From contig NZ_CP035119.1 in NCBI RefSeq assembly GCF_004087835.1, positions 2,108,001 through 2,172,000 of the forward strand: a stretch of 64,000 nucleotides of DNA, written 5' to 3'. The stretch comes from Halorussus pelagicus. GTDB lineage: Archaea > Halobacteriota > Halobacteria > Halobacteriales > Haladaptataceae. The position numbers were made by a program, and so were the translations under genes. The notes beneath the pieces were generated by a model. That model made no database searches, was not told the DNA's origin, and saw nothing but the letters and a program-made list of their open reading frames with translations. This document shows, piece after piece, positions 1 through 64,000 of the stretch (its first letter is position 1; the number at the start of each line of letters is the position of its first letter).

Positions 1-31
1 CCTAACCGTCTGGACGCCCTATCTACAGTCC

Positions 32-571
32 ATGACGACGAACAGCGCCACCCTCGCCGGTGGCTGTTTCTGGTGTACCGAGGCGGCGTTCAAGGAACTC
101 GACGGCGTCGAGGAAGTCACGTCCGGCTACGCGGGCGGCCACGTCGAGGACCCGACCTACGAGGAAGTCTGCTCGGGCGACACCGGACACGCGGAGGTCG
201 TGCAGATCGAGTACGACCCCGACGTGTTGAGCTTCGAGGACGTGCTGAAGGTGTTTTTCACGGTCCACGACCCCACCCAACTCAACCGGCAGGGACCGGA
301 CGTGGGCACCCAGTATCGGTCGGCGGTCTTCGCCCACGACGACGACCAGCGCGCGACCGTCGAGCGCTTCGTCGAGGAGTTGGAGGCCGAAGGTGCCTAC
401 GACGAGGACGACATCGTTACCGAAATCGAACTCCTCGACACGTTCTACGAGGCCGAGGAGCACCATCAGGACTACTACGAGAAAAACCCGAACGACCAGT
501 ACTGTTCGATTCAGGCCGAACCGAAGGTCCAGAAGGTCCGCGAGAAGTTCGGCGAGAAGGCGACGCAGTAG
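32..571 (+). CDS. msrA: Peptide-methionine (S)-S-oxide reductase MsrA
   Basis: This 179-residue protein repairs oxidised methionine (the S-sulfoxide form) in proteins, using thioredoxin-type reductants in the cytoplasm. The MsrA signature GCFWC lies at residues 11-15, with C12 as the expected catalytic cysteine. The length is typical of the family. The C-terminal part ends in a Lys/Glu-rich helix, and a Cys near residue 157 (QYCSIQ) could act as resolving cysteine. The gene starts at the first ATG, and a weak TATA-like CCTAAC at the window edge fits a short or absent leader. It stands alone, followed by a 250-nt gap before the FEN1 gene. The family assignment is secure. Confidence 0.95.
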   Translation: MTTNSATLAGGCFWCTEAAFKELDGVEEVTSGYAGGHVEDPTYEEVCSGDTGHAEVVQIEYDPDVLSFEDVLKVFFTVHDPTQLNRQGPDVGTQYRSAVFAHDDDQRATVERFVEELEAEGAYDEDDIVTEIELLDTFYEAEEHHQDYYEKNPNDQYCSIQAEPKVQKVREKFGEKATQ

Positions 572-823
572 GGTCCGTATCGGTAGCCACCTCGGTTTCC
601 GCGTTCGGGACGCGAACGGTGGCGGGGAGACGACCGTAAGGACTCTCGAAGCGACGACGGGGTCCGAGTCGTCGCCGGACGGCCATACGACGAGGTGAGG
701 TGGCGATACGTGCCATTGCGAGGAACCGGACGACTGCGTCGGGCGGATGGTGAAGCCACCGGAACTCTCGGGCGGGACTGAGCAGTAGCTTTCAAACCCT
801 CGCGTTCCCTACCTCGACCAACG

Positions 824-1807
824 ATGGGAAACACGGACCTGCGCCAACTGGCGGTTCTCTCGGAAGTCCCCTTCGACGAGTTGGAGGGGAGCGTCGTCGC
901 GGTTGACGCCCACAACTGGCTCTACAAGTACCTCACGACGACGGTGAAGTGGACGCGGGACGAAATCTACACGACCGACGACGGCACGGAGGTCGCCAAC
1001 CTCATCGGCGTCGTGCAGGGCCTGCCGAAGTTCTTCGAGAACGACCTCACGCCGGTGTTCGTCTTCGACGGTGCGGTCACCGACCACAAGTCCGCGGAAA
1101 TCGAACAGCGCCGCGAGGAGCGCGCCAAGCGCGAGGAAAAACTCGAAGAAGCCCGCGAGAGGGGCGACGCGGTCGAAATCGCTCGCCTCGACGCCCACAC
1201 CCAGCGCCTGACCAACACCATCCAGCGGACCACCCGCGAACTGTTCGACCACCTCGACGTGCCCTACATCGAGGCACCCGCGGAGGGGGAGTCCCAAGCC
1301 GCGCACATGGCCCGCACGGGCGCGGTCGATTACTGCGGGACTGAGGACTACGACGCGCTCCTGTTGGGCGCGCCCCTCACGCTCCGCCAACTGACCAGCA
1401 AGGGCGACCCCGAACTGATGGACTTCGAGGCGACCCTCGACGAACACGATGTGACGTGGGAGCAACTGGTGGATATCGGCATCCTCTGTGGCACGGACTT
1501 CAACGAAGGAGTGTCGGGCGTCGGGCCGAAGACAGCCCTGAAGGAGGTCAGGGAGTACGGCGACATCTGGGGCGTCTTGGAGGCCCGCGGCGCGAGCATC
1601 GAGAAGGACGTGGACGTGATTCGGGACCTGTTCTTGAACCCGACCGTCTCGGACGACTACGAGTTCGACGCCGAGATGGACCCCGACTTGGAGGCAGCGC
1701 GAGAGTACGTCGTCGAGGAGTGGGAAGTCGCTGAAGACGAAGTGGAACGCGGTTTCGAGCGCATCGAGGAGTCCGTCGTACAGACGGGGCTGGACAACTG
1801 GACGTAA
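824..1807 (+). CDS. fen: Flap endonuclease 1 (FEN1)
   Basis: This 327-residue structure-specific nuclease removes 5' flaps during Okazaki-fragment maturation and base-excision repair. Visible motifs are the N-terminal metal-binding [12 protein letters not shown], the internal XPG acidic block ([11 protein letters not shown]) and the helix-hairpin-helix segment [17 protein letters not shown]. The last eight residues, QTGLDNWT, form a PIP box for binding PCNA. The length is normal for archaeal FEN1. The ATG at 824 lies about 27 nt after a TATA-like CTTTCAAA (789-796), which suggests a leaderless message. It is not obviously in an operon. Confidence 0.97.
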
Positions 1808-2031
1808 CGGTGTGATTCTACCGCGTACCAATCCGTGATTGTTTCGAGGGTCCCGATACACTCTCGACGGACTCCGGCAAGAAACTTAAACGCGTGAAAT
1901 CGCTCTAAGTGTAGGATAGTTACTGAGTAGCCCAGAAAGAGAGAGAGAGTGAGAGTTGGCCGATAGTTGTGGATTCCAACCGATATTCTGCTGTCCACAG
2001 ACCTATGTAAGTAGAGGGACTGTTTTCGTTG

Positions 2032-2457
2032 ATGACAAAATCTGACCTGCTCCGAATCCACGGAATCGGAGAGTACGCGGCGGATGCGTTGGTACGAGAC
2101 GGAGTAACGACTGCTGCCGGTCTCGAAAAAGCACTGCGGGAACTCGAACCGGCTGCGGGACACATTTATTCTAGCTTTCAGTTAGCTGTGCTGGACGAGC
2201 TGAACCTTCCGAAGATTGGTAGTTCAACTGTTTCACAGTACACCCGTCGTACGGACGCTGAGGACGAAATCGTATACGAGTGGGAGCGAGAGACGGAGAC
2301 GTTCGTCGTAGAACTCCGGAAAGAGGGTGATGCGTTCCGGGCGGAATGGTCCTCCAGTTCCGAGAAGGATCCGTTTCGGTCGGACCTCTACGAACAGCGG
2401 AGTGACGCTGTCGCAGCGCTGACTCGATGGGCCTATCGTCCTCCGGAATCCGCATAG
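2032..2457 (+). CDS. Helix-hairpin-helix domain protein, function unknown
   Basis: The N-terminal 35 residues (LLRIHGIGEYAADALVRDG and what follows) form one helix-hairpin-helix motif of the kind that binds the DNA backbone non-specifically. The C-terminal half (residues about 70-140) has alternating charged and aromatic residues and no motif I recognise. I prefer the ATG at 2032 over the TTG directly before it. The gene is monocistronic. The upstream 220 nt are AT-richer than the surroundings and contain AACTTAAACG (1883-1892) as a possible promoter element. Base composition is lower in GC than its neighbours, so recent arrival is possible but not shown. Confidence 0.7.
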   Translation: MTKSDLLRIHGIGEYAADALVRDGVTTAAGLEKALRELEPAAGHIYSSFQLAVLDELNLPKIGSSTVSQYTRRTDAEDEIVYEWERETETFVVELRKEGDAFRAEWSSSSEKDPFRSDLYEQRSDAVAALTRWAYRPPESA

Positions 2458-2596
2458 TTCCCGATTTCTGTTGACTCGTGCGGCGACCTCGGGCAGATTG
2501 GCGCGGCCACTGGCGGGTCGCGCACACGCGCACCCAGTCGTGAAAAAGAGATGAGAGTCCCACGGAGACCGAAAATCCACTCCTTCCCGGACAACG

Positions 2597-2602
2597 TTTA
2601 TA
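2597..2602 (+). promoter_or_regulatory. TATA box for the mre11-rad50 transcript
   Basis: TTTATA lies 25-30 nt before the ATG at 2627. That spacing would start transcription at or next to that ATG, giving a leaderless message that begins with the small ORF 2627-2725. A weaker TTTAG at 2693-2697 has similar spacing to the mre11 ATG and is an alternative. Confidence 0.5.
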
Positions 2603-2626
2603 CCGCAGAGCGAACCAACCGGGGGT

Positions 2627-2725
2627 ATGACCGACGCCGAGCAGTCCCGACAGAAACCGACGGCGGAGAGCGCTACACTGTCGCACAACGCCTTTAGCCC
2701 CCGGACCCAAACCACGACCCAATGA
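2627..2725 (+). CDS. Possible 32-residue leader ORF overlapping mre11
   Basis: A 32-codon ORF starts with ATG and ends in a TGA that shares ATGA with the mre11 start (2722-2725). Its ATG sits at the transcription start predicted from the TATA box at 2597. The peptide is polar (rich in Thr, Ser, Gln) with no membrane segment or motif. If translated, it would couple ribosomes onto mre11, which has no Shine-Dalgarno sequence of its own. I do not recognise the peptide, and it could be a chance ORF. Confidence 0.4.
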   Translation: MTDAEQSRQKPTAESATLSHNAFSPRTQTTTQ

Positions 2726-4182
2726 CACGGGTGATACACACGGGGGACACCCATCTCGGGTACCAGCAGTACCACTCCCCCGAGCGCCGGGAGGACTTCC
2801 TCCGGGCCTTCGAGCAGGTCGTAACGGACGCCATCGAGGAGAACGTAGATGCCGTGGTCCACGCTGGCGACCTGTTTCACGACCGTCGCCCGGACCTGAA
2901 CGCGCTCCACGGAACCATCTCGGTCCTGCGTCGCCTCCGCGAGGCCGACATCCCGTTTCTCGCCGTCGTCGGCAACCACGAGGGGACGCGGGGCCGCCAG
3001 TGGCTCGACCTCTTCGAGATGCTGGGGTTGGCCACACGACTCGGCGACGACCCCCAAATCGTCGGCGAGACCGCATTCTACGGTCTCGACCACGTTCCCC
3101 AGTCCAAGCGCGACGACCTCGACTACCAGTTCGGCGACCACGACCAATCACACGCCGCGCTGGTGAGCCACGGTCTGTTTCAGCCCTTCGACCTCGGTGA
3201 CTGGGACGCCGAGGAGGTGCTGACCGAAGCGAACGTCGATTTCGATGCGATGTTGCTCGGCGACAACCACAAGCCCGACAAGGTGGAGGTCGCCGAGACG
3301 TGGGTCACCTACTGTGGCTCGACCGAGCGCTGTAGCGCCAGCGAGCGCGAGGACCGGGGCTACAACATCGTGACCTTCGACGGCGAGACCACCATCGCCC
3401 GGCGGGGTCTCGACGCGACGCGCGACTTCGAGTTCGTCGAGGCGATCCTCGCCGAGGACGAGGGCATCGAGCGCGTCCGCGAGAAACTCCGGGAGCGCGA
3501 CCTCGAAGACGCGGTCGTCATCGTGGAAATCGACGGCGAGGGCGAGACGGTCACGCCCGCCCGCGTCGAGGAGTTCGCGCTCGATGCTGGCGCGCTGGTC
3601 GCTCGCGTCAAGGACCGCCGTGAGCGAGACGAGGAGGAGGGCGACCTCGACGTGTCGTTCGCGGACCCCGACGACGCCGTGCGCGAGCGCGTCCGCGACC
3701 TCGGCCTGAGCGAGGCCGCCCGCAGCATCGACGAGACCGTTCGCACGAGCAAGGTCGCCGACTCGAACATCCGGGAGTCGGTCCGGAATCGCGTGAGCGA
3801 ACTGGTCGCCGAGGGCGACCTCGACGCCTTCGAGTCTGCGCCCGGAACGGACTCCTCGGGCGAGGAAGGCGAGGAAAGCGAGGAAAGCGAGGAAAGCGAG
3901 GAAAGCGACGACTCCGCGGGCGATGTGGACGAGGCCGCCGAAAGCGACGGTGACAAAATCGAGACCGACCAGACCGACGACGAAAGCGACGAGAGAGCGC
4001 CCGACCCGAACGACCCCGAAGCCGTGGAAGCGGTCGCGGAGGCCGCGGCGGAAGCCGAATCTGCGGAGAGAGTTGAAGGAACCGCAGAAGCCAAAGAAGC
4101 CCCAGAACCGCCGGATGACGATTCTACGGCGGAGACCGACGCCGCGGACGCGGCGGAGGGAACGCTGGAGGAGTACCTATGA
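2722..4182 (+). CDS. mre11: DNA double-strand break repair nuclease Mre11
   Basis: This is the nuclease subunit of the Mre11-Rad50 complex, which senses and processes DNA ends. It has 486 residues. The metallophosphoesterase motifs are in order: D9-x-H11, GDLFH with D50, GNHE with N85 and H86, and SHGLF near residue 150. The last motif is LGDNH rather than the GHxH I expect from the Pyrococcus enzyme, so one metal-ligand position differs. After the capping domain the C-terminal third (residues about 380-480) is a very acidic, low-complexity tail with a 9-bp tandem repeat. The stop overlaps the rad50 start by ATGA, so the two subunits are translationally coupled. Confidence 0.97.
   Translation: MTRVIHTGDTHLGYQQYHSPERREDFLRAFEQVVTDAIEENVDAVVHAGDLFHDRRPDLNALHGTISVLRRLREADIPFLAVVGNHEGTRGRQWLDLFEMLGLATRLGDDPQIVGETAFYGLDHVPQSKRDDLDYQFGDHDQSHAALVSHGLFQPFDLGDWDAEEVLTEANVDFDAMLLGDNHKPDKVEVAETWVTYCGSTERCSASEREDRGYNIVTFDGETTIARRGLDATRDFEFVEAILAEDEGIERVREKLRERDLEDAVVIVEIDGEGETVTPARVEEFALDAGALVARVKDRRERDEEEGDLDVSFADPDDAVRERVRDLGLSEAARSIDETVRTSKVADSNIRESVRNRVSELVAEGDLDAFESAPGTDSSGEEGEESEESEESEESDDSAGDVDEAAESDGDKIETDQTDDESDERAPDPNDPEAVEAVAEAAAEAESAERVEGTAEAKEAPEPPDDDSTAETDAADAAEGTLEEYL
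3862..3906 (+). repeat. 9-bp tandem repeat in the mre11 acidic tail
   Basis: Five units of GAGGAAAGC (the first has GGC in place of AGC) encode a Glu-Glu-Ser repeat in the acidic linker of Mre11. Such a repeat can vary in copy number by slippage. Confidence 0.85.
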
Positions 4183-6845
4183 AGTTCAACCGCGTGCGCC
4201 TGCGGAACTTCAAGTGCTACGCCGACGCCGACCTCGAACTCGACCCCGGCGTCACCGTCATCCACGGCCTGAACGGGAGCGGCAAGTCCTCGTTGCTGGA
4301 GGCCTGCTTCTTCGCGCTCTACGGCGCGAAGGCCCTCGACAGGACGCTGGACGACGTGGTGACAATCGGTGAAGAAGAGGCCATCATCGAACTCTGGTTT
4401 ACCCACGACGGCGGCGACTTCCACGTCCGGCGGCGGATTCGGGCGACCGGCGAGCGCGCGACGACCGCCGAATGCGTTCTCGAAACGCCCGACGACACCG
4501 TTGAGGGTGCCCGCGACGTGCGCCGGGAAGTGACGAACCTCTTCCGGATGGATTCGGAGGCGTTCGTCAACTGCGCGTACGTCCGGCAGGGCGAGGTCAA
4601 CAAACTCATCAACGCCTCGCCGGGCCAGCGCCAAGACATGATAGACGACCTGCTCCAACTCGGAAAGTTGGAGGAGTACCGCGAGCGCGCCAGCAAGGCC
4701 CGTCGCGGAGTCACGTCAGTGCTGGACGACAAGCGCGGCAGTCTCTCGGAGTTAGAGAATCAAATCGAACAGAAGGAGGACAAGAACCTCCACGAACGCC
4801 TGAACGACCGCAAATCCGCGCTCAAAGAGACCGAGAGCGAAATCGAGCGCTTCGAGGACAACGAGGAGACGGCCCGCGAGACCCGCGAGCAGGCCGTCGA
4901 AGTGCTGGAGACCTACGAGGAGAAGCGCGAGGAGTTGGAGTCGTTGGAAGCGGACATCGGGGAGTTGGAGTCCGAAATCGGCCAAACCGAGCGCGAGCGG
5001 ACCGAACACGGCGAGCGCGTCAGCGAACTCCGCGAGCGAATCGACGACCTCGAATCGCAAACCGCGGACCTGCTGGCCGAGACCGACCTCGATTCGGCCG
5101 ACGAGGAGACCATCGAGGCGCGACTGGACGAACTCGACGCCGAGGACGAGGCGTTGCAGTCGGAACTCACCGACGCGGAGACCCAAGCCCAGATGTTCGA
5201 CACGCAATCCGGAAACCTCGCCGAGAAGGCCGCGGAACTGGCGTCGCGCGCAAGCGAGAAGCGCGAGCGCGCCGACGAACTCGACGCCGAGGCCGAGGAG
5301 GCCGAGGCGGACCTCGACTCGTACCGCGAGAAACTGGAAACGCTCGGCGAGAAAATCGAGACCGAGAAGGAGACGTTCGAGGACGCGCCCGTCGAGTTCG
5401 GCGAGGCCGAGTCGTACCTCGAAACCCGCCGCGAGGAACTGACCGACCTCCGGGAGCGCGAACAGGACCTCACCGCCGAACTGACCAGTTTGCGCGACAG
5501 CATCGAGGAGGCCGAAGGACTGCTCGACGAAGGGAAATGTCCCGAGTGTGGCCAACCTGTCGAGGACTCGCCCCACGTCGATTCGCTGGCCGAGGACCGC
5601 GAGCGCGCCGACGAACTCGACGCCGAACTCGCCGGAGTTCGGGAAGAGCGCGAGCAGACGGAGGAAAGTGTAGAAGAAGCGAAACGACTCCGCGAGGCCG
5701 AGCAGACCGTCGAGAACACGCGGGAAAACCGCCGGAACGTCGAGCAGTTGGTCGAGAACAGGGAAGCGTCGGTCGCCGAGAAGCGCGAGGAGGCCGCCGA
5801 GTTACGCGAGGCGGCCGACGAACACGAGGCCGACGCCGAGGACAAGCGCGCGGACGCCGAACAACTCCAGGAGAAGGCAGACGACCGGGCGGCCCGCGTC
5901 GAGGAGTTGGAGACCGAGCGCGAGAAAATCGACGCCAAGCGGGAGCGACTAGACGAGATTCGGTCGGTCCGCGAGGACATCGCGGACGCCGAAAACGAGG
6001 TCGAGCGCCACCGCGAGAAGCGCGCGAACCTCGAAGAGCAAAACGACCTGCGCCGGGACCGACTCGCCGACAAGCGCGAGCGCCGCAACGACCTCCGGGA
6101 GAGCTACGACGAGCGGAAAGTCGAGACCGCCCGCGAGGACAAAGCGGAGGCTGAGGAGTATCTGGAGAACGTCGCGGTGAAGTTGGACGAACTCCGAGAA
6201 AAGCGCGACGACCTCCAGAGCGCCATCGGCGGCGTTGAGGGCGAAATCGAGGAACTCGAACGCCTGCGTGACCGACGCGACGACCTCGCCGAGCGCGTCG
6301 AGTCGCTTGCGGAACTGCGCGACGAGGCCGCCGAGTTGCAGGAGATGTACGGCGACCTCCGGTCGGAACTCCGCCAGCGCAACGTCGAGCAGTTAGAGGA
6401 GATGCTGAACGAGGTATTCGACCTCGTCTACCAGAACGACTCGTACGCGCGCATCGAACTCGACGGCGAGTACGAGTTGACGGTCTACCAGAAGGACGGC
6501 GAGTCGCTGGACCCCGAACAGCTCTCGGGCGGCGAGCGCGCGCTGTTCAACCTGAGCCTGCGGTGTGCCATCTATCGGTTGCTCTCGGAGGGTATCGAAG
6601 GGACCGCGCCGATGCCGCCGCTGATTCTGGACGAACCGACGGTCTTCCTCGACTCGGGGCACGTCTCGCAACTCGCCGAACTCATCGAGTCGATGCGGCA
6701 ACTCGGCGTCGAGCAGATCGTCGTCGTGAGCCACGACGACGAACTCGTCGCGGCGGCCGACGACGTGGTGTGGGTCGAGAAGGACTCGGTGTCGAACCGC
6801 TCGACGGTCGAGCGCCGGGAGCGCGCACTGGAAGCGGCCGACTGA
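4179..6845 (+). CDS. rad50: DNA double-strand break repair ATPase Rad50
   Basis: This 888-residue SMC-like ATPase pairs with Mre11. The Walker A motif GLNGSGKSS is at residues 30-38. A long Glu/Arg-rich coiled coil spans roughly 170-450 and 460-760. Between the two halves is the zinc hook CPEC at residues 454-457, which joins two Rad50 molecules through one Zn ion. The ABC signature LSGGERA lies near residue 780, followed by Walker B PLILDEPTVFLD and a D-loop/H-loop region (VVVSHDDEL). Size and motif order are those of a complete Rad50. The gene overlaps mre11 by 4 nt. Confidence 0.98.
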   Translation: MKFNRVRLRNFKCYADADLELDPGVTVIHGLNGSGKSSLLEACFFALYGAKALDRTLDDVVTIGEEEAIIELWFTHDGGDFHVRRRIRATGERATTAECVLETPDDTVEGARDVRREVTNLFRMDSEAFVNCAYVRQGEVNKLINASPGQRQDMIDDLLQLGKLEEYRERASKARRGVTSVLDDKRGSLSELENQIEQKEDKNLHERLNDRKSALKETESEIERFEDNEETARETREQAVEVLETYEEKREELESLEADIGELESEIGQTERERTEHGERVSELRERIDDLESQTADLLAETDLDSADEETIEARLDELDAEDEALQSELTDAETQAQMFDTQSGNLAEKAAELASRASEKRERADELDAEAEEAEADLDSYREKLETLGEKIETEKETFEDAPVEFGEAESYLETRREELTDLREREQDLTAELTSLRDSIEEAEGLLDEGKCPECGQPVEDSPHVDSLAEDRERADELDAELAGVREEREQTEESVEEAKRLREAEQTVENTRENRRNVEQLVENREASVAEKREEAAELREAADEHEADAEDKRADAEQLQEKADDRAARVEELETEREKIDAKRERLDEIRSVREDIADAENEVERHREKRANLEEQNDLRRDRLADKRERRNDLRESYDERKVETAREDKAEAEEYLENVAVKLDELREKRDDLQSAIGGVEGEIEELERLRDRRDDLAERVESLAELRDEAAELQEMYGDLRSELRQRNVEQLEEMLNEVFDLVYQNDSYARIELDGEYELTVYQKDGESLDPEQLSGGERALFNLSLRCAIYRLLSEGIEGTAPMPPLILDEPTVFLDSGHVSQLAELIESMRQLGVEQIVVVSHDDELVAAADDVVWVEKDSVSNRSTVERRERALEAAD

Positions 6846-6923
6846 CGAAGACGAGCAGAACAGGGAGACCCTCACGCTCTCGAAGGAGTCGGGGACGCAG
6901 GTCTCGGAGTTCGCCGACAGTCC

Positions 6924-7349
6924 CTACTCGTCGGTCAGCAGCGCCAGCCCCTCGTTCGCTCGGTCGGTCGTCGCGTAGCCACGTTCGCCCATCACGTCGG
7001 TTTCCTCGACCAGACCGCCCGCGCGAAACTCCGTGAGCAGACCGAGCAGGTCGCTCTCGCAGAGGTCGGTCGCCGAGAGCAGGTGGCGGACCGAGTGAGG
7101 ACCGCGCTCGCGGAGGTCGATCAACAGGCCGAGCGCGCGCTCGTCGGGCGTCGCGGTCAGGACCGCTCGGGCCGACTCCGGAACTGCGCGGGCCGCCGTC
7201 GCCAGCGGCGACTCCCCGGAGACACGTTCGAGTTCGTCGCAGCCGCGATACGTCTCCTCCCCTGTCTCGGGGTCCCGAACTTTGCAGGCGTCGCTCGACT
7301 CGGTGAGTAACAAGAACAGGTCGCCGGACTCGTCCCGGACAGTTCGCAT
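6924..7349 (-). CDS. Conserved haloarchaeal protein, winged-helix-like
   Basis: This 141-residue protein resembles a family I know only from haloarchaea, usually found next to rad50 (DUF7346, from memory). Residues about 65-135 (DERALGLLIDLRERGPHSVRHLLSA onward) have the spacing of a winged helix, while the N-terminal part has a CKVRDPETGEE strand pair and two cysteines. It is convergent with rad50. The ATG at 7349 is the only good start. A link to DNA repair is only suggested by position. Confidence 0.7.
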   Translation of the reverse strand: MRTVRDESGDLFLLLTESSDACKVRDPETGEETYRGCDELERVSGESPLATAARAVPESARAVLTATPDERALGLLIDLRERGPHSVRHLLSATDLCESDLLGLLTEFRAGGLVEETDVMGERGYATTDRANEGLALLTDE

Positions 7350-7374
7350 GGACGGTCGTAGGCGCGGCGCGCCG

Positions 7375-7872
7375 TTAGTCCTTCTGAAGTTCCGAGTCGG
7401 CGGACTCGGCGTCGGTTTTCCCGTCGTCGGTCGCGGGGTTAGTCTCGCCGTCGGTCACCCCATCGTCCTCGCTGTCAGCGTCGCTGTCGTCGGCCTCTCC
7501 ATTGTCCTCGTCGTCGCTCTCTATCTCGCGCTGGACGATCCGATAGCGACGCCACCCGCGGAGGAACGCGAACGCACCGACGGCAACCAGCGCACCGCCG
7601 ACCTGCCAGCGTCCCTCGAAGCCGACGAGCATCAGGCCGAGACTCATGCCGAACAGCGCGACGTTGAAGAGAAGAACCAGCGACCAGAACTGCTGTTTGA
7701 GTTCCGGGTCGGCGTCGTTCTGAGACGTGTCGGGGACCTGTGGCGGGTCCGGAGCGAGATTCTCCGAGGGGTCGTCGGGAATCAGGTCGGTCTCGGCCTC
7801 CGTGGGGTCCTCGGGGAGCAAGTCCGCTACCGGGTCGTCGCGGTCGTTCGGCTTCGAGTCGTCGGGAGCCAC
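7375..7872 (-). CDS. Haloarchaeal membrane protein with two TM helices
   Basis: The 165-residue protein has an acidic, Pro/Asp-rich N-terminal region (about 1-55), then two hydrophobic helices (WSLVLLFNVALFGMSLGLML and WQVGGALVAVGAFAFLRGW) and an acidic disordered tail rich in Asp, Glu and Ser. It looks like the DUF7322 group. It uses a GTG start at 7872, as no ATG is available. It lies 25 nt upstream of the preceding minus-strand gene (start 7349) and is probably co-transcribed with it. The function is unknown. Confidence 0.7.
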   Translation of the reverse strand: MAPDDSKPNDRDDPVADLLPEDPTEAETDLIPDDPSENLAPDPPQVPDTSQNDADPELKQQFWSLVLLFNVALFGMSLGLMLVGFEGRWQVGGALVAVGAFAFLRGWRRYRIVQREIESDDEDNGEADDSDADSEDDGVTDGETNPATDDGKTDAESADSELQKD

Positions 7873-7953
7873 TGTTCGACAGTCGAAAGGGAGCGAGCAA
7901 AAACGCTTCGCCCTCGTCGGGTGGGTAGTCGCAGGTCGGGAGGTCCGGGACCG

Positions 7954-8139
7954 TCAGATCTGTTCTTTGAGTGTCAGCGGTCGGCCCGCCTTCAACCACG
8001 CCAACGGATTTTCCGCGTCATAGAATACGACGCCGTCCTCCGTCTCGTAGGCTTCGATGGGTGCTTCCGTCTCCGAGGGTTCGGGAAGCGCCGCTTCCGC
8101 ACGGTCCAGTTCGTCGCCGGGGTTGGCGTAGTCGGACAT
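7954..8139 (-). CDS. Small haloarchaeal protein (DUF7331-like)
   Basis: A 61-residue acidic protein. The C-terminal half (YETEDGVVFYDAENPLAWL) matches my memory of a small haloarchaeal family, DUF7331. I chose the ATG at 8139 because a good ribosome-binding site, GAGGTG (8146-8151), sits 6 nt upstream; a GTG three codons earlier lies inside that site. A TATA element, CTATATAAT (8174-8182 on the complement), precedes it. The message therefore has a short leader with a Shine-Dalgarno sequence, unlike the leaderless genes nearby. The role is unknown. Confidence 0.75.
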   Translation of the reverse strand: MSDYANPGDELDRAEAALPEPSETEAPIEAYETEDGVVFYDAENPLAWLKAGRPLTLKEQI

Positions 8140-8159
8140 TGGCGTCACCTCATACCGTG

Positions 8160-8660
8160 GTAAGCGTTAACACATTATATAGCTTTCCCTTTAACATGGA
8201 TAAATAGCCAACTCCTAAGAGTCGCAGTAATGAGATTTCTCCCAAGTAATTTTTCATGAATGTCCCAGATATTTTCGCCTATTGTTGACTGCCCTCTCAA
8301 TATCTCCCATCTCGCATGAAAAATCACCGCCCCTTTATTCCCTATATATTTTATTCTATAGAATATATTTGAAGAATATAGCATATTGAAACATTGTTTC
8401 TAGAGATAGAACGAATATGGTTCCAAAGAATAGGAATTGCAGCGTGTGTCGGATTTGTTCAACGATATTTGACAGCGCGAAAATCCGCCCTGAAGAGATA
8501 AAGATTTGGAATATTAATAATGAAAAGATAATCACAAACGCATATTTTTTATTTTCTTTAAGAATTAATATAGGTCTGTGTTCTCTGTTTATTACCATAA
8601 TATGACAACAATTTTCTCCAAAAAGAATGTTTCTACTTCTGTCTAGTATGACCATGATGT
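8160..8660. other. AT-rich island of about 500 bp without a credible gene
   Basis: This stretch is far richer in A and T than anything else in the window, with runs such as CTATATATTTTATTCTATAG. It lies between the divergent promoter of the small gene at 7954-8139 and the polB promoter. It contains a perfect 10-bp inverted repeat and a 14-bp palindrome, TATTCTATAGAATA (8352-8365). No transposase, integrase or origin-recognition box is visible. Two ORFs (8356-8667 minus, 8417-8605 plus) are probably by-products of composition. Confidence 0.8.
8249..8324. repeat. Perfect 10-bp inverted repeat in the AT-rich island
   Basis: ATTTTTCATG at 8249-8258 is matched by CATGAAAAAT at 8315-8324. The arms are 56 bp apart, so this could be element ends or a protein-binding pair rather than a simple hairpin. 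Confidence 0.7.
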
Positions 8661-8667
8661 GAAACAC
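8356..8667 (-). CDS. Doubtful AT-rich ORF, possible two-helix membrane protein
   Basis: A 103-codon ORF whose product has two hydrophobic stretches (VIIFSLLIFQIFISSG and FLFFGTIFVLSL) and many Ile, Phe and Lys residues. That composition follows directly from the AT-rich DNA and is very unlike haloarchaeal proteins. There is no motif, and no clear promoter upstream on the minus strand. It may be a remnant of foreign DNA or a chance ORF. Confidence 0.2.
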   Translation of the reverse strand: MFHIMVILDRSRNILFGENCCHIMVINREHRPILILKENKKYAFVIIFSLLIFQIFISSGRIFALSNIVEQIRHTLQFLFFGTIFVLSLETMFQYAIFFKYIL

Positions 8668-8700
8668 ATTCTATACATGGGAGTCCACAAAAAGGGAGAG

Positions 8701-8708
8701 TTTTTACT
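8701..8708 (+). promoter_or_regulatory. TATA box of polB
   Basis: TTTTTACT is centred about 27 nt before the ATG at 8731. This fits a leaderless transcript and supports that start over the in-frame ATGs upstream, which would lie before the transcription start. Confidence 0.55.
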
Positions 8709-8730
8709 TGAAAGGGCCAAATCGGGGTAT

Positions 8731-11700
8731 ATGAGCGATTCGGGGTCTACGACACTTGCAGACTTTTCCGACGGTGGCGGCGACGACCGCGACGTGGAGG
8801 CAGAGGCCCGTGCGGTCGCCGGAAGCGACACTCCGCGCACCGACTCGGTCGTCGATGCCGACGACTGGCTTCCCGACGCCGACGGGACGGTCGAACTCTC
8901 CGTTATACAGGTCGATTACACCATCGAGGGGTCGGGAGACGACGAAAAGCCCATCGTCCACGTCTTCGGACGGACGCGGGACAACGACCTCGAACATGTG
9001 CTGGTCCACGGGTTCGAGCCGTACTTTTACGCCCCGACGGACTCGCTGGATGCGCCGCCCGAAGAGCAGTACGACAGCCTCGTGGATAGCCGCGAGACCG
9101 ACGAGAACGGCGACTCCTTCGAGAGCATCCGCGGCGAGAAACTCACCAAGATAATCGGCCGGACGCCCCGCGACGTTGGGAACGTCCGCGACGAGTTCGA
9201 CCACTACGAGGCCGACATCCTCTTTCCCAACCGGTTTCTCATCGACAAGGACATCCAGAGCGGCATCCGCCTCCCCGAGCGCCGCGACGAGGACGGCGAC
9301 TTGCACTTCCACGACCAGTTGGACACGCTCGAAGCCGTCGAGGTCGAGGCCGACCCGCGCGTCCACTACTTCGACATCGAGGTGGACGACCGCTCGGGCT
9401 TCCCCGAGGAGGGCGAAGAGCCGATTATCTGTCTGACGACCTTCGACTCCTACGACGAGGAGTACATCGCGTGGCTGGCCGACGCGCCCGACGGCGACGC
9501 TGAGGCCCCCGCGGCGCTCCCCGACTACGAACCCATCGAGGAGATTGACCTCGACGTGCGCTCGTTCGACGACGAGCGCGCGATGCTGGCGGCGTATCTC
9601 GACTATCTGGACGAGACGGACGGAGACATCATCAGCGGCTGGAACGCCGACGATTTCGACGTTCCCTACCTCATCGACCGACTGGACGAACTGAACGGTC
9701 CCCACGAGTACGACCTCGACTCCGACCGCCTCTCGCGCGTGAACGAGGTCTGGCGCTCGGACTGGGGCGGCCCAACGGTCAAAGGTCGGGTCGTCTTCGA
9801 CCTGCTGTACGCCTACAAGCGCACCCAGCGCACGGAACTCGAATCCTACCGCCTCGACGCCGTGGGCGAAGTCGAGTTGGGCGTCGGCAAAGAGCGGTAC
9901 GCGGGCGACATCGGCGACCTCTGGGAGAACGACCCCGAGCGCCTGCTGGAGTACAACGTCAGGGACGTGGAACTCTGCGTGGAACTCGACCGCAAGCAGG
10001 ACATCGTCTCCTTCTGGGAGGAAGTCGCCTCCTTCGTCGGCTGTAAACTCGAAGACGCGACGACGCCGGGCGACGCCGTGGACATGTACGTCCTCCACAA
10101 GGCCTACGGGCGGTTTGCGCTCCCTTCGAAGGGCAAACAGGAGAGCGAGGACTTCGAGGGCGGCGCGGTGTTCGAGCCGATTACCGGCGTCAAGGAGAAC
10201 GTGACGGTGCTGGACCTGAAGAGTCTCTACCCGATGGCGATGACGACTATCAACGCCTCACCCGAGACACAGGCCGACCCCGAGGACTACGAGAGTCGCG
10301 AGGAGTTCGAGGCCGAGACGTACACCGCGCCGACCGGGACCCACTTCCGAAAGGAACCGGACGGCATCATCCGGGAGATAATCGACGAAACCCTCGACGA
10401 GCGCGAGGAGAAGAAGGCCCTGCGCGACGAACACGACCCCGAAACCGTCGAGTACGAGCGTTTTAACCGGCAGCAACAAGCTGTCAAGGTAATTATGAAT
10501 TCTCTCTACGGCGTCTCTGGTTGGGATCGATTCCGCCTCTACGACAAGAAAGCGGCCGCCGCGATTACCGCGACGGGTCGAGATGTCATCGACTACACGC
10601 AGGAGCAGGCCAAAGAGATGGGCCATAACGTTGCGTATGGCGACAGCGTAACCGGCGATAGACCCATTGTCGTCCGTGATCCGAACGGAAACATCCGTAT
10701 CCGGCCTATCGAAGAACTGTTCGAGAGAGCGACACCGAAACCGGACGACGGAATTCTCGTTACCGCCGACGGGGGTCCGGTCGCCAGTGTCGAATCGCCA
10801 AAGGACCATGCCGCACTGGAGGAGTGGGACGCGCTCTCAGTAAATGAGAACGGGAAAGCCGAGTGGAAATCCATCGAGGGCGTGATTAGACACGAAACCG
10901 ACAAGCAGGTCGTCAAACTCCAGCATAAGTTCGGCGAGTCAGTGACGACTCGTGACCACTCCTACGTCGTTGAAGATGGCGACGAACTGGTCGAAGCGAC
11001 GCCGGAAGACGTTGAGGCGCCGCTACGCGTTCCCGGCGTACCGGAAGTCGAGGCTGTCGAGGAAATCGACGTGTACGAGGTCCTGAAAGGGTACGAGCGA
11101 GAGTATGAAGACGGCCGCGGAACCGGCGGCACGACGACCAAGACGAAGCGAGTGCATGCGAACGACGAGTGCGTTTGGTTCGGACACGAGCATCATCACG
11201 GTCTCGACAAGACAATTACCGTCAAGCGATACATCGACCTCGATGGTGAGGGCGGTGAGGCGCTACTCCGCTTACTAGGTGCGTACGTTCCGGAAGGCAG
11301 TGCTTCGACAGTCGAAACTGCCTCCGGCAAGTTCGGTGCCAGCATCGCGGAGTCGAGGCGAGAATGGCTTCGCCAACTTCGAGAGGACTATCACCGACTG
11401 TTCGACGGTACGACTGCCAATATCATCGCTAGCGACACGAATGGCGAACGAACCATCGAGTACGACACCGCTAGTGGAGACAGTTCGGTGACGTACGACG
11501 ATGGGACGCAGAAACTCCAGATGATGAACGAACTGGCGGCGGTGTTCTTCAGGGAGTTCGCCGGACAGACCTCACGTGGAAAGCGAGTTCCCTCCTTCGT
11601 GTTCCATCTCCCCGAGGAGAAACAGGACGTGTTCCTCCAGATGCTTGTGGAGGGCGACGGTTCGCGGGAGTTCCCAAGGTACTCCGAGGAGTACGCGGAA

Positions 11701-12792
11701 CAGAATTTCGACTTCGAGACGGTAAGCCGCGAACTGGCCGCAGGGCTATCGACGTTGCTTACTCAGCGCGGACAGAATCACTCGCTCAAGTACCGCGATT
11801 CGAAGGACTCGTATACGATTCGCACTTGCGATTACTATCGCTCCGGTCGAGAACCCGTACGTACCGAAGTCGAACACGACGGATACGTCTACGACTTGAG
11901 CGTCGCAGACAACGAGAACTTTGTCGATGCAGTCGGTGGGGTAGTCCTCCACAATACGGACTCGGTCATGCTCGAACTCGGGGGTGACATCGACAAGGAG
12001 GAAGCTATCGAGCAGTCCTTCGAGATAGAGGAACACATCAACGAGGCGTACGACGACTTCGCGCGTGAGGAGTTGAACGCCGACCACCACCGCTTCCAGA
12101 TCGAGTTCGAGAAGCTCTATCGCCGGTTCTTCCAAGCGGGCAAGAAGAAGCGCTACGCCGGACACATCGTCTGGAAGGAGGGCAAGCACGTAGACGATAT
12201 CGACATCACGGGCTTCGAGTACAAGCGGTCGGACATCGCGCCCATCACCAAGGAGGTCCAGAAGCGAGTCATCGACATGATCGTCCACGGCGAGGACTTA
12301 GAAGACGTGAAAGAGTACGTCCACGACGTTATCGAGGACTACCAAGCGGGTAACGTGAATCTGGACGACGTGGGCATCCCCGGCGGCATCGGCAAGCGTC
12401 TCGACGCCTACGACACCGACACCGCGCAGGTCCGCGGCGCGAAGTACGCCAACCTCATGCTCGGGACGAACTTCCAGCGGGGAAGCAAGCCCAAGCGACT
12501 CTACCTTGAGGGCGTTCACCCGGACTTCTGGCAGCGGATGGAGAACGAAAGGGGGTTCGACCCGAGCGGCAACTCGAAGGAAGACCGTCTCTACCGGGAG
12601 TTCAAGAAGGACCCCGACGTGATCTGCTTCGAGTTCTCCGACGAGGTGCCCGAGGAGTTCGAGGTCGATTGGCCCAAGATGCTCGACAAGACGTTGCAGG
12701 GTCCCATCGAACGCATTCTCGAAGCGCTTGACATCTCGTGGGACGAGGTGAAATCCGGGCAGGAACAGACCGGACTCGGCAGTTTCGTCTGA
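8731..12792 (+). CDS. polB: Family B DNA polymerase PolB with an intein
   Basis: The reading frame encodes 1353 residues, of which 437 are an intein. The spliced enzyme would be about 916 residues, normal for an archaeal replicative PolB. Exonuclease motifs are visible (YFDIEVDD, GWNADDFDVPYL, YNVRDVEL), as are polymerase motifs LDLKSLYPMAMTTIN, VIMNSLYGVSG and YGD joined to TDSV after splicing. The C terminus ends in QTGLGSFV, a PIP box for PCNA. The start at 8731 is set by the TATA box at 8701; an in-frame extension back to 8659 is less likely. The intein splits the catalytic YGDTD motif, so the polymerase should be inactive until splicing. Confidence 0.97.
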   Translation: MSDSGSTTLADFSDGGGDDRDVEAEARAVAGSDTPRTDSVVDADDWLPDADGTVELSVIQVDYTIEGSGDDEKPIVHVFGRTRDNDLEHVLVHGFEPYFYAPTDSLDAPPEEQYDSLVDSRETDENGDSFESIRGEKLTKIIGRTPRDVGNVRDEFDHYEADILFPNRFLIDKDIQSGIRLPERRDEDGDLHFHDQLDTLEAVEVEADPRVHYFDIEVDDRSGFPEEGEEPIICLTTFDSYDEEYIAWLADAPDGDAEAPAALPDYEPIEEIDLDVRSFDDERAMLAAYLDYLDETDGDIISGWNADDFDVPYLIDRLDELNGPHEYDLDSDRLSRVNEVWRSDWGGPTVKGRVVFDLLYAYKRTQRTELESYRLDAVGEVELGVGKERYAGDIGDLWENDPERLLEYNVRDVELCVELDRKQDIVSFWEEVASFVGCKLEDATTPGDAVDMYVLHKAYGRFALPSKGKQESEDFEGGAVFEPITGVKENVTVLDLKSLYPMAMTTINASPETQADPEDYESREEFEAETYTAPTGTHFRKEPDGIIREIIDETLDEREEKKALRDEHDPETVEYERFNRQQQAVKVIMNSLYGVSGWDRFRLYDKKAAAAITATGRDVIDYTQEQAKEMGHNVAYGDSVTGDRPIVVRDPNGNIRIRPIEELFERATPKPDDGILVTADGGPVASVESPKDHAALEEWDALSVNENGKAEWKSIEGVIRHETDKQVVKLQHKFGESVTTRDHSYVVEDGDELVEATPEDVEAPLRVPGVPEVEAVEEIDVYEVLKGYEREYEDGRGTGGTTTKTKRVHANDECVWFGHEHHHGLDKTITVKRYIDLDGEGGEALLRLLGAYVPEGSASTVETASGKFGASIAESRREWLRQLREDYHRLFDGTTANIIASDTNGERTIEYDTASGDSSVTYDDGTQKLQMMNELAAVFFREFAGQTSRGKRVPSFVFHLPEEKQDVFLQMLVEGDGSREFPRYSEEYAEQNFDFETVSRELAAGLSTLLTQRGQNHSLKYRDSKDSYTIRTCDYYRSGREPVRTEVEHDGYVYDLSVADNENFVDAVGGVVLHNTDSVMLELGGDIDKEEAIEQSFEIEEHINEAYDDFAREELNADHHRFQIEFEKLYRRFFQAGKKKRYAGHIVWKEGKHVDDIDITGFEYKRSDIAPITKEVQKRVIDMIVHGEDLEDVKEYVHDVIEDYQAGNVNLDDVGIPGGIGKRLDAYDTDTAQVRGAKYANLMLGTNFQRGSKPKRLYLEGVHPDFWQRMENERGFDPSGNSKEDRLYREFKKDPDVICFEFSDEVPEEFEVDWPKMLDKTLQGPIERILEALDISWDEVKSGQEQTGLGSFV
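10645..11955 (+). mobile_element. Intein with LAGLIDADG-type homing endonuclease in polB (YGD/TDS site)
   Basis: The intein covers PolB residues 639-1075. It begins with Ser (SVTGDRPIVV) and ends with His-Asn (VVLHN), followed by Thr as the +1 residue. The splicing B-block TTRDHSYV has the expected Thr-x-x-His. Two endonuclease blocks are visible, LLGAYVPEG near residue 848 and MLVEGDGS near 971, so the homing endonuclease looks intact. The insertion point is the polymerase YGDTDS motif, the site usually named pol-c. Third-position GC is clearly lower than in the flanking extein, as expected for a mobile insert. Confidence 0.95.
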
Positions 12793-12926
12793 GTTCGGGT
12801 GTCGCACTGACCGGTCATCCCTCGTGATAGCTTTTCTCATTCCGAAAAGATATTTTCCGTGGCGCGAAACCATTTACGTGGGAATGCGAAAGTATTATGG
12901 GTGGCACAACCCATTCTCCATACGAC

Positions 12927-12940
12927 TTAGGTGAACCTAA
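12927..12940. promoter_or_regulatory. DtxR/IdeR-like operator in front of sufC
   Basis: TTAGGTGAACCTAA is a palindrome with perfect 6-bp arms. It ends 2 nt before the sufC ATG and starts just after the transcription start predicted from TATTAT at 12893-12898. From memory of the DtxR consensus TTAGGTTAGCCTAAC, 13 of 15 positions match when the following C is included. A bound iron-dependent regulator would block initiation. This is a prediction, not a known site. Confidence 0.6.
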
Positions 12941-12942
12941 CA

Positions 12943-13842
12943 ATGGCAACGCTCGAACTCAAAAATCTACACGCAGAGGTCGTCGAAGCCGACGAGAAGA
13001 TTCTCAACGGCGTCGACCTCCAAGTTGACTCGGGAGAAATTCACGCCCTGATGGGACCGAACGGAAGCGGGAAGTCCACCACGGCGAAAGTAATCGCTGG
13101 CCACCCGGCCTACGAGGTAACCGAGGGAGAGGTCATTCTCACCCTCGACGACGAGGACGTACCGGAAGACAAGCGGTCTTGGGACCTTCTCGACCTCGAA
13201 CCGAACGAGCGCGCGGCGCTCGGCATCTTCCTCGGTTTCCAGTATCCGGCCGAAATCGAGGGCGTCACGATGGTCAACTTCCTCCGACAGGCGCTCAACG
13301 CCAAACTCGACGAGCAAGCGGAACTCTTCGAGGACGAAGACGAGGAAGCTGAGGCCGACGACGAAGACGAAGACGCGGGCTACGACACCAGTCCCATGGA
13401 GGGTCCCGCCGACGAGGGCGAGGTTGACGTTGCGGAGTTCCAGCAGATTCTCTCCGAGAAGATGGACCTGCTCGACATGGACGAGGAGTTCGCCCATCGG
13501 TACCTCAACGCTGGCTTCTCCGGCGGCGAGAAGAAGCAAAACGAGGTCCTTCAGGCGGCCATCCTCGAACCGTCCATCGCGGTGCTGGACGAGATCGACT
13601 CCGGTCTCGACATCGACCGCCTACAGGACGTGTCGAACGGTATCAACGCCCTGCGCGACGAGCAGGGCACCGGCGTTCTCCAGATTACTCACTACCAGCG
13701 GATTCTCGACTACGTCGAACCCGACCACGTTCACGTCATGCTCGACGGCGAAATCGCCATGAGCGGTGGCGCGGAACTGGCCGAGAAGCTGGAAGACAAG
13801 GGGTACGACTGGGTCAGAGACGAAGTCTACGAGGCTGCGTAA
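12943..13842 (+). CDS. sufC: Fe-S cluster assembly ATPase SufC
   Basis: SufC is the ABC-type ATPase of the SufBCD scaffold that builds Fe-S clusters. The 299-residue protein has Walker [10 protein letters not shown] near residue 35, the signature [10 protein letters not shown] near 195 and Walker [12 protein letters not shown]. Between them is an extra acidic segment (residues about 125-165, rich in Glu and Asp) that bacterial SufC lacks; I take this as a halophile adaptation. I chose the ATG at 12943; the in-frame GTG at 12931 lies inside the palindrome. It is the first gene of sufC-sufB-sufD. Confidence 0.96.
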
Positions 13843-13851
13843 GGTGATAGC

Positions 13852-15282
13852 ATGAGTTCGGAACAAGATCAACTAAAAGAGACAAACACGGAGGAACGTT
13901 TCGCGTTCAAGAAGGACGAGAGCGCGGCGGTCAAATCCGACAAGGGGCTGACCGAAGAGGTCGTACGCCTCATCAGCGAGGACAAGGGCGAACCGGACTG
14001 GATGCTGGAGCGACGGCTCCGGGCACTCGAGCATTGGAACGAGATGCCGATGCCGACCGACTGGCCCGGCCAGCCGGACCTGACCGAGTTGGACGTAGAG
14101 GAAATCGTGCCGTACATCCGGCCGGACGTGGACAAACGCGAGGGCGCGGATAGCTGGGACGACCTGCCGGAAGACATTCAGGACACCTTCGAGAAACTGG
14201 GCATCCCGGAAGCCGAGCGCAAGGCGCTGTCGGGCGTCGGCGCCCAGTACGAGTCCGAAGTCGTCTACCAGAACATGCAGGAACAGTGGGAAGAGAAGGG
14301 CGTCGTGTTCTGCAACATGGACGAGGCCGTGCGAGAGCACGAAGACCTCGTCAAAGAACACTTCATGACCTCCTGCGTTCCCCCGAGCGACAACAAGTTC
14401 GCCGCGCTTCACGGCGCCGTCTGGTCGGGCGGGAGCTTCGTTTACGTCCCCGAAGACGTGACCGTCGAAATGCCCGTGCAGGCCTACTTCCGGATGAACT
14501 CGGAAGGGATGGGCCAGTTCGAGCACACCCTCATCATCGCCGAAGAGGGTTCGGAAGTCCACTACATCGAGGGCTGTTCGGCACCCAAATACGGAAGCCA
14601 CAATCTTCACTCCGGCGGCGTCGAGGTCTTCGTCGGCGAGGACGCCCACGTTCAGTATTCGACCGTCCAGAACTGGTCGAAAAACACCTTCAACCTCAAC
14701 ACCAAGCGCGCCATCGTCGAGAAAGGTGGCCGCATGGAGTGGGTGTCCGGAAGCATGGGGTCGAAAGCGACGATGCTCTACCCCTGCACCATCCTGAAGG
14801 GCCGCAACGCGTCGGCGAACAACATCACCATCGCGTTCGCTGGCGAGGGCCAGAACATCGACACCGGCGCGAAAGTCTACCACAACGCGCCCCACACCAA
14901 GTCCACCATCGAGTCCAAATCCATCAGCAAGGACGGTGGCCGCACCAACTACCGCGGTCTCGTCCACATCTCGGAGGGCGCGGAACACTCCTCCACATCG
15001 GTGGAGTGTGACGCGCTGATGTTCGACAACGAGTCAACGTCGGACACGATGCCGTACATGGAGATCGACGAGTCGAAAGTGGACGTGGCCCACGAGGCGA
15101 CGGTCGGGAAAATCGGCGACGAGGACGTGTTCTACCTCCAAAGCCGTGGCTTGGACGACGACGACGCCAAGCAGATGATCGTCTCCGGGTTTATCGAGCC
15201 GATTACCGAGGAGCTACCCATCGAGTACGCCGTCGAACTCAATCGACTCATCGAACTCGAAATGGAGGGGAGCCTCGGATGA
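13852..15282 (+). CDS. sufB: Fe-S cluster assembly scaffold SufB
   Basis: SufB (476 residues) is the cluster-building subunit of the SufBCD complex. The N-terminal segment (about 1-130) is helical, followed by the long parallel beta-helix core typical of SufB/SufD. Family signatures include GAVWSGGSFVYVPEDV, EGCSAPKYG, NWSKNTFNLNTKR and, near the end, the GKIGDEDVFYLQSRGLD segment. It starts 9 nt after the sufC stop with a weak GGTGAT ribosome site. The stop overlaps sufD by ATGA, so the partners are coupled. Confidence 0.97.
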   Translation: MSSEQDQLKETNTEERFAFKKDESAAVKSDKGLTEEVVRLISEDKGEPDWMLERRLRALEHWNEMPMPTDWPGQPDLTELDVEEIVPYIRPDVDKREGADSWDDLPEDIQDTFEKLGIPEAERKALSGVGAQYESEVVYQNMQEQWEEKGVVFCNMDEAVREHEDLVKEHFMTSCVPPSDNKFAALHGAVWSGGSFVYVPEDVTVEMPVQAYFRMNSEGMGQFEHTLIIAEEGSEVHYIEGCSAPKYGSHNLHSGGVEVFVGEDAHVQYSTVQNWSKNTFNLNTKRAIVEKGGRMEWVSGSMGSKATMLYPCTILKGRNASANNITIAFAGEGQNIDTGAKVYHNAPHTKSTIESKSISKDGGRTNYRGLVHISEGAEHSSTSVECDALMFDNESTSDTMPYMEIDESKVDVAHEATVGKIGDEDVFYLQSRGLDDDDAKQMIVSGFIEPITEELPIEYAVELNRLIELEMEGSLG

Positions 15283-16493
15283 CCGCGACACAAGTCCACG
15301 AGACCATCTCCGAGGAGACGGTTCGGGAGATCTCCGACGAACTCGGGGAACCCGACTGGCTCCTCGACACTCGCCTCGACGCCCTCGCGGCGCTCGACGA
15401 GTTGGAGATGCCCGACGTGATTCGAACGCCGGGCCGCGACTGGACCAACCTCGACGGGCTGGACTACGAGAGCTTCGTAGACCCGCTGAACGCCGCCGAG
15501 GAGAAAGACCAACTCGGTCCCGAGGAGGCCGAAGTCCTCCCGCTCTCGGAAGCCGTCGAAGAGCGCGAGGACCTCCTGAAGGAGCACTTCGGGTCGGTCA
15601 TCGACCCGCAGGAGAACTACCTGACCGCACTCTCGACCGCCCTGTTCAGCACGGGCACGCTGGTCTACGTCCCGAAGAACGTCGATGCCGAGGACGTTAC
15701 TATCCGGACGACCCAGCACTCCCAGTCGCTGTTCAATTACACGCTGGTCGTCACCGAGCAGTCTTCGTCCGTTACCATCCTCGAACGGCAGGACACCGGC
15801 GAATCCGTCGAAGGCGACCGCTACTACAGCGGCCTCGTGGAAGTCGCCGCGGGCGAGAACAGCCACGTCCAGTACGGCTCGCTACAGGACTTAGACGAGG
15901 AGACGTACAACTACACGCTCAAGCGCGGCGACGCCGACGACTACGCTACGGTCAACTGGGTCGAGGGCAACGTCGGGTCGCGTCTGACGAAGTCCTCGGT
16001 CGAGACCGAACTGAACGGCGAAGGCTCCGAAACCAAGACGGTCGGCGCGTTCTTCGGTCACGACGACCAGCACTTCGACATCGCGGCCCGCGTCTGGCAC
16101 AACACGGCTCACACGACCGCTGACCTCGTGACTCGCGGTGTCCTCGACGACGACGCGCGCTCGGTCTACGAGGGCGTGCAGGACGTCGGCCGAGACGCGT
16201 GGGACACCAACTCCTACCAGCGCGAGAACACCCTGATGCTGAGCGACGAGAGCGAGGCCGACGCCTCCCCGAAGCTCATCATCAACAACCACGACACCGA
16301 GGCCAGTCACTCGGCGACCGTCGGCCAGATAGACGAGGAGGACATGTTCTACATGACCTCCCGCGGACTCGACGACGAGTCGGCCCGCAACATGCTGGTC
16401 GAAGGCTTCTTCGTCCCGGTGCTCGAAGAGGTCGAAGTCGAGGAACTACGCGAAGACCTCGAAACCCGCGTGCGGGAACGACTCCACGAGTAG
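15279..16493 (+). CDS. sufD: Fe-S cluster assembly protein SufD
   Basis: SufD (404 residues) is the paralogue that forms a heterodimer with SufB. It shares the C-terminal signature (GQIDEEDMFYMTSRGLD) and the central beta-helix, but the N-terminal region is shorter. The gene overlaps sufB by 4 nt. It is the last of the three suf genes; the next gene is preceded by its own TATA-like element 90 nt downstream. Confidence 0.95.
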   Translation: MTATQVHETISEETVREISDELGEPDWLLDTRLDALAALDELEMPDVIRTPGRDWTNLDGLDYESFVDPLNAAEEKDQLGPEEAEVLPLSEAVEEREDLLKEHFGSVIDPQENYLTALSTALFSTGTLVYVPKNVDAEDVTIRTTQHSQSLFNYTLVVTEQSSSVTILERQDTGESVEGDRYYSGLVEVAAGENSHVQYGSLQDLDEETYNYTLKRGDADDYATVNWVEGNVGSRLTKSSVETELNGEGSETKTVGAFFGHDDQHFDIAARVWHNTAHTTADLVTRGVLDDDARSVYEGVQDVGRDAWDTNSYQRENTLMLSDESEADASPKLIINNHDTEASHSATVGQIDEEDMFYMTSRGLDDESARNMLVEGFFVPVLEEVEVEELREDLETRVRERLHE

Positions 16494-16612
16494 TCGCTCT
16501 CCCGATTCTACCGTTTCTTTCTCTCTGCTTCCTTCGCGCTCGCGTCGCCAGCGGTGCGCGCGGTCGAACCCGACCAAACGTGTTAAGTCTCCCAACTCCC
16601 GACAGTGTATCA

Positions 16613-16654
16613 ATGACAGTCGTACCGAAGTACAGCCACGGGTGGTCGGGATGA
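16613..16654 (+). CDS. Possible 13-residue leader ORF before the ferritin-like gene
   Basis: ATG at 16613 opens a 13-codon ORF (MTVVPKYSHGWSG) whose TGA overlaps the ATG of the next gene (ATGA at 16651). A TATA-like TGTTAAGT (16581-16588) lies about 27 nt upstream, so this ATG would be at the 5' end of a leaderless transcript. It could feed ribosomes onto the ferritin-like gene. The arrangement matches the one in front of mre11. Chance is not excluded. Confidence 0.4.
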   Translation: MTVVPKYSHGWSG

Positions 16655-17142
16655 CGGTCAACGACCGCGTCTCGACGGACAACCAACTCGCCCGCCTGCT
16701 CCAAATCGGGGTCGTACTGGAGGAAGTCGTCGAGGTCCGCGCGGCGCGTCACTACGAGACGCTCTCGCCGGACGAGCGCGACGACGCCGTCGAGGAACTG
16801 CTCGAAGCGGCCCGCGAGGAGTCCGCGGACCACCGACGCCGACTGGAAGACCTCATCGACCAGTTGGACGCCCGCGCGGTGCCCCTCGAAGAGATTCAGA
16901 CGCTCGTCGAAGGACGCTACGCCCAGACGGGTCCCGAGAGCTTCGACGGCGTTCTCTACGACCAACTCCACGGCGAGGAGACCGCGTACAAGTTCTACGA
17001 CGACCTCATCGAAGCCATCGAGGCCAGCGACACCGACTACGCGCTCGACCGCGAGGAACTGCTCGCCACTTTGAAGACGATTCGTGAGGAAGAGGCCGAA
17101 GGTGTCGAGGAAGTAACCGAAATTATGGAGGCCCGAGAATGA
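16651..17142 (+). CDS. Ferritin-like / rubrerythrin-fold protein
   Basis: The 163-residue protein is all-helical with possible metal ligands in the pattern of the ferritin-like fold: VEVRAARHYE near residue 30, EESADHRRR near 50 and HGEETAYKFYDDL near 110. Members store, oxidise or sense iron, or act as peroxidases; the precise role here is not known. I use the ATG at 16651; an in-frame GTG at 16642 is possible. It overlaps the following DtxR-type regulator by ATGA and follows sufBCD, which points to iron handling. Confidence 0.7.
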   Translation: MTVNDRVSTDNQLARLLQIGVVLEEVVEVRAARHYETLSPDERDDAVEELLEAAREESADHRRRLEDLIDQLDARAVPLEEIQTLVEGRYAQTGPESFDGVLYDQLHGEETAYKFYDDLIEAIEASDTDYALDREELLATLKTIREEEAEGVEEVTEIMEARE

Positions 17143-17567
17143 ACACCGCAGATCAGTATTTGAAAGCGATATATCTCGTACAGCGGATGGAGAACGGCCC
17201 GGCGTCAACCGGGTCGCTCGCTGACCGTCTCGACGTGAGTCCCGCGAGCGTCAACGAGATGATCGGGAAGCTTCAGGAACGGGGCCTCGCCGACCACGAG
17301 AAGTACAAGGGCGTCTCGCTGACCGACGAGGGCATCGAGCAGGCCCGCGAGGCGCTTCAGACCTACTGCATCATCGAGCGCTTCCTTCACAACGTTCTCG
17401 AAGTCGAGGAGTTCCCGAGCGAGGCCAAGGCGCTCGAAAGCGTCATCGACGAGACCGTCGCGGAGCGACTCGACACCATCATCGACCGCGAACCGCAGTG
17501 TCCGGACTGCTTCGACGCCGACGCCGACATGTGCGCGGAGTTGGTCAGCGAAGGCGAAGCGGACTGA
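17139..17567 (+). CDS. DtxR/SirR-family metal-dependent regulator, short form
   Basis: This 142-residue protein has the DtxR winged helix (residues about 5-65, with SLADRLDVSPASVNEMIGKL as the recognition region) and a helical dimerisation and metal-binding domain. It ends in a Cys-containing tail (CPDCFDADADMC) and lacks the C-terminal SH3-like (FeoA) domain. The start overlaps the ferritin-like gene by 4 nt, so the two are made together. An obvious candidate target is the palindrome before sufC. Whether it senses Fe or Mn cannot be read from the sequence. Confidence 0.85.
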   Translation: MNTADQYLKAIYLVQRMENGPASTGSLADRLDVSPASVNEMIGKLQERGLADHEKYKGVSLTDEGIEQAREALQTYCIIERFLHNVLEVEEFPSEAKALESVIDETVAERLDTIIDREPQCPDCFDADADMCAELVSEGEAD

Positions 17568-17653
17568 GTGCGTGGGTCGTTCTCGGGGGCTTTCGCGTTG
17601 CGTTCTACGTTCCAGTCCGAACGTTGAAGTCTAGATAGTCACAAATCCCACGC

Positions 17654-18403
17654 ATGGACTGTCCGACCTGTGGGGACTCGTTCGACTCCGAACAGGGAAC
17701 ACGAATCCACCACAGTCACGCACACGGTGAGAAACTGCCGAATCGTACTTGTAACGGCTGTGGAACCGATTTCTACGACCCGAAGGCTCGGTTGGAGTAC
17801 TGCGACGACTGTGACCCGAACGCCGGTGAGAACAACGGGAACTGGAAAGACGCGACAGAGACGGAAACGTGCGTCTGTTGTGGCTCTGAGTTTCAGTACT
17901 ATCCGTCCGACAAAGAGGGAACGTACTGCTCGGACTGCGTCGAAAGTTCGGTCGGGTTGCTCCCCGAGAATCCAGCGACGAGAGACCGAGTTTCGACAGC
18001 ATGCAAGTATTGCGGTGATGCCATCGAAGCACGCCCTTCTCGCGTCGAGAATCGAAAACGAGGCGTATTCTGCGATGTAGACTGCTACGGTTCGTGGCTC
18101 TCGGAGAACGTCGTCGGCGAGAATCACCATCAGTGGGAAGGCGGGGATCTCGGTTATGGAGAGCAGTGGTGGCAGGTTCGACGCAAAGCGTTAGATAGAG
18201 ACGCACATTCGTGCCAGAACTGCGGAGCGACGGCGGAAGAAATCGGTCGAAACCCCGACGTTCACCACATCAAGCCGGTTCGCAGTTTCGAGCGCCCACA
18301 GCAAGCACATCGATTAGAGAACGTCGTTGCGCTCTGCCGAAGCTGTCATCGAAACGTGGAAGCGGGAAACGTTACCGTACCGTCACCGCCAGCCGAAAAG
18401 TAA
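17654..18403 (+). CDS. HNH endonuclease with several zinc ribbons
   Basis: The 249-residue protein starts with a C2H2-like finger (CPTCGDSF, then two histidine pairs), followed by three Cys-pair zinc modules (CNGCGTDF with CDDC; CVCCGSEF with CSDC; CKYCGDAI with CDVDC). A C-terminal HNH nuclease domain covers about residues 175-240 (CQNCG, then VHHIKPV, LCRSCH). The combination is typical of free-standing homing-type nucleases. It lies 52 nt upstream of an intron-containing tRNA-Gln. Codon use is less GC-biased than its neighbours, consistent with horizontal arrival. The target is unknown. Confidence 0.85.
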   Translation: MDCPTCGDSFDSEQGTRIHHSHAHGEKLPNRTCNGCGTDFYDPKARLEYCDDCDPNAGENNGNWKDATETETCVCCGSEFQYYPSDKEGTYCSDCVESSVGLLPENPATRDRVSTACKYCGDAIEARPSRVENRKRGVFCDVDCYGSWLSENVVGENHHQWEGGDLGYGEQWWQVRRKALDRDAHSCQNCGATAEEIGRNPDVHHIKPVRSFERPQQAHRLENVVALCRSCHRNVEAGNVTVPSPPAEK

Positions 18404-18455
18404 CACTATTGTACGAGGAAAGACTACCACTTGGTACGCTCTTACGAGCGAACGA

Positions 18456-18559
18456 AGTCCCGTGGTGTAGTGGCCAATCATATGGGCCTTTGGACGTAGC
18501 GGGTTACGAGTCGTTACGGAAGATAGCCTATGACGGCGGTTCGAATCCGCCCGGGACTA
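18456..18559 (+). tRNA. tRNA-Gln (anticodon TTG) with a 31-nt intron
   Basis: The acceptor arms AGTCCCG (18456-18462) and CGGGACT (18552-18558) pair perfectly, with discriminator A at 18559. The T arm is GGCGG-TTCGAAT-CCGCC. The anticodon stem TGGGC (18483-18487) pairs with GCCTA (18526-18530), and the loop C-T-TTG-G is interrupted after position 37. Haloarchaeal tRNA-Gln genes are known to carry an intron here; the Haloferax volcanii one is 31 nt, from memory, the same length. Confidence 0.93.
18494..18524 (+). other. tRNA-Gln intron
   Basis: The 31-nt intron sits in the canonical position between tRNA nucleotides 37 and 38. Removing it joins the loop to A38 (18525) and the 3' half of the anticodon stem. 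The archaeal splicing endonuclease would cut a bulge-helix-bulge fold formed by the exon-intron borders. Confidence 0.85.
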
Positions 18560-18613
18560 TACGCCTTTTACAGACACTCTCGACGCGAAACAGGGTTGTC
18601 TACCCGTCACCGC

Positions 18614-18772
18614 TCACAGACCGTCGTTGCACTTGAACCCGTACAGCGTTCCTCGGCCGCACTTGTCCCTGTGAAACAGTCCGCCGCAGTCGTCGCACGA
18701 GTTGCGCGGAGTGCCAAGGGGGCCGGTGTCGATGTCGCCGCCACAGACACAGCAGTTCTCTACCAGAGCCAT
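18614..18772 (-). CDS. 52-residue cysteine-rich zinc protein
   Basis: This short gene encodes 52 residues with CCVCGGDI, CDDCGGLFH and KCGRG motifs and a final Cys near the C terminus, enough ligands for one or two zinc ions. It starts at the ATG at 18772, about 28 nt after a TATA-like ACTTATT on the minus strand (18798-18806), fitting a leaderless message. It is convergent with tRNA-Gln. Such small zinc-finger proteins are numerous in haloarchaea and mostly unstudied. Confidence 0.65.
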   Translation of the reverse strand: MALVENCCVCGGDIDTGPLGTPRNSCDDCGGLFHRDKCGRGTLYGFKCNDGL

Positions 18773-19013
18773 GGATATCGTCCTCACATCGACAATAAGT
18801 AATTTTCACATAGCGAAAACCAAAGATTTGTGTCATTATCGGGTATTTGAGTGTCCAGTCGTGGGCGCTGGGCGACCCAAGAGCGTATGCACCTCTACTC
18901 GGGAAGCAACCAACGGATTGCGAAGAAAGTCTCTACGCCATCATCGAAACGAGAGGAGATGCGTTGTATTTGCAGTAACTTATTTCTTGTCTCATGTTGA
19001 CTAAGAACACCCT

Positions 19014-19223
19014 ATGTCCGACCCCGTGAAACTCGCCGTCGGACTCGCGCTGGTCGCGTGGGGATTCGCAGACTACCTCGTTCCGCGGAGCGTCCTGCGG
19101 GTCCAGTCGGCGCTCCTGTCGCTCCCACCGGAACCCAACGACGACTTCGCCGCCTACAAGCGTCGAGTCGGACTGGTTTGTATCCTCGTCGGCGTCGTTA
19201 CGCTCGTTTTGGCCGTCAGTTGA
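19014..19223 (+). CDS. Small two-helix membrane protein
   Basis: The 69-residue protein has two hydrophobic helices (VKLAVGLALVAWGFADYLV and VGLVCILVGVVTLVLAV) joined by a short polar loop with KRR. It has no motif that gives a function. A TATA-like ACTTATTT at about 18978-18985 precedes it. It resembles small haloarchaeal membrane proteins of unknown role. Confidence 0.65.
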   Translation: MSDPVKLAVGLALVAWGFADYLVPRSVLRVQSALLSLPPEPNDDFAAYKRRVGLVCILVGVVTLVLAVS

Positions 19224-19400
19224 CGGTGCCTACTCCGCTACAAAGACTCTTTACCTCGGCCATATATTTCCACTTCTTAAGTAACAAAAATATAAAAGCT
19301 TATCAGGCGATGTATAACAAACATACTACGAACTGACGACTCAACCGATGGTCCCCACGCGCACGCAACGACGGCTAAACCACCTCTCTCCCGGAGAGCG

Positions 19401-19691
19401 ATGCAACTGACGTGGCTAATACCGGCCTCAGTGCTTTTCGTCGGCGTCGGCTACGTCGTCGTTCGTCGCGCTCCGCGGCCGCGAGTCGTCAACTGGACTC
19501 TGCTCGGCGGGGCGCTGTTCGCGCTCGCCACCCGCGACCTGTTCCGGTCGCGCGAGCAGGGCCACCCCTCTTCAGTCGCGCGCGAGTCGCGGGCCGACGC
19601 CGCGAACCGCCGAACCGACCGCGGCGACGACCCACAGCGGACGCCGATGTTCGTGCGACTCCGGCGGCGAGTCGCTGGCTGGCTCAACTGA
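19401..19691 (+). CDS. Small membrane-anchored haloarchaeal protein
   Basis: The 96-residue product has one N-terminal hydrophobic helix (LIPASVLFVGVGYVVV), a second weaker one (VNWTLLGGALFALAT) and an Arg/Asp-rich soluble tail. No catalytic motif is visible. It stands between a 177-nt AT-rich gap (19224-19400) with several TATA-like strings and the AlaX gene. The function is unknown. Confidence 0.55.
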   Translation: MQLTWLIPASVLFVGVGYVVVRRAPRPRVVNWTLLGGALFALATRDLFRSREQGHPSSVARESRADAANRRTDRGDDPQRTPMFVRLRRRVAGWLN

Positions 19692-19759
19692 CGACGACGG
19701 CGGCGTAGCGCGCTTCCGCCAGCCAATCGGTTAAGCCGTTGGACCGCTTTTGACCGGGT

Positions 19760-20482
19760 GTGACCGAGCAACGCTACCTTCCCGACGCCGACGACGTGAC
19801 CGAGTTCGAGGCGACCGTCAGCGTGGCGGGAGACGACCACCTCGTCCTCGACGGGACCTACTTCTACCCCGAGGGCGGCGGCCAACCGGCCGACCGAGGC
19901 GAACTGTCGTGGGACGGCGGGTCCGCGTCCGTGACGAAGGTCCGGAAGAACCACGGCGACGTGCGCCACTACGTCGAAGACGTTGCAGGCGACCTGCCGG
20001 AACCGGGCGAGACGGTCGAGGGACGAATCGATGCCGAACGACGCGAGACCCACCGCCGGATGCACACCGCCCAGCACGTCGTCTCGCGCGTCGTCTTAGA
20101 CGAGTACGGTGCCGAGACGGCGGGCAATCAGATTCACGCCGACCGCTCGCGCATCGACTTCGAACCGGTAGACTTCTCGGAGGAAGACGTAGAACGCATC
20201 GAGCGCCTGTCGAACGAGACCATCGAGCGCGACCTCGCGGTCACCAAGGCCGAGCGCCCGCGCGAGGAGGCCGAGGAGCGGACCGAGGAGGGTCGCGCGC
20301 TCCTGAACCTGATTCCGGACCACGTCGATCCGCTCAGGGTGGTCGAAATCGAGGGGTTCGACTACTGCCCCTGCGGCGGCACGCACGTCGATCACCTCGG
20401 CGAGGTCGGTCGAGTCGAGATAACGAACCGGGAGTCGAAGGGCGAGAAGACCGAACGAATCGAGTTCGTGCTGGCGGAGTAG
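19760..20482 (+). CDS. alaX: Alanyl-tRNA editing protein AlaX (AlaX-M type)
   Basis: AlaX proteins hydrolyse mischarged Ser-tRNA(Ala) in trans. The 240-residue protein has the two zinc-binding motifs of the AlaRS editing domain: HTAQH near residue 98 and CPCGGTH near 205. The N-terminal half (EGGGQPADRGEL) matches the small beta-barrel domain of the longer AlaX-M class. It uses a GTG start at 19760, about 26 nt after GTTAAGCC, so it is probably leaderless. A strong hairpin follows the stop. Confidence 0.93.
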   Translation: MTEQRYLPDADDVTEFEATVSVAGDDHLVLDGTYFYPEGGGQPADRGELSWDGGSASVTKVRKNHGDVRHYVEDVAGDLPEPGETVEGRIDAERRETHRRMHTAQHVVSRVVLDEYGAETAGNQIHADRSRIDFEPVDFSEEDVERIERLSNETIERDLAVTKAERPREEAEERTEEGRALLNLIPDHVDPLRVVEIEGFDYCPCGGTHVDHLGEVGRVEITNRESKGEKTERIEFVLAE

Positions 20483-20500
20483 TCCGCGAGAAGCAAGACG

Positions 20501-20527
20501 TGCGTCTGCGACGCCCTCGCAGACGCA
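20501..20527. terminator. Perfect 11-bp hairpin downstream of alaX
   Basis: TGCGTCTGCGA and TCGCAGACGCA form an 11-bp stem with a 5-nt loop (CGCCC), 18 nt after the alaX stop. No T-run follows, so it may stabilise or process the 3' end rather than act as a classical terminator. Confidence 0.5.
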
Positions 20528-20740
20528 CCGACGCCAAGGGTAAGTCCCCGTGTCCGGTCGAGGTGTCAGGCACCTGTCCGAGTCCGGCGGTTCCACCTTC
20601 GATTCGGGCGACCGGCGTTTCGGACGAACGCGCGGAAACGGCCGCGCAGTTGGCGGTGTCGTCGTCGTAAGTCTAAAGAGTCAATCATTCGTTTATACGA
20701 GTAAGAATGAGTACGGACATCTGCAAATCGAGGTGGTTCT

Positions 20741-21451
20741 GTGGGAGTCGAAATTAAGGAGTCGCCCGTCACCGAGACCGAGTTCGAGGCAATGGAGGAC
20801 TTCGTCTACGAGTACCTCGCGGCGAGCGTCGAAAACGAGGACGGCGGCGGCCGAATGCGGTGGTACCCGTGGCACTCCGCGGAGTACCGGTTCAACCACA
20901 TCCTCAACGTGGTCGATTTGGCGGGCACCATCGCTGAGCAGGAGGGCGCAAACGTGGACGTGGCCCGTGTCGCGGCGCTGTTCCACGACATCGCCAAACT
21001 CGACGCCGACCAAGAAGTCCACGCCGAGGAGGGCGCGCGCATCGCCCGGAAGTACCTCGAAACCCACGGCGACTTCCCCGAATCGTTCATCGAGGAGGTC
21101 TGCAAGGCCGTCGAGAACCACTCCTATCAGGGCGATCTGACCGACCTACCCAAAGAGACCCAGTGTCTCATCGAGGCCGACCTACTCGACAAGGTGGGCG
21201 CGAACGGTACCGCGCTAATGCTGCTTCGGATGGGCTACGAGGCCCGGACCCACATGGACGCCGCCGAGATGGTCGATAGGGTGATGGAGCGGGGCAAGGA
21301 CGCCGCCAGTCGCGTCCAGACCGACACCGCTGAAGGAATCGCCCACAAGCGCCTGAAACGCGTCAAGTGGTTCCGCGAGTGGCTGGAAGGCGAGGTGCCA
21401 CAGATGGACCACAACGAGCAGTCGGACCGCCGGACACAACGACGGCCATAA
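20741..21451 (+). CDS. HD-domain metal-dependent phosphohydrolase
   Basis: The 236-residue protein has the HD signature in order: H near residue 50 (RFNHILNVVDLA), HD in LFHDIAKLD near 85, and further His and Asp residues in ENHSYQGD and EADLLDKVG. HD proteins hydrolyse phosphate esters of nucleotides or second messengers; the substrate is not evident. The GTG at 20741 is preceded by GAGGTGG (20730-20736), a good ribosome site, and a TATA box GTTTATA (20691-20697), which gives a leader of about 20 nt. Confidence 0.85.
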   Translation: MGVEIKESPVTETEFEAMEDFVYEYLAASVENEDGGGRMRWYPWHSAEYRFNHILNVVDLAGTIAEQEGANVDVARVAALFHDIAKLDADQEVHAEEGARIARKYLETHGDFPESFIEEVCKAVENHSYQGDLTDLPKETQCLIEADLLDKVGANGTALMLLRMGYEARTHMDAAEMVDRVMERGKDAASRVQTDTAEGIAHKRLKRVKWFREWLEGEVPQMDHNEQSDRRTQRRP

Positions 21452-21500
21452 CGAGACGCCGCGCTCGCAGTTCTGCGCGGCCGGTATCACGTCGCCCGGT

Positions 21501-22175
21501 CTATGCCGGAATCCCGGTCGCCTTCCAGAGGAACGAGGCTCCGGCCAGCGCCAGCACCAGCGCGCTCAGGTAGGCGACGACCGGGGCGAACGAGTCCACG
21601 CGCCGCCCGACCGTCACCAGCGCGGCCGGGAAGCCGATAACCCACAGCGCGATGCCGCCGAAGAACCCGACCACGATTATCGGACTCCCCGTCGAGACCG
21701 TCAGGCCGCCGAGCGCGTCCGGCGAAAACGTGCCGGGGTCGAGCAGGCCGACGCCCGCCGTGAGCCACCAGAGAATCTGATAGGGGTTGGTCAGCGCCAG
21801 CACGAACGCCTTCCGGAATCCCTTGCTCTCCGCCCTCGCCGCGGGTCCGGCCCCGTCGGGCGCGGCGTCGCCGCCGAACGCGGCGTCGGCGTCGTTCGCC
21901 GTGCCGTACGCGAAGTACAGCATTAACAGGCCCCCAAAGCCGAACAGCGCCTGCTGGACGACGGGCACGTCTCGAACCACGGCGACGACGCCCAACAGCG
22001 CGAGGACGAAAAAACAGGCGTCGGCCGACAGCGCGCCGAGACCCGCGCGGAATCCCGACCCCCACCCGCGGAGGACGCTCTCTTCGGCGATGATGGCGTT
22101 CATCGGTCCCGGCGGGGCCGCCAGCGAAAGACCGAGCGCGACGCCCGCGAGTCCCGAGACGACGGCGTTCAGCAT
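21501..22175 (-). CDS. LysE/RhtB-family exporter
   Basis: The 224-residue membrane protein has six hydrophobic segments and the family start (LSLAAPPGPMNAIIAEE), where the small-residue/Pro-Gly-Pro motif marks LysE-type amino-acid exporters. The loop after helix 3 carries an Ala/Asp-rich insertion (residues about 90-115). The substrate is unknown. It is convergent with the HD hydrolase (49-nt gap) and lies 75 nt downstream of the DtxR-type regulator on the same strand, so it could be co-transcribed with it. Confidence 0.88.
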   Translation of the reverse strand: MLNAVVSGLAGVALGLSLAAPPGPMNAIIAEESVLRGWGSGFRAGLGALSADACFFVLALLGVVAVVRDVPVVQQALFGFGGLLMLYFAYGTANDADAAFGGDAAPDGAGPAARAESKGFRKAFVLALTNPYQILWWLTAGVGLLDPGTFSPDALGGLTVSTGSPIIVVGFFGGIALWVIGFPAALVTVGRRVDSFAPVVAYLSALVLALAGASFLWKATGIPA

Positions 22176-22250
22176 CTACCGAGAGTGACGCCGCGGGCGA
22201 GAAAAAGCTGTCTCTCCGATAGCTGAAATGCCGCCCCTCTGACAGGTGCG

Positions 22251-22964
22251 TCAGATACCTATCTCCCCGCCGTCGTCGCCGTTCGCTCCGTCGTTACCGT
22301 CCGCGGGTCGGACCCGGATGGAGCGAGCGACGTTCTCGGGAAGGCTCTGCTCGCGGTCCCCGTCGCCGTCGAACCGAACCGTCACCATCCCGAAGGGAGC
22401 CACGTCCACGACGCGCAGTTCCGTCTCGGGCGCGATGCCCGCGTCGGCGAGGTAGCGCAGCTCCTCCTCGTCGCGGTCGCTCACGCGCGCGACGACGAGG
22501 CTGTCGCCGGGTCCGTGGTCCGATAGCGACGTGGTGTCGTCTTCCTCGGGCGGCGTGAGGTCGGCGCTCGGAATCGGGTCGCCGTGGGGGTCTACCTCGG
22601 GGTCGCCAAGCACGTCGGCGACGCGCTGTTCGAACTCCTCGCTGATGTGGTGTTCGAGTCGGTCGGCCTCCTCGTGGACCTCGCTCCACGAGTAGTCGAG
22701 GTGTTCGGTCAGGTAGGATTCGAGCAGGCGGTGGTGGCGCAGGACTTCCAGCGCCACGGTCTCGCCCTCCGCGGAGAGTTCGACCCCCTTGTACTTCTCG
22801 CGCTCGACTAGCCCTCGCTCTTCGAGTTTCTCGACCATGCTGGTCACGGTCGGGGGCGTCACGTCCAGATACTCGGCGATGGCGGAGGTGGCGACGGGAC
22901 CCTCCTCGTCCTGCTGGAGGGCGTATATCGCTTTGAGATAATCTTCCATCACGTCGCTCAGCAT
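22251..22964 (-). CDS. DtxR/MntR-family metal-dependent regulator with FeoA domain
   Basis: This 237-residue regulator has the N-terminal winged helix (MLSDVMEDYLKAIYALQ through EERGLVEREKYKGVELS), the dimerisation domain with likely metal ligands (E, H in LEHHISEEFE, HHRLLES) and a C-terminal SH3-like FeoA domain (PGDSLVVARVSDRDEEELRYL to the end). It is the full-length form, unlike the regulator at 17139-17567. The start is the ATG at 22964 (a GTG lies just before it). A TATA box (22995-23000) would give a nearly leaderless message, and a palindrome lies between the two, so autoregulation is likely. Confidence 0.92.
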   Translation of the reverse strand: MLSDVMEDYLKAIYALQQDEEGPVATSAIAEYLDVTPPTVTSMVEKLEERGLVEREKYKGVELSAEGETVALEVLRHHRLLESYLTEHLDYSWSEVHEEADRLEHHISEEFEQRVADVLGDPEVDPHGDPIPSADLTPPEEDDTTSLSDHGPGDSLVVARVSDRDEEELRYLADAGIAPETELRVVDVAPFGMVTVRFDGDGDREQSLPENVARSIRVRPADGNDGANGDDGGEIGI

Positions 22965-22977
22965 CACGGTACCCTGA

Positions 22978-22991
22978 TTAGATTCGTCTAA
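22978..22991. promoter_or_regulatory. Palindromic operator at the DtxR-type regulator promoter
   Basis: TTAGATTCGTCTAA has 5-bp arms (TTAGA, TCTAA) around 4 nt. It has the same 14-bp layout as the sufC site (TTAGG-N4-CCTAA) and lies between the TATA box and the start codon of the regulator gene, where binding would block transcription. Confidence 0.55.
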
Positions 22992-23049
22992 AACTTATAT
23001 TTGTCTCAGGGCGACTCGGGACCATTCGACCCCTCCCACAGGGTTCGAC

Positions 23050-23076
23050 CCGCGAGTACGACCGGCGTACTCGCGG
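23050..23076. repeat. Perfect 11-bp inverted repeat between divergent genes
   Basis: CCGCGAGTACG and CGTACTCGCGG flank ACCGG. The geometry (11-bp stem, 5-nt loop) equals that of the hairpin after alaX although the sequence differs. It lies in the 243-nt gap between the regulator and the small zinc gene, which otherwise holds only promoter elements. Confidence 0.6.
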
Positions 23077-23207
23077 ATAGGCATCGAAAATCGGTCCCGG
23101 CGGCGAACGTACCCCGAGGCTACGCCGCGTTAGCGCGCGGCCAACGGTCGGTCCGCGAGTCGTTCAGACCGTTTATAACTAACGGACCCGCGTCCGTCGG
23201 TGGGGAC

Positions 23208-23378
23208 ATGTCGAAAGCAGCGACGAGGGTCGGATGTCCGAACTGCGACGACAGGGCCGTCGAGTTGGCCGCTGACGGCCGCGACTCCGACGCGAAGTTT
23301 CTGGACGCCGACCGACTCACGGGGACGACGGTGGACTGTAGCAGTTGCGGCGACGAGTTCGAAGTGTACTTCTACTGA
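23208..23378 (+). CDS. 56-residue zinc-ribbon protein
   Basis: The protein has two Cys pairs (CPNCDD and CSSCGDEF) about 36 residues apart, forming a probable zinc ribbon. The ATG at 23208 follows TTTATAAC (23172-23179) by about 30 nt. A longer in-frame ORF from 23001 is unlikely because its upstream part covers the inverted repeat and the promoter. The function is unknown; proteins of this type are common in haloarchaea. Confidence 0.7.
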   Translation: MSKAATRVGCPNCDDRAVELAADGRDSDAKFLDADRLTGTTVDCSSCGDEFEVYFY

Positions 23379-23489
23379 CTCTCGACGCACGTTTCCCCGA
23401 GTAATCGCAGCGTGTTCGCTCGTAGACAGACTGTACTCGCTCGTAGACGCCGAATAGTAATGGCCGGGTCCGACGTAGCGCCCGACACG

Positions 23490-23615
23490 ATGTCCGAGTC
23501 CGAGACGAGCGACCGAATCACCGCTCACTTCCACGATAGGGGTCTCGAACTGCGGTCGAAGGAGTCGCCCGACGCGTGGATAATCGCCGAACACCCTGTT
23601 AGTGTCGAGCAGTAA
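23490..23615 (+). CDS. Small acidic haloarchaeal protein
   Basis: The 41-residue product (MSESETSDRITAHFHDRG at its start, ending PVSVEQ) has a compact alternating pattern with a Trp near residue 32. A TATA-like GAATAGTAA at 23452-23460 favours the ATG at 23490; the ATG at 23460 lies within that box. I do not recognise a function. It ends directly against the convergent threonine synthase gene. Confidence 0.45.
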   Translation: MSESETSDRITAHFHDRGLELRSKESPDAWIIAEHPVSVEQ

Positions 23616-24809
23616 CTAGATTCCCTTGCTCATCAGGTGACTGCGGAGCACGTCGTCGTCCTTGTTGCCCGCGCCGGTGTTGAGCAGCACGACGGTGTCG
23701 TCGTCGTCGAACTCGCCGCGGCGCGCGAGTTCCCACGCCCCGCTGGCGGCCGCCGCGCAGGTCGCGCCCATCTCCAAGCCTTCCTGTTGGGCGACGGCGA
23801 TGGCGCTGTCGAGGATGTCCTCGTCGCTGGTGGCGACTGCGCCGCCGTCGCTCTCGCGCAGGGCCGAAAGAATCAGGGGACTCGCGCCGGGGTCGGGAAT
23901 TTCGATACCGCCACAGATGGTGTCGGGGACTTCCCAGACCTCGTGTACGTCTTTGCCCTCCTCGAAGGCCTCGACGACGGGCGCACACCCTGACGACTGG
24001 GCCGCGTACATCGACGGAATCTCGTCGGTCAGGCCCAACTCCCGCAGTTCCTTGGCGGCTTTGTGCATCCCCACGAGACCGACGCCGCCGCCGGTCGGGT
24101 AGACGATGTGGTCCGGAACCTCCCAGTCGTTTTGCTCGACCACTTCGTAGAGCATCGTCTTCTTGCCCTCGTGGCGGTAGGGCGTCACGAACGTCTTGAC
24201 CGAGTACCAGTCGTCGTTCTCCGCCATCGCGTCGGCGTAGGCCTCGCTCGCGTCGCCGATGCGCCCCTCCACGACAGTCATATCCCCGCCGTGGACGTTG
24301 ACCATCGCCTTGTTGGTGAATCCGGACCGCGAGGGCAGGAAGACGTGCGACTGGAGGTCCGCGCGGGCGGCGTACGCCGACGCCGACTGTCCGGCGTTGC
24401 CCGCCGAGTTGAGCGCCACGTCGGTTGCGCCGTGTTGAACGGCCGCAGTTATCGCGGCCGTTTGCCCGCGGTCCTTGAACGTCCCGGTCGGGTTCCGCCC
24501 CTCGTCTTTGAACAGGACGCGACCGACGCCCATCTCGTCGGCGAGGCTCGGACACTCCACGAGTTGGGTCGCGCCCTCGTCCATCGAGACGGCGGTCTCC
24601 CGCGTGAACGGCAGGAGTTCCTCGTAGCGCCACATCGAGTCGAACGGGCGCGACTCGATGTCCTCGCGCGTAAGGTCGATTTCCTCGTAGTCGTACTCGG
24701 GGTCCAGAATCCCGCCGCAGTCGGGACAGCGGTGGGTCGTCTCCTCGGCGTCGAACGTCTCATCGCAATCGACACACGTCAGGCCGACGAACGCGTCGGT
24801 GGTTTCCAT
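23616..24809 (-). CDS. thrC: Threonine synthase
   Basis: The PLP-dependent enzyme converts O-phosphohomoserine to threonine. The 397-residue protein begins with a zinc-ribbon segment (CVDCDETF, CPDCGG) found in archaeal threonine synthases. The PLP-binding lysine is in GTFKDRG near residue 100, and the phosphate-binding loops are in NSAGNAGQS and PTGGGVGLVG. The start ATG at 24809 is preferred: the frame stays open for another 211 codons upstream, but that part is Ser/Arg-rich and antisense to the stress protein gene. Related dehydratases share the fold, but the zinc ribbon and length favour ThrC. Confidence 0.9.
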   Translation of the reverse strand: METTDAFVGLTCVDCDETFDAEETTHRCPDCGGILDPEYDYEEIDLTREDIESRPFDSMWRYEELLPFTRETAVSMDEGATQLVECPSLADEMGVGRVLFKDEGRNPTGTFKDRGQTAAITAAVQHGATDVALNSAGNAGQSASAYAARADLQSHVFLPSRSGFTNKAMVNVHGGDMTVVEGRIGDASEAYADAMAENDDWYSVKTFVTPYRHEGKKTMLYEVVEQNDWEVPDHIVYPTGGGVGLVGMHKAAKELRELGLTDEIPSMYAAQSSGCAPVVEAFEEGKDVHEVWEVPDTICGGIEIPDPGASPLILSALRESDGGAVATSDEDILDSAIAVAQQEGLEMGATCAAAASGAWELARRGEFDDDDTVVLLNTGAGNKDDDVLRSHLMSKGI

Positions 24810-24933
24810 GTCCGGGCGTTCGGAGTCGAGGGACAAATCCCTGCCCCTTCGCGGTAAGCGCTTGCGTCTCGGCGTCGGCCGAAGCGTCCGATGGGCGAAG
24901 AGATACTTACCGATAGGGGTCCAACCCGCCGAC

Positions 24934-25365
24934 ATGGCTCCCGAACACGTTCTCGTCCCGCTGGACGGGTCGCCGCTCGCCGACGACGCGTTGGTCCACG
25001 CGCTCGACACTTTCGAGTGCCGAGTCACGGTCCTGAACGTCGTGACGCCGCTGGACTCCTCGATGAGCGAGAGCGGCGTCCTCGAACCCGACGAACAGCG
25101 CCGCGAGAGCGCGCGCGACCGCGCCGACGAACTCGTGAATCGCGCCGAGGAGCGCGCCGCCGCGGCCGACCGGAGCGTCGAGACGGCGGTCGAGACCGGC
25201 GACCCCGCCGAGACCATCATCGAGTACGCCGAGACCAACGACGTGGACCACGTCGTCATGGGCGGCCACGGCGGCGAGCGCCACGAACTCGCCCGGCGAT
25301 TGCTGGGCACCGTGGCGACGACGGTCGTCGCGGAAGCGCCCGTGACGGTGACGGTCGTCCGATAG
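24934..25365 (+). CDS. Universal stress protein (UspA family)
   Basis: The 143-residue protein has the Usp fold: an N-terminal VLVPLDGSPLADDAL strand-loop, and the C-terminal nucleotide-binding stretch VVMGGHGG followed by LLGTVATTVVAEAPVTVTVV. The GGHGG-x9-G-[S/T]-type pattern suggests an ATP-binding member. It is divergent from threonine synthase. GATACTTACC (24901-24910) gives a good TATA spacing to the ATG at 24934. Confidence 0.92.
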   Translation: MAPEHVLVPLDGSPLADDALVHALDTFECRVTVLNVVTPLDSSMSESGVLEPDEQRRESARDRADELVNRAEERAAAADRSVETAVETGDPAETIIEYAETNDVDHVVMGGHGGERHELARRLLGTVATTVVAEAPVTVTVVR

Positions 25366-25407
25366 CCGGTGAAGGTGATTACGCCGTTCCGAGCGTCGAG
25401 TGCCATT

Positions 25408-26001
25408 TCACGCCCGGAACGGACTCTCGGACGCGCCGCCACAGTCCGGACAGCGGACGACCGTCTCGGTCTCCGCGCCGAGCGCGACCCGCATCTCCGC
25501 GCCGCAGTCAGGACACCCTTGTGGGACGTTCGCCGCGCCGCAGGCCGGGCAGTCGAGGGTCACGCCCGCGTCGCTCGCGTCGCTGGCTTCCGGCGAAAGG
25601 TAGCCGTGGCCACAGTCAGGGCAGTCGAGCGGGATTCGCACGTCCTCGCTGTCCGGCGGTGCCCCGAGCGCGAGCGCCACGAGGTGACCGTCGCCCGCGT
25701 TGCGCCCCGACTGGAACTCGCCGGGCGCAAAGCGGACGACCTCGCCCGCCTCGACCGCGATTTCGTCTGCCCTCTCGCGCTCCGGGCCGAGGCGCTCGAA
25801 GGTCGCCGCGCCGTCGAGGATGACGAATATTTCGGCTTGGTCGCCGTGGGCGTGGAGACCACTCGGGAACTCCTCTCCGGGCGGGATTCGGTAGTGGTTG
25901 ACCGCGAGGTTAGTCGCCCCGAGGCGGTCCGTGAGGTCCCGGACCGCGGCGTCGTCGCCGAACTGGATAGGCTCTGTGTCGGCGATGGCGGTTTTTTCCA
26001 T
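25408..26001 (-). CDS. Cupin-domain protein with C-terminal zinc ribbons
   Basis: The first 115 residues form a cupin barrel (NHYRIPPGEEFPSGLHAHGDQAE and GEVVRFAPGEFQSG), with His residues of a metal site. The C-terminal 85 residues carry four Cys pairs (CPDCGHG, CPACGAA, CPDCGAEM, CPDCGG), enough for two zinc ribbons. I have seen cupin plus zinc-ribbon fusions only in haloarchaea. The start is the ATG at 26001. It is convergent with the stress protein. The ligand or reaction is unknown. Confidence 0.8.
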   Translation of the reverse strand: MEKTAIADTEPIQFGDDAAVRDLTDRLGATNLAVNHYRIPPGEEFPSGLHAHGDQAEIFVILDGAATFERLGPERERADEIAVEAGEVVRFAPGEFQSGRNAGDGHLVALALGAPPDSEDVRIPLDCPDCGHGYLSPEASDASDAGVTLDCPACGAANVPQGCPDCGAEMRVALGAETETVVRCPDCGGASESPFRA

Positions 26002-26237
26002 GCGCGGAGATTCGAGGAACCGTGGCAAAAAATTTCGCTTCGTCAACGTTTTCGAGTCGGCGTCGCTCTCCTGTTCGACACGGGACACAACCTGACCGGA
26101 CTGTACGAGAGCGCCGTCTTCGCTCCCGGCGAACGCTGGATTCGCGTCTTCCTCACCGCCGGACTCGGTTCGACGCGTCTCCTCGCCAGACTCTCGGTTG
26201 CGACGCGCTGAACGGTCCCGACCGACCGCCCGTCGGG

Positions 26238-27449
26238 CTACACCGCCCCGCCCAACACCTGCGCGAACGCCCAGTAGACGCCGTAGCCCACCCCGACCGA
26301 CGAGACCAGCGTGATGACCCAGAACGCGAGGGTCACGCCTATTTTCCGGCGCGAGACGCCCGCCGACCCTCCGGCGAGACCGCCGCCGATGACGCCCGAG
26401 ATGATGATGTTGTTGAACGAGATGGGGATGCCGAGCGCGATGGCGGCCTGTGCGATGATGAATCCCGGCACGAGCGCAGCGATGGAGCGCCGGATGCCGA
26501 GTTGGGCGTACTCCCGCGAGGTCGCTTGCAGGAGTCGCGGCGCGCCCATCCACGCACCGGCGAGGATGCCGGTCGCGCCGATAGCCAGCAGGAGGATACC
26601 CGGCAGGCCGAGTTCCGTCCGGTAGAGGTTTTCGAGCGGGCCGGTCGCTAAGCCGACCTGACTGCCGCCGCTGGAGAACGCGACGACGCTCCCGAGGAGG
26701 ACCAGAAACGTCTTGACGCCCTTGTCCACGGAGGTCTGCGTCCGGCGACGGATGAACAGGAAACTTGCGACCGCGACGGCGAGGGTAGCGAGCGCGACTG
26801 CGAGGTCCACGCCAGCGACCGCCGGATTGCCGACGAGTTGCGCGAGGAACCCCGCGACGGAGCCTTGCTCCTCGCCGGGCGGCGACGGGATGACGCTCAA
26901 CTCGACGTTGGCGACGATGCCGCCGACCACCCCGGCTAACAGCGGGACGCTGACCGTTTCGGGGATGTCGTCGCGCCGGAGGACCGTGGCGGTCAGATAC
27001 GCCAGTCCGCCCGAGACCGGCGGGACGAGCGCCCAGAACGTGGCGATTCGCCGGTAGGTGTCGAACGCGGGCGTCCCGTCCAGCGACAGGCCCACGCCGA
27101 CCATCGCCCCTGTCGTGGCGAACGCCGCCGGGACGGGGTAGCCGGTGTAGACGCCGAAGGCCATGAACGCCGTCGCGGTCAGCAGACCCGCGGTCGCCGC
27201 CAGCGAGGTGATGGCTACGCCGTCGATGAGGCCCGCGCCCACGGTGTCCGAGATGCTTCCGCCCTGTGTGAGCGCGCCGAGCGCGGCCAAAATTCCGATG
27301 AGGAACGCCGCGCGCATCGTCGAGATGGCGTTCGCGCCGATGGCGGGCGCGAAGGGCGGGGAGTTGCTGTTCGCGCCGAGCGCCCACGCCGTAAACAGGC
27401 CGGTCAGCGTGGCGAGGACGACCAGCGCCCAGAAGACGAGACCCGTCAC
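26238..27449 (-). CDS. Inorganic phosphate transporter (PiT family)
   Basis: The 403-residue membrane protein has about ten to eleven hydrophobic helices and the paired PiT signatures: GANSNSPPFAPAIGANAI near the N terminus and GIPISFNNIIISGVIGGG near the C terminus, equivalent to GANDVANA. Family members carry phosphate driven by H+ or Na+. It uses a GTG start at 27449. No PhoU-like partner gene is adjacent; the neighbouring cupin gene on the same strand is 236 nt downstream. Confidence 0.88.
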   Translation of the reverse strand: MTGLVFWALVVLATLTGLFTAWALGANSNSPPFAPAIGANAISTMRAAFLIGILAALGALTQGGSISDTVGAGLIDGVAITSLAATAGLLTATAFMAFGVYTGYPVPAAFATTGAMVGVGLSLDGTPAFDTYRRIATFWALVPPVSGGLAYLTATVLRRDDIPETVSVPLLAGVVGGIVANVELSVIPSPPGEEQGSVAGFLAQLVGNPAVAGVDLAVALATLAVAVASFLFIRRRTQTSVDKGVKTFLVLLGSVVAFSSGGSQVGLATGPLENLYRTELGLPGILLLAIGATGILAGAWMGAPRLLQATSREYAQLGIRRSIAALVPGFIIAQAAIALGIPISFNNIIISGVIGGGLAGGSAGVSRRKIGVTLAFWVITLVSSVGVGYGVYWAFAQVLGGAV

Positions 27450-27744
27450 GGGTGGCGGGCGCTCCGGACGCTTCGGTGGTCGAGGGCGGTCGGCGGTCGG
27501 GGCGTCCGAGGCGAAGGGTCGCTTTGTTGGGTTTCCATGCTGTCTCCGTCGTCCGTCTCAATTCGCGGGCGTCGGCCGACTCTATCGCGGACCGACCCCT
27601 GAACCGATACCACGACTGATACGTCGTTGGCGGTGATAAATCTACGCACGCCCCGAGTGAGCAAAACCGTGTCGGTCGGTAGCGTACCTCTCCTGACTAC
27701 TGTTACCACAATTCTATTGCTCACAGAGGTCTACCTTCCCACGG

Positions 27745-28159
27745 ATGGCACTGCTCGGCACCGACCGACGAGTGTTGACCCTCGCGTTCGCCCGGATGAT
27801 AGACGCGGTGGGCAACTCGTTTCTCATCGTCGTCCTCCCGCAGTTTCTGGACGAGGTCGTCCTCGACGCGCCGAGCGGTGCGGCCGGGAGCGGCACCGAG
27901 ATTCTGGGTGTCGCAGTCTCCCAATCGGTTCTCATCGGCGTCGCGCTCTCGCTGTTCGGCTTTCTCAGCAGTTTCGGCCAACCGTTCACGGGACGACTCT
28001 CGGACCGCTCGCGTCGGGCTTTCTGGTTACGTTCGGGTTCGTCTGGCCCTTCGCGTTCGGGAGCGCGCTGGCGGCGATAGGTTGGCGTTGGTCTACACGC
28101 AGGTCGAGGAGACCGTCTCGGAACCCGAAGAAATCGCCGCGCCGGTGCCGCAGGATTAG
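27745..28159 (+). pseudogene. Decayed MFS transporter gene
   Basis: The first 75 codons read as the start of a major-facilitator transporter (ARMIDAVGNSFLIVVLPQFLDE and SSFGQPFTGRLSDR, the loop after helix 2). At about 28008 the sequence jumps to a late membrane helix in another frame (GFLVTFGFVWPFAFGSALAAIG), and at about 28080 to a third frame (LALVYTQVEETVSEPEE, ending at 28159). A normal MFS protein has about 400 residues, so most of the gene is deleted and two frame changes remain. Confidence 0.8.
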
Positions 28160-28160
28160 C

Positions 28161-28937
28161 TCACTCGAAGTCCGGTTCCCGGTCCTCCACGAACGCCTCC
28201 ATCCCTTCGCGCTGGTCGTGGGTGCCGAATAGGCCGCTCCAGAGGCGGCGCTCGTAGCGCAGGCCCGCGGCTTGGTCGGTCTCGTGGGACTGATTCAGGG
28301 CCTCCTTGGCGGCGGCGAGCGCGTAGGTCGGCTTGGCCGCGAGGTCGGCCGCGAGTTCGCCGACGTGTTCGTCGAGTTGGTCGCCTGCGACGACTTCGCC
28401 GACGAGACCGTGTTCGTTGGCGTCTTGGGCGTCGATGCGCTCGCCGAAGAAAATGAGGCGGCGCGCCAACTCGTCGCCGACGAGTCGGGGGAGTCGCTGG
28501 GTGCCGCCCCAACCGGGGATGATGCCGAGGTCGATCTCGGTCTGGCCGAGGACGGCGCTCTCGCTGGCGACTCGGAGGTCACAGGCCAGCGCGAGTTCAC
28601 ACCCGCCGCCGAAGGCGTAGCCGTTGATGGCCGCGATGGCTGGCGCAGGGAACTGCTCGATTTTATCCGCGACGCGGTGGCCCAGTTCGGCGTAGGCTTG
28701 GGCCTCGGGCACCGAGAGGTCCTGCATGTAGCCGATGTCTGCGCCAGCGACGAAGGCGTCGTCGCCCGCGCCGGTGATGACCAGCGCGCCGACGCCCTCG
28801 GACTCGGCCTCCTCGACGGCTTCCTCGATGGCTTCGAGGGTATCGACGTTGAGCGCGTTGAGTCGGTCGGGTCGGTCCACGGTCAGCGTTGCGACGCCGT
28901 CCTCGTAATCGAGGGTAATGGTCTCCCAATCGGACAT
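28161..28937 (-). CDS. Enoyl-CoA hydratase/isomerase family protein
   Basis: This 258-residue crotonase-fold enzyme would act in fatty-acid or branched-chain acyl-CoA breakdown. It shows the oxyanion-hole strands GADIGYM and NGYAFGGGCELALACDLR, and the catalytic segment around ETEIDLGIIPGWGGTQRL-type sequence, with both glutamates plausibly present (E in GCELALA and E in QTEIDLG). The ATG at 28937 follows a TATA-like GATTATTC. It is convergent with the MFS remnant. The acyl substrate is not predictable. Confidence 0.93.
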   Translation of the reverse strand: MSDWETITLDYEDGVATLTVDRPDRLNALNVDTLEAIEEAVEEAESEGVGALVITGAGDDAFVAGADIGYMQDLSVPEAQAYAELGHRVADKIEQFPAPAIAAINGYAFGGGCELALACDLRVASESAVLGQTEIDLGIIPGWGGTQRLPRLVGDELARRLIFFGERIDAQDANEHGLVGEVVAGDQLDEHVGELAADLAAKPTYALAAAKEALNQSHETDQAAGLRYERRLWSGLFGTHDQREGMEAFVEDREPDFE

Positions 28938-29030
28938 ATTTGACAGAACGACCGCCTCGGGAATAATCCTTCCGAGACCGGACATCGACGCGCTGTCTCT
29001 CTCGGGGATGTCCCCGACGCGGGGCAGATT

Positions 29031-29186
29031 GGCCAATCACCCCCGGCGCGTGCGGGCGGGGCGCGCGACTGCGCGCCCCGCCCATCCGCGCGAGGGAAGT
29101 CGGCCGCGGATGCGGCCGACGAGGTTGGGGAGGCGTGAGGCCGACGCGGGACCGTGCGGTTGCGGTGCTGGGCGGTATGATTGGCT
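29031..29186. ncRNA. Candidate structured RNA (closed multi-hairpin fold)
   Basis: This sits in the 388-nt gap between divergent genes (28938-29325). GGCCAATCA (29031-29039) can pair with TGATTGGCT (29178-29186; 9 bp, one wobble) and close a domain holding two perfect tetraloop hairpins: 13 bp at 29054-29083 (loop GACT) and 9 bp at 29099-29120 (loop GGAT), plus weaker stems at 29133-29147 and 29151-29160. It is very GC-rich. Neither strand gives a convincing protein. It matches no RNA family I can name, and the strand is undecided. Confidence 0.35.
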
Positions 29187-29325
29187 CAAGCCTGAAGCTA
29201 GCTCTTCTCGTCTTCCCTCACTCACAGTCCCTCCACCGTCACCCTTTCCCTACTCACACTCACTCTATCGTCGCCCTTTCTTCCTTCCGGAAAGCGGAAA
29301 TATCACCCCGCCGTAGCGCCGAGCG

Positions 29326-29826
29326 ATGACTCTCTCGGAGGAGGCCCGCGAGCGACTCGCCGACCTCGTGGAGCTACAGCCGACCAAAAACTCGGAGCTA
29401 CAGGAGCGATGGGGTCTCGAAAGCGGTAGCGAGGTCCACCAGTACCTCGAAAACGAACTCGGGGAGTATTACTACCGCGACGACAACAGCCTGATTCGGG
29501 CGAACAAGGAGGCCGCGGAACTGGTGGACGTGGAACCCGGCGTCGTGGACGACGAGGGCGAGGGCGCGCCCTCGGCGATTCGGGTGCCGCGACTCCAGCA
29601 ACAGGTGTTCGCCGTCGTCGCCGGGCCGGACGACGACTCCGAGAGCGTGGTCTCGGTCCTCCAGAAGTTGCGCGCGGAGTTCGACGTGGACCCCGAGGCT
29701 GAGGCGGTCCGGAGCGCGCTACAGGCCTTGCGGCGCAAGGGCGTCGTCGAAGTCGTCTACCGGACCGTACCGACGTTCAAACTGGCTGTCGAGCGCGATT
29801 CGGTCGAGGTGTCGGTTTCGGACTGA
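29326..29826 (+). CDS. Haloarchaeal protein with N-terminal helix-turn-helix (DUF5797-like)
   Basis: The 166-residue protein starts with a winged-helix-like segment (RLADLVELQPTKNSELQERWGLESGSEVHQYL) followed by YYYRDDNSLIRAN, and ends with a second helical part (SVVSVLQKLRAEFDVDPEAEAVRSALQAL) that again looks like a winged helix. I recall it as DUF5797, limited to haloarchaea. TATA-like GAAATATC at 29297-29304 precedes the ATG. A DNA-binding role is inferred from the fold only. Confidence 0.75.
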   Translation: MTLSEEARERLADLVELQPTKNSELQERWGLESGSEVHQYLENELGEYYYRDDNSLIRANKEAAELVDVEPGVVDDEGEGAPSAIRVPRLQQQVFAVVAGPDDDSESVVSVLQKLRAEFDVDPEAEAVRSALQALRRKGVVEVVYRTVPTFKLAVERDSVEVSVSD

Positions 29827-29857
29827 CTCGGTCGAGTCCGGGCAGGGCGTTTTCCGG

Positions 29858-31015
29858 CTACTCCGGCCGATTGCGCTCCCGGCGCGTTTCCAATAGCTTC
29901 TGAATCCCCTTCCCCGGCCCGCCCTCGATTGGCCAGTTTTTCGTTCGCCACTGGGGCGGTTCCGGGGAGAAATCCCCGCAGGACCCCGAACACTCCGAAC
30001 TCGTCTGGTGGCAGTTCTTCGCCCCACACCACGGCAGGAGCGTCCGTCCCTCCCTGCGTAACTGGAAGTGCCGACAGTCCGGGCGCATGGTCTCGGCGAA
30101 GGCCCGCCACCCCTTCTCGTAGGCGCGCTCGGCGATTTCGAGGCGCTTGTCGGCTTTCCACTCGGGGTCGGCGTACTCGAAGCGCGCGGCCGACTCGCCG
30201 TATTTCGTCTCCTCGCCGCGCTCCAGAATCCGCGTGCCGGGAGCCTCGGCGTCGAGGCTCCGGGGGAACCACTCGACGCTCGCTTGTGGGTCGTTTCTCC
30301 CCGCTCGCTCTTCCGAGGCGCTTCGGGTCTCGCTATCGAGCGTCAGAATCCCGGCTTCGACGGGCAGGCGCTCCAACATGGCGGGTTCGACGCGCTCGCC
30401 GGTCTCGCGCGTAGCGACCCACACCTCGTCGGCCAGCGAGAGCGCCACGTCGTACTCCATCTGGGCGGCGAGGTCGCGGGCCGCGCTCGCGTCCAAGTCG
30501 GGCTTGTTCTCGACGGCGACGATGCGCTCTATCCAGTCGGGATAGGCCCGCTTGCGGCGAATCTCGATGCGATTGGCTCGCTTTCGAGTATCGAGGATGC
30601 CGCGGTCGTCGGCCCGGTGGATGGTCTCGCGGACGTACCGCCACGGGTAGCCGGGGTCCGGGAGCGCATCGCGGTAATACGCCCAGTCGGCGGGCGCGTG
30701 GGGAATCACGTCCAGCAGGTTCGAGTCGAGGCGCTTGCGGCCGAACTTCGCTCGCTGGCGCAGGGCCTCGGGGTCCACCTCCACGACGAGGGTGTCCCAT
30801 CGCCTGCGCTTGGTGCCGAGTTGGCGCGCGACGATTGCGGGGCGAGTTCCGAGGGCGTCGTTCGTGTCACCCTTATCGTCCGCGCTATCCTCGTCGCCGG
30901 GCGGCCACTCGCGCTCGGCCCACCGGCAGGTCCGCAACTCGAAGACGAACTCGGGGTCGGCCTCCGCGTTCGAATCGGTCTCGGCGCTCCGGTCGTCCGC
31001 GTCCGCGTCGCTCAC
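29858..31015 (-). CDS. Haloarchaeal DUF5787-like protein
   Basis: The 385-residue protein begins with an acidic linker and then FELRTCRWAEREWPP. The centre (DTRKRANRIEIRRKRAYPDWIERIVAVENKPDLDAS) has spaced acidic and lysine residues (E-x-K) that look like a PD-(D/E)XK nuclease-type core. Two Cys/His clusters near the C terminus (CRHFQLR, CGAKNCH, CSGSCGDF) could bind zinc or an Fe-S cluster. I recall it as DUF5787. The start is a GTG. The nuclease idea is my inference. It is convergent with the gene at 29326-29826. Confidence 0.7.
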   Translation of the reverse strand: MSDADADDRSAETDSNAEADPEFVFELRTCRWAEREWPPGDEDSADDKGDTNDALGTRPAIVARQLGTKRRRWDTLVVEVDPEALRQRAKFGRKRLDSNLLDVIPHAPADWAYYRDALPDPGYPWRYVRETIHRADDRGILDTRKRANRIEIRRKRAYPDWIERIVAVENKPDLDASAARDLAAQMEYDVALSLADEVWVATRETGERVEPAMLERLPVEAGILTLDSETRSASEERAGRNDPQASVEWFPRSLDAEAPGTRILERGEETKYGESAARFEYADPEWKADKRLEIAERAYEKGWRAFAETMRPDCRHFQLRREGRTLLPWCGAKNCHQTSSECSGSCGDFSPEPPQWRTKNWPIEGGPGKGIQKLLETRRERNRPE

Positions 31016-31143
31016 GGTCGGCGTTCGGAGCGGACGGGCCTAAGTCGTTCGGAAGGCGGGCAAGACCACTCGGAAGAGAGCGGAGCGCTCGAACGGCGAA
31101 GCCGTGGCTCGACAGTAAGTCGAACGACGACCGCGCGCGGCGG

Positions 31144-31581
31144 CTACTCCTCGTCGCGCTCCTCTTTCTCGTTGAGGAACTCGTGGGCGTCTTCGAGGAT
31201 TTCGCGCGGCCCGTCCTGCGTGATGGTGTTTATCGCTTGGTCGTAGTCGCGCCACTGGTGGTCGCGGTGTTCGTGGGACAGCTCCGCGCTGGCCTCGTAG
31301 GACTTGGCGATGAACAGGTGGACCGTCTTGTGGATGGTGTTTCCGTTGGCCTCGAAGACGTAGTCGTAGTCGTCGCGGAAGCCGTCGAGGAGCCGGAAGT
31401 CCTTGATTCCGGCCTCTTCTTTCACTTCGCGGATAGCTGTCTGCTGTAACTCTTCGCTCCCCTCAACCCCGCCTTTGGGGAACTCCCAGTCGCCCGGACG
31501 AGACTTGAGGAGGAGGTATTCTCGGCGACCGCGGGTATCCCGGTAGAGGATTGCGCCCGCGCTCGTAGCTTCAACCGTCAT
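31144..31581 (-). CDS. Nudix hydrolase (Ap4A-hydrolase-like)
   Basis: The Nudix box is complete: GGVEGSEELQQTAIREVKEEAG at residues about 36-57. The N-terminal AGAILYRDTRGRREYLLLKS and the WEFPKGGVE segment resemble bis(5'-nucleosyl)-tetraphosphatases, which clean up dinucleoside polyphosphates. The 145-residue length fits. The ATG at 31581 has CTTAACC (31606-31612 on the complement) at TATA spacing and a nearer TTTATAC. It is a single gene. Confidence 0.88.
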   Translation of the reverse strand: MTVEATSAGAILYRDTRGRREYLLLKSRPGDWEFPKGGVEGSEELQQTAIREVKEEAGIKDFRLLDGFRDDYDYVFEANGNTIHKTVHLFIAKSYEASAELSHEHRDHQWRDYDQAINTITQDGPREILEDAHEFLNEKEERDEE

Positions 31582-31796
31582 TTAGCGGAGTATAAACGGC
31601 CGTCGGTTAAGAGAATGTCGGAGAACCCGCGTGCGTCGATTGTGACTGTCCGGCGATTCGAACGGATACGGACGAGTCCCGAATCGACGCGAGCGACGAC
31701 TTCGGGAGGACGCGCTCGAACTCCGCGCGGCCCGCGACGAGAACAGACGTTTTACGTACCTCGGTGCTGAAGAACATCGACAGCGAACTCCCAGCC

Positions 31797-32123
31797 ATGA
31801 CCTTCGTAACTAAACTCCGGCTTCAGAGCGGGAATCGCCCGGCTCTGGACCGAATCGTAGACGAGATTCGCTCGACAGCAGAACGAAAAGGCGCGGAACT
31901 CCGCGGACCCCACTCGGCCCCGCCGGAACGACTCAGCGTCCCGCAGTACAAATCGACCGCGGGCGACGAACACCGCCAGTTCCGGTCGTGGGACTACACC
32001 GTCTATACCCGCGAGATGGAGATTGTCGGCCACAACGAGCTGGCACGACAGGTCACCGCGCTCGATTTCCCCGACGGCGTCCACGTCGAAGCCGAACTCG
32101 AACAAGTAGAGCAGATGGCTTGA
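31797..32123 (+). CDS. uS10-like protein (paralogue of ribosomal protein S10)
   Basis: The 108-residue protein follows the uS10 fold: a first strand (FVTKLRLQSGNRPALD), a helix (IVDEIRSTAERKGAELRGP), a loop with PPERLSVPQ, and final strands (WDYTVYTREMEIVG and GVHVEAELEQV). Haloarchaeal ribosomal S10 normally lies with the elongation factor gene, and its sequence differs clearly from this one, so this is probably a second uS10-type protein. TTTTACGT at 31750-31757 is the likely promoter. No ribosomal genes lie nearby. Confidence 0.65.
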   Translation: MTFVTKLRLQSGNRPALDRIVDEIRSTAERKGAELRGPHSAPPERLSVPQYKSTAGDEHRQFRSWDYTVYTREMEIVGHNELARQVTALDFPDGVHVEAELEQVEQMA

Positions 32124-32233
32124 CTGCCGGATTCTTCTGCGAGGACGCGACTTTCGGTGAGACTCTCGACCGTCGGTTTCTCGCGTTTTCAAAAGAATAG
32201 AGCGTCGCGTCGAACCTCGAACGAGCGCCGCGT

Positions 32234-32500
32234 TCAGAACGACGACTCGCCAACCGTCTCCAGATACGTCGCCGTGCCTCGATGGTCGTTGCCGTCGAAC
32301 TCCTCGACGCGGAGTTTGACGCGCGTGTCGAGGGCGTTCTCGGGCGCGCCCTCGATGCGGAGAATCGTGTCGCCGACGCGCGCGACGGGCGCGCCGCGCT
32401 CGGTGCCCGTCACGAACGCCGAAACCTCCTCGCCCGGTTCGAAGGTGGGCTTGCTCGTCCGGAAGGTCAAGCCAGCCAAATACTTCCTACGGAGGCTCAT
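32234..32500 (-). CDS. Small beta-barrel protein, TRAM-like, coupled to NhaC
   Basis: The 88-residue protein after a basic N terminus (SLRRKYLAGLTF) has the beta pattern of a TRAM/OB-like barrel: PGEEVSAFVTG, ARVGDTILRIEGAP, TRVKLRVEEF and a final TATYLETVGE. I recall a haloarchaeal DUF7513 family of this type. Its ATG overlaps the NhaC stop by ATGA, so the two are co-translated. The RNA-binding idea rests on fold resemblance only. Confidence 0.65.
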   Translation of the reverse strand: MSLRRKYLAGLTFRTSKPTFEPGEEVSAFVTGTERGAPVARVGDTILRIEGAPENALDTRVKLRVEEFDGNDHRGTATYLETVGESSF

Positions 32501-34071
32501 ACGCGAGCCACCTCCTCGGACTCGCGGTCGGTCGTGTACTCCAACCCAAATCCGGTCAGCGCTGCGAGGATGAACACGCCGAACAGGAACCAGCCGTGGA
32601 AGACAAACGGCCAGACCTCCACGGGGTTGACCAGCAGCGATTGGGTGAACCAGTCGAACTGTCCGGGGAGACCCTGCATCTCGGTGTAGCCCACGAGGAC
32701 GCCGCCCGCCCACGGGAAGATGTAGCCGAGCGCGGAGGTGTTAGCGTCGAGAATGTTCGCGCGCCGGTAGCCGTTGATGTTGAACCGCTCGCCGATGCGC
32801 GCGATGTAGGGCGCGATGGCGATCTCCGCGGCGGTGTTGATGGTAATCATCGCGTTGACCGACGCCGTGCCGAGGACCATCGTGGTCTCGGCCCGCCGGA
32901 CGTTGGTGGCGACATTTTCGAGCAACCAGTTCTGGATGGCCTCGAAGCCGCCGCCCTGAATCATGATGCGCGCTCCCGCGACGATGAGCAGGGTCAGCAC
33001 GATGAGCGGGAAGAACCCGACCGCGCCCGAGTAGATGGTGCCCGAGACGCCGACGGCATCCGACCCTGCCGGAGCGACTGCGATGAACGGTAGGAACTCC
33101 AGCGATTCGGCCAGCGCGACGCTGTCCGGGGCGGTAAACAGCAGCATCTCCGAGACCGACGCGAGGTCGAATGCGATGTTGGCCGCGACGGCGACGATGA
33201 GACCCCACGAAACCGCTTCTACGATGTGTCGGCCGCTGACGGCCGTGGCGATGACGACGCCGATGGACGCGAGATGGACGAGACCGAGCGCCTCGGTCTG
33301 TCCGCTGAGGATGTCCGCGCTCCCCGCCACGTCCGCACCGGGCATCACCGACCCAGCGACGAGGTAGCTCACGAACGCCAGCACCGCGGCGACGATGGCG
33401 TACTTGAACCGCGAGGCGACGACGCCGCCGATGTCGGCGTCTTGAGTCACCGCGCTCACGATAGTCGTGTCCGAGACTGGCGCGAGGTTGTCACCGAAGA
33501 CCGCGCCCGACAGAATCGCGCCGAACAGCAAGACCGGGTTCGCGCCGATGAGGACGCCCGCCGGGAAGAACAGTCCGGTGAACGCGATGACCGTCCCGTA
33601 CCCCGTCCCGATGCCCGTCGCCAGCAGGCCCGCGAGGATGAACGTAATCGCGGGGAACAGCGTCGCGCCGACCGAGAGGGCGTCGGCGGCCCAGACGAGA
33701 CCGCTGACGAACTCACCGGCCTGAATCGTGTCCGAGAACATGCCCGCCCAGAGCCACGCGACGATGGCTGTCGCGGCCACGCGTTGGGTCATCCCCTCGA
33801 AAATCGTGTTGGCGTAGCTCTTCCAGTCGCCCTTTGCGAAGAACATCCCGACGATGAGCGAGATGAGCATCCCGGCGACGAGGCCCTGCGTGTCGCCGAT
33901 TCGAAGGAGTCCACTCTGGAAGATGGCCCACGCGATGAACAGTCCGATAGGGATGGCGCTGGCCGCGGGACCACCGTAGAACTCGATTCGGGGTCCCGAC
34001 CGAGCTTGTTCTGCGTCTGATAATTCCTCTGAAACTACTTCTTCTGGGGGGTCGTCTCCCTTGTCAGCCAT
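32497..34071 (-). CDS. nhaC: Na+/H+ antiporter, NhaC family
   Basis: The 524-residue protein has about 12-13 membrane helices. Family features include GTGYGTVIAFTGLFFP, the conserved GDNLAPVSDTTIVSAVTQD segment and a C-terminal PWAGGVLVGYTEMQG. NhaC proteins exchange Na+ for H+ at the cell membrane. The first 25 residues are acidic and cytoplasmic. The gene is divergent from the amidohydrolase with a 254-nt gap. The small TRAM-like gene follows with a 4-nt overlap. Confidence 0.92.
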   Translation of the reverse strand: MADKGDDPPEEVVSEELSDAEQARSGPRIEFYGGPAASAIPIGLFIAWAIFQSGLLRIGDTQGLVAGMLISLIVGMFFAKGDWKSYANTIFEGMTQRVAATAIVAWLWAGMFSDTIQAGEFVSGLVWAADALSVGATLFPAITFILAGLLATGIGTGYGTVIAFTGLFFPAGVLIGANPVLLFGAILSGAVFGDNLAPVSDTTIVSAVTQDADIGGVVASRFKYAIVAAVLAFVSYLVAGSVMPGADVAGSADILSGQTEALGLVHLASIGVVIATAVSGRHIVEAVSWGLIVAVAANIAFDLASVSEMLLFTAPDSVALAESLEFLPFIAVAPAGSDAVGVSGTIYSGAVGFFPLIVLTLLIVAGARIMIQGGGFEAIQNWLLENVATNVRRAETTMVLGTASVNAMITINTAAEIAIAPYIARIGERFNINGYRRANILDANTSALGYIFPWAGGVLVGYTEMQGLPGQFDWFTQSLLVNPVEVWPFVFHGWFLFGVFILAALTGFGLEYTTDRESEEVARV

Positions 34072-34325
34072 ACTCTCGCGGAAGTGTATTCAGGCCGGGT
34101 ACAAGAAGCCACCCCTCCAGCAGGGGGTACTGTCAGTTCCTCTTTAGGGTGTCACTGTCAGGACTGGCTATTTCAAGCCACGTATTATAACCAATTTATT
34201 AACTCCCGGATTCCGCGCTCGGTTTCGACTATCAGCGCGGGCGACTGCGGAGCGGCGGCGCGGGCGACCCGACCCAGTTTGCCGGGCCTCCAGCACTTAA
34301 GGCTCCCGCGCCCCTGCGACCGCAC

Positions 34326-35618
34326 ATGAGCCAACAGGCCGAGCGCGACCGACTAGTCGAGATTCGACGCGACCTCCACCGCCACCCCGAACCCGCGTGG
34401 CGGGAGTTCTACACGACCGCCAAAATCGCTGAAGAGCTGGAACGCATCGGCGTAGACGACCGCTACGTCGGTCCCGACGCCATCGCCGAGGACGCGCGCA
34501 TGGCGGTCCCCGACGACGAGGAACTGACCGAGTGGTACGAGCAGGCCCGTGAGGCGGGCGCTGACGACGAAATCCTCCAGCAACTCGAAGGCGGCTACAC
34601 CGGCGCTGTCGCCGTAATTGAAGGCGAGAATCCCGAGGAGGGTCCCGTAGTCGGTCTTCGCGTGGACATCGACGGACTCCTCCGCGCCGAATCCGAGGAC
34701 GACGACCACGAACCCGCCGCGGAGGGCTTCCGTTCGGAACACGACGGCGCGATGCACGCCTGCGGCCACGACGCCCACGCGACCATCGGATTGGGCGTCA
34801 TCGAGACCATCAAGGATAGCGACTTCGAGGGGACGCTCAAAGTCTTCTTCCAACCCGGCGAAGAGATGATCGCGGGCGGGAAGTCGATGGCCGAGAGCGA
34901 CCACCTCGCAGACGTGGACTACCTGCTGGCGGCCCACATCGGACTCGACCACCCGACCGGCGAAATCGTTGCGGGTCTCGGCGGCTTCCTCGCGGTAAGC
35001 CACTTTCGGGCCGAGTTCGAAGGCGTTCCGGCCCACGCGGGCGGCGAACCCAACGCCGGAGAGAACGCCGTGCAGGCGATGGCGACCGCGGTCCAGAACC
35101 TCTACGCCATCGCGCGCCACGAGGACGGCGCGACCAGAGTCAACGCGGGCAAGGTCGGCGGTGGCACCGCGACCAACATCATTCCCGAGGAGGCCTTCGT
35201 GGAGGGCGAGGTCCGGGGCGAGACGACCGAACTCAAAGACTACATGAAAGAGCGCGCCGAGCGCGTCCTCGAATCCGCGGCCGAGATGCACGGTTGCGAG
35301 GTCGATATCACGACCAACGGCGAGGCCCCGAGCGCCGAGAGCGACGAGGAGTTGGTCTCTATCGTCGGCGACGTGGCAGGCCAGACGGAAGGCGTCGAGA
35401 ACGTCGTCCACCGCGACGAGTTGGGCGGGAGCGAGGACGCGACCTACCTGATGCGCGCGGTCCAGCGCAACGGCGGGAAGGCGGCCTACGTCGGCGTCGG
35501 CACCGACCACCCCGGCGGCCACCACACCGCGACCTTCGACGTGGACGAGGCGTCGCTCCCCGTCGGTATCGACGTTCTCGCGGGCGCTATCCGTGACATC
35601 GCCGACCGACGACCCTGA
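34326..35618 (+). CDS. M20-family amidohydrolase (AbgA-like)
   Basis: The 430-residue enzyme has the M20D metal-binding pattern: GLRVDIDGL near residue 115, HACGHDAHA near 140, PGEEMIAGG near 178 and the final GTDHPGGHHTATFD. It resembles p-aminobenzoyl-glutamate or indoleacetyl-amino-acid hydrolases, which release an aromatic or acyl group from an amino acid. The exact substrate is unknown. ACTTAAGG at 34295-34302 lies 24-31 nt before the ATG, so the message should be leaderless. Confidence 0.88.
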   Translation: MSQQAERDRLVEIRRDLHRHPEPAWREFYTTAKIAEELERIGVDDRYVGPDAIAEDARMAVPDDEELTEWYEQAREAGADDEILQQLEGGYTGAVAVIEGENPEEGPVVGLRVDIDGLLRAESEDDDHEPAAEGFRSEHDGAMHACGHDAHATIGLGVIETIKDSDFEGTLKVFFQPGEEMIAGGKSMAESDHLADVDYLLAAHIGLDHPTGEIVAGLGGFLAVSHFRAEFEGVPAHAGGEPNAGENAVQAMATAVQNLYAIARHEDGATRVNAGKVGGGTATNIIPEEAFVEGEVRGETTELKDYMKERAERVLESAAEMHGCEVDITTNGEAPSAESDEELVSIVGDVAGQTEGVENVVHRDELGGSEDATYLMRAVQRNGGKAAYVGVGTDHPGGHHTATFDVDEASLPVGIDVLAGAIRDIADRRP

Positions 35619-35656
35619 GCGGGGTAACTGCTATGTGAGTCGGGACCGAGCGAAGA

Positions 35657-36250
35657 GTGCATGGGGGAAACAGTTCGACCGCCGTCTCGCGGCGCGACTT
35701 CCTCGGCGCGGCCGCGGGAACAGTCGCGTCGTCGTACGCTTCGGGGAAAGCACTGGCCCGAGACCAAGAGAACCAGCGCATCATCGACATGACTGACGGC
35801 CTCGTGTTCGACCCCGACGACGCGACGGTCGCGCCGGGCACGACCGTCGTCTGGGAGAACGTCGGCAGTATCGGCCACTCGGTGACGGCCTACGAGGACG
35901 AGATTCCCGGCGACGCCGATTTCTTCGCGTCGGGGGGCTTCGACGCCGAACAGGCCGCCAGACAGGCCTCCCCCGAGGGCGAGGTCGCGGGCGGGGAGAC
36001 CTACGAGCACACCTTCGAGGTCGAGGGGACCTACGGCTACTTCTGCATCCCTCACGAGACCGCAGGGATGGTAGCGGAACTCACGGTCTCGGCCGACGCG
36101 GGCGGTGGCGACGGCGGTGACAACGGCCTCGTCCCCGACATCCCGAACAGCGCCCGACTCGTCGGCATCGTCACGACGGCCGCGATGGTCTTGGTCGTTC
36201 TCCTCGCGTACTTCTTCCTGAAGTATGGCGGCGACTACGGAGTAGAGTAG
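35657..36250 (+). CDS. Halocyanin-like blue copper protein with Tat signal and C-terminal anchor
   Basis: The protein begins with a Tat signal (SRRDFLGAAAGTVASS), so it is exported folded. The plastocyanin-type domain covers about residues 50-145; copper ligands are visible as His in GSIGHSVTA and Cys, His and Met in YFCIPHETAGM. A Gly/Asp linker leads to a C-terminal membrane helix (VGIVTTAAMVLVVLLAYFFL). It would carry electrons on the outer face of the membrane. The GTG at 35657 is the only start that keeps the Tat signal. Length 197. Confidence 0.88.
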   Translation: MHGGNSSTAVSRRDFLGAAAGTVASSYASGKALARDQENQRIIDMTDGLVFDPDDATVAPGTTVVWENVGSIGHSVTAYEDEIPGDADFFASGGFDAEQAARQASPEGEVAGGETYEHTFEVEGTYGYFCIPHETAGMVAELTVSADAGGGDGGDNGLVPDIPNSARLVGIVTTAAMVLVVLLAYFFLKYGGDYGVE

Positions 36251-36358
36251 GAGCCGAATACTGACATTGGAACAACCTTTTCAAATGCGTTGCGATGTTT
36301 TTTTATGGGTTGCTGCGGCACGTTTGGGTAGCGCCTGCGGATCGGAGGACAACGACAT

Positions 36359-36655
36359 ATGAGTGAGCACGCTATTGAAAACTGTACCGACGCACACGAA
36401 ATCACCGAACGCACGACTGACGACCGGGACCAACCCCTGAGCGCGGCGGTCATTGAGGCGGTCGCTGACGCGGCCGACCTCGAACCGGCCGAACTCGGGA
36501 CGCCGCTCTACGATCAAATAGACCCCGACGCCCTCGACAATCTCTTCAGTGACCGTCACAACGGCATGGCCCGCGGGAGCGGCCACGTCGTTTTTACGCT
36601 TCTCGACTACGAAGTAACCGTCTACAGCGACGGTTACGTCGTCGTCCGCGAGTAG
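36359..36655 (+). CDS. HalOD1 output-domain protein
   Basis: The 98-residue protein matches the HalOD1 domain (LSAAVIEAVADAADLEPAELGTPLYDQIDPDALDNLF), which is often fused to haloarchaeal response regulators but here stands alone. The C-terminal strands (GHVVFTLLDYEVTVYSDGYVVV) complete the domain. The upstream gap contains an oligo-T run (36298-36304) and no operon partner. Confidence 0.8.
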   Translation: MSEHAIENCTDAHEITERTTDDRDQPLSAAVIEAVADAADLEPAELGTPLYDQIDPDALDNLFSDRHNGMARGSGHVVFTLLDYEVTVYSDGYVVVRE

Positions 36656-36789
36656 TTCGTTACTCCACGAGACAGTACCGACCACTCGACCTACCGCCCA
36701 GTTCCGACCGGTGCGGCGTCCCCGCGGACCGAGACCCCCGAACGCGTCGTTCCGAAAGCTCTAATCCCGAGGGATTCGAATTCCGGCGT

Positions 36790-37080
36790 ATGGCTGACGA
36801 CAACGAGGAAGAAGCAGAGCCTGCCGTCGAACTCGGTGAGGGCGAGTCCGTCGAGGGCGCGCCGCTCGCTCGCGTCGCCTCGCGCCTCCACTGGCCCGTC
36901 CAGAAGAGCGAAATTCTCCGGAAAGAAAACGGAGCGACCGTCCGGACGCCTGAGGGACCACGCGAACTGGCCGACCTGCTGGAACAGCTCGACGAGACCT
37001 ACTTCGAGAGCCGACAAGAGTTCCTTGAGATGGTCCGCGACGTGACCGGCACGGGACCAGTCCCGACCGCGAGCGAGTAG
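36790..37080 (+). CDS. Haloarchaeal DUF5789-like protein
   Basis: The 96-residue acidic protein carries VASRLHWPVQKSEILRKENGATVRTPEGPRELADLL in pieces typical of DUF5789, a family that I know only from haloarchaea. A helical C-terminal segment (YFESRQEFLEMVRDVTG) follows. Its stop is 1 nt from the GTG start of the CPBP-like gene, so the two form an operon. The function is unknown. Confidence 0.75.
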   Translation: MADDNEEEAEPAVELGEGESVEGAPLARVASRLHWPVQKSEILRKENGATVRTPEGPRELADLLEQLDETYFESRQEFLEMVRDVTGTGPVPTASE

Positions 37081-37081
37081 C

Positions 37082-37762
37082 GTGTCGGTCGCCCGGTCGG
37101 TCCGCCGGGGCGTCGCCCGGCTGAGTTGGGTTCAGCGCGCGCTCCTCGCGGGTGCCGTCCTGACAGTCGTCTGGATGTCGTGGGACGTGCGCGGACTGAA
37201 CGAGCGACTGGTCCGGGATACTCTCGTCTACATTCTCGCGCCGCTCGGGCTGGCGTTCCGACACGGCCGCACTCTGGGCTACCGCGTGGACCGGACCGTG
37301 ATTCGCAACACCATCCTGCTCTCGCTGTTCGTTCTCCCGTTCTACGTCGTCGGGTCGTCGCTCCCGACGATTCGGACTTACTACCCGATGTGGGAGACGA
37401 GTCCCGCGCTCGGGCAGTTCCTCCCCCACGCGGCGATGCAGTTCCTCGTCGCGCTCGCCGCCGAGACGTACTACCGGGGACTGCTCTGCGTCGGCGTACG
37501 GGAACTCGGGTTCAAGAGCGTCTTCATCAGTCCGGTCGTCTACGCCTTCCACCACATGTACAAGCCGCCCATCGAACTCCTGCTCTCGGGACCGACCGAC
37601 GTGCTGTTCGGTGCGGTGGACTACAAGAGCAACTCCATCGTACCCTCCGTCGTCGCTCACGGCGTCGGACTGGCGCTGTTGGACTGGTTGGTTCTTCATC
37701 CGCCGCTGATTCCCCCCGAGCGCGTGGTTCGATGGCTTCGGTGGCTCCCGATTCCGCTGTGA
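37082..37762 (+). CDS. CPBP-family intramembrane protease-like protein
   Basis: The 226-residue protein has about six membrane helices and the CPBP (Abi/Rce1-type) arrangement: AAETYYRGLLCVG in place of the usual EExxxR, a FHHMY segment, and VVAHGVGLALLDW as the final His motif. The first catalytic Glu position is Ala, so proteolytic activity is uncertain. The GTG at 37082 comes 2 nt after the stop of the upstream gene. Confidence 0.7.
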   Translation: MSVARSVRRGVARLSWVQRALLAGAVLTVVWMSWDVRGLNERLVRDTLVYILAPLGLAFRHGRTLGYRVDRTVIRNTILLSLFVLPFYVVGSSLPTIRTYYPMWETSPALGQFLPHAAMQFLVALAAETYYRGLLCVGVRELGFKSVFISPVVYAFHHMYKPPIELLLSGPTDVLFGAVDYKSNSIVPSVVAHGVGLALLDWLVLHPPLIPPERVVRWLRWLPIPL

Positions 37763-37854
37763 GGTCGGGTCGAACCACCGGTGCCGTCCGTTTTTTGCAC
37801 CCCGATATCTGCGAGGGCCGTCCTTTTCACCCTTGACCGCGAAGCGAGTCCTGT

Positions 37855-38304
37855 ATGACACTTCCAATCGACCCCACGGCACTCGACAGCGACGACATCG
37901 GCGAGAAGCGCGCGACGCTTGAGATGGACCACCAAGAGGCAGTCGAACACGTCCGCGAGGCGTTCACCGACGCCGGATTCGGCGTCGCTACCGAGTTCTC
38001 GCCCTCCGAGATGTTGGCCGAGAAAATCGGTGCGGACCGCGACCCCTACCACGTACTGGGCGCATGCAACCCGAACATGGCCGACCGCGCGCTCGACGCT
38101 AGCGACAACCGAATCGGCGCGCTGTTCCCGTGTAACGTCGTCGTCTGGCAGGAGGAACCCGGCCGTCAGACCGTCTACCACGTCAGCATCATGAAGGTCG
38201 CGCGACTCGCAGGAATGGCTCCCGACGAGGCAGAGTGGGAGGAAATCGTGAGCGACACCGGCGAGTTCGTCGAAGAAGCGTGGTCGAACCTCGATACGGC
38301 CTGA
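37855..38304 (+). CDS. DUF302-family protein
   Basis: This 149-residue protein matches DUF302: HQEAVEHVREAFTDAGFGVATEF and YHVLGACNPNMADRALDASDN, where the family GACNP motif is clear. An 'ALFPCNVVVWQEE' stretch follows. The family has a mixed alpha/beta fold and no confirmed activity. It has its own promoter region and is convergent with the gene at 38305-38526, whose stop abuts its own. Confidence 0.88.
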   Translation: MTLPIDPTALDSDDIGEKRATLEMDHQEAVEHVREAFTDAGFGVATEFSPSEMLAEKIGADRDPYHVLGACNPNMADRALDASDNRIGALFPCNVVVWQEEPGRQTVYHVSIMKVARLAGMAPDEAEWEEIVSDTGEFVEEAWSNLDTA

Positions 38305-38526
38305 CTACTCCTCGTCGTCCAACTCGTCGATTTCCTCGCGGAGACGTTGTACTTCGCGCCGGAGCGATTCGATCTCCTCGCTGGCGGGTTGGTCGGTCTG
38401 GGTCTGTCGATAGAGGGCGAGACCACCCGCGATGAGAACTATCGGGATACCGAACAGCAGAATCGCCATGATGAAGATGACAATCAGCTCCATTCCGCCA
38501 GGGAAGCCGACTTGAAGGGGTAGCAC
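38305..38526 (-). CDS. Small membrane-anchored coiled-coil protein with TatA-like start
   Basis: The 73-residue protein has an N-terminal segment (PGGMELIVIFIMAILLFG) resembling the TatA transmembrane start, then a second hydrophobic stretch (IPIVLIAGGLALY) and a C-terminal coiled coil (EEIESLRREVQRLREEIDELDDEE). True TatA has an amphipathic helix after the FG hinge, while here the chain stays hydrophobic, so it is probably not a working TatA. It starts at GTG 38526; an internal ATG at 38493 is an alternative. Confidence 0.6.
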   Translation of the reverse strand: MLPLQVGFPGGMELIVIFIMAILLFGIPIVLIAGGLALYRQTQTDQPASEEIESLRREVQRLREEIDELDDEE

Positions 38527-38571
38527 GGTCGAATAATTGTTCGACCGACAGGATAAACCTTCGCCTGCGAG

Positions 38572-39831
38572 TCAGGAGAAGTCCGCGAGATTCGCCTGCA
38601 GGCCCGAGAGCATGTTCGACTTGCGCCGGAGGTCGGCAAGCGAGACCGGTAGCTGTGGCGCGATTTCTCGAACCGCGTCGTGGAACGTCTCGGTCTCTCC
38701 GAACTCGCCCTCGAAGGCGTTGCGGATGCTCTCGCGGATTTGCCAGACGCCGACCGGTGCCCAGTAGTCGTCCGAAACCTCCCGGAGAACGAGACATTTG
38801 GCCTGTCGCCCGACGGACTCGAGGTGTTCGAGGACCGCGAGGCGCGACGCGTAGTACGCCCCCGCGGTCTCGTCCACGTAGCCTGTTCGACCCTCGTACC
38901 CCTCGTGGGCGCTGGCCATCCACGTTTCGCCGGTCGGGTCTTGGTTCCAGACGCTTCCGGGGGCCTTCATCTCCACGAGTTCGTACTCCCACTGGCCGGG
39001 CGTGAGGACGACCCAGTAGCGGTTGCCGATGTACTCGTTGACCCAGACCTGCGTTTGGTCGATGCTCGGTCGGTCCCGTATCTGGCCCCGGAGATACTGG
39101 CCGATGGTGTCGTCAACCGCGGTGATCGACCACCGAGTCGGGACGAGTCGCCGGTTCTGCCCGCGGCCGAGCGCACCCGCCGAGAGGATGTCGTTGATGT
39201 CGTACACGTCGAACCCTCGGCGGTAGAGGTAGGTCATCGCGCCTTGGGCCTGCCAGTCGTCGTCTTCGAGCGTCTTCTTGACCGGGCGCGGGACGTGGGG
39301 GTTCTCCGCGAGGTCCGCCGACGTGGCCCGCGCGGAGGGTCCCGTCGGCGTCGTCACGTCGTCCACGTCCAAATCGAGGTCCAGCGAGTTCGAGAGACCG
39401 ATTTCCACGTCTACCGGCCGGTCGGCGATGGCGACCTCGCGCTGGGTGCCGACGAACCCGTCCCACGCGTCGGTCACGTTGTCCACGTCCGCGGAGTGGT
39501 TCGAGTTCAACAGGCCGGTCCGGTACTGGAGGACGTTGTCGATGTCGAGTCCCTGCTCGTACCACTCGCTACTCGTGGCGAAGTCGGCCGCGCGCTCCTC
39601 CTCGCCGACAGGCGAGAGGATGCCGGTCGAGACGTTGGGGTAGTTCGACCGGCCGACGAACACCGAGGGCGAGGTGCTGCCGAACAGCGAGTCGCCCTGC
39701 GTGACCTCGGAGAAACGGTCCTCGACCTGCTCGACGTAGTCGAGAATCTCGTAGGACTTCTCCTCGGCGAGTCGGCGCTTGCGGTCGGCCTCGTCCGGGC
39801 CGAGTCCCTCGATGTACTCGTCGAGACGCAT
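38572..39831 (-). CDS. nreA: DNA repair protein NreA
   Basis: NreA is an archaeal protein linked to DNA-damage repair through PCNA. The 419-residue protein shows the conserved segments VFVGRSNYPNVSTGILSP near residue 57 and RRGFDVYDINDILSAGALG near 205. The last eight residues, QANLADFS, fit a PIP box. The ATG at 39831 starts the only plausible frame. It stands alone, with a 412-nt gap separating it from TFB. Confidence 0.9.
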   Translation of the reverse strand: MRLDEYIEGLGPDEADRKRRLAEEKSYEILDYVEQVEDRFSEVTQGDSLFGSTSPSVFVGRSNYPNVSTGILSPVGEEERAADFATSSEWYEQGLDIDNVLQYRTGLLNSNHSADVDNVTDAWDGFVGTQREVAIADRPVDVEIGLSNSLDLDLDVDDVTTPTGPSARATSADLAENPHVPRPVKKTLEDDDWQAQGAMTYLYRRGFDVYDINDILSAGALGRGQNRRLVPTRWSITAVDDTIGQYLRGQIRDRPSIDQTQVWVNEYIGNRYWVVLTPGQWEYELVEMKAPGSVWNQDPTGETWMASAHEGYEGRTGYVDETAGAYYASRLAVLEHLESVGRQAKCLVLREVSDDYWAPVGVWQIRESIRNAFEGEFGETETFHDAVREIAPQLPVSLADLRRKSNMLSGLQANLADFS

Positions 39832-40243
39832 TCGTCGCTCCTTGGACCCCGAACGCTTTGAACCTTACTCGCTCGGCGGTAGCGGTGTCTCGCGCTGTGG
39901 CGTACAGGTGGTTCTGTCCGGCGCGGGCCAGTCGAACCACCGTTTCGCTTGGCTGGCCCGCGACGACTGTCAGGTCACGGCCGGGGTTGGTTCCGTTCTG
40001 GTACTTGAACCTACGGACCGCGGAGCCACCCGTGAACCGGGTTTCGGGCGCACTGGGTGGAATCGACCTCGGGACGCGCCGCGCTCTTCGAACCGCCGGA
40101 CCCCGAACCGTGGCCGCTCCTAATCCGCAGAACGGCCGCTAGCACGCGAAAATAAAACCGGAAAAATCGCCGAGATGGTTTCCGGCGCACACCACCAGTC
40201 GCCGAAACTGCGAGTCGTCGGTCGAAAGCGGTCCGTCGAGGCG
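39832..40243. other. 412-nt gap without a recognisable gene
   Basis: The gap lies upstream of nreA and downstream of tfb. An ORF on the plus strand (39858-40142) has an Arg/Pro-rich product with no motif and looks like a composition artefact. AATAAAACC near 40151 and GGAAAAATC near 40159 are the only AT-rich spots. No RNA gene is evident. Confidence 0.6.
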
Positions 40244-41209
40244 TTAGCTGTGGATGCCCATCGCCTCGATCTGTTCCTGATACCGGTTGCGGATAGTGAC
40301 TTCGGTCACTTGGGCCACGTCCGCGACCTCACGCTGGGTCTTCTTCTCGTTGCAGAGCAGCGACGCCGCGTAGATGGCGGCGGCCGCGTACCCCGTGGGC
40401 GACTTACCCGAGAGCAGACCCTCCTCGGCGGTGGTCTCGATGATTTCGTTGGCCTTGGTCTGGACTTCCTCGCTGAGTTCGAGTTCGGAACAGAATCGCG
40501 GAACGTACTTCTTCGGGTCCACCGGTTTCATCTCCAAGCCGAGTTCTTGGGAGATGTAGCGGTAGGTTCGACCGATTTCCTTGCGTTCGACGCGCGATAC
40601 CTCCGAGATTTCTTCGAGACTTCGCGGGATGCCCTCCTTTCGACAGGCGGCGTAGAGCGCGCTGGTGGCGACGCCCTCGATGGAGCGCCCCCGAATCAGG
40701 TCCTCCTTCAGCGCTCGTCGGTAGATGACGCTGGCCACCTCTCGGACCGACCGCGGGACGCCGAGGGCCGAGGCCATGCGGTCGATTTCGCTGAGTGCGA
40801 ACTGGAGGTTGCGCTCGCCCGCGTCCTTGGTGCGGATGCGCTCTTGCCACTTGCGCAGGCGATGCATCTGACTTCGCTTCTTCGAGGAGATGGACCGCCC
40901 GTAGGCGTCCTTGTCCTTCCAGTCGATAGTCGTCGTCAGGCCCTTGTCGTGCATCGTCTGCGTGGTCGGGGCACCGACGCGCGACTTCTCTTGGCGCTCC
41001 TGATGGTTGAACGCGCGCCACTCAGGACCGGGGTCTATCTGCTCTTCCTCGACGACGAGGCCGCAGTCTTCACATACGAGTTCCGCCCTGTCGGAACTCT
41101 TTACGAGGTTATCAGAATTGCATTCGGGACATTCCCGTACACCCTCTGACTCATCCTCCGTTTGCTCCGTCTCGGCTTGGCGCTCCCGCTGGCGAGTGGA
41201 CCGTGTCAT
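40244..41209 (-). CDS. tfb: Transcription initiation factor IIB (TFB)
   Basis: TFB bridges the TBP-TATA complex and RNA polymerase. The 321-residue protein has the N-terminal zinc ribbon ([17 protein letters not shown]), the B-reader region ([17 protein letters not shown]) and two cyclin repeats (about 125-215 and 220-315). The helix-turn-helix [12 protein letters not shown] near the C terminus would contact the BRE. Haloarchaea encode several TFBs; which one this is cannot be told. The ATG at 41209 is chosen because proteins of this family start MTRS. Confidence 0.96.
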
Positions 41210-41213
41210 CGCA

Positions 41214-41245
41214 CTTTTATAGTAGTAGTGTCGAAGCACTTAAAT
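41214..41245 (-). promoter_or_regulatory. Two TATA-like elements at the tfb promoter
   Basis: On the minus strand ATTTAAGT (41238-41245) lies about 30 nt before the tfb ATG and is the likely TATA box. A second, CTATAAAAG (41214-41222), lies only 5 nt before the ATG, over the expected transcription start, where it cannot drive this gene normally. Confidence 0.5.
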
Positions 41246-41387
41246 CCTCGGCCGGTAATGGATGGTTACTCCGAGGTCAGAATACCTCCTGGCGCGCGCC
41301 CTCCGCTCTGTGTCCCGCCGGTCGCCGACGTAACTCCCACGAACCGCCATCGGAACGCGTTTATGCGGCTATCGAGGACCAACGTGT

Positions 41388-41981
41388 ATGCCCGTCATCG
41401 AGTGCGACGTGGACGCCGCGCGGGAGAAACTGGCCGACGCAGGTGCCGAAGTGTCGGCGGGCAACTCCGACCACGAGCAGTGGCGCGCACAACTGCGCGA
41501 CGCCAACGCGGTCGCCTACGACGGCAAGGTCGTGGTACAGGGCGCAAGTCCACAGGACATCGAGACGGTTCTCCGAGACGAGGGCGGCCACGCCTACGTC
41601 TACTTCGACGGCGCGTGTCGGGGGAATCCCGGACCGTCCTCGGTCGGGTGGGTCATCGTCACCAGCGAGGGCGTCGCCGCCGAGGGGAGCGAGACCATCG
41701 GCCGCGCGACGAACAATCAGGCTGAGTACGAGGCGCTGATTCGGGCGGTGCGCGCGGCCCGCGACTACGGTTTCGACACCATCGAGGTGAAGGGTGACTC
41801 CGAACTCATCGTCAAACAGGTCACGGGCGCGTGGAACACCAACGACCCGGAACTCCGCGAGCGCCGCGTGACCGTCCGAGAACTGCTCACGGAGTTCGAC
41901 GACTGGGAGTTGAGCCACGTCCCGAGAGAGATAAACGAGCGCGCCGACAAACTGGCCAACGAGGCCCTCGACGATGCCTGA
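41388..41981 (+). CDS. rnhA: Ribonuclease HI
   Basis: RNase HI degrades RNA in RNA-DNA hybrids. The 197-residue protein has an N-terminal extension of about 65 residues and then the RNase H fold: YFDGACRGNPGPSSVG (catalytic D), NNQAEYEALIRA (catalytic E) and VKGDSELIVKQV (catalytic D), with a final ADKLANEAL. The ATG at 41388 follows GTTTATGC at TATA distance. The stop overlaps the next gene by 8 nt. Confidence 0.95.
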   Translation: MPVIECDVDAAREKLADAGAEVSAGNSDHEQWRAQLRDANAVAYDGKVVVQGASPQDIETVLRDEGGHAYVYFDGACRGNPGPSSVGWVIVTSEGVAAEGSETIGRATNNQAEYEALIRAVRAARDYGFDTIEVKGDSELIVKQVTGAWNTNDPELRERRVTVRELLTEFDDWELSHVPREINERADKLANEALDDA

Positions 41982-42585
41982 AACGCACCCTTCTGACGAC
42001 GCTATCGAGAACGGCGACGAATCGACTGCGGACGGCGAGTCCGCCGACGGCGAACTCCCGAGAGAGACCGTCGAGCGCGCCGAGCGCCTGACGCGACTCG
42101 CGCGCGACGCCGTGGACGACGCGGAGGCCGAGGCCTACCGCGAGGAGCGAAGCGAACTCCTCGACGACCACGAGTTCAGGGCGCGCGTCCGCGAGGAGGA
42201 CCCCGGCGAGACGCTTGTCCTTCACCCCGACGAGTGGCTCGAAGACGGACTGATCCGGACCGAACGCATCGAGGACACCGACCGCGCAGTCGAGATATCG
42301 CTGTCCGGGCCGGGCGACCCCGACGAGTGGGAATCAGTCGAGCAACACAACCGCGACATCGCGGCGCGCGTCCGCGAGGTCCACGGCGACGTTCACGGCG
42401 ACAACGCCGCCGCGTTCGCCGACTTCATGGGGAATCACTACGCTCGGCCGGTCGAATCGGCGACTAGCGACGAACTGTCGGAGTTCTTCTCGGAGTATTT
42501 CCCACGGAACGCGTGGCCGACGGAAAAACAACGCAAAACGGTCCAAGAGTCTATCGACCTCGTGTTTGAGGTCGCCGACGAGTAA
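41974..42585 (+). CDS. rnhA-operon protein, haloarchaeal
   Basis: The 203-residue acidic protein overlaps rnhA by 8 nt and belongs to what databases call the rnhA operon protein (DUF7108, from memory). The first 50 residues are a charged linker; the rest is mainly helical, with EQHNRDIAARVREVHGDVHGDN and ELSEFFSEYFPRNAWPT as conserved-looking parts. No catalytic motif is seen. The fixed linkage suggests a role with RNase HI, which is inference. Confidence 0.75.
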   Translation: MPETHPSDDAIENGDESTADGESADGELPRETVERAERLTRLARDAVDDAEAEAYREERSELLDDHEFRARVREEDPGETLVLHPDEWLEDGLIRTERIEDTDRAVEISLSGPGDPDEWESVEQHNRDIAARVREVHGDVHGDNAAAFADFMGNHYARPVESATSDELSEFFSEYFPRNAWPTEKQRKTVQESIDLVFEVADE

Positions 42586-42609
42586 TCGCTCGTCGGGAGA
42601 ACGCGACTC

Positions 42610-42966
42610 TTACTCGTTGTCCGCGACGAGGTTGCGAATCTGCTCGGCGCGGTCTTCGCCCGTGACGAACTTCGAGAGCGTCCACTCGAGTAGGTCCACG
42701 ACGACCGCGAGGCCCTCGTCGGTCAGCTCGTACTGGTTGGTCCGCTTGTCGAGTTCGCTCTTCTCCACGTAGCCCTTCTCGACGAGCGTGTCGAGGTTGG
42801 GGTACAGGCGACCGTGATTGACTTCCTCCCCGTAGTAGTCCTCCAGCTCGCGCTTGATGGCGAGTCCGTACATCGCTTCTTCCGAGAGGATGCTCAGGAT
42901 ATTCTTTTGGAAGGCGGTGAGGTTGCGTGCTGTACTAGTCTCTGTGAGTGTCTGTGCCTCTGACAT
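42610..42966 (-). CDS. PadR-family transcriptional regulator
   Basis: The 118-residue regulator has the PadR winged helix: FQKNILSILSEEAMYGLAIKRELEDYY, VNHGRLYPNLDTLVEKGYVEKS and QYELTDEGLAVV, then a dimerisation helix. The message could also start at the in-frame GTG at 42978, which lies exactly 25 nt after the TATA box ATTAAATA (42999-43006); in that case it is leaderless with four more residues. The target is unknown. It is convergent with the rnhA-operon gene. Confidence 0.9.
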   Translation of the reverse strand: MSEAQTLTETSTARNLTAFQKNILSILSEEAMYGLAIKRELEDYYGEEVNHGRLYPNLDTLVEKGYVEKSELDKRTNQYELTDEGLAVVVDLLEWTLSKFVTGEDRAEQIRNLVADNE

Positions 42967-43126
42967 AGACTCTGACACCCTGCGATTTGTCACGATGGTA
43001 TTTAATCCTTCCCCACTTGGTCGGAGTTTCCACGTTCTACCCCCTAGTTGTACCACTAGTCGTTATGTAAATTGAAGTACCGCCCGAAAATTGCCGGTAA
43101 TTGTAATGTAATTTTCCTCTTCGCTG

Positions 43127-43188
43127 CGAAGTCCCCGGACGGCGCAATGCCGAAAGGATTTTCCGGACTTCGGACGGATTTCCGGACT
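43127..43188 (+). repeat. Repeats in the ppa leader region
   Basis: TTTCCGGACT occurs at 43160-43169 and 43179-43188, two direct copies 19 bp apart. CGAAGTCC (43127-43134) and GGACTTCG (43165-43172) form an 8-bp inverted repeat that overlaps the first copy. They lie between a TATA-like GTAATTTTC (about 43108-43116) and the ppa start, where an operator would be expected. Confidence 0.5.
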
Positions 43189-43193
43189 GCAAC

Positions 43194-43727
43194 ATGGCTA
43201 ATCTCTGGGAAGACTTGGAAACCGGACCGAACCCGCCCGAAGAAATCTACGCCGTCGTGGAATGTCTCAAAGGCGAGCGCAACAAGTACGAGTACGACAA
43301 GGACATCCCCGGCGTCGTCCTCGACCGCGTTCTCCACAGTAACGTCCACTACCCGAGCGACTACGGCTTCATCCCGCAGTCCTACTACGACGACGAGGAC
43401 CCCTTCGACGTGCTCGTCCTCGTCGAGGACCAGACGTTCCCCGGCTGTGTCATCGAGGCCCGTCCGGTCGCGCTGATGAAGATGGACGACGACGGCGAAC
43501 AGGACGACAAGGTCATCGCGGTTCCCTCCGAGGACCCGCGCTACGACAACGTGCAGGACGTAGACGACCTCAGCAGTCAGCAGAAAGACGAAATCTCTGA
43601 GTTCTTCGAGACGTACAAGAACCTCGAAGCGGGCAAAGAGACCGAAACGCTCGGCTGGGAAGACAAGGAGTCGGCGAAAGACGCCATCGAGCACGCGATG
43701 GACCTCTACGAAGAGAACTTCGCCTAA
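43194..43727 (+). CDS. ppa: Inorganic pyrophosphatase (family I)
   Basis: The 177-residue enzyme hydrolyses pyrophosphate and drives biosynthetic reactions forward. Family I signatures are visible: IPGVVLDRVLHSN, HYPSDYGFIPQSYYDDEDPFDVLVL (split in the protein as a metal-binding stretch with D-x-D-P-x-D) and ALMKMDDDGEQDDKVIAV. The ATG at 43194 has a leader of about 55 nt. Confidence 0.96.
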   Translation: MANLWEDLETGPNPPEEIYAVVECLKGERNKYEYDKDIPGVVLDRVLHSNVHYPSDYGFIPQSYYDDEDPFDVLVLVEDQTFPGCVIEARPVALMKMDDDGEQDDKVIAVPSEDPRYDNVQDVDDLSSQQKDEISEFFETYKNLEAGKETETLGWEDKESAKDAIEHAMDLYEENFA

Positions 43728-43829
43728 CTGCTCGATTCCCGTTTTCGCGCCGTTTTCTCGTTTTGATACTCTCAGCTTCCGGATAGCCGCCCGAAACTAT
43801 TTGACGGTGGCCTGAACAACCACGAATCG

Positions 43830-44945
43830 ATGGCTTTCGGGTCCTCGCTCGGCAGTACAGAGATGGTCGTAGTAGCCGTGACGCTCGTCTTCTCGGGCGG
43901 GTTGGTCCTTTATGCCGCCCAATCGCTCACCGACTGGCGGCGCGAGGACGGGGACGAACCGGTGGACGCGCTGAAAAACACCGTCGCGGGACAAAACCGC
44001 GTCGCGCTCGTCGTCCCCGAGGGACCGAGCATCGACGCGCTCGCGGCCGCGATGGGTCTCCAGACGCTCTGCACCGAGTGGGGCGTCACCGCCCACCTGT
44101 TCGCGGAGGGGCCGGTCACGGGCGAGGACAGCAAGACGTTCTCCAACATCTTCGACCTCGAACTGTCGGTCATCGGCGACGGGGCCGAGGAGTTGACCGA
44201 CGCCGACGCCGCCATCGCGGTCGGCGGCGGCGGCGGCACGCCGCGCCTCTCGAACAACCCGCCGGTCGTCGCCGTCGTTCGCCACCGACCGACCGCCGAG
44301 GAGAACATCCTCACGGTCACGCCGACCGACGACGGCGCGACCGCAACGACGATCACGCGCCTGTTGGAAGACGAAAACGTCGTCCCCGACCAGCGAGTCG
44401 CCACCGCGCTCCTCCACGGCGTCCGGGCCGGGACCCGCGAGTTCCGCCGGGCGAACGGCAAGCACGACTACGAGGCCGCCGGGTTCCTCCACGCCTACGC
44501 CGACCTCGGGCGCATCGAGGACCTGCGCTCGCCGGGGATGAGCGGCGACACCTTCGACGTGATCAGCGACGCTATCGCCAACCGCGAGCGCCGGGCGAGT
44601 TTCGCCGTGACGAACGTCGGGTCGGTGCCCTCCGTCTCGGCGCTCGAAGAGGCCGCCGACACGATGCTCCGACTCGAAGGCGTCTCGACCGCCGCCGTCT
44701 TCGGCATCCACGAGGAGACCATCGTCGTCTCCTGCCGGGCCGACGACGTGCGGACCAACGCCTTCGACATTCTCGACTCGGCGTTCGGCACCAGCGAGAC
44801 GACCGGCGGCAACACCGATTCGGCGACCGCTCGCGTCCCGCTCGGCCTGTTCGCGCAGGTCGGCGGCGAACACGAGGAAACCCTCGACATGCTCATCGAC
44901 GCCAGCACCCGGAAGGCGCTGTTCGAGGCGTTCGAGAGTTCGTAG
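43830..44945 (+). CDS. Membrane-anchored DHH-family phosphoesterase homologue, degenerate
   Basis: A membrane helix (VVVAVTLVFSGGLVLYAA) anchors the 371-residue protein. The rest follows the DHH/DHHA1 layout of NrnA or RecJ-like phosphoesterases: a first strand VALVVPEGPSIDALAAAMG, a second motif area VVAVVRHRPT and a third ATATTITRLLED. The usual metal ligands are missing: the first motif lacks its His and Asp pair, the DHH motif reads RHR, and motif II has a Gly run. It is therefore probably not catalytic in the usual way. The substrate or ligand is unknown. Confidence 0.7.
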   Translation: MAFGSSLGSTEMVVVAVTLVFSGGLVLYAAQSLTDWRREDGDEPVDALKNTVAGQNRVALVVPEGPSIDALAAAMGLQTLCTEWGVTAHLFAEGPVTGEDSKTFSNIFDLELSVIGDGAEELTDADAAIAVGGGGGTPRLSNNPPVVAVVRHRPTAEENILTVTPTDDGATATTITRLLEDENVVPDQRVATALLHGVRAGTREFRRANGKHDYEAAGFLHAYADLGRIEDLRSPGMSGDTFDVISDAIANRERRASFAVTNVGSVPSVSALEEAADTMLRLEGVSTAAVFGIHEETIVVSCRADDVRTNAFDILDSAFGTSETTGGNTDSATARVPLGLFAQVGGEHEETLDMLIDASTRKALFEAFESS

Positions 44946-45068
44946 CGACTCCGCGTCCTTGTCGTCTCTCAAATCCTTCGGTCGTGCCCCATTCCTTCAT
45001 CATCTTTCACGTCGTGGGCCGTGACTACGAAAAGAAATTTCATGTGTCCGCTCGTTCTACCGGGATAC

Positions 45069-46412
45069 ATGGGTCTCTTCGACAAGCTTCGTGGCGACGA
45101 CAAGCCCCGCGTGGCGTTCCTCGGTATCGACGGCGTTCCGTACAGTTTCCTTAAGGACCACTTCGACGAGTTCGAGCATCTGGCCGCCCTCGCTGAGGAA
45201 GGTTCCTCGGGTGCGATAGACAGCATCGTGCCGCCCGAGTCGTCGGCCTGCTGGCCGTCGCTGACGACCGGCGTTAACCCCGGAAAGACCGGCGTCTACG
45301 GCTTTCAGGACCGAGAAATAGGCTCCTACGACACCTACGTCCCGATGGGCCGCGACGTGCAGGCGACCCGCCTCTGGGACCGTGTGCAGGACGCCGGACG
45401 GGACGCCACCGTCATGAACGTCCCCGTCACTTTCCCGCCCCAGCGCAACGTCCAGCGGATGGTCTCGGGGTTCCTCTCGCCGAGCATCGACAAGGCCGCG
45501 TACCCTGACGAACTGCGCGATTACCTGCAGTCCATCGACTACAAACTCGATGCGAACCCGAAACTCGGACACGACGAAGACAAAGAAGCGTTCATCGAGG
45601 ACGCCCACAAGACGCTCGACGCGCGCTACGAGGCGTTCAAACACTACCTCCAGCAGGACGACTGGGACCTCTTCTTCGGCGTCTTCATGACGACTGACCG
45701 AGTGAACCACTTCCTCTACAAGCACTACGAGGAGGACATGGAGTACAAAGAGGAGTTCGTAGAGTTCTACCGGAAGGTGGACCGCTATCTCGGCGAGATT
45801 CGCCAGAATCTCCCCGACGACGTAACGATGATGGTCGCCTCCGACCACGGGTTCACCTCGCTGGACTACGAGGTCCACTTCAACGAGTGGCTTCGACAGG
45901 AGGGGTGGCTCTCCTACGAGGACGACGACCACGAGGAGTTGGGCGACATCAGCGACGACACCGAGGCCTACTCGCTCATCCCCGGCCGGTTCTACATCAA
46001 CCTCGAAGACCGCGAACCTCGCGGGAGCGTCCCCGAGAGCGAGTACGAACAGAAGCGCGCGCAACTCAAGGAGGCGCTCGAAAACCTCGAAGGTCCCGAG
46101 GGCCGGAAGGTCTGTGACCGCGTGGTCGAGAAGGAGGAGGCGTTCCACGGCGACCACGACGACATCGCGCCCGACCTCGTCGCCATCCCGAACCACGGCT
46201 TCGACCTCAAGGCCGGGTTCAAGGGTCACGCGGACGTGTTCGGTCACGGTCCCCGCAACGGTATGCATAGCTTCGACAACGCCTCGCTGTTCGTGGACGA
46301 CCCCGACGCGACGATTCGGGACGTGGACCTCTACGACATCGCGCCGACGATTCTCGACCTGATGGAGATGGAGTACGACGCGGGCGAGTTCGACGGGAAG
46401 AGTCTCGTCTGA
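45069..46412 (+). CDS. Alkaline-phosphatase-superfamily phosphodiesterase/phosphatase
   Basis: The 447-residue enzyme fits the nucleotide pyrophosphatase/phosphodiesterase branch. The N-terminal metal site is FLGIDGVPYSFL, the nucleophile region PPESSACWPSLTTGVNPGKTGVYGF, and the later ligands MTTDRVNHFLY, VASDHGF and GFKGHADVFGHGPRNGMH. The likely products are hydrolysed phosphodiester or nucleotide substrates. The ATG at 45069 follows AAGAAATTTC at TATA distance; an in-frame ATG at 45045 is less likely. Confidence 0.85.
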   Translation: MGLFDKLRGDDKPRVAFLGIDGVPYSFLKDHFDEFEHLAALAEEGSSGAIDSIVPPESSACWPSLTTGVNPGKTGVYGFQDREIGSYDTYVPMGRDVQATRLWDRVQDAGRDATVMNVPVTFPPQRNVQRMVSGFLSPSIDKAAYPDELRDYLQSIDYKLDANPKLGHDEDKEAFIEDAHKTLDARYEAFKHYLQQDDWDLFFGVFMTTDRVNHFLYKHYEEDMEYKEEFVEFYRKVDRYLGEIRQNLPDDVTMMVASDHGFTSLDYEVHFNEWLRQEGWLSYEDDDHEELGDISDDTEAYSLIPGRFYINLEDREPRGSVPESEYEQKRAQLKEALENLEGPEGRKVCDRVVEKEEAFHGDHDDIAPDLVAIPNHGFDLKAGFKGHADVFGHGPRNGMHSFDNASLFVDDPDATIRDVDLYDIAPTILDLMEMEYDAGEFDGKSLV

Positions 46413-46454
46413 GGACCGGAGAAGTTCTGACTTGACCGAGTCCGGTTTTTGCCG

Positions 46455-46874
46455 CTACGAGAGACCGGCAGTTCGTCCGCCGAGGTCCGGATTTCGAAGC
46501 GAGTACCGGACTTCGATTTCGTCGTACCACACGACTGGCCGTTTCGCTCGCCCGTCCTGTTCGAGTTCGAGGACGCCGAGTTCGGCGAGTTCGTTTACCG
46601 CGGTCGAGACGTTTTTTACGTCGCGCTCGACGGCACGAGCTAACTCTCGGACGCTCGCTGGCTCGTCGTTCAGCGTCGCCCGGAGCAACGCGAGATTTTT
46701 CGGGTTCAACACCCGGTCGAGTGCTTCTTCGTCCGGCAGACTGAGAACGTGGGTCTCCGCGACCTCGTCGCCTGATTCGAGTCCGCTGAGGTCGTCTAAT
46801 GCGTCTTCGAAAAACGATTCGGCCGATTCGACGCGAATCGTGAGCGTCGTCGGGTCGATTTCTGGTTCGGTCAT
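46455..46874 (-). CDS. HTH DNA-binding protein, putative TumA-type antitoxin
   Basis: The 139-residue protein has a winged helix in its C-terminal half (LLRATLNDEPASVRELARAV with ERDVKNVSTAVNELAELGVL) and an N-terminal acidic part. This is the HVO_A0114-like type of DNA-binding protein seen next to TumE-type toxins. It lies 35 nt downstream of the toxin-like gene on the same strand, so both share a promoter. It would bind the toxin and the two operators upstream. The antitoxin role comes from the neighbour. Confidence 0.75.
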   Translation of the reverse strand: MTEPEIDPTTLTIRVESAESFFEDALDDLSGLESGDEVAETHVLSLPDEEALDRVLNPKNLALLRATLNDEPASVRELARAVERDVKNVSTAVNELAELGVLELEQDGRAKRPVVWYDEIEVRYSLRNPDLGGRTAGLS

Positions 46875-46909
46875 GGTAAGGGTGTGTTTGAAACGTCGTT
46901 CGAGTGTCG

Positions 46910-47221
46910 TCAGCGGTGCAACTGGAGGTGAACCGGAATTTCCCGAGCGAACTGCCGGAGCAACGTTTCGTATCCCGGAAACTCGACCTCCTCGACGTGT
47001 TCTCCTTCGTGTCTCTCGTGTACGCCGTGGTGGTTGTCGTACCGAAGATACGGAACATCTGCCCCTTTCTCTGCGTAGTGGTACGCGTACTTGACCCCGT
47101 TTGGAAACTTCTCTGAACAGGGGACACGAAGAACGCGAAGTTTCACGATGTCGGTACCAAAGTCACGGCGACGGTCGAAAACGACGACAACATCGTCGCG
47201 GTCGCTCGGAGCCATCGACAT
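46910..47221 (-). CDS. TumE-family toxin-like protein
   Basis: The 103-residue protein matches my memory of the TumE (DUF6516) family: KYAYHYAEKG, LRYDNHHGVHERHEGEH and the final region EFPGYETLLRQFAREI. The His-rich stretch (NHH, HERH, H) could bind metal or nucleic acid. It is the first gene of a two-gene unit with the HTH protein. TumE has been described as the toxin of a TumE/TumA pair. The ATG at 47221 lies 24-27 nt after the TATA-like TCATATT, so the message is leaderless. Confidence 0.75.
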   Translation of the reverse strand: MSMAPSDRDDVVVVFDRRRDFGTDIVKLRVLRVPCSEKFPNGVKYAYHYAEKGADVPYLRYDNHHGVHERHEGEHVEEVEFPGYETLLRQFAREIPVHLQLHR

Positions 47222-47222
47222 A

Positions 47223-47242
47223 TGTTGGTATCATTGCCAACA
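47223..47242. promoter_or_regulatory. Operator 1 of the toxin-antitoxin unit
   Basis: TGTTGG-N8-CCAACA is a perfect 6-bp inverted repeat lying across the predicted transcription start and next to the toxin start codon. A bound HTH antitoxin here would stop transcription. Confidence 0.65.
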
Positions 47243-47249
47243 ATATGAA

Positions 47250-47268
47250 TGTTGGCATTCGGACCAAC
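47250..47268. promoter_or_regulatory. Operator 2 of the toxin-antitoxin unit
   Basis: TGTTGG-N8-CCAAC repeats the same architecture 27 bp upstream of operator 1. The TATA box (47242-47248) lies between the two, so a protein bound to both would cover the promoter. Confidence 0.6.
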
Positions 47269-47298
47269 GAAACTCCGCCAGCAAAATCGAACCGGTCG

Positions 47299-48378
47299 CT
47301 AAATCAAGTCCTCTAGCTCGTCGTTGTGGAACTGCTCGGCCGGGTCCTCGTCGGGTTCGTCGGCCTCCTTGCTCGCTTCCTTCGCGCGTTCGAGGAACTC
47401 CTCGACGCGCTCGGAGCGTTCGACGCCGCCGAGAACGATGAGCGCCGCGAGTCGGTCGCTGTCGAGCGGGAAGTCACCGCCTCGGACCTGTAGACTGCCG
47501 GTCTCCTGTTCGACCCACTTTCGCGCGCGCTCGACGCCCTTTCGCGGGATGGACTCCGGTTGTCCGGCAACGACGAGGAGACCGGAATCGGCCTCGATGG
47601 CGTTCGGGAGGCTAAGATTGCTCAACAGGGCCTTCCGGGTCATCGAGGTCACGGCGTTGACGTTCTCCTCGGCGTCCTCGGCGGCCTTCGCACTGGCGAA
47701 CCCGAGCGTGGCGATACCACCCGAGCGGAGTGTGTTGATGACCTCGCTGGAGTCAACGACGCTCTCGCCGACGCCTTCGACCGCTTCGCCCGAGGCGAAC
47801 AGCAGGCCGACGCGCTGGGCGATGTTCTGGTTTATCTTCTCGAAGGCCTCGCCCATGCTCTCGCCCGAGGTGTGCCACGCGTCATTGTCGATGAGGAGCG
47901 TCGCGTCGGCCTCCCGGACGAGGGTCTTGAGCGAGCGCCCGGCGTTGGCCTGATACATCGCCCCCTCGCCCCGGCCGGGGAGGACGCCGAGTCCGTACAC
48001 CGGAATCTGGTAGACGCGGTTGAGTTCGCGCGCGAGGACGGGCGCGCCGCCCGACCCCGTGCCGCCACCGAGTCCCGCGACGACGAAGATAGCCTCGGCC
48101 TGCGCGGTGATACGGCCGTCCAAGGCGTCCATCACCTGCGTCGCGTCGTTCTGCATGACTTCGGCACCCAACTCGTTGTCACCGCCGACGCCGTGGCCTT
48201 TCACGCGGTCCTGTCCGATCAGCACTGTATCGAGGTCTAGCTCTCGAAGGTCCGCCTTCGCGGAGTTGACAGCGAGGGCTCCCTGTACCGCATCGAAACC
48301 CATCTTCTGGTCGTACTGGGCCAGTCGCTGGGTGAGTTTCCCCCCGGCCTGTCCGACACCAATCAGGACGACTTTCAT
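47299..48378 (-). CDS. CetZ-family tubulin-like GTPase
   Basis: CetZ proteins are archaeal tubulin/FtsZ relatives that control cell shape. The 359-residue protein shows IGVGQAGGKLTQRL, the GTP-binding tubulin signature GLGGGTGSGG and the later synergy-loop region. RVKGHGVGGDNELG is typical for CetZ. The length and sequence look more like CetZ2 than CetZ1 as I remember them from Haloferax, but this is not certain. It has an acidic tail (ELEDLI). It is convergent with no gene; the toxin-antitoxin unit lies next to it on the same strand. Confidence 0.92.
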   Translation of the reverse strand: MKVVLIGVGQAGGKLTQRLAQYDQKMGFDAVQGALAVNSAKADLRELDLDTVLIGQDRVKGHGVGGDNELGAEVMQNDATQVMDALDGRITAQAEAIFVVAGLGGGTGSGGAPVLARELNRVYQIPVYGLGVLPGRGEGAMYQANAGRSLKTLVREADATLLIDNDAWHTSGESMGEAFEKINQNIAQRVGLLFASGEAVEGVGESVVDSSEVINTLRSGGIATLGFASAKAAEDAEENVNAVTSMTRKALLSNLSLPNAIEADSGLLVVAGQPESIPRKGVERARKWVEQETGSLQVRGGDFPLDSDRLAALIVLGGVERSERVEEFLERAKEASKEADEPDEDPAEQFHNDELEDLI

Positions 48379-48554
48379 GCACGGTGAGTCGAATTGACGG
48401 CTAATCAACCTTCCGGCGTCCGAGCCTTCTCCTGTTTGTTATCTCCGAGACGCGGTAGTTTGGAGTTTTTTTAACTCGACTCGGAACTGTATCGGAATCG
48501 CCACCGTCCCCAGTAGACGTAGGTTTAAATACCGGAACGTCACGAACCGCCACC

Positions 48555-49085
48555 ATGTCCGACGCCGATGCACTCGAACGGCGACTCCGCGCCGTGGAAC
48601 GCGCGCTGACCGACGACGACAGCGACCTGACGGACCTTCGGGACGCCGCGGAGTTAACCCGCGAAGTCGAAACGCTGTCCGCGCGACTCGACGATGTGGA
48701 CGAGCGCCTCGACGAACTCAACGCCGCGACGCAGGCGCTCCGGGGGTACGTCGGCAACGTCCGCGCGGTCAACGAGTCGGTCGAGAGCCGGGCCGACGCC
48801 GCGCTGGCGAAAGCCGAAGCGCTGGAGACGGCGCTCGATGCCGAGCGTCCGGAGCGTCCAGAGTGCCCGGAGCACCCAGAGCATGACGCGACCGACGACC
48901 GCGCTCGCTCGGAGCGACACTGCAGATGCGAATCTGGGCGGGCCACTCCCTCGAAGCGCAGGAGGGCGAGGTTCGAGACCGACGACAAAGTTGGTGACGC
49001 GACTCACGAAGACGACGAGTTCGGTGACAGGACGCCCGAGACCGACCAGCGGGGCCTGCTCGACCGCATCGCGGAGCGACTGTAG
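48555..49085 (+). CDS. Haloarchaeal coiled-coil protein (DUF7310-like)
   Basis: The 176-residue protein has an N-terminal coiled coil (residues about 5-95) with heptads ending RGYVGNVRAVNESVESRAD, then a Pro/Glu/His repeat (ERPERPECPEHPEH) and a charged tail with a few Cys. It resembles DUF7310. The next gene overlaps by 1 nt, so they are co-translated. In other haloarchaea such genes precede type-IV-pilus or secretion genes, but no such gene is next here. Confidence 0.7.
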   Translation: MSDADALERRLRAVERALTDDDSDLTDLRDAAELTREVETLSARLDDVDERLDELNAATQALRGYVGNVRAVNESVESRADAALAKAEALETALDAERPERPECPEHPEHDATDDRARSERHCRCESGRATPSKRRRARFETDDKVGDATHEDDEFGDRTPETDQRGLLDRIAERL

Positions 49086-49591
49086 TGCTTCGACTGGTCC
49101 TCGCCGTCGCGCTCGCAGTCGCGCTGGTCGCGGCCGCGACGCCCGCGATTGAGGACGCGCGAGCGACCCGGAGCGAACGTCTCGCGGAGCGCGAACTCGA
49201 CCGAATCGAGGCGGCCGCGACGACGCTCGCCAGCGAGGACGCACCCGGCGCGCGCCGGACGCTCGCGGTGTCGCTCCCAGAGCGGTCGCCGACGGCGGCC
49301 GCGCTCGGCGTCGTCGCTATCGGCGGCGTTCCGGACGGAGAGTCAGCGCCGGGACAGTCGGTTCGAGCGAACGACTCCGCCGAGCGCGACGTGATGGTCT
49401 TCGGGGTCGCGGGCGCGCCCCGACAGGTCCGGCGAGTCGGCACCGACCTGCGGGTGGTTCGGAATGGTGCGGTAGCCGAGTCGGACGCGTCGGCGCTGGT
49501 CCTCCGCGGCGGCGAGACCTACGCGGTCACGCTCCGACTGGTCCGACTCGACGGGCGGCCGACGGTGGTCGTCTCGGCGAACGTTGGGTAG
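49085..49591 (+). CDS. Haloarchaeal membrane-anchored protein (DUF7311-like)
   Basis: The 168-residue product begins with a signal or anchor helix (LRLVLAVALAVALVAAA), followed by an extracellular-type domain with an amphipathic helix (SERLAERELDRIEAAATTL) and strands (ARRTLAVSLPERS, VFGVAGAPRQVRR). It resembles the proteins usually encoded with DUF7310. The GTG at 49085 is inside the upstream stop codon region (TAGTG), a 1-nt overlap. A tRNA lies downstream. Confidence 0.7.
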   Translation: MLRLVLAVALAVALVAAATPAIEDARATRSERLAERELDRIEAAATTLASEDAPGARRTLAVSLPERSPTAAALGVVAIGGVPDGESAPGQSVRANDSAERDVMVFGVAGAPRQVRRVGTDLRVVRNGAVAESDASALVLRGGETYAVTLRLVRLDGRPTVVVSANVG

Positions 49592-49727
49592 ATAATACGT
49601 CGGTGACGTCCCTCACGGGATGGTGGCCACCGCATTCGGAATCCGAAAGAAAGCAAACGTGGAGTTGACGGCGGATTTATAACCACCGTACTGCCGTCGC
49701 GTGAATGTGGACCGTTCGGAAAACGAG

Positions 49728-49802
49728 TGGGCGCTACAGGATTTGAACCCGTGGCAGCTTGGTCCGAAGCCAAGTACTCTGTCCAGACTGAGCTAAGCGC
49801 CC
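49728..49802 (-). tRNA. tRNA-Arg (anticodon TCG)
   Basis: On the minus strand GGGCGCT and AGCGCCC form the acceptor stem with discriminator A. The anticodon arm is CTTGG-CTTCGGA-CCAAG with anticodon TCG, and the T arm ACGGG-TTCAAAT-CCTGT has one G-T wobble. There is no intron. It reads CGA and related arginine codons. Confidence 0.95.
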
Positions 49803-49874
49803 GCACTCAACCCTACTGTCTCGCTCGTTTTAAACACAATGATTTCGACCGACCGTGTGCTGGCTTACCGTGGC

Positions 49875-50042
49875 TCAGTCGGAGACGACGCTGTTCCAGT
49901 CGATGCGGTCGATGATGCAACTCCCGCAGTCGGGGCAGGTCTGGCGGTCGAGCGAGAACGCCGCGCCGCAGTCCTTGCACTCGTAGGTCTCCTCGGGGTC
50001 GTCCGTACAGACCACGCGCGCAAGCTTTTCGGCGAGACTCAT
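49875..50042 (-). CDS. 55-residue zinc-ribbon protein
   Basis: The protein contains CKDCGAAF and CPDCGSCII, a four-Cys zinc ribbon, after an N-terminal helix (SLAEKLARVVC). I chose the ATG at 50042: a TATA-like ACTTAACC (50073-50080 on the complement) would start transcription near 50051, so the ATG at 50060 would be upstream of the message. The function is unknown. Confidence 0.7.
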   Translation of the reverse strand: MSLAEKLARVVCTDDPEETYECKDCGAAFSLDRQTCPDCGSCIIDRIDWNSVVSD

Positions 50043-50177
50043 GGCACTACGAACGCTCATTTCTACGAACTAGGTTAAGTCGTTTTTCATTCCTCTTCCC
50101 AAGGATATGCCCGAGAGAGTCTGAAAAGATATTTTTCACCGCCCTCTACCCCGGCTCGAATCGTCGCTTGAGCGTCG

Positions 50178-51482
50178 CTACGACGACGAGGTCAGTCCCA
50201 GATGCGTCGCCACCGCGTCGGCGTCGTTCGGCGATGACCCGTCCTCTCGACCGGCGACGCCCTCGCTCGCGCCGCTTCGGGCGTCGTTGAGAAGCGCGGC
50301 GAGGGTGCGCCCGACCAGTCGGGCGTCGGCGTCCGAGAGACCGCCGAACAGGTCGGGACCGAGCGCGCGCCGGAGGTCCGCACGGAGACGCCCGTCGGAC
50401 GCCGACGCGTCCTCCTCGCGGTGCGCTCGCAGTCGAAGCCACGTCCGAACCGTCGCGGTCAGATACCTGCGGGCCAGTCGCTCGGGGTCGGGCGCACTCG
50501 GAATCGTGGCGAGATAGGCCGCGGCGTTCGAATCGGCGACGGCGACGTTCTCGGCGACCCACTCGCGGACCGCCGACGCGGACGCGTCCAGGTCGAGCGC
50601 ATCGGCGGCGCGCTCACAGATGTCGGTCTCCTCGTCGGCGACGCGGTGGAAGGCGTCGCCGACGACGACGGTGTCCGCGCCAGCGTCGAGTATCGCCTCG
50701 GCGCGCTCGCGGGAATCGACACCGCCGCCGTACCAGAGCCGCGACCACGTCAGCCCATCGGAGATGGCGGCGAGCGTCTCGGCGGCCTCGTCGCCGCCGT
50801 AGGTCCCCGAGTATTCGAGGTAGACGAGTTCGCTTTCGAGGTGGCGCTCGGCCGCCATCGCGCGCTGCTTGGCCTCGCGGGGCGACAGCAGGTCCGAGTC
50901 GGTGACGTTGGCCTCGCGCGCCGCGGCGCTGTCGGGGTTCTGGATGACGTAAGCCTCGAACACCGCGTCGGCGAGGAGCCACGAGGTCGCCGAGTCCGCG
51001 AGCGCGTCGGTGACGACGGCCGGGAGCCACGGGAAGCGCGCGCTCAACACTTCGGGGACAATCTCCTCGCGGATGTACTCGGTGCCCGCGCCCAACTGGC
51101 CGACGAGCGACTGGGAGTCGCCGTTCAGCACCTCGGGGATGGCCAGCAGGTCGGCCTGCTCGCGGGTCTTCGGAGTGACGTGGCGCGGGCCGCTCGGTTC
51201 GTGGAACACCGGAACCGAGGCGGGCGCGAGTAGGTCGAAGGTCTGCTCGGTGTTCGTCGCGTTCACGTCGGCCGACCCGCCGACCGACACCGCGCCGGAG
51301 TGGCGGAGATAGAGCGGATAGAGCAGCGGGAGTTTCTTTTCGTCTTCCGGGTCCACTTTGGTGACGTGAGTCCAGTCACCCGGAACCGGGTTGGTATCGA
51401 CCGGGAGGACGGTCCGGGCGGCCAGCGAGACCCCGCGACCGAGGCGACCGAGCAGTCGCGCGGCACCGTCGAAACTCGTCAT
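50178..51482 (-). CDS. GGGP-synthase-like (PcrB/HepGP synthase family) protein, extended
   Basis: The 434-residue protein has the TIM-barrel phosphate-binding pattern of geranylgeranylglyceryl or heptaprenylglyceryl phosphate synthase: HVTKVDPEDEK near the start, SGAVSVGGSADVN, VYLEYSGTYGG and LWYGGGVDSRERAEAIL, ending in VVVGDAF. The C-terminal 110 residues after the barrel are Ala/Arg/Asp-rich and unlike the core enzyme. The core enzyme makes the first ether bond of archaeal lipids, but this longer form is a paralogue whose reaction is unproven. The ATG at 51482 is used; the in-frame upstream extension is not typical. Confidence 0.8.
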   Translation of the reverse strand: MTSFDGAARLLGRLGRGVSLAARTVLPVDTNPVPGDWTHVTKVDPEDEKKLPLLYPLYLRHSGAVSVGGSADVNATNTEQTFDLLAPASVPVFHEPSGPRHVTPKTREQADLLAIPEVLNGDSQSLVGQLGAGTEYIREEIVPEVLSARFPWLPAVVTDALADSATSWLLADAVFEAYVIQNPDSAAAREANVTDSDLLSPREAKQRAMAAERHLESELVYLEYSGTYGGDEAAETLAAISDGLTWSRLWYGGGVDSRERAEAILDAGADTVVVGDAFHRVADEETDICERAADALDLDASASAVREWVAENVAVADSNAAAYLATIPSAPDPERLARRYLTATVRTWLRLRAHREEDASASDGRLRADLRRALGPDLFGGLSDADARLVGRTLAALLNDARSGASEGVAGREDGSSPNDADAVATHLGLTSSS

Positions 51483-51601
51483 ACAGGCCCACAACCTGCC
51501 GTGAGATAGATAAATAGCTCGCTTCATCGAGCGGCGACCGACTCGGTAACGCCCTCGGAGAACACAACCCTCAAATACTGCGGCGGGAGACTCACGTTCA
51601 C

Positions 51602-52720
51602 ATGGGTAGCGTTCGGTCCCGAATCCCGGCGACTGTGCGGGCGCTGTTCGGCCACCTCGCTGAGTCGCGGGACCCGCGGGTCGTGACGATGGTGTTGCTC
51701 CGCAACGAGGTCGAGTCCGAAATCGAGTCGATGACCGAGCGCCTGTTTCTGAGCGTCGAGCGAGACCTCCAGCGGGCGCGCGAGGACGGCGACCTCGACC
51801 CCGCGCCCGGCGCGGAAGACGAGCAGGCCCGATTCGACTACGACACGCGACTGGTCCTGCCCGCACTGTTGACGCTCGGGCGTATCCACGTCGTCGCTGG
51901 CGACGTACCGCTCGCCAGAACCGGCCGCGACGTGGACCGCGAGTTCGTCGCTCGCGGGCGAGAGACGACGCGGAACGTCGTGCGTGCGCTCCTCGACGGC
52001 GACATGCGCGACGCCATCAACGACGACGAGTACGAGGACTTCGAGACGAACCTCCGACCGCGAGAACGCGTGGCCGAACTCGCGCAGGCCAGCCTTCAGG
52101 AGGGCGTCGAGTCGTGGTTCGACAGCGAAGGGACGCCCCCGGAGGTCCGGGCGGCCTACGAGCGCGCGGTCGAACTCTCCGAGCGCCATCAGGACGACGA
52201 CGAGGCGTTCCGCGACCTGCTCGATAGATTCCACGACTCGGCGGCCGGGTCCGACGAGCGCGCGGAAGTCACCGACGCAATCCGCGAAGAGTACAAGTTC
52301 GCCGACAGCGAGGGGGCGGACCTCTTCGAGGCGGCGACGGACTTGCCGTACTTCGCCACGCAGTACGCCCGCGTCGGCGTCCTCTACGAGGACATGCTCA
52401 ACATGTACGAGGCCGACCTTGGCGTGGCGTTGGGCGAGGGGTTCAAGCGCGCAATCGTCCTCATGGTCGTCGGCGCACAGATAGGGCTGGACGACACCGA
52501 CGACTACCCCGAAGACAGGGGCACGCAGCTCACCCCCGTCACCGCCGAGTTGAATCTGGCGGACGACCGAGCGGTCGGGGTCGAACGCCTCCGGCGCATC
52601 GTGAACGCCTACCTCGACCGGGCCGACGACTGCGCCGACGACGGCGACCACCTCACGCGAATCGCCATCGAGTACATCCGCCAGCAGTCGCTCGACCGCA
52701 TCGAACGACTGGGCGCGTAA
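51602..52720 (+). CDS. Conserved helical haloarchaeal protein, function unknown
   Basis: The 372-residue, mostly helical acidic protein has no motif I recognise. Segments such as LLRNEVESEIESMTERLFLS, LVLPALLTLGRIHVVAGD and GEGFKRAIVLMVVGAQIGLDDTDDY suggest a membrane-adjacent or assembly role, but there is no real membrane helix except a weak one near residue 290 (AIVLMVVGAQIG). It is divergent from the GGGP-like gene with a 119-nt gap, and a link between the two is plausible because of that promoter sharing. Confidence 0.65.
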   Translation: MGSVRSRIPATVRALFGHLAESRDPRVVTMVLLRNEVESEIESMTERLFLSVERDLQRAREDGDLDPAPGAEDEQARFDYDTRLVLPALLTLGRIHVVAGDVPLARTGRDVDREFVARGRETTRNVVRALLDGDMRDAINDDEYEDFETNLRPRERVAELAQASLQEGVESWFDSEGTPPEVRAAYERAVELSERHQDDDEAFRDLLDRFHDSAAGSDERAEVTDAIREEYKFADSEGADLFEAATDLPYFATQYARVGVLYEDMLNMYEADLGVALGEGFKRAIVLMVVGAQIGLDDTDDYPEDRGTQLTPVTAELNLADDRAVGVERLRRIVNAYLDRADDCADDGDHLTRIAIEYIRQQSLDRIERLGA

Positions 52721-52913
52721 GCCGACCGAGCGCGTGACGGCCGGGCGCGAGACGTGAACTAGATAGTGGCAGGCAGAGCGCTACTCTGCGAGTCGGTGCC
52801 TCGGGAGTAATCAAAAAGAATATAAGCGGAAGAGGATATTTTACTGCCAGACGACGCCGGGACGGGGCTAGCCGCGACCCCGTTCCGGTCGCAACTCTAC
52901 GCGAGGAATCGCC

Positions 52914-53570
52914 ATGTACGGATTGGGAGAGGTCTGTCCGGGGGTCAAGGTCGAACCGGGGACGAACCTCCTGGTGGCCGGGCCACCGATGACGGGCAAA
53001 CGAACTCTCGCTCTGGAGATTCTCGCACACGGAAGCCGTCGCGGGGACGGCACCATCGTCGTCACGACGAAGGACGGCGGCGAAGACGTGCGCGAGGACC
53101 TCCGTGAGTTGCTCGGCCGCGATGAAAGCGGTCCCGTCGGCATCGTGGACTGCGTCTCCAAGCAACAGGGCATGAACCCCTCCCAGAGCGACCACATCGC
53201 CTACGCCTCCTCTCCGAAGGACATGACCGGCATCGGGATTCAGCTTTCGGAGTTTCTACAGGGGTTCTACAAGGAGAAGAACGTCCAGCGAAACCGAATT
53301 TTGCTCCACTCGCTCTCGACGCTGTTGATGTACTCGAACCTCCAGACGGTGTTTCGGTTTCTTCACGTATTCACCGGTCGGGTCCAGAGCGCCGACGCAC
53401 TGGGTGTGTTCGTCATCGACTCGACGGCCCACGACCAGCAGACGATGAGTACGCTCCAGCAGTTGTTCGACGGCCAAATCGAGGTCCGCGAGGGCGAGGA
53501 CAACCACTCGGAACTCCGCGTGAAGGGTATCGGCAATGACACCGACTGGCGGCCGGTTCCCGGCCGCTGA
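52914..53570 (+). CDS. RAD55-family RecA-like ATPase (KaiC/RadA-type)
   Basis: The 218-residue protein has a RecA core: Walker A GPPMTGKRTLA near residue 24, where the usual Ser/Thr after Lys is Arg, and a Walker-B-like LGVFVIDST near 165. HTR-like haloarchaeal proteins of this kind often carry GPPMTGKR. It lacks DNA-binding appendages and may be regulatory. The upstream gap has GAATATAAGC (about 52818-52827), a plausible TATA box. The ATG at 52914 leaves a leader of about 60 nt. Confidence 0.8.
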   Translation: MYGLGEVCPGVKVEPGTNLLVAGPPMTGKRTLALEILAHGSRRGDGTIVVTTKDGGEDVREDLRELLGRDESGPVGIVDCVSKQQGMNPSQSDHIAYASSPKDMTGIGIQLSEFLQGFYKEKNVQRNRILLHSLSTLLMYSNLQTVFRFLHVFTGRVQSADALGVFVIDSTAHDQQTMSTLQQLFDGQIEVREGEDNHSELRVKGIGNDTDWRPVPGR

Positions 53571-53617
53571 CTGTCGCTACCTCAACCCTTTTGGCCGCAG
53601 GCGGCGTCACGTTACCT

Positions 53618-54028
53618 ATGCCCGTAGAGAGCGACGCCGAACTCCGCGAAATCCTCGGGATGACCCGCATCGCGGTCGTCGGGTGTTCCTCGACGCCCGG
53701 CAAGGACGCCCACGAGATTCCGAAGTACCTGCTCGACAGCGGCTACGAGGTGATTCCGGTGAACCCGACCGCCGACGAGATTCTGGGCCGGAAGGCCTAC
53801 GACTCGCTGTCGGCGGTCGAGGAGACCGTCGATATCGTGGACGTGTTCCGGCCGAGCGACGAGGTGTCGGGCATCGTCGATGAGGCGCTGGACCGCGACG
53901 ACGTGGCAGTGGTCTGGACCCAACTCGGCATCGCCGACGAGGAGGCCGCCGCGCGCGCTGAGGAGGCCGGACTGCGCGTCGTGCAGGACAAGTGTCTCAA
54001 GGTCGAACACCAGCGACTGGTGGCCTGA
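53618..54028 (+). CDS. CoA-binding domain protein
   Basis: The 136-residue protein is a Rossmann-type CoA_binding domain: IAVVGCSSTPGKDAHEIPKYLL near the start, VIPVNPTADEILGRKAY, and VDIVDVFRPSDEV. Single-domain proteins of this kind (YccU-like) bind CoA or acyl-CoA; the role is unknown. The ATG at 53618 follows directly after a short gap from the RAD55-like gene; the in-frame start at 53591 is less likely. Confidence 0.88.
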   Translation: MPVESDAELREILGMTRIAVVGCSSTPGKDAHEIPKYLLDSGYEVIPVNPTADEILGRKAYDSLSAVEETVDIVDVFRPSDEVSGIVDEALDRDDVAVVWTQLGIADEEAAARAEEAGLRVVQDKCLKVEHQRLVA

Positions 54029-54134
54029 GCGGTCTCGGTCTCCGACATCCCTGTCGGCCGAGCAGTCGGGTCGCCGCTCGCGGTCCCGAGAACCCTCGGA
54101 GCCGTTTTGTCCGTCGAGCGCGTATCGACCGCCA

Positions 54135-54806
54135 ATGACTGTGACTGCGGACACCGCCACCGTCTTTCTCGACTTGGACGACACCATCTGCGAGCAGCCC
54201 CGCTCAACCGCCGACCGACTCGCCGACGCCTTCGATACCGCGGGCGTTGACCCCTTCTTCGGCGTCCCGGAGTTCCGGCGCTGGCTGGCGCGCGTGACGG
54301 CCGACTCGCTGGTCGAACTCCGCGAGCGGTGTTTCACCGGCATCGCCGACGAGCAGGGTCGGGACCCCGCGGACGCGCTGGCGGTGGCCCGCGCCTACGA
54401 GGACCCTGACCCGACCGCAGTCGAGTTCCTGCCCGGCGCGGAGTCGGCGCTGGACGCTCTCGGCGCGCGCCACGACCTCGCGCTTGTGACCAACGGCGAC
54501 CGGGAGACCCAGCGCGCGAAGTTGGCCGCGCTGGACATCGCCGACCGATTCGCCGCGGCGACGTTCGCGGGGTCGAACGGCGTGGTCAAACCCGACCCCG
54601 ACCCGTTCTACCGGACGCTCTCGGCGCTGGGCATCGAGGCCAGCGAGGCGGTCCACGTCGGCAACTCTCTGCGCTCGGACGTGGCGGGCGCGCAGGCCGC
54701 GGGCGTGGCGGCCGTCTGGTTGGCCCGCGCCGAGGCGGACGGCAACTGCGTGCCGGAGTACCGCATCGACTCGATGCACGACCTGCACGCGCCGCCGTGG
54801 ACGTGA
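54135..54806 (+). CDS. HAD-superfamily hydrolase
   Basis: The 223-residue enzyme has the HAD motifs: VFLDLDDTIC (nucleophile DxD), LALVTNGDRETQ (Thr motif), a Lys in VKPDPDPFYRTL and HVGNSLRSDVAGAQAAG (final Asp). The cap helices between motif I and II class it with subfamily I (phosphoglycolate-phosphatase or haloacid dehalogenase-like). The substrate is unknown. Confidence 0.9.
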   Translation: MTVTADTATVFLDLDDTICEQPRSTADRLADAFDTAGVDPFFGVPEFRRWLARVTADSLVELRERCFTGIADEQGRDPADALAVARAYEDPDPTAVEFLPGAESALDALGARHDLALVTNGDRETQRAKLAALDIADRFAAATFAGSNGVVKPDPDPFYRTLSALGIEASEAVHVGNSLRSDVAGAQAAGVAAVWLARAEADGNCVPEYRIDSMHDLHAPPWT

Positions 54807-55053
54807 ATCCGGAGTAGTTGGCTCACCCTCGGTCGATGTGTAGCGAAGTAGCTACTGCCGACTTTGAGAGGCTATCTCGCTACCGCGAGACGATGGAGAA
54901 CGTCGAGTGGGAGCTAGCTACTACCGACGCCACTCATACCGCAACCGCACAGCATACAGCACCGCGCCCCACGCGCCGGGGCGTTCGTTTCGACGGCCGC
55001 TTTCGCCAGAACGCTACCCCACCGTTTTCTCCCTGCAAGTCCTACGTTCGGCC

Positions 55054-56259
55054 ATGAGCGACGACGAGAGTTCCACCGAAGCGACCGACGACGCCCCGTC
55101 GATTTCGCCCGCGGACCTTCACGACCGACTCCGGCGCGGCGAGCGCGTCTCCCTGCTCGACGTGCGCAACCGCGACGAGTTCGAGGCGTGGCGGATTACG
55201 GGCGAAAGCGTCGATGCCACGCAGGTCACGTACGCCGAGTTCATGGCCGCGAAGGCCCGCGGCGAGGTCGGCGAGTTCGTCGCGGACCTCGACCTCCGAG
55301 AGCCAGTGGTCGCGGTCTGTCCCCGCGGCGAGGTCAGTGCGACCGTCGCCGAACTCCTCCGCGAGGAGGGCATCGACGCCCGGAACCTCGACGCCGGAAT
55401 GGAGGGCTGGGCGCGGGTCTATGCCGGGCGCGAGGTCCCACTCTCCGGAGACGCCACCGACACGGACCTGACCGTCATCCAGTACGACCGCCCGGCGAGC
55501 GGTTGTCTCGCGTATCTGGTCGTCTCTGGCGACGAGGCCGCAGTCGTGGACCCGCTACGGGCGTTCGCCGACCGCTACGTCGCCGACGCGGAGTCGCGCG
55601 GTGCCGACCTCCGGTACGCCATCGACACGCACGTCCACGCCGACCACCTCTCGGGCGTCCGGAAACTGGCGAGCGAGACCGACGCCGAGGCGGTCCTGCC
55701 CGCTGGCGCGGCCGAGCGCGGCCTCGCCTTCGACGCCACCCTGCTCGAAGACGGCGACGAGATTCGGGTCGGCGACGCGACGCTGACCGCGCTCTACGCG
55801 CCCGGCCACACGACCGAACTGACCGCGTTCCAACTCGGCGAAATCCTCCTTTCGGGGGACGCGCTCTTCGCGGACAGTTTCGGCAGGCCGGACCTCGAAC
55901 GCGGCGACGAGGGTGCCCGCGACCTCGCGGGCACCCTCTACGAGACGCTGACCGACCGCCTGCTCGCGCTCCCCGACGAGACGCTGGTCGCGCCCGGCCA
56001 CCGGACGCCCGACTCCGACCCGAATCCCGCCGAAAACGAGACCTTCACGGCGAGACTCGACGCGGTGCGCGACCGACTTCGGATTCCCGACGAGAAAGAA
56101 GCGTTCGCGGATCGGGTTCTCGACTCGCTCTCGGCGCGGCCCGCCAACTACGAGGAGATTATCTCCGCGAATCTCGGCCGGGAGTCGCCGGACGACGAGG
56201 CGGCTTTCGAGATGGAACTCGGGCCGAACAACTGCGCGGTGGCCGCCGAGAGCGACTGA
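55054..56259 (+). CDS. Rhodanese fused to a metallo-beta-lactamase (persulfide-dioxygenase-like)
   Basis: The 401-residue protein starts with a rhodanese domain (LLDVRNRDEFEAW to about residue 130; active loop CPRGEVS with Cys near 90) and continues with a metallo-beta-lactamase domain (THVHADHLSG near 190, LYAPGHTTEL near 250, LLSGDALFAD near 270). The order rhodanese then MBL resembles natural fusions that turn glutathione-type persulfide into sulfite and thiosulfate, but haloarchaea lack glutathione, so the thiol is unknown. The preceding 247-nt gap has no clear gene. Confidence 0.82.
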   Translation: MSDDESSTEATDDAPSISPADLHDRLRRGERVSLLDVRNRDEFEAWRITGESVDATQVTYAEFMAAKARGEVGEFVADLDLREPVVAVCPRGEVSATVAELLREEGIDARNLDAGMEGWARVYAGREVPLSGDATDTDLTVIQYDRPASGCLAYLVVSGDEAAVVDPLRAFADRYVADAESRGADLRYAIDTHVHADHLSGVRKLASETDAEAVLPAGAAERGLAFDATLLEDGDEIRVGDATLTALYAPGHTTELTAFQLGEILLSGDALFADSFGRPDLERGDEGARDLAGTLYETLTDRLLALPDETLVAPGHRTPDSDPNPAENETFTARLDAVRDRLRIPDEKEAFADRVLDSLSARPANYEEIISANLGRESPDDEAAFEMELGPNNCAVAAESD

Positions 56260-56352
56260 CTCCCCGCAACTGTGGCCGCCGGTCAGGACGCTCCGCTATC
56301 CGTCGCTCGCCGGAAGCGCAAACCCTTCACCCCCGTACTCCGTGCGTTCGGT

Positions 56353-56946
56353 ATGGAAATCGACCCGGACGAGGAGTCCTCGCTGTACCGGACGCTCGCG
56401 GGCGCGGTCGTCCCCCGACCCATCGCGTGGGTCAGCACGACCGGACCCGAGGGTGTGGACAACCTCGCGCCCTACAGCTTTTTCAACGTCGTTGCGGTGG
56501 ACCCGCCGGTGGTGATGTTCTCGCCCGTGGACGACGGCGGCGCGCCCGGTGGCCTGAAGGACACGCCCCGAAACGTCCGCGAGACCGGCGAGTTCGTCGT
56601 CAACGTCGTCACCGAGTCGGTCGCCGAGGCGATGAACGAGACCAGCGCGACCCTTCCCGCGGGCGAGAGTGAGTTCGACCGCGCCGCGGTCACGCGGGCC
56701 GACTCAACGGTCGTCGCGCCGCCCCGCGTCGCGGAGTCGCCGGTCGCTTTCGAGTGTTCGCGCTACGAGATGGTGGACGTGGGCGACTCCACGATGGTGC
56801 TTGGCGAAGTCGAGTGGGTCCATCTGGACGACGACGTGACGACCGACGGGAAGGTAGACGTGGAGAAGTTGGACGCCGTTGGCCGACTCTCGGGGAGTCT
56901 CTACGCGACGACCGAAGAGCGATTTTCGATGGAGCGCCCGCCCTGA
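56353..56946 (+). CDS. Flavin reductase-like, FMN-binding domain protein
   Basis: The 197-residue protein follows the flavin reductase/FMN-binding split-barrel family: AGAVVPRPIAWVSTTGPEG, NLAPYSFFNVVAVDPPVVMFSP and RNVRETGEFVVNVV. It binds FMN or FAD and may reduce it with NAD(P)H. Partner oxygenases are not adjacent. The ATG at 56353 is preferred over the longer in-frame start at 56272. Confidence 0.88.
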   Translation: MEIDPDEESSLYRTLAGAVVPRPIAWVSTTGPEGVDNLAPYSFFNVVAVDPPVVMFSPVDDGGAPGGLKDTPRNVRETGEFVVNVVTESVAEAMNETSATLPAGESEFDRAAVTRADSTVVAPPRVAESPVAFECSRYEMVDVGDSTMVLGEVEWVHLDDDVTTDGKVDVEKLDAVGRLSGSLYATTEERFSMERPP

Positions 56947-57066
56947 AGGGTCTCCGTCGTTCCGTCGAGTGTCGTGAAACGATGCCCCACAGCCCGACAA
57001 AGGTTTTACCGACGGGGCCAGTTGCTCGGAGTGAACGACCGCGAAGTGACCGCCTGACTCTCAAAC

Positions 57067-57879
57067 ATGGAAGAACGCATTGAACAAACCGACGAACCCG
57101 TAACGCCCGACCGAATCGCCGCCGACCTGCGCGACCTCGGCGTCGAGTCCGGCGAGACCCTGCTGGTCCACTCGTCGCTGTCGTCGCTCGGGTGGGTCAC
57201 GGGCGGCGCGCCCGCCGTCGTGGACGCGCTGATGGCGGTCCTCACGCCCGAGGGAACGCTGGTGATGCCGACTCACTCGTCGCAGTACACCGACCCCGAG
57301 GTCTGGGAGAACCCGCCGGTCCCCGACGACTGGGAGGAGACTATTCGGACCGAGCGCCCGCCCTACCGGCCCGCAGTGACGCCGACGTGGAACGTCGGCG
57401 CGATTCCGGAGTGCTTCCGTACCTATCCCGAGGTCCACCGGAGTCGCCACCCGACCTACTCGTTCGCGGCGTGGGGTGCCGACGCCGAGGAAATCGTCGC
57501 CGACCACTCCTTCGAGAACGGACTCGGCGAAGAATCACCGCTCGCGGAGATTTACGAGCGCGACGGCAGGATTCTCATGCTCGGCACGGAGTTCGACACG
57601 AACACCTCGTTCCACCTCGCGGAGCATCGCGCCGACCGCGAGCAAGAAGTTTCGACCCACGAGACGACCGTCGTCGGCGACGATGGCGACCCAGAGATGA
57701 TTACGCTCGAACATCTCTCCTACGAGGCCGACGACTTCGCCGACGCGGGCGAGGACTTCGAGAACGACCGTCCGGAAGCAGTCACGCGGGGGACGGTCGG
57801 TCCCGCGGACGCGAGACTCGTCTCCCAGCGGGCGGTCGTGGACTACGGCACGGAGTGGTTCGAGAAGAATCGGGAGTAG
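57067..57879 (+). CDS. AAC(3)-family N-acetyltransferase-like protein
   Basis: The 270-residue protein matches the antibiotic N-acetyltransferase AAC(3)/YokD family: LLVHSSLSSLGWVTGGAPAV near residue 33, GTLVMPTHSSQY near 62 and GRILMLGTEFDTNTSFHLAEH near 170. In archaea such proteins need not have anything to do with antibiotics; the true acyl acceptor is unknown. No resistance gene or mobile element is adjacent. Confidence 0.85.
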   Translation: MEERIEQTDEPVTPDRIAADLRDLGVESGETLLVHSSLSSLGWVTGGAPAVVDALMAVLTPEGTLVMPTHSSQYTDPEVWENPPVPDDWEETIRTERPPYRPAVTPTWNVGAIPECFRTYPEVHRSRHPTYSFAAWGADAEEIVADHSFENGLGEESPLAEIYERDGRILMLGTEFDTNTSFHLAEHRADREQEVSTHETTVVGDDGDPEMITLEHLSYEADDFADAGEDFENDRPEAVTRGTVGPADARLVSQRAVVDYGTEWFEKNRE

Positions 57880-58011
57880 CGAGACGAGCGGAAGCGCAGT
57901 CATCGGGATTATCGTAGCAAGTCCGTGGTTCTCACGATAGGGTTCGGCGTAATCGTGCGACAGTACCCTCGTTCCGGTCGGTGAATCTCTGAAGCACTAC
58001 GAGAATCCCTA

Positions 58012-58347
58012 TCAGTCGTCGTCGGCCGCCGCAGCCTCGTTCTCCAGCGTGCCGGTCTCGTCCTCGATGCTCGGCGGGTACTTCCCGCGGTCCAGTTTCA
58101 GGTCGCTCTGCGGGCGGGCCATGCAGGTCAGCGCGTACTCCTCGGCCTCCTCGTCGGTGAGGCCGCGGGCCGCGGGTTGGGTCACGTCGCCCTCGACGAT
58201 TTCGGCCGAGCAGGCCAGACACATCCCGACGCGGCAGGAATACTCCTGCGCGATGCCTTCCTCGATGCATTTGCTCAGGATGGTCTCCTTGTCCGACATC
58301 TCGATGGTCTCGCCCGTGCCGACGAATTCGACGGTGTACTCGGTCAT
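58012..58347 (-). CDS. [2Fe-2S] ferredoxin
   Basis: The 111-residue protein has the plant-type 2Fe-2S pattern: CRVGMCLACSAEI (three Cys spaced C-x4-C-x2-C) and a fourth in YALTCMARP. The fold is short, as in haloarchaeal ferredoxins outside the large Fd of pyruvate oxidation. It carries single electrons. The ATG at 58347 is the only good start. It lies beside the geranylgeranyl reductase in divergent orientation, and the reductase class needs a reduced ferredoxin or similar donor, so a link is plausible but not proven. Confidence 0.93.
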   Translation of the reverse strand: MTEYTVEFVGTGETIEMSDKETILSKCIEEGIAQEYSCRVGMCLACSAEIVEGDVTQPAARGLTDEEAEEYALTCMARPQSDLKLDRGKYPPSIEDETGTLENEAAAADDD

Positions 58348-58488
58348 ACCTCGTGCTACGAAACTCCGTCACTTTACTCTTTATCGCCGGGCCGCGCCCC
58401 GTAGATTACCGAGAGTGTCGGCGTCGAAGCGACAGAACGTCGATTCGCTCATAAAGAGTTTTGCCCTCTCCGTCACGTAGCCGAAGGC

Positions 58489-59859
58489 ATGACTACGCAC
58501 GAGTGCGACATCGTCGTCGTCGGGGCGGGAACGGCGGGTTGCTACGCCGCCGCGACCGCGGCGCGCGAAGGGTACGATGTCGTCATCGTCGAGCGCAAGG
58601 ACGAGGAGGAAGCGGGCCACATCGCCTGCGGCGACGCGCTGAAGGGCGCGGACGACTTCCCCGAGGCCATCCCGAAGTCCCAGTTGGAGTCGTCCTTTAC
58701 CAACACGGACGTGGACCACGGCCGGTTCGAGATTCCCCAAGAGAACACGGTCCTCGAAATTCCGGTGCCCGGCGAGTTGGCGGTCATCGACCGCTGGGAA
58801 TACGGCCGCCGCATCATCGAGGGTGCCGAGCGCGCGGGCGTCGAGTTCCACTACGACACAGTGGTCAAGGACGTGACCCAGCGCGAGGACGGCCGGGTCA
58901 CGGGCGTCCGCGGCAAGCGCAAGGGCGACATCCAGCGCTACGATGCCGACATCGTCGTGGACGCCGCGGGGTCGCTGTCGATTCTTCAGGACAAGGCCAA
59001 CCTCGAAAGTCCCACCTTCGACACGAACGTCACCTACTCGCAGTTCTGCTCGGCCTACCGCGAAATCGTGGAGGTCGAAGAGCCGGTGGCGTGGGACGAC
59101 GCGCTCGTGTTCAAGCCTACCGAGCGCGCGGCGGGCTATCTCTGGTACTTCCCGCGGACCGACACCGAAATCAACGCGGGGCTGGGTTTCCAGATGACCG
59201 AAGAGCCGATGCATCTCGTGGACGACCTGAAACAAGATCTCCGGAATCGCTCGGAGTTCCAGAACGCGACGGTCAAGGACAAACTCGGCGCGGCGCTCCC
59301 GACGCGCCGCCCCTACGACTCGGCGACAGCGCCGGGATTCATGGCGATTGGCGACGCCGCGGGCCACGTCAACCCGACCACGGGCGGCGGCATCGCGGGC
59401 GCGGCCTACGCCGGTAAGTACGCCGCCGAGGCCGCCATCGACGCCATCGAGGACGGCGACGTGGGCGAGGCGAACCTCTGGGAGTACAACCAGCGCGTGA
59501 TGGACCACTTCGGGGCGCGCTACGCCGGACTGGACGTGTACAACATCTTCTCGACCGCGGTGGACGTGGACGACCTGATGGGTCTGCTGGGCGCGCTCCC
59601 GGCGACGAAACTGGCCGAGGCACTCTACTCCGGTAGCGCGAACATCGGGTGGTGGCTCAAGATACAGATGGCGATCAAGTCGTTCGGCCACTGGGACCTC
59701 GTCTATGACCTCTACGAGACGAAGAACCTCGCGGACGACCTCATCGACCACTACGAGAAGTACCCGAGTCGCCCGCAGGGGCTGGAACCGTGGCAGCGCA
59801 AGCGCGACTCGCTGATGGAAGACATCTACGCGACGACCGGCGCGGACCCCAAATACTAG
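58489..59859 (+). CDS. Geranylgeranyl reductase family protein (archaeal lipid saturation)
   Basis: This 456-residue flavoprotein of the GGR family reduces double bonds of geranylgeranyl chains in ether lipids. The FAD-binding GxGxxG motif is VVVGAGTAGCYAAATAA near residue 8. Further segments are VVDAAGSLSIL, YLWYFPRTDTEINAGLGFQ and GDAAGHVNPTTGGGIAGAAYAG. The length and order are those of digeranylgeranylglycerophospholipid reductase. Its stop is immediately followed by a repeat element. Confidence 0.93.
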   Translation: MTTHECDIVVVGAGTAGCYAAATAAREGYDVVIVERKDEEEAGHIACGDALKGADDFPEAIPKSQLESSFTNTDVDHGRFEIPQENTVLEIPVPGELAVIDRWEYGRRIIEGAERAGVEFHYDTVVKDVTQREDGRVTGVRGKRKGDIQRYDADIVVDAAGSLSILQDKANLESPTFDTNVTYSQFCSAYREIVEVEEPVAWDDALVFKPTERAAGYLWYFPRTDTEINAGLGFQMTEEPMHLVDDLKQDLRNRSEFQNATVKDKLGAALPTRRPYDSATAPGFMAIGDAAGHVNPTTGGGIAGAAYAGKYAAEAAIDAIEDGDVGEANLWEYNQRVMDHFGARYAGLDVYNIFSTAVDVDDLMGLLGALPATKLAEALYSGSANIGWWLKIQMAIKSFGHWDLVYDLYETKNLADDLIDHYEKYPSRPQGLEPWQRKRDSLMEDIYATTGADPKY

Positions 59860-59947
59860 AACCTTTTACTGCGGTCGAGCGCGCCGTAGGCGCGCTCTTC
59901 CTTGTGAAACGTTCATGAAAAACACCGGAAGACAAACCGCGTCTTCC
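59860..59947 (+). repeat. Hairpin repeat element, copy A (behind the reductase gene)
   Basis: The element begins at the first base after the reductase stop. It contains CTTTTACTGCG, a perfect 9-bp hairpin (59877-59897, loop GTA), TTCATGAAAAA (59912-59922) and a second hairpin GGAAGAC/GTCTTCC (59927-59947). Copy B has the same order with different, compensated stem sequences. Similarity to copy B extends to 60019-60034. Confidence 0.7.
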
Positions 59948-60148
59948 AAGCCGTCGTTCGCTCCGCTCACGACGACACGGCGGTCGTCCCGCCACTCACT
60001 CCGTTCGCTTTGGTCCTCCCTTGGTCCGCTCGCTTCGCTCGCGGCGAACCGCGCTCACTGCGTTCGCCCGGACGTTGGTGCCTCGCGTGGAGGGTCGAGC
60101 CGTCACGATTTCACCACACCTTTCTCGGTGTCTCACTTCCTGTAGGAT

Positions 60149-60301
60149 ATGACCGACCTCGAAGACGCAGTTTCGGAGTTCCTGAGCGAGACCGACGCCG
60201 TGTATGAGGAGTACGACAAAGGATACATGGACGCCGACGCCGCCCTGAGCCGAATCGAGAAGGAAGTCGAAGAACTCCGAGAACAGGCCCGTTCGGAGTA
60301 G
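60149..60301 (+). CDS. 50-residue acidic coiled-coil protein
   Basis: The short protein (MTDLEDAVSEFLSE at its start) is highly charged and probably helical throughout; the C-terminal SRIEKEVEELREQARS forms a coiled-coil segment. It is flanked by two inverted copies of a repeat element, which gives it the look of a small cassette. I do not recognise a function. The upstream 289-nt gap (59860-60148) holds the repeat and a GC-rich skewed stretch. Confidence 0.6.
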   Translation: MTDLEDAVSEFLSETDAVYEEYDKGYMDADAALSRIEKEVEELREQARSE

Positions 60302-60437
60302 AAGCGAAACACCTCGTTCACAGCGAGCGACTGAAAGGAGCGAGCGCACCAGCAACTTCTGCAGTGCGGTTCACAGAGCAGTTCTACCGCGAGCGAGGAG
60401 CGAAGCGACGAGCGAGCGGACCAAGGAATCCCTCGAA

Positions 60438-60542
60438 GCCCGCGCCGTCGGCGCGGGCTGAGGGGGTGACGCCGCGTTTTTCATGAAAGTTTTACCAGCG
60501 AGAAGATTCGCCGAAGGCGAATCTACGAGCGCAGTAAAAGTT
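60438..60542 (-). repeat. Hairpin repeat element, copy B (behind the PAC2 gene)
   Basis: On the minus strand the element starts directly after the PAC2-protein stop with AACTTTTACTGCG (60530-60542). It holds a 9-bp hairpin (60504-60524, loop TTC on this strand), TTCATGAAAAA (60477-60487) and a second 9-bp hairpin (60438-60458). The order equals copy A. The sequence CCTTGGTCCGCTCGCT of copy A is also repeated, inverted, at 60411-60426. Confidence 0.7.
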
Positions 60543-61289
60543 TCATTGGAACATCCGAATCGACTGGGCCTGCGAACTCTCGTCGAGGTCGGCCTCCTGC
60601 ATGCGCTGGGCGAGTTGCTCTTTCTGCTCGCTGATCTCCTCGGCGCGGTCCACGAGGTCGGTCGTCGCCACATCGATGTCCGCGATGGGGTTGATGGCGT
60701 GTTCGATGAGGATGCGGGCGGCCTCCGGGTCGGGGAACTGCGGGTCGCTCTCCACGATGAGACCGAGGGCGTCGAGGTCGCGCGCGCCCGCCTCATGGAG
60801 GAGCGCGCCCGTGGGACCGCTGACCGCGCCGCGCTCCGTGGGCGAGTCGATGTCCTGCTCGTCCAGTCGGTCGCTCGCCTCGCCGGTTGCGACGCCGTAG
60901 AGCGACGGAATCTCGCCGGTCTCCTTCTGGTCGGGAAGGCCGCTCATGTAGAGCGGGGTCGCGTCGTGGTCTTCGACCCAGTTGCTGATGCAGGCGGCGA
61001 AGTCCGAGGCGGCCGACGCCGACACCGGCACGTCGCTCTGGAGCGCCACAAGGTCGCGGTCCTCGTCGGCGTAGAGTCGAACCGGCGGTCGAAGCTCTCG
61101 ACTCGATTCCTCGTAGACCGAGATTCGGGGAAGCCCGTCGCAGTCGATGCTCGCGTAGTAGGTCATGTCGAGGTCGTCCACGACGTGGTCGGTTGCGATT
61201 TTGCCCACCAGTCCGACACCGGGGAGACCTTCGACCAGCGTCGGTTCGCTCAGTGCCACGTCCTCGTCTACGACAGTGACAGTTGCCAT
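60543..61289 (-). CDS. PAC2-family protein (proteasome-assembly-chaperone-like)
   Basis: The 248-residue protein belongs to the PAC2 family: the start contains LVEGLPGVGLVGKIATDHVV, a glycine-rich loop typical of the family, followed by YASIDCDGLPRISVY. The C-terminal third has coiled-coil character (VDRAEEISEQKEQLAQRMQE). Some eukaryotic members help assemble the 20S proteasome; in haloarchaea the role is not shown. The ATG at 61289 is used. Its stop is shared with the start of repeat copy B. Confidence 0.88.
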   Translation of the reverse strand: MATVTVVDEDVALSEPTLVEGLPGVGLVGKIATDHVVDDLDMTYYASIDCDGLPRISVYEESSRELRPPVRLYADEDRDLVALQSDVPVSASAASDFAACISNWVEDHDATPLYMSGLPDQKETGEIPSLYGVATGEASDRLDEQDIDSPTERGAVSGPTGALLHEAGARDLDALGLIVESDPQFPDPEAARILIEHAINPIADIDVATTDLVDRAEEISEQKEQLAQRMQEADLDESSQAQSIRMFQ

Positions 61290-61383
61290 GTGAAAATGAT
61301 ACGCCAGCGAGCGCATAAAAGTCGGGGCAACTGAAGTTTCGGACACGGCTCGATTCGCTTCGGCGCGTCGAGAAGTCGTCGTC

Positions 61384-61770
61384 CTATCGAGATTCGGCGG
61401 CGTCGGAATCGACCGGGTCTGCCGTGTTACAGTACGGGCATTCGGTCCGCGACTCGCCGATGCGATGCTCGCAGATACGACACGTTCCTGACCGTCGTCG
61501 CTGTGTGGCGTCGATAGCTCCGAACGGACCGTATTCGACGCGGACCGCGAGAAGAACCCCGACGAAGAACAGTCCGGCCGCGACCAGCGGCGCTGGCGAC
61601 GCCGACCGACTCGCAGTCACAATCGTCTCGACCGCCGCGGCGGCTGCTTCGAGCGTAAACGCCTCGGGACCGAGCGTCCCGACGGTCAACATTCCCACGA
61701 CGATTCCCAGTAGTCCGACCCCGCGAGCGACCTCTCGCGCCATCCCTTCTCTTTCACCCGGTGCGTTCAT
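61384..61770 (-). CDS. Membrane protein with C-terminal zinc ribbon
   Basis: The 128-residue protein has two membrane helices (VGLLGIVVGMLTVGTLG and PLVAAGLFFVGVLLAV) and a C-terminal zinc ribbon (CRICEHRI and CPYCNTA). A further amphipathic helix lies between the membrane helices. I chose the ATG at 61770; a TTG two codons upstream is weaker. The function is unknown. Confidence 0.7.
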   Translation of the reverse strand: MNAPGEREGMAREVARGVGLLGIVVGMLTVGTLGPEAFTLEAAAAAVETIVTASRSASPAPLVAAGLFFVGVLLAVRVEYGPFGAIDATQRRRSGTCRICEHRIGESRTECPYCNTADPVDSDAAESR

Positions 61771-61863
61771 GGCCAAGTCGAGACGATTCGCCCTGAAAAT
61801 AGTTGCTAATCGCCCGTGTCATCGTATCTAGCGAGCTATATCTCGGAAATTGGGGATTTGAGG

Positions 61864-62142
61864 CTACGTCTCGGACTGGGGGTCCGCGGTGTAGGCCAGT
61901 TCGAGTTGGAGACGGGCCGAACAGGAGACGGTCGCCATGTCCACGTCCACGCCCTCGACCTGCTCGTTCAGATAGCCGTTGCACCGACCCTCCTCGATGA
62001 TGTTGTCGATGGTCGCCGGAGAGCCACACTCCGGGCAGTCGAAGTAGTAGCCTCCCTCGCCCTCGTGGACGGCGTCGGGTTCGAGTTCCATGCGCGCCGC
62101 GTCGTCCCAGTCTACGTCGTCGGGGTTCTTCGAATTTGCCAT
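61864..62142 (-). CDS. Small haloarchaeal zinc-ribbon protein
   Basis: The 92-residue acidic protein has CPECGSP in the centre and two later Cys residues (GRCNGYL, VSCSARL), so one zinc site is likely. The sequence DWDDAARMELEPDAVHEGE at the start is a common haloarchaeal pattern. The ATG at 62142 is clear. It is divergent from the methyltransferase gene. The function is unknown. Confidence 0.7.
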   Translation of the reverse strand: MANSKNPDDVDWDDAARMELEPDAVHEGEGGYYFDCPECGSPATIDNIIEEGRCNGYLNEQVEGVDVDMATVSCSARLQLELAYTADPQSET

Positions 62143-62289
62143 GGGTGAGACGATGCCGGAGAGACGGGTAACGGCTACGGCCGTCTCGACGCCACCATCG
62201 CCGTCCGGATGGCACACGGTCGCCCTCCCCGACGCCTGCACTGCGGCCTTCCGAAACCCACAAACGCCGCTCGCGCCAACTCACCGCCA

Positions 62290-63243
62290 ATGGAGACACT
62301 GGAGCGCTACGAACCGCTGGTCGAGGATTTCGACGCCTTCCTCGACGCGTGCCAGCGCCCGCTTCCCTCGGTGGTCCGCGTCAACACCATCAAGGCAACC
62401 CCGGAGCAAGCGACGGCGGCATTGGACGAGGAGGGCGTCGAGTGGACCGGCCGCGAGTGGTCCGACACCGTGTTGGAGGTAGACACCGACGGTCCCGGCA
62501 GTACGTGGGCGTCGTACCACGGGTGGATTCACGGCCAAGAGGAAGTGTCGGCGATTCCCGCCGAAGTCCTCGCGCCCGAGTCCGGCGAAGTCGTCTGGGA
62601 CGCCTGTGCCGCGCCGGGGAGCAAGACGACCCAACTCGCCGCGCTGATGGACGACGAGGGGTTGGTCGTCGCCAACGACAACAACCTCGGGCGACTCTCG
62701 GCCCTGCGGTTCAACACCGAGCGACTGGGCGTGACCAACACCCTCGTCACGAACACCGACTCGCGGAACTTCTCGCTGAAGCCCTTCAACACCGATGAGC
62801 GAAGCTCATCGAGCCCTGCGACGCAGTCGCAGAACTTCGACGCCTTCGACAAGGCGCTGGTGGACGTGCCCTGCTCGTGTGAGGGAACCATCCGGAAGAA
62901 CCCGACCACGCTGGACGAGTGGACGATGGACCACGTCCGGAGCGTCGCCGGGGTCCAGAAGGGCATCCTCACTCGCGCGATTCAGGCCACGAAGGAGGGC
63001 GGCACCGTGGTCTACTCGACTTGCACGTTCGCGCCCGAGGAGAACGAGGCGGTCCTCGATTACGCGCTCGAAGCGGAGGACTGCCGACTCGTGGAGTTCG
63101 ACATCGACCTCGATTCGCGGCCCGGCGTCACCGAGTTCGAGGGCGAGCGCTACGACGAGAGCGTCCGGAAGGCAAAGCGATTCTACCCGCACCACAACGA
63201 CACCGGCGGGTTCTTTTGCGCGAAGTTGGAGGTGGAGGGATGA
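62290..63243 (+). CDS. NSUN/RsmB-type RNA m5C methyltransferase with an inserted palindrome
   Basis: The 317-residue protein has the SAM-dependent RNA-cytosine-C5 methyltransferase core. Motif I is WDACAAPGSKTTQLA near residue 98, motif IV DVPCSCEGT near 196 (Cys-Ser) and motif VI VVYSTCTFAPEENE near 240 (the catalytic Cys pair). It modifies tRNA or rRNA. Between motifs I and IV the loop contains about 16 extra residues (NTDERSSSSPATQSQN) encoded by two short palindromes; they keep the frame. The ATG at 62290 is preferred over the longer frame start. The stop overlaps the next gene by ATGA. Confidence 0.9.
   Translation: METLERYEPLVEDFDAFLDACQRPLPSVVRVNTIKATPEQATAALDEEGVEWTGREWSDTVLEVDTDGPGSTWASYHGWIHGQEEVSAIPAEVLAPESGEVVWDACAAPGSKTTQLAALMDDEGLVVANDNNLGRLSALRFNTERLGVTNTLVTNTDSRNFSLKPFNTDERSSSSPATQSQNFDAFDKALVDVPCSCEGTIRKNPTTLDEWTMDHVRSVAGVQKGILTRAIQATKEGGTVVYSTCTFAPEENEAVLDYALEAEDCRLVEFDIDLDSRPGVTEFEGERYDESVRKAKRFYPHHNDTGGFFCAKLEVEG
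62793..62832 (+). repeat. Double palindrome inserted in the methyltransferase gene
   Basis: CGATGAGC/GCTCATCG (62793-62811, loop GAA) and CTGCGA/TCGCAG (62816-62832, 5-nt centre) stand side by side. Together with flanking bases they encode the extra Ser/Thr/Gln-rich loop in the enzyme. Confidence 0.7.
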
Positions 63244-63749
63244 CGGAAAAATCGAACGACGGCCAGCGATTCGACCGCCTGCCAGCGACGGCCGACGACC
63301 GCGAGGTCGAGGGGCGCGCGACCCGCAAGGAGGTCGTCGAGTGGTGGGACCAGCGGTTCGAAATCCCGCCCGAGACCTTCGAGGAGTACACCTTCTGGGA
63401 GAAGGGCAAGGGGAAAATCTGGATTCTCCACGGCGACATCGCGTCGCCGCTCCGCATCGAAGCTCTCGGCATGAAGTTCCTGCGCACCCGGCAGGAACAC
63501 TGGAAGCCGACGACCAACGCGGTCCAGCGGTTCGGCCGCGAGGCGACAAAGAACGTCATCGAACTCACCCGCGAGCAGGCCCGGCGGTTCGTCCGCGGCG
63601 AGGACCAAGAACTCGACTGGGACGGCGACTGGGGGTATCTAGTCGCCACCCACGAACTCGCCGACGCGCCCGAACCGCTCGGCGTCGGCCTGTTCGTCCA
63701 CGGCGAACTGAAGAGTCCGGTGCCGAAGGGTCGCCAGCGCGACCTCTGA
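63240..63749 (+). CDS. PUA-like domain protein paired with the methyltransferase
   Basis: The 169-residue protein overlaps the methyltransferase gene by ATGA. Its central part (YTFWEKGKGKIWILHGD to LRTRQEHWKPTTNAVQ) and the end (GLFVHGELKSPVPKGRQRDL) resemble the PUA-like RNA-binding domain that is fused to the C terminus of RsmF/NSUN-type enzymes in bacteria. Here it is a separate chain, so I infer that the two proteins form one RNA-modifying unit. I recall the family as DUF7122. Confidence 0.75.
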   Translation: MTEKSNDGQRFDRLPATADDREVEGRATRKEVVEWWDQRFEIPPETFEEYTFWEKGKGKIWILHGDIASPLRIEALGMKFLRTRQEHWKPTTNAVQRFGREATKNVIELTREQARRFVRGEDQELDWDGDWGYLVATHELADAPEPLGVGLFVHGELKSPVPKGRQRDL

Positions 63750-63784
63750 GCCGGATTCCGCCGCCATTCGATTCGACTGGTCCG

Positions 63785-64000
63785 CTACGACCGCTCTTTC
63801 TCCCGGACGGTCCCGCCGCTCAGTCCCTCCCACTCGACGGCGAACCCCAACTCCGAGAGGACCGCGCTCGCGTCATCGATGCCTCGCTCGGCCAGCACCG
63901 CCTCGGCGTCCGCGAACGCCATCCCGGTCTCGATGTTGTCGGCGAGGTCGGCGAGGACCGCGGGCCGGACGAGGGTTCGCCCGACGCGCTCGTGGTCGGG
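63785..64000 (-). CDS. C-terminal fragment of an unidentified protein (cut by the window edge)
   Basis: Only the last 71 residues are inside the window, ending at a TAG (63785-63787). They begin PDHERVGRTLVRPAVLADLA and contain two amphipathic helices and a GFAVEWEGLSGG strand pair. No motif allows naming. The gene runs in from beyond 64000 and is convergent with the PUA-like gene. Confidence 0.6.
   Translation of the reverse strand, partial: PDHERVGRTLVRPAVLADLADNIETGMAFADAEAVLAERGIDDASAVLSELGFAVEWEGLSGGTVREKERS

Follow-up and report, generated by a model that had tools for sequence, protein, structure and literature searches.

Paired palindromes around the TATA-like element of a toxin-first TumE/HTH gene pair in Halorussus pelagicus: a predicted autoregulatory operator found across haloarchaea

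The TumE-TumA superfamily of toxin-antitoxin systems dates from a 2023 study that assayed bacterial pairs in Escherichia coli: six proteobacterial toxins stopped growth there, and translation was reduced by one of them (PMC10584680). The haloarchaeal gene pair considered here resembles these systems in its TumE domain (PF20126), in its two-gene layout, and in a partner that is predicted to bind DNA. It differs in gene order and in the type of partner: here the TumE gene leads and a winged-helix protein of the HVO_A0114 family accompanies it, whereas in PMC10584680 most toxins lie downstream of their varied partners, those tested being RelB-like; no operator is described in the sections consulted. 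In bacteria, autorepression by HTH antitoxins through two palindromes is already well known, as for HigA and GraA. Regarding the archaeal family, the first-pass annotation of this DNA knew of no described operator, and the open-access journal literature searched, where just two papers mention TumE in connection with toxin-antitoxin systems, likewise contained neither an earlier description of a TATA-framing TumE-HTH operator nor a paper naming HVO_A0114.

The locus lies in a stretch of 64,000 nucleotides of H. pelagicus (contig NZ_CP035119.1, positions 2,108,001 to 2,172,000), referred to below as the window. Both genes are on the minus strand: the TumE-family gene for the predicted toxin (101 aa, 46910..47215) comes first, and a short gap separates it from the gene for the HVO_A0114-family winged-helix protein (PF25212, 139 aa, 46455..46874), the presumed antitoxin and repressor, called the HTH protein hereafter. 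Pfam confirmed both initial assignments, with 40 bits for TumE (PF20126, DUF6516; gathering cut-off 23.4, E 4.1e-10) and 101.7 bits for the HTH protein (cut-off 27.6, E 2e-29); no NCBIfam model scored above cut-off for either. The first possible ATG of TumE is at 47221, but translation most likely starts at the second, at 47215, because relatives conserve MAPSD from there (MAPSDRDD...) and in one of them, L002, the first ATG is replaced by ACG.

The near-invariant residues of TumE are R58, D60, N61, H63, H66, and H69. Its AlphaFold2 model (mean pLDDT 91) has an alpha+beta fold made of a beta-sheet and a helix, with six strands and one long helix called; PMC10584680 gives the TumE fold seven strands and two helices. 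A Foldseek search of the PDB with this model returned no relatives at E<=0.001. The model of the HTH protein is a winged helix with its recognition helix at about residues 86-99, and its PDB neighbours are winged-helix repressors of the ArsR/SmtB/CadC and MarR types. Proteins of the ArsR/MarR type generally bind inverted repeats as dimers.

The upstream neighbour of TumE on the same strand is cetZ, a tubulin-like (CetZ-type) gene at 47302-48378 of the window. The module stands behind this gene in the present genome and in two others (G162 and G610), with the HTH gene only in a further one (G605); it was not seen behind cetZ in the other Halorussus genomes examined (loci L183-L199), a pattern of presence and absence at one site, and the Halorussus genomes that lack the module have no such palindromes behind cetZ. 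The source locus shows synteny and identity with the loci of H. litoreus and H. ruber.

Upstream of TumE, the plus strand reads TGTTGG-TATCATTG-CCAACA at 47223-47242 and TGTTGG-CATTCGGA-CCAACG at 47250-47269, two palindromes of the form 6-N8-6 whose starts are 27 bp apart. On the gene (minus) strand this becomes CGTTGG-TCCGAATG-CCAACA-TTCATAT-TGTTGG-CAATGATA-CCAACA-TATGTCG-ATG, that is, a distal palindrome (CGTTGG-N8-CCAACA, 47250..47269), a TATA-like spacer (TTCATAT, 47243..47249), and a proximal, promoter-side palindrome (TGTTGG-N8-CCAACA, 47223..47242), the latter a predicted dimer site. Single copies of TTGG-N8-CCAA are meaningless because they occur at 19 places in the whole 3.49-Mb genome versus 25 for the reversed control, and a reading of the repeats as chance could appeal to this frequency. 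The pair is another matter: both of the TTGG-N8-CCAA copies in the window are here (0.21 expected), 0 of 100 shuffles of the window contained two, and this is the sole close pair in the genome, the next closest two being about 300 bp apart. In addition, across three Halorussus species the arms show 66/72 pairwise identities and the 8-bp loops 18/48 (Fisher p = 3e-10). The paired palindromes before TumE are a real feature, with the 27-bp offset that the first-pass annotation had reported; chance, refuted by these window shuffles and arm conservation and by the pair counts and genome-wide pattern search given below, retains a probability close to nil.

The consensus of the haloarchaeal TATA box is TTWT (PMC4983044). 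An element of this kind does lie between the palindromes, as first proposed, although TTCATAT is one base off the consensus and is better called TATA-like; the corresponding spacer of H. litoreus, TTTATAT, has the canonical box, and TTWT is present in the equivalent spacer of 53 of 75 related loci against a background of 7%. The TTAT box keeps a constant distance of 2 bp from the proximal palindrome while the spacing of the two sites varies among 27, 28, and 29 bp, the extra 1-2 bp being placed between the distal palindrome and the TATA box. If some 25-27 nt separate the TATA centre from the first transcribed base, transcription would start near 47219-47221; in Haloferax, most transcripts begin no more than 5 nt from the start codon (PMC4983044). 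Counted from such a start, the proximal palindrome probably spans about -3 to -22, abutting the start; the distal palindrome would reach from about -30 to -49, probably across the expected BRE, the site of TFB. The earlier proposal that one site covers the transcription start thus needs amending, since the proximal site probably stops a few bases upstream, between the TATA box and the start.

The same geometry bears on whether the palindromes act as RNA hairpins, either as a terminator of cetZ or as a leader structure. A simple scan does call the distal palindrome terminator-like, and cetZ is transcribed towards it from the same strand, but both palindromes are upstream of the predicted start, they accompany many different upstream neighbours across genera, and their arms vary by clade while the framing of the TATA box stays constant. 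The hairpin or terminator reading was rejected on these grounds and is extremely improbable.

Recurrence was examined in 292 haloarchaeal genomes that gave matches, 155 of them to TumE and 202 to HTH, with about 140 loci retrieved; a pair was scored when two 6-N8-6 palindromes 26-30 bp apart agreed at >=20 of 24 arm positions. The layout is present at 80 of 124 distinct TumE-HTH pairs, which include related genomes and are not independent samples. Markov shuffles gave 1.2, control stretches lying further upstream 6.7, and the DNA before the HTH gene 0; at 21/24 arm positions, 68 pairs compare with 0.1 in shuffles. The repeats, whose absence from orthologous loci was to have spoken against the original idea, are accordingly present at most of them. 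The spacing is 27 bp at 38 loci, 28 bp at 18, and 29 bp at 22, and Haloferax loci carry four perfect TGTTGG arms. Many of the remaining pairs have, by eye, one clear palindrome or an eroded second, and the L026-L030 group, for example, keeps just one clear palindrome.

TumE precedes HTH in every intact pair found, as the toxin-first order noted at the outset had it, and HTH directly follows TumE at all TumE loci except L055, where no HTH gene was found. The conserved linkage of two genes typical of a type II toxin-antitoxin module is present here, and the conservation of the palindromes matches what is expected of an operator at the promoter of an autoregulated type II operon. The toxin-first order is no objection because higBA, mqsRA, hicAB, and rnlAB share it (PMC4803016). 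Outside the haloarchaea, genomes of the same phylum (L171-L180) have TumE followed by the same type of HTH gene, and palindromes with gaps of other lengths (N7 or N9) near the start, such as ATGTGA-N9-TCACAT at L171 and two copies of TATATG-N7-CATATA, 23 bp apart, at L178; these are only suggestive of a deeper occurrence.

Ten haloarchaeal plasmid records contain a relative, and the phage collection searched gave no match. At eight loci (L038, L063, L101, L126, L130, L135, L218, and L222) the TumE match is broken up between two frames or fragments and the neighbouring HTH gene is intact; TumE seems to decay more often than its partner.

The layout was also sought from DNA alone, using YGWTGK-N8-MCAWCR followed by a gap of 7-9 bp and the same motif again. 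Among 391 haloarchaeal genomes this pattern matched in 75, and its reversed control in 0; a second pattern with three mismatches allowed found some further places. We checked 64 matched loci, many of them outside the TumE list, most of the remaining named matches being at TumE loci already collected. All 64 have a TumE and/or an HTH gene directly downstream on the correct strand, namely 59 with TumE and HTH, four with HTH and no recognisable TumE, and one with TumE only, which sits at a contig end where the start of HTH is visible and the rest is cut off. Among the checked loci, the paired layout is restricted to the TumE-HTH gene pair. This matters for the view that an unlinked regulator, for instance a sensor of stress or phage, binds the palindromes and controls the operon: with the pattern limited to this pair, such a trans-acting protein would have the operon as its sole target.

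The half-sites themselves differ by clade, the types being TGTTGG, TGTTGT, TGTTAG, TGATGG, TATTGG, and CTATGG. Mapped on the HTH tree, the half-site type requires 20 changes versus 49.8 with shuffled labels (minimum 43), and the spacing 8 versus 32.9. Mantel correlations of half-site divergence are the same for TumE as for HTH, and the agreement with the tree cannot separate the two proteins because they are inherited together. An unlinked regulator can draw on this tie, and on the HTH protein being a predicted binder; a half-site that changes between clades, and usually between modules of one genome as well, does not suit it. When orthogonality of co-resident modules was considered, modules within one genome were seen to share a half-site in 1 of 18 comparisons, with 2.2 expected (p = 0.35, the types being partly assigned by eye), and to differ in the other 17.

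At L037, L039, L043, and L112, HTH genes or TumE-HTH modules with differing half-sites stand in tandem, the modules of L039 being back to back with TGTTGG at 27 bp and ATATGG at 28 bp. The genome of H. pelagicus itself has a second, divergent TumE-HTH pair (L071, G000:C1:2300883-2302625), where one palindrome, TTTGGCTCTGACCCCAAA, immediately precedes an A/T-rich stretch resembling a TATA box. In the recognition helix, the TGTTAG clade has RHPPEV or RNPPEV and the CTATGK clade RDYKQV. A recognition-helix code for the half-sites was considered and set aside, since in a partial Mantel test the helix did no better than the remainder of the protein, or than TumE, at accounting for them.

Across the spacings of 27, 28, and 29 bp, the rotation of one site against the other changes by about 70 degrees, and the sequences therefore do not require a rigid contact between dimers, and these shifts of 1-2 bp between clades argue against a strict need for one rotational phase. 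A spacing fixed within each clade is compatible with cooperative binding but is not proof of it. It is conceivable, and we put it forward tentatively as something that may well prove otherwise, that the HVO_A0114 antitoxins form a large, diversified set of repressors and operators, in which the scaffold of palindrome, TATA box, and palindrome is fixed, lineages rewrite the half-sites and shift the spacing by 1-2 bp, and co-resident modules, each recognising an operator of its own, escape cross-regulation.

Loci that have lost the toxin indicate to which gene the sites belong. A clean deletion has removed TumE at L228 and L268, where the HTH gene directly follows an intact operator, and at L190, a Halorussus locus with the module in the same place behind cetZ, where the HTH ORF also directly follows the operator and the gap of the proximal site is 5 bp longer; at L223 and L274 the core of TumE is deleted and the palindromes are kept before the HTH gene. 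These five loci belong to different genera. The sites thus outlive the toxin and stay before the HTH gene, which makes the HTH protein the likely binder; at the toxin-less HTH genes L121-L125 the paired layout is lost. Persistence with the HTH gene alone also weighs against the unlinked regulator, which we consider very unlikely. Sequence comparison predicts that the palindromes are almost certainly docking sites for the HTH protein of the pair, and the proposal of an operator for an HTH antitoxin is well supported by recurrence, by the loci of the pattern search, and by this persistence.

A toxin commonly serves as co-repressor in type II systems. A variant of the preferred explanation would make TumE obligatory, so that the TumE-HTH complex and not the HTH protein by itself represses, an arrangement treated in the reviews PMC3920265 and PMC4803016. 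The five loci without a working toxin gene that still carry the palindromes before HTH make this unlikely, even though the losses could be recent or a paralogous toxin could stand in.

Our preferred reading, which we hold to be very probable, is that a toxin-first, type II-like TumE/HTH operon regulates itself through the palindromes as its operator. One dimer of the winged-helix protein would occupy each 6-N8-6 palindrome, the proximal one covering the DNA between the TATA box and the start, where RNA polymerase is loaded and the strands are opened, and the distal one covering the BRE, where TFB binds. Together they would prevent the assembly of TBP, TFB, and RNA polymerase and keep both genes off; when the HTH protein, which is expected to neutralise TumE, becomes scarce, the promoter would open and both proteins would be made again. 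Cooperativity between the dimers, and a possible role of the toxin as co-repressor, are speculative additions.

With this, the archaeal branch of TumE gains a concrete, testable candidate control site with more than 100 natural variants, and a signature in DNA alone that finds TumE/HTH loci with no false matches among the 64 checked. The toxin-less loci with operator and HTH gene indicate which gene owns the operator and suggest that a repressor can survive the loss of its toxin. As a form of archaeal transcription control, a promoter in which both flanks of the TATA box are claimed and the box itself is left free is a clean design, and the panel of operators could be used to study shifts of DNA specificity in winged-helix repressors.

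Among described systems, HigBA and GraTA are similar in having an HTH antitoxin, a toxin gene that comes first in higBA, and two palindromes, bound by two dimers, in the promoter of the operon itself (Pseudomonas HigA and GraA; PMC6987408), the dimers being predicted in our case. They differ in HTH fold and toxin family. A single 28-bp duplex contains both HigA palindromes; ours are 20 bp each and stand apart on the two sides of an archaeal TATA box. Two palindromes, a long and a short one, bound in order and conserved across species, are also known from YefM-YoeB, but these are 12 bp apart from centre to centre and overlap the bacterial -10 element (PMC4803016), and not 27-29 bp apart with the TATA box between them. 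F55 of SSV1 and other archaeal viral repressors block initiation as dimers on sites that overlap the BRE and the start (PMC5569661), the same mode as predicted here, although these are viral ribbon-helix-helix proteins on tandem repeats and no part of a toxin-antitoxin pair. Against this background, what seems new is the placing of paired sites around the TATA box, the occurrence of this architecture throughout the family with half-sites particular to each clade, and the loci without the toxin.

Follow-up and report, generated by a model that had tools for sequence, protein, structure and literature searches.

In the window, the 64,000-nt stretch of Halorussus pelagicus DNA analysed here, two convergent genes end at a pair of inverted hairpin elements, copies A and B. 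The host gene of copy A (58489..59859, plus strand) is an ORF coding for a geranylgeranyl-reductase-type FAD oxidoreductase (GGR), with profile matches to FAD_binding_3 (2.6e-14) and to GGR_cat (3.7e-5, under the cut-off of that profile); its nearest named match was in Halorussus aquaticus (93%). The host gene of copy B (60543..61289, minus strand) belongs to the PAC2 family (PAC2, 1.3e-46). Matches to a covariance model placed the head hairpin of copy A at 59857..59923 on the plus strand (74.3 bits) and that of copy B at 60476..60546 on the minus strand (86.3 bits).

Layout and fold of copies A and B

The layout that an earlier note, made from this DNA alone, had described for both copies, with shared flanks round a 9-bp stem and a second stem beyond, can be read directly in the sequence. 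Copy A runs from TAG (59857-59859) through AACCTTTTACTGCG, the 9-bp stem GAGCGCGCC/GGCGCGCTC and GTTCATGAAAAAC; copy B, on the minus strand, runs from TGA (60545-60543) through AACTTTTACTGCG, the 9-bp stem AGATTCGCC/GGCGAATCT and TTTCATGAAAAAC; the second stem lies downstream in both alike. Copy B begins at the PAC2 stop, as the note had it, and copy A starts directly at the reductase stop rather than one base past it.

Both copies fold into an outer stem P1, a C.C mismatch, a stem P2, a 9-bp variable stem P3 and then an unpaired tail, ATGAAAAAC or TGAAAAAC. The earlier note had not mentioned the stems P1 and P2, and P1 draws on bases of the stop codons. The P1 5' strand of copy A, GAAC (59859..59862, plus strand), pairs with GTTC at 59911-59914, and its G is the last base of the GGR stop TAG; that of copy B, TGAAA (60541..60545, minus strand), pairs with TTTCA at 60484-60488 and contains the entire PAC2 stop. 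The P2 5' strand is TTTTAC in both, at 59864..59869 on the plus strand in copy A, where it is the sense T-run and pairs with GTGAAA at 59904-59909, and at 60534..60539 on the minus strand in copy B, where it pairs with GTAAAA at 60490-60495. P3 occupies 59877..59897 (plus strand, GTA loop) in copy A and 60504..60524 (minus strand, TTC loop) in copy B. The tail ATGAAAAAC of copy A (59915..59923, plus strand) reads GTTTTTCAT (T5C) on the other strand. RNA folding z-scores were -5.1 for copy A and -6.5 for copy B, with none of 200 shuffles folding as well; for DNA folding, they were -3.4 and -5.6.

On the 3' side of GGR the rest of the insert (59924..60104, right edge approximate, no strand assigned) is rich in repeats, with further hairpin modules, and is absent from H. 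aquaticus. The inner modules of copy B, CACCCCCTC-stem-GAGGGATTCCTTGGTCCGCTCGC and beyond, span 60302..60475 on the minus strand. Between the two copies lies the 50-codon ORF (60149..60301, plus strand) which the earlier note had correctly seen as flanked by them. This ORF is kept in the genus. Among the 16 genomes where it was found near PAC2, its orientation was that of the window in 6 (H. pelagicus included) and reversed in 10; the best PAC2 tree, which bears on a possible inversion of the ORF through recombination between copies A and B, called for three changes of orientation, of which well-supported branches force only one.

Folded sites flush with stop codons, together with an ORF that lies between inverted copies and differs in orientation among species, would suit site-specific recombination sites of the integron attC kind, with the 50-codon ORF as one of the gene cassettes that they would bound. 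However, copies of the family are scattered over the chromosome and follow core genes, and the orientation of the ORF does not track the joint presence of copies A and B. We regard the recombination-site explanation as far-fetched.

A hairpin family at gene boundaries

Copies A and B are members of an apparently undescribed hairpin family that is widespread in haloarchaea; a search confined largely to the open-access literature, with subscription journals mostly outside it, found no description of such boundary hairpins. A genome search for the shared motifs of the two copies, with the pattern TTTTRCTGCGN{15,45}YRAAAMNTT, gave 7 matches in the 3.49-Mb genome compared to 0 for the reversed-pattern control. 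A second exact pattern had 77 matches, spread over 16 of the 18 genus genomes, while its reversed control had 0 in every genome. The covariance model (E<=0.01) matched 7-36 times in each of the 18 Halorussus genomes, some of these matches being one palindrome read on the other strand. Under the stricter filters of the order-wide search, the family was found in 60 of 99 genomes and in 23 of 42 genera. Among named genomes (L054 left out), 9 of the 13 searched had model matches, H. ruber, H. aquaticus and Halovivax asiaticus among them, and there was none in Halobacterium salinarum, Haloferax marinum, Halostella pelagica or Natrinema gelatinilyticum; the named and genus sets overlap, as genomes G001, G002, G005 and G011 appear to be H. 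amylolyticus, H. aquaticus, H. halobius and H. ruber. A known RNA family was rejected as a candidate: a search of 59700-60700 against Rfam 15, taken up to E=5, gave no match, and 20 family loci gave only two tRNAs.

Placement was counted in a set of 136 copies, with genes taken from our own codon-score predictor rather than from annotation. The set combines 89 copies found near exact-pattern hits or PAC2 ends and a further 51 taken from model hits (in genomes G000, G017, G089, G104, G066 and G022 and a few further loci), less 4 duplicates; one place is still counted twice (L011:51-127, the same as L186:603-679). Of the 136 copies, 79 have their start no more than 20 nt from a same-strand stop, compared to 6.1% in a random intergenic control (5440 draws), and 66 have it at -2 to +4 nt from that stop, compared to 1.7% in the same control. 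The tie to stop codons thus holds, the copies are not scattered without relation to stops, and the association that the earlier note had drawn from two copies extends to gene boundaries generally. For example, 6 copies stand at tRNA 3' ends (-1 to +2 nt). For a further 40 the upstream neighbour is the start of an opposite-strand gene, and 25 of these lie 26-60 nt upstream of its start codon, about at the upstream edge of the promoter. The rest comprise 8 copies more than 20 nt after a same-strand gene, one without a neighbour, and 2 inside a predicted ORF, of which the one in L004 probably reflects a prediction error: ATGTGA stands just before the hairpin.

The neighbouring genes of 133 copies were convergent in 46 cases, tandem in 75 and divergent in 12; a comparison sample of 278 spaces in the H. 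pelagicus genome had 38, 161 and 79, respectively. Host genes include those for the DNA polymerase D large subunit, two CDC48 ATPases, two PAC2 proteins, Orc1/Cdc6, PstB, PhoU, a Rieske protein and a PAPS-reductase-like protein. At the named GGR loci (79 of 80 searched, L068 left out), all model matches up to E=1 fell within ~80 nt of the GGR or PAC2 3' end by a by-eye tally. That the copies belong to a real, structured and boundary-bound repeat family is close to certain.

Two side observations concern the host loci. In L003, L160 and L166, copies follow an apparent second tRNA 3' end ~130-165 nt beyond a complete tRNA (Lys, Pro and Arg), as if an insertion had displaced them. The polymerase D large subunit gene of G009 (L163:3-1994) carries an intein with a LAGLIDADG domain.

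Conserved pairing, exchanged stems and signs of spread

Across the family, the layout is P1 (4-5 bp, with stop-codon bases), a C.C or C.T mismatch, P2 (TTTTRC/GYAAAA), the variable P3, the A-run of P2, and a second A-run 8 nt further on. The tail ATGAAAA is conserved, and the head varies with the site. In 89 aligned copies (88 distinct), 96.5% of the paired cells were paired compared to 73.8% after shuffling, a figure that leans toward high pairing, as the alignment was fitted to the model. Double changes numbered 358 compared to 112 in shuffles, none of 500 shuffles reached the observed covariation, and two-sided change was seen at 16 of 21 pairs. Unconstrained folding of the 77 exact copies gave the same three stems in most, as judged by eye.

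P1 follows its site: it is GAAC/GTTC or GAAA/TTTC where the stop codon gives the G, and CAAC/GTTG or CGAC/GTCG elsewhere. At its column pair 3-95 the partner strand follows the stop-codon bases (CG 48, GC 39, UA 1, unpaired 0), a pattern that speaks for an element acting in the mRNA 3' UTR, where a hairpin starting at the stop codon would affect the release of ribosomes, the decay of the mRNA or the binding of proteins. Excerpts of PMC12306157 report ribosome stalling by bacterial REPs that lie no more than 15 nt from a stop. Against such an element, there is no such mRNA upstream of the copies that stand at tRNA ends or at the edges of promoters, and contrary to sense-RNA pairing, the 13 G.T cells are not in excess over the 29 A.C cells among 2453. 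We consider a 3'-UTR role improbable. Stepwise RNA compensation was rejected on the same cell counts.

The earlier note had taken the differing but paired stems as a sign of selection. The outcome stands, and the mechanism is mostly wholesale replacement rather than stepwise compensation. When one gene end is compared between genomes, its stems are usually unrelated: among 76 such pairs, stem similarity was below 0.4 in 56 and at least 0.7 in 12. In the sister genomes G002 and G016, for example, the stems have nothing in common, although the flanks of the hairpin are identical and the PAC2 genes share 96.9% identity. Abrupt, both-sided changes with rare wobble intermediates would also arise if the perfect pairing came from mutation, by template switching at quasi-palindromes, and not from selection. 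However, the C.C or C.T mismatch beside P2 persists in 118 of 131 copies, where correction would remove it, and the runs and the 8-nt spacing are conserved outside the stem. A mutational origin of the pairing is very improbable in our judgement.

We observed that stems at different sites of one genome resemble each other beyond label shuffles (mean similarity 0.273 compared to 0.139; 0 of 1000 shuffles); without the outlier G015, 27 of 1000 shuffles reach the within-genome resemblance. The resemblance at the same site also exceeded that of shuffled labels (0 of 1000); stems are thus both inherited and passed from site to site.

These common stem types are one of four signs of spread. Another is the GGR site of H. 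aquaticus, which has no copy A and where the stop lies 64 nt from the 50-codon ORF, compared to 289 in the window; this unfilled site supports mobility. The third is the arrangement of close pairs, with 10 tail-to-tail, 3 direct and 0 head-to-head, and the fourth is a single direct array. Seven pairs, at an inner distance of 297-374 nt, make units of 420-500 nt whose heads are inverted repeats and which resemble one another over long stretches, both within and between genomes. Every one of the 18 genomes has dispersed arms of ~160-180 nt, and near-whole-unit matches are few. By analogy with REPINs, the occurrence of single and doublet forms looks like that of a spreading repeat. The direct array, in G066 (L323:2001-2350), holds three copies with a 142-nt period.

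Apart from the direct array, these signs, together with the dispersed arms and the related units, would also favour a purely selfish REP/REPIN-like repeat, spread by an enzyme or by ectopic gene conversion and found at gene boundaries because these are harmless insertion sites; the missing G.T preference points the same way. Chance avoidance of genes, however, does not predict the concentration of starts at -2 to +4 nt from stops, nor does a selfish repeat predict the 8-nt spacing or the filling of the same core-gene ends, across genera, by different sequence types. A Y1 transposase (PF01797) was found in 10 of the 18 genus genomes, while the 8 in which it was not found all carry the family. 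We judge a purely selfish repeat unlikely. Origin from IS200/IS605 was rejected as well, since there was no good family copy at the 26 Y1 loci, where the best family-model match (25.4 bits) lacked P2.

A putative two-way terminator and its relation to known systems

The layout T(n)-stem-A(n)-N8-A(n) was present at the PAC2 end in 15 of the 18 genus genomes; elsewhere, T(n)..A(n)-N-A(n) was seen at 7 of 22 PAC2 ends and 13 of 80 GGR ends. The gap between the two A-runs was 8 nt in 34 of 35 carriers of the layout, and in a free-spacing scan of these 80 GGR loci, 12 of 20 second runs stood at exactly 8 nt. Among H. pelagicus genes, 1 of 240 had the layout, namely copy B itself, and the control with A and T exchanged gave 0 in all four sets. 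The sequence types that realise the layout at the PAC2 end differ: TTTTGCTGCG and near forms occur in most genomes, CTTTTTAC..GTCGGGT in G003 and G010, and T6 forms in G017 and G006. In G011 and G012 the PAC2 end looks rearranged, and G001 is without the layout.

In the G011 locus (L135), the PAC2 element seems to be broken by another repeat, and in that of G012 (L142) one arm reads reversed. A distinct PAC2-end type was seen in L131, L138, L331, L333 and L338, with CTTTTTAC or CTTTTTGC, mostly TCGTCGGGT..CCGCTCCTC, and GCTACGCTAAAAAC or TCTACGCTAAAAAC.

What the different types have in common is a T-run that follows the stop at once, then a hairpin, and on the opposite strand a pair of T-runs with 8 nt between them; for this reason we favour a two-way terminator. 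Judging from position and sequence, two-way termination is probably the best-supported role of the family. We tentatively prefer to read copies A and B as members of a haloarchaeal repeat that works in both directions as a terminator or insulator, spreads in a REPIN-like or gene-conversion-like manner, and is kept mainly at gene boundaries. The element would be an imperfect palindrome T(n)-stem-A(n)-N8-A(n), n = 4-6, whose head (5' end) abuts the boundary of a transcription unit. On its way out of the gene, RNA polymerase would meet a T-run a few bases past the stop or tRNA end; polymerase coming from the other side would run into two T-runs spaced by 8 nt before reaching the hairpin, and converging or read-through transcription would thus be halted before entering the gene or its promoter. 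Copies may spread and overwrite each other via the conserved flanks and be retained mainly at boundaries. A specific candidate binding partner is suggested by the 8-nt spacing together with the conservation of the pyrimidine mismatch.

The earlier note had offered 3'-end processing or termination elements, or else a small mobile repeat; both halves gained support, the first from the tie to stops and the second from the signs of spread, and the suggestion is thus partly borne out. Several observations weigh against a terminator. The sense strand past the hairpin has A-runs and not a T-run, and divergent genes, which need no terminator between them, flank 12 of the 133 copies. The excerpts of PMC7237163 give a median 3' UTR (first site) of 97 nt for Haloferax volcanii, so transcripts ending 4-10 nt past the stop would be atypical. 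With its few model matches per genus genome, the family is sparse and so is not the general terminator of these genomes; that candidate was rejected, as 464 kb held just 4 hairpins with TTTTNN..N'N'AAAA arms, copy B and the L205 copy among them.

It is also possible, though doubtful, that the family is a non-autonomous hairpin element, a counterpart of REPINs with a non-Y1 mobiliser, whose head would dock on stop codons, tRNA ends and promoter edges, whose stem would be swapped as a cassette, and which would thereby install two-way terminators at core genes such as those for DNA polymerase D, CDC48, Orc1/Cdc6, PstB and PhoU.

The family bears on how archaeal transcription units close off and on a possible role of DNA or RNA structure in this. 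It provides naturally replicated test pieces, in which one gene end carries different stems, or has the element in some genomes and lacks it in others. As stems are exchanged even between nearly identical genomes and the pairing is never lost, the question of how paired changes in hairpins arise also becomes directly testable.

Integron attC sites keep structure over sequence, adjoin stop codons, and form a cassette array next to the integrase. The family resembles them in the first two respects and, with its scattered copies and core-gene hosts, appears to differ in having no cassette arrays. Like bacterial REPs and REPINs, its members are short imperfect palindromes outside genes, often near stops, that occur singly or as inverted doublets, with types common within a genome. 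Unlike them, the family exchanges stems between kept flanks, has T- and A-runs at the 8-nt spacing, has larger arms, is haloarchaeal, and showed no link to a Y1 (RAYT) transposase in the 18 genomes and 26 Y1 loci. REP copy number exceeds 100 per genome in the excerpted text of PMC2817692, compared to the lower 7-36 model matches here, and REPs bear a GTAG or CGTC tag at one end in that of PMC3733652, whereas the family has no such tag and has its conserved tail instead.

The family shares with archaeal T-tract terminators a T-run at the 3' end of the transcription unit. In the excerpts of PMC7237163, H. volcanii has a T-stretch at intergenic transcript ends and hairpins near some ends, and inserts gave 95% termination for T5C and 59% for a hairpin; T-runs at gene ends are thus common to both, and T5C is found on the antisense side of copies A and B. 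Unlike the H. volcanii ends in those excerpts, the family is a defined repeat with T-runs on both strands round one hairpin, and its sense T-run, a putative terminator, starts 3-9 nt past the stop.

The PATEs and SMRs of Haloquadratum, as excerpted from PMC3119063, are likewise non-coding haloarchaeal repeats that are palindromic or have inverted ends. PATEs there have near-terminal palindromes related to IS605-type transposons and no terminal inverted repeats, while the heads of our paired units are inverted repeats, with no relation to IS605 or Y1 found. SMRs, in the same excerpts, are ~110 bp long, have terminal inverted repeats and insert into PATE or IS605 elements; the units of the present family are 420-500 nt long, and their placement is tied to gene boundaries.
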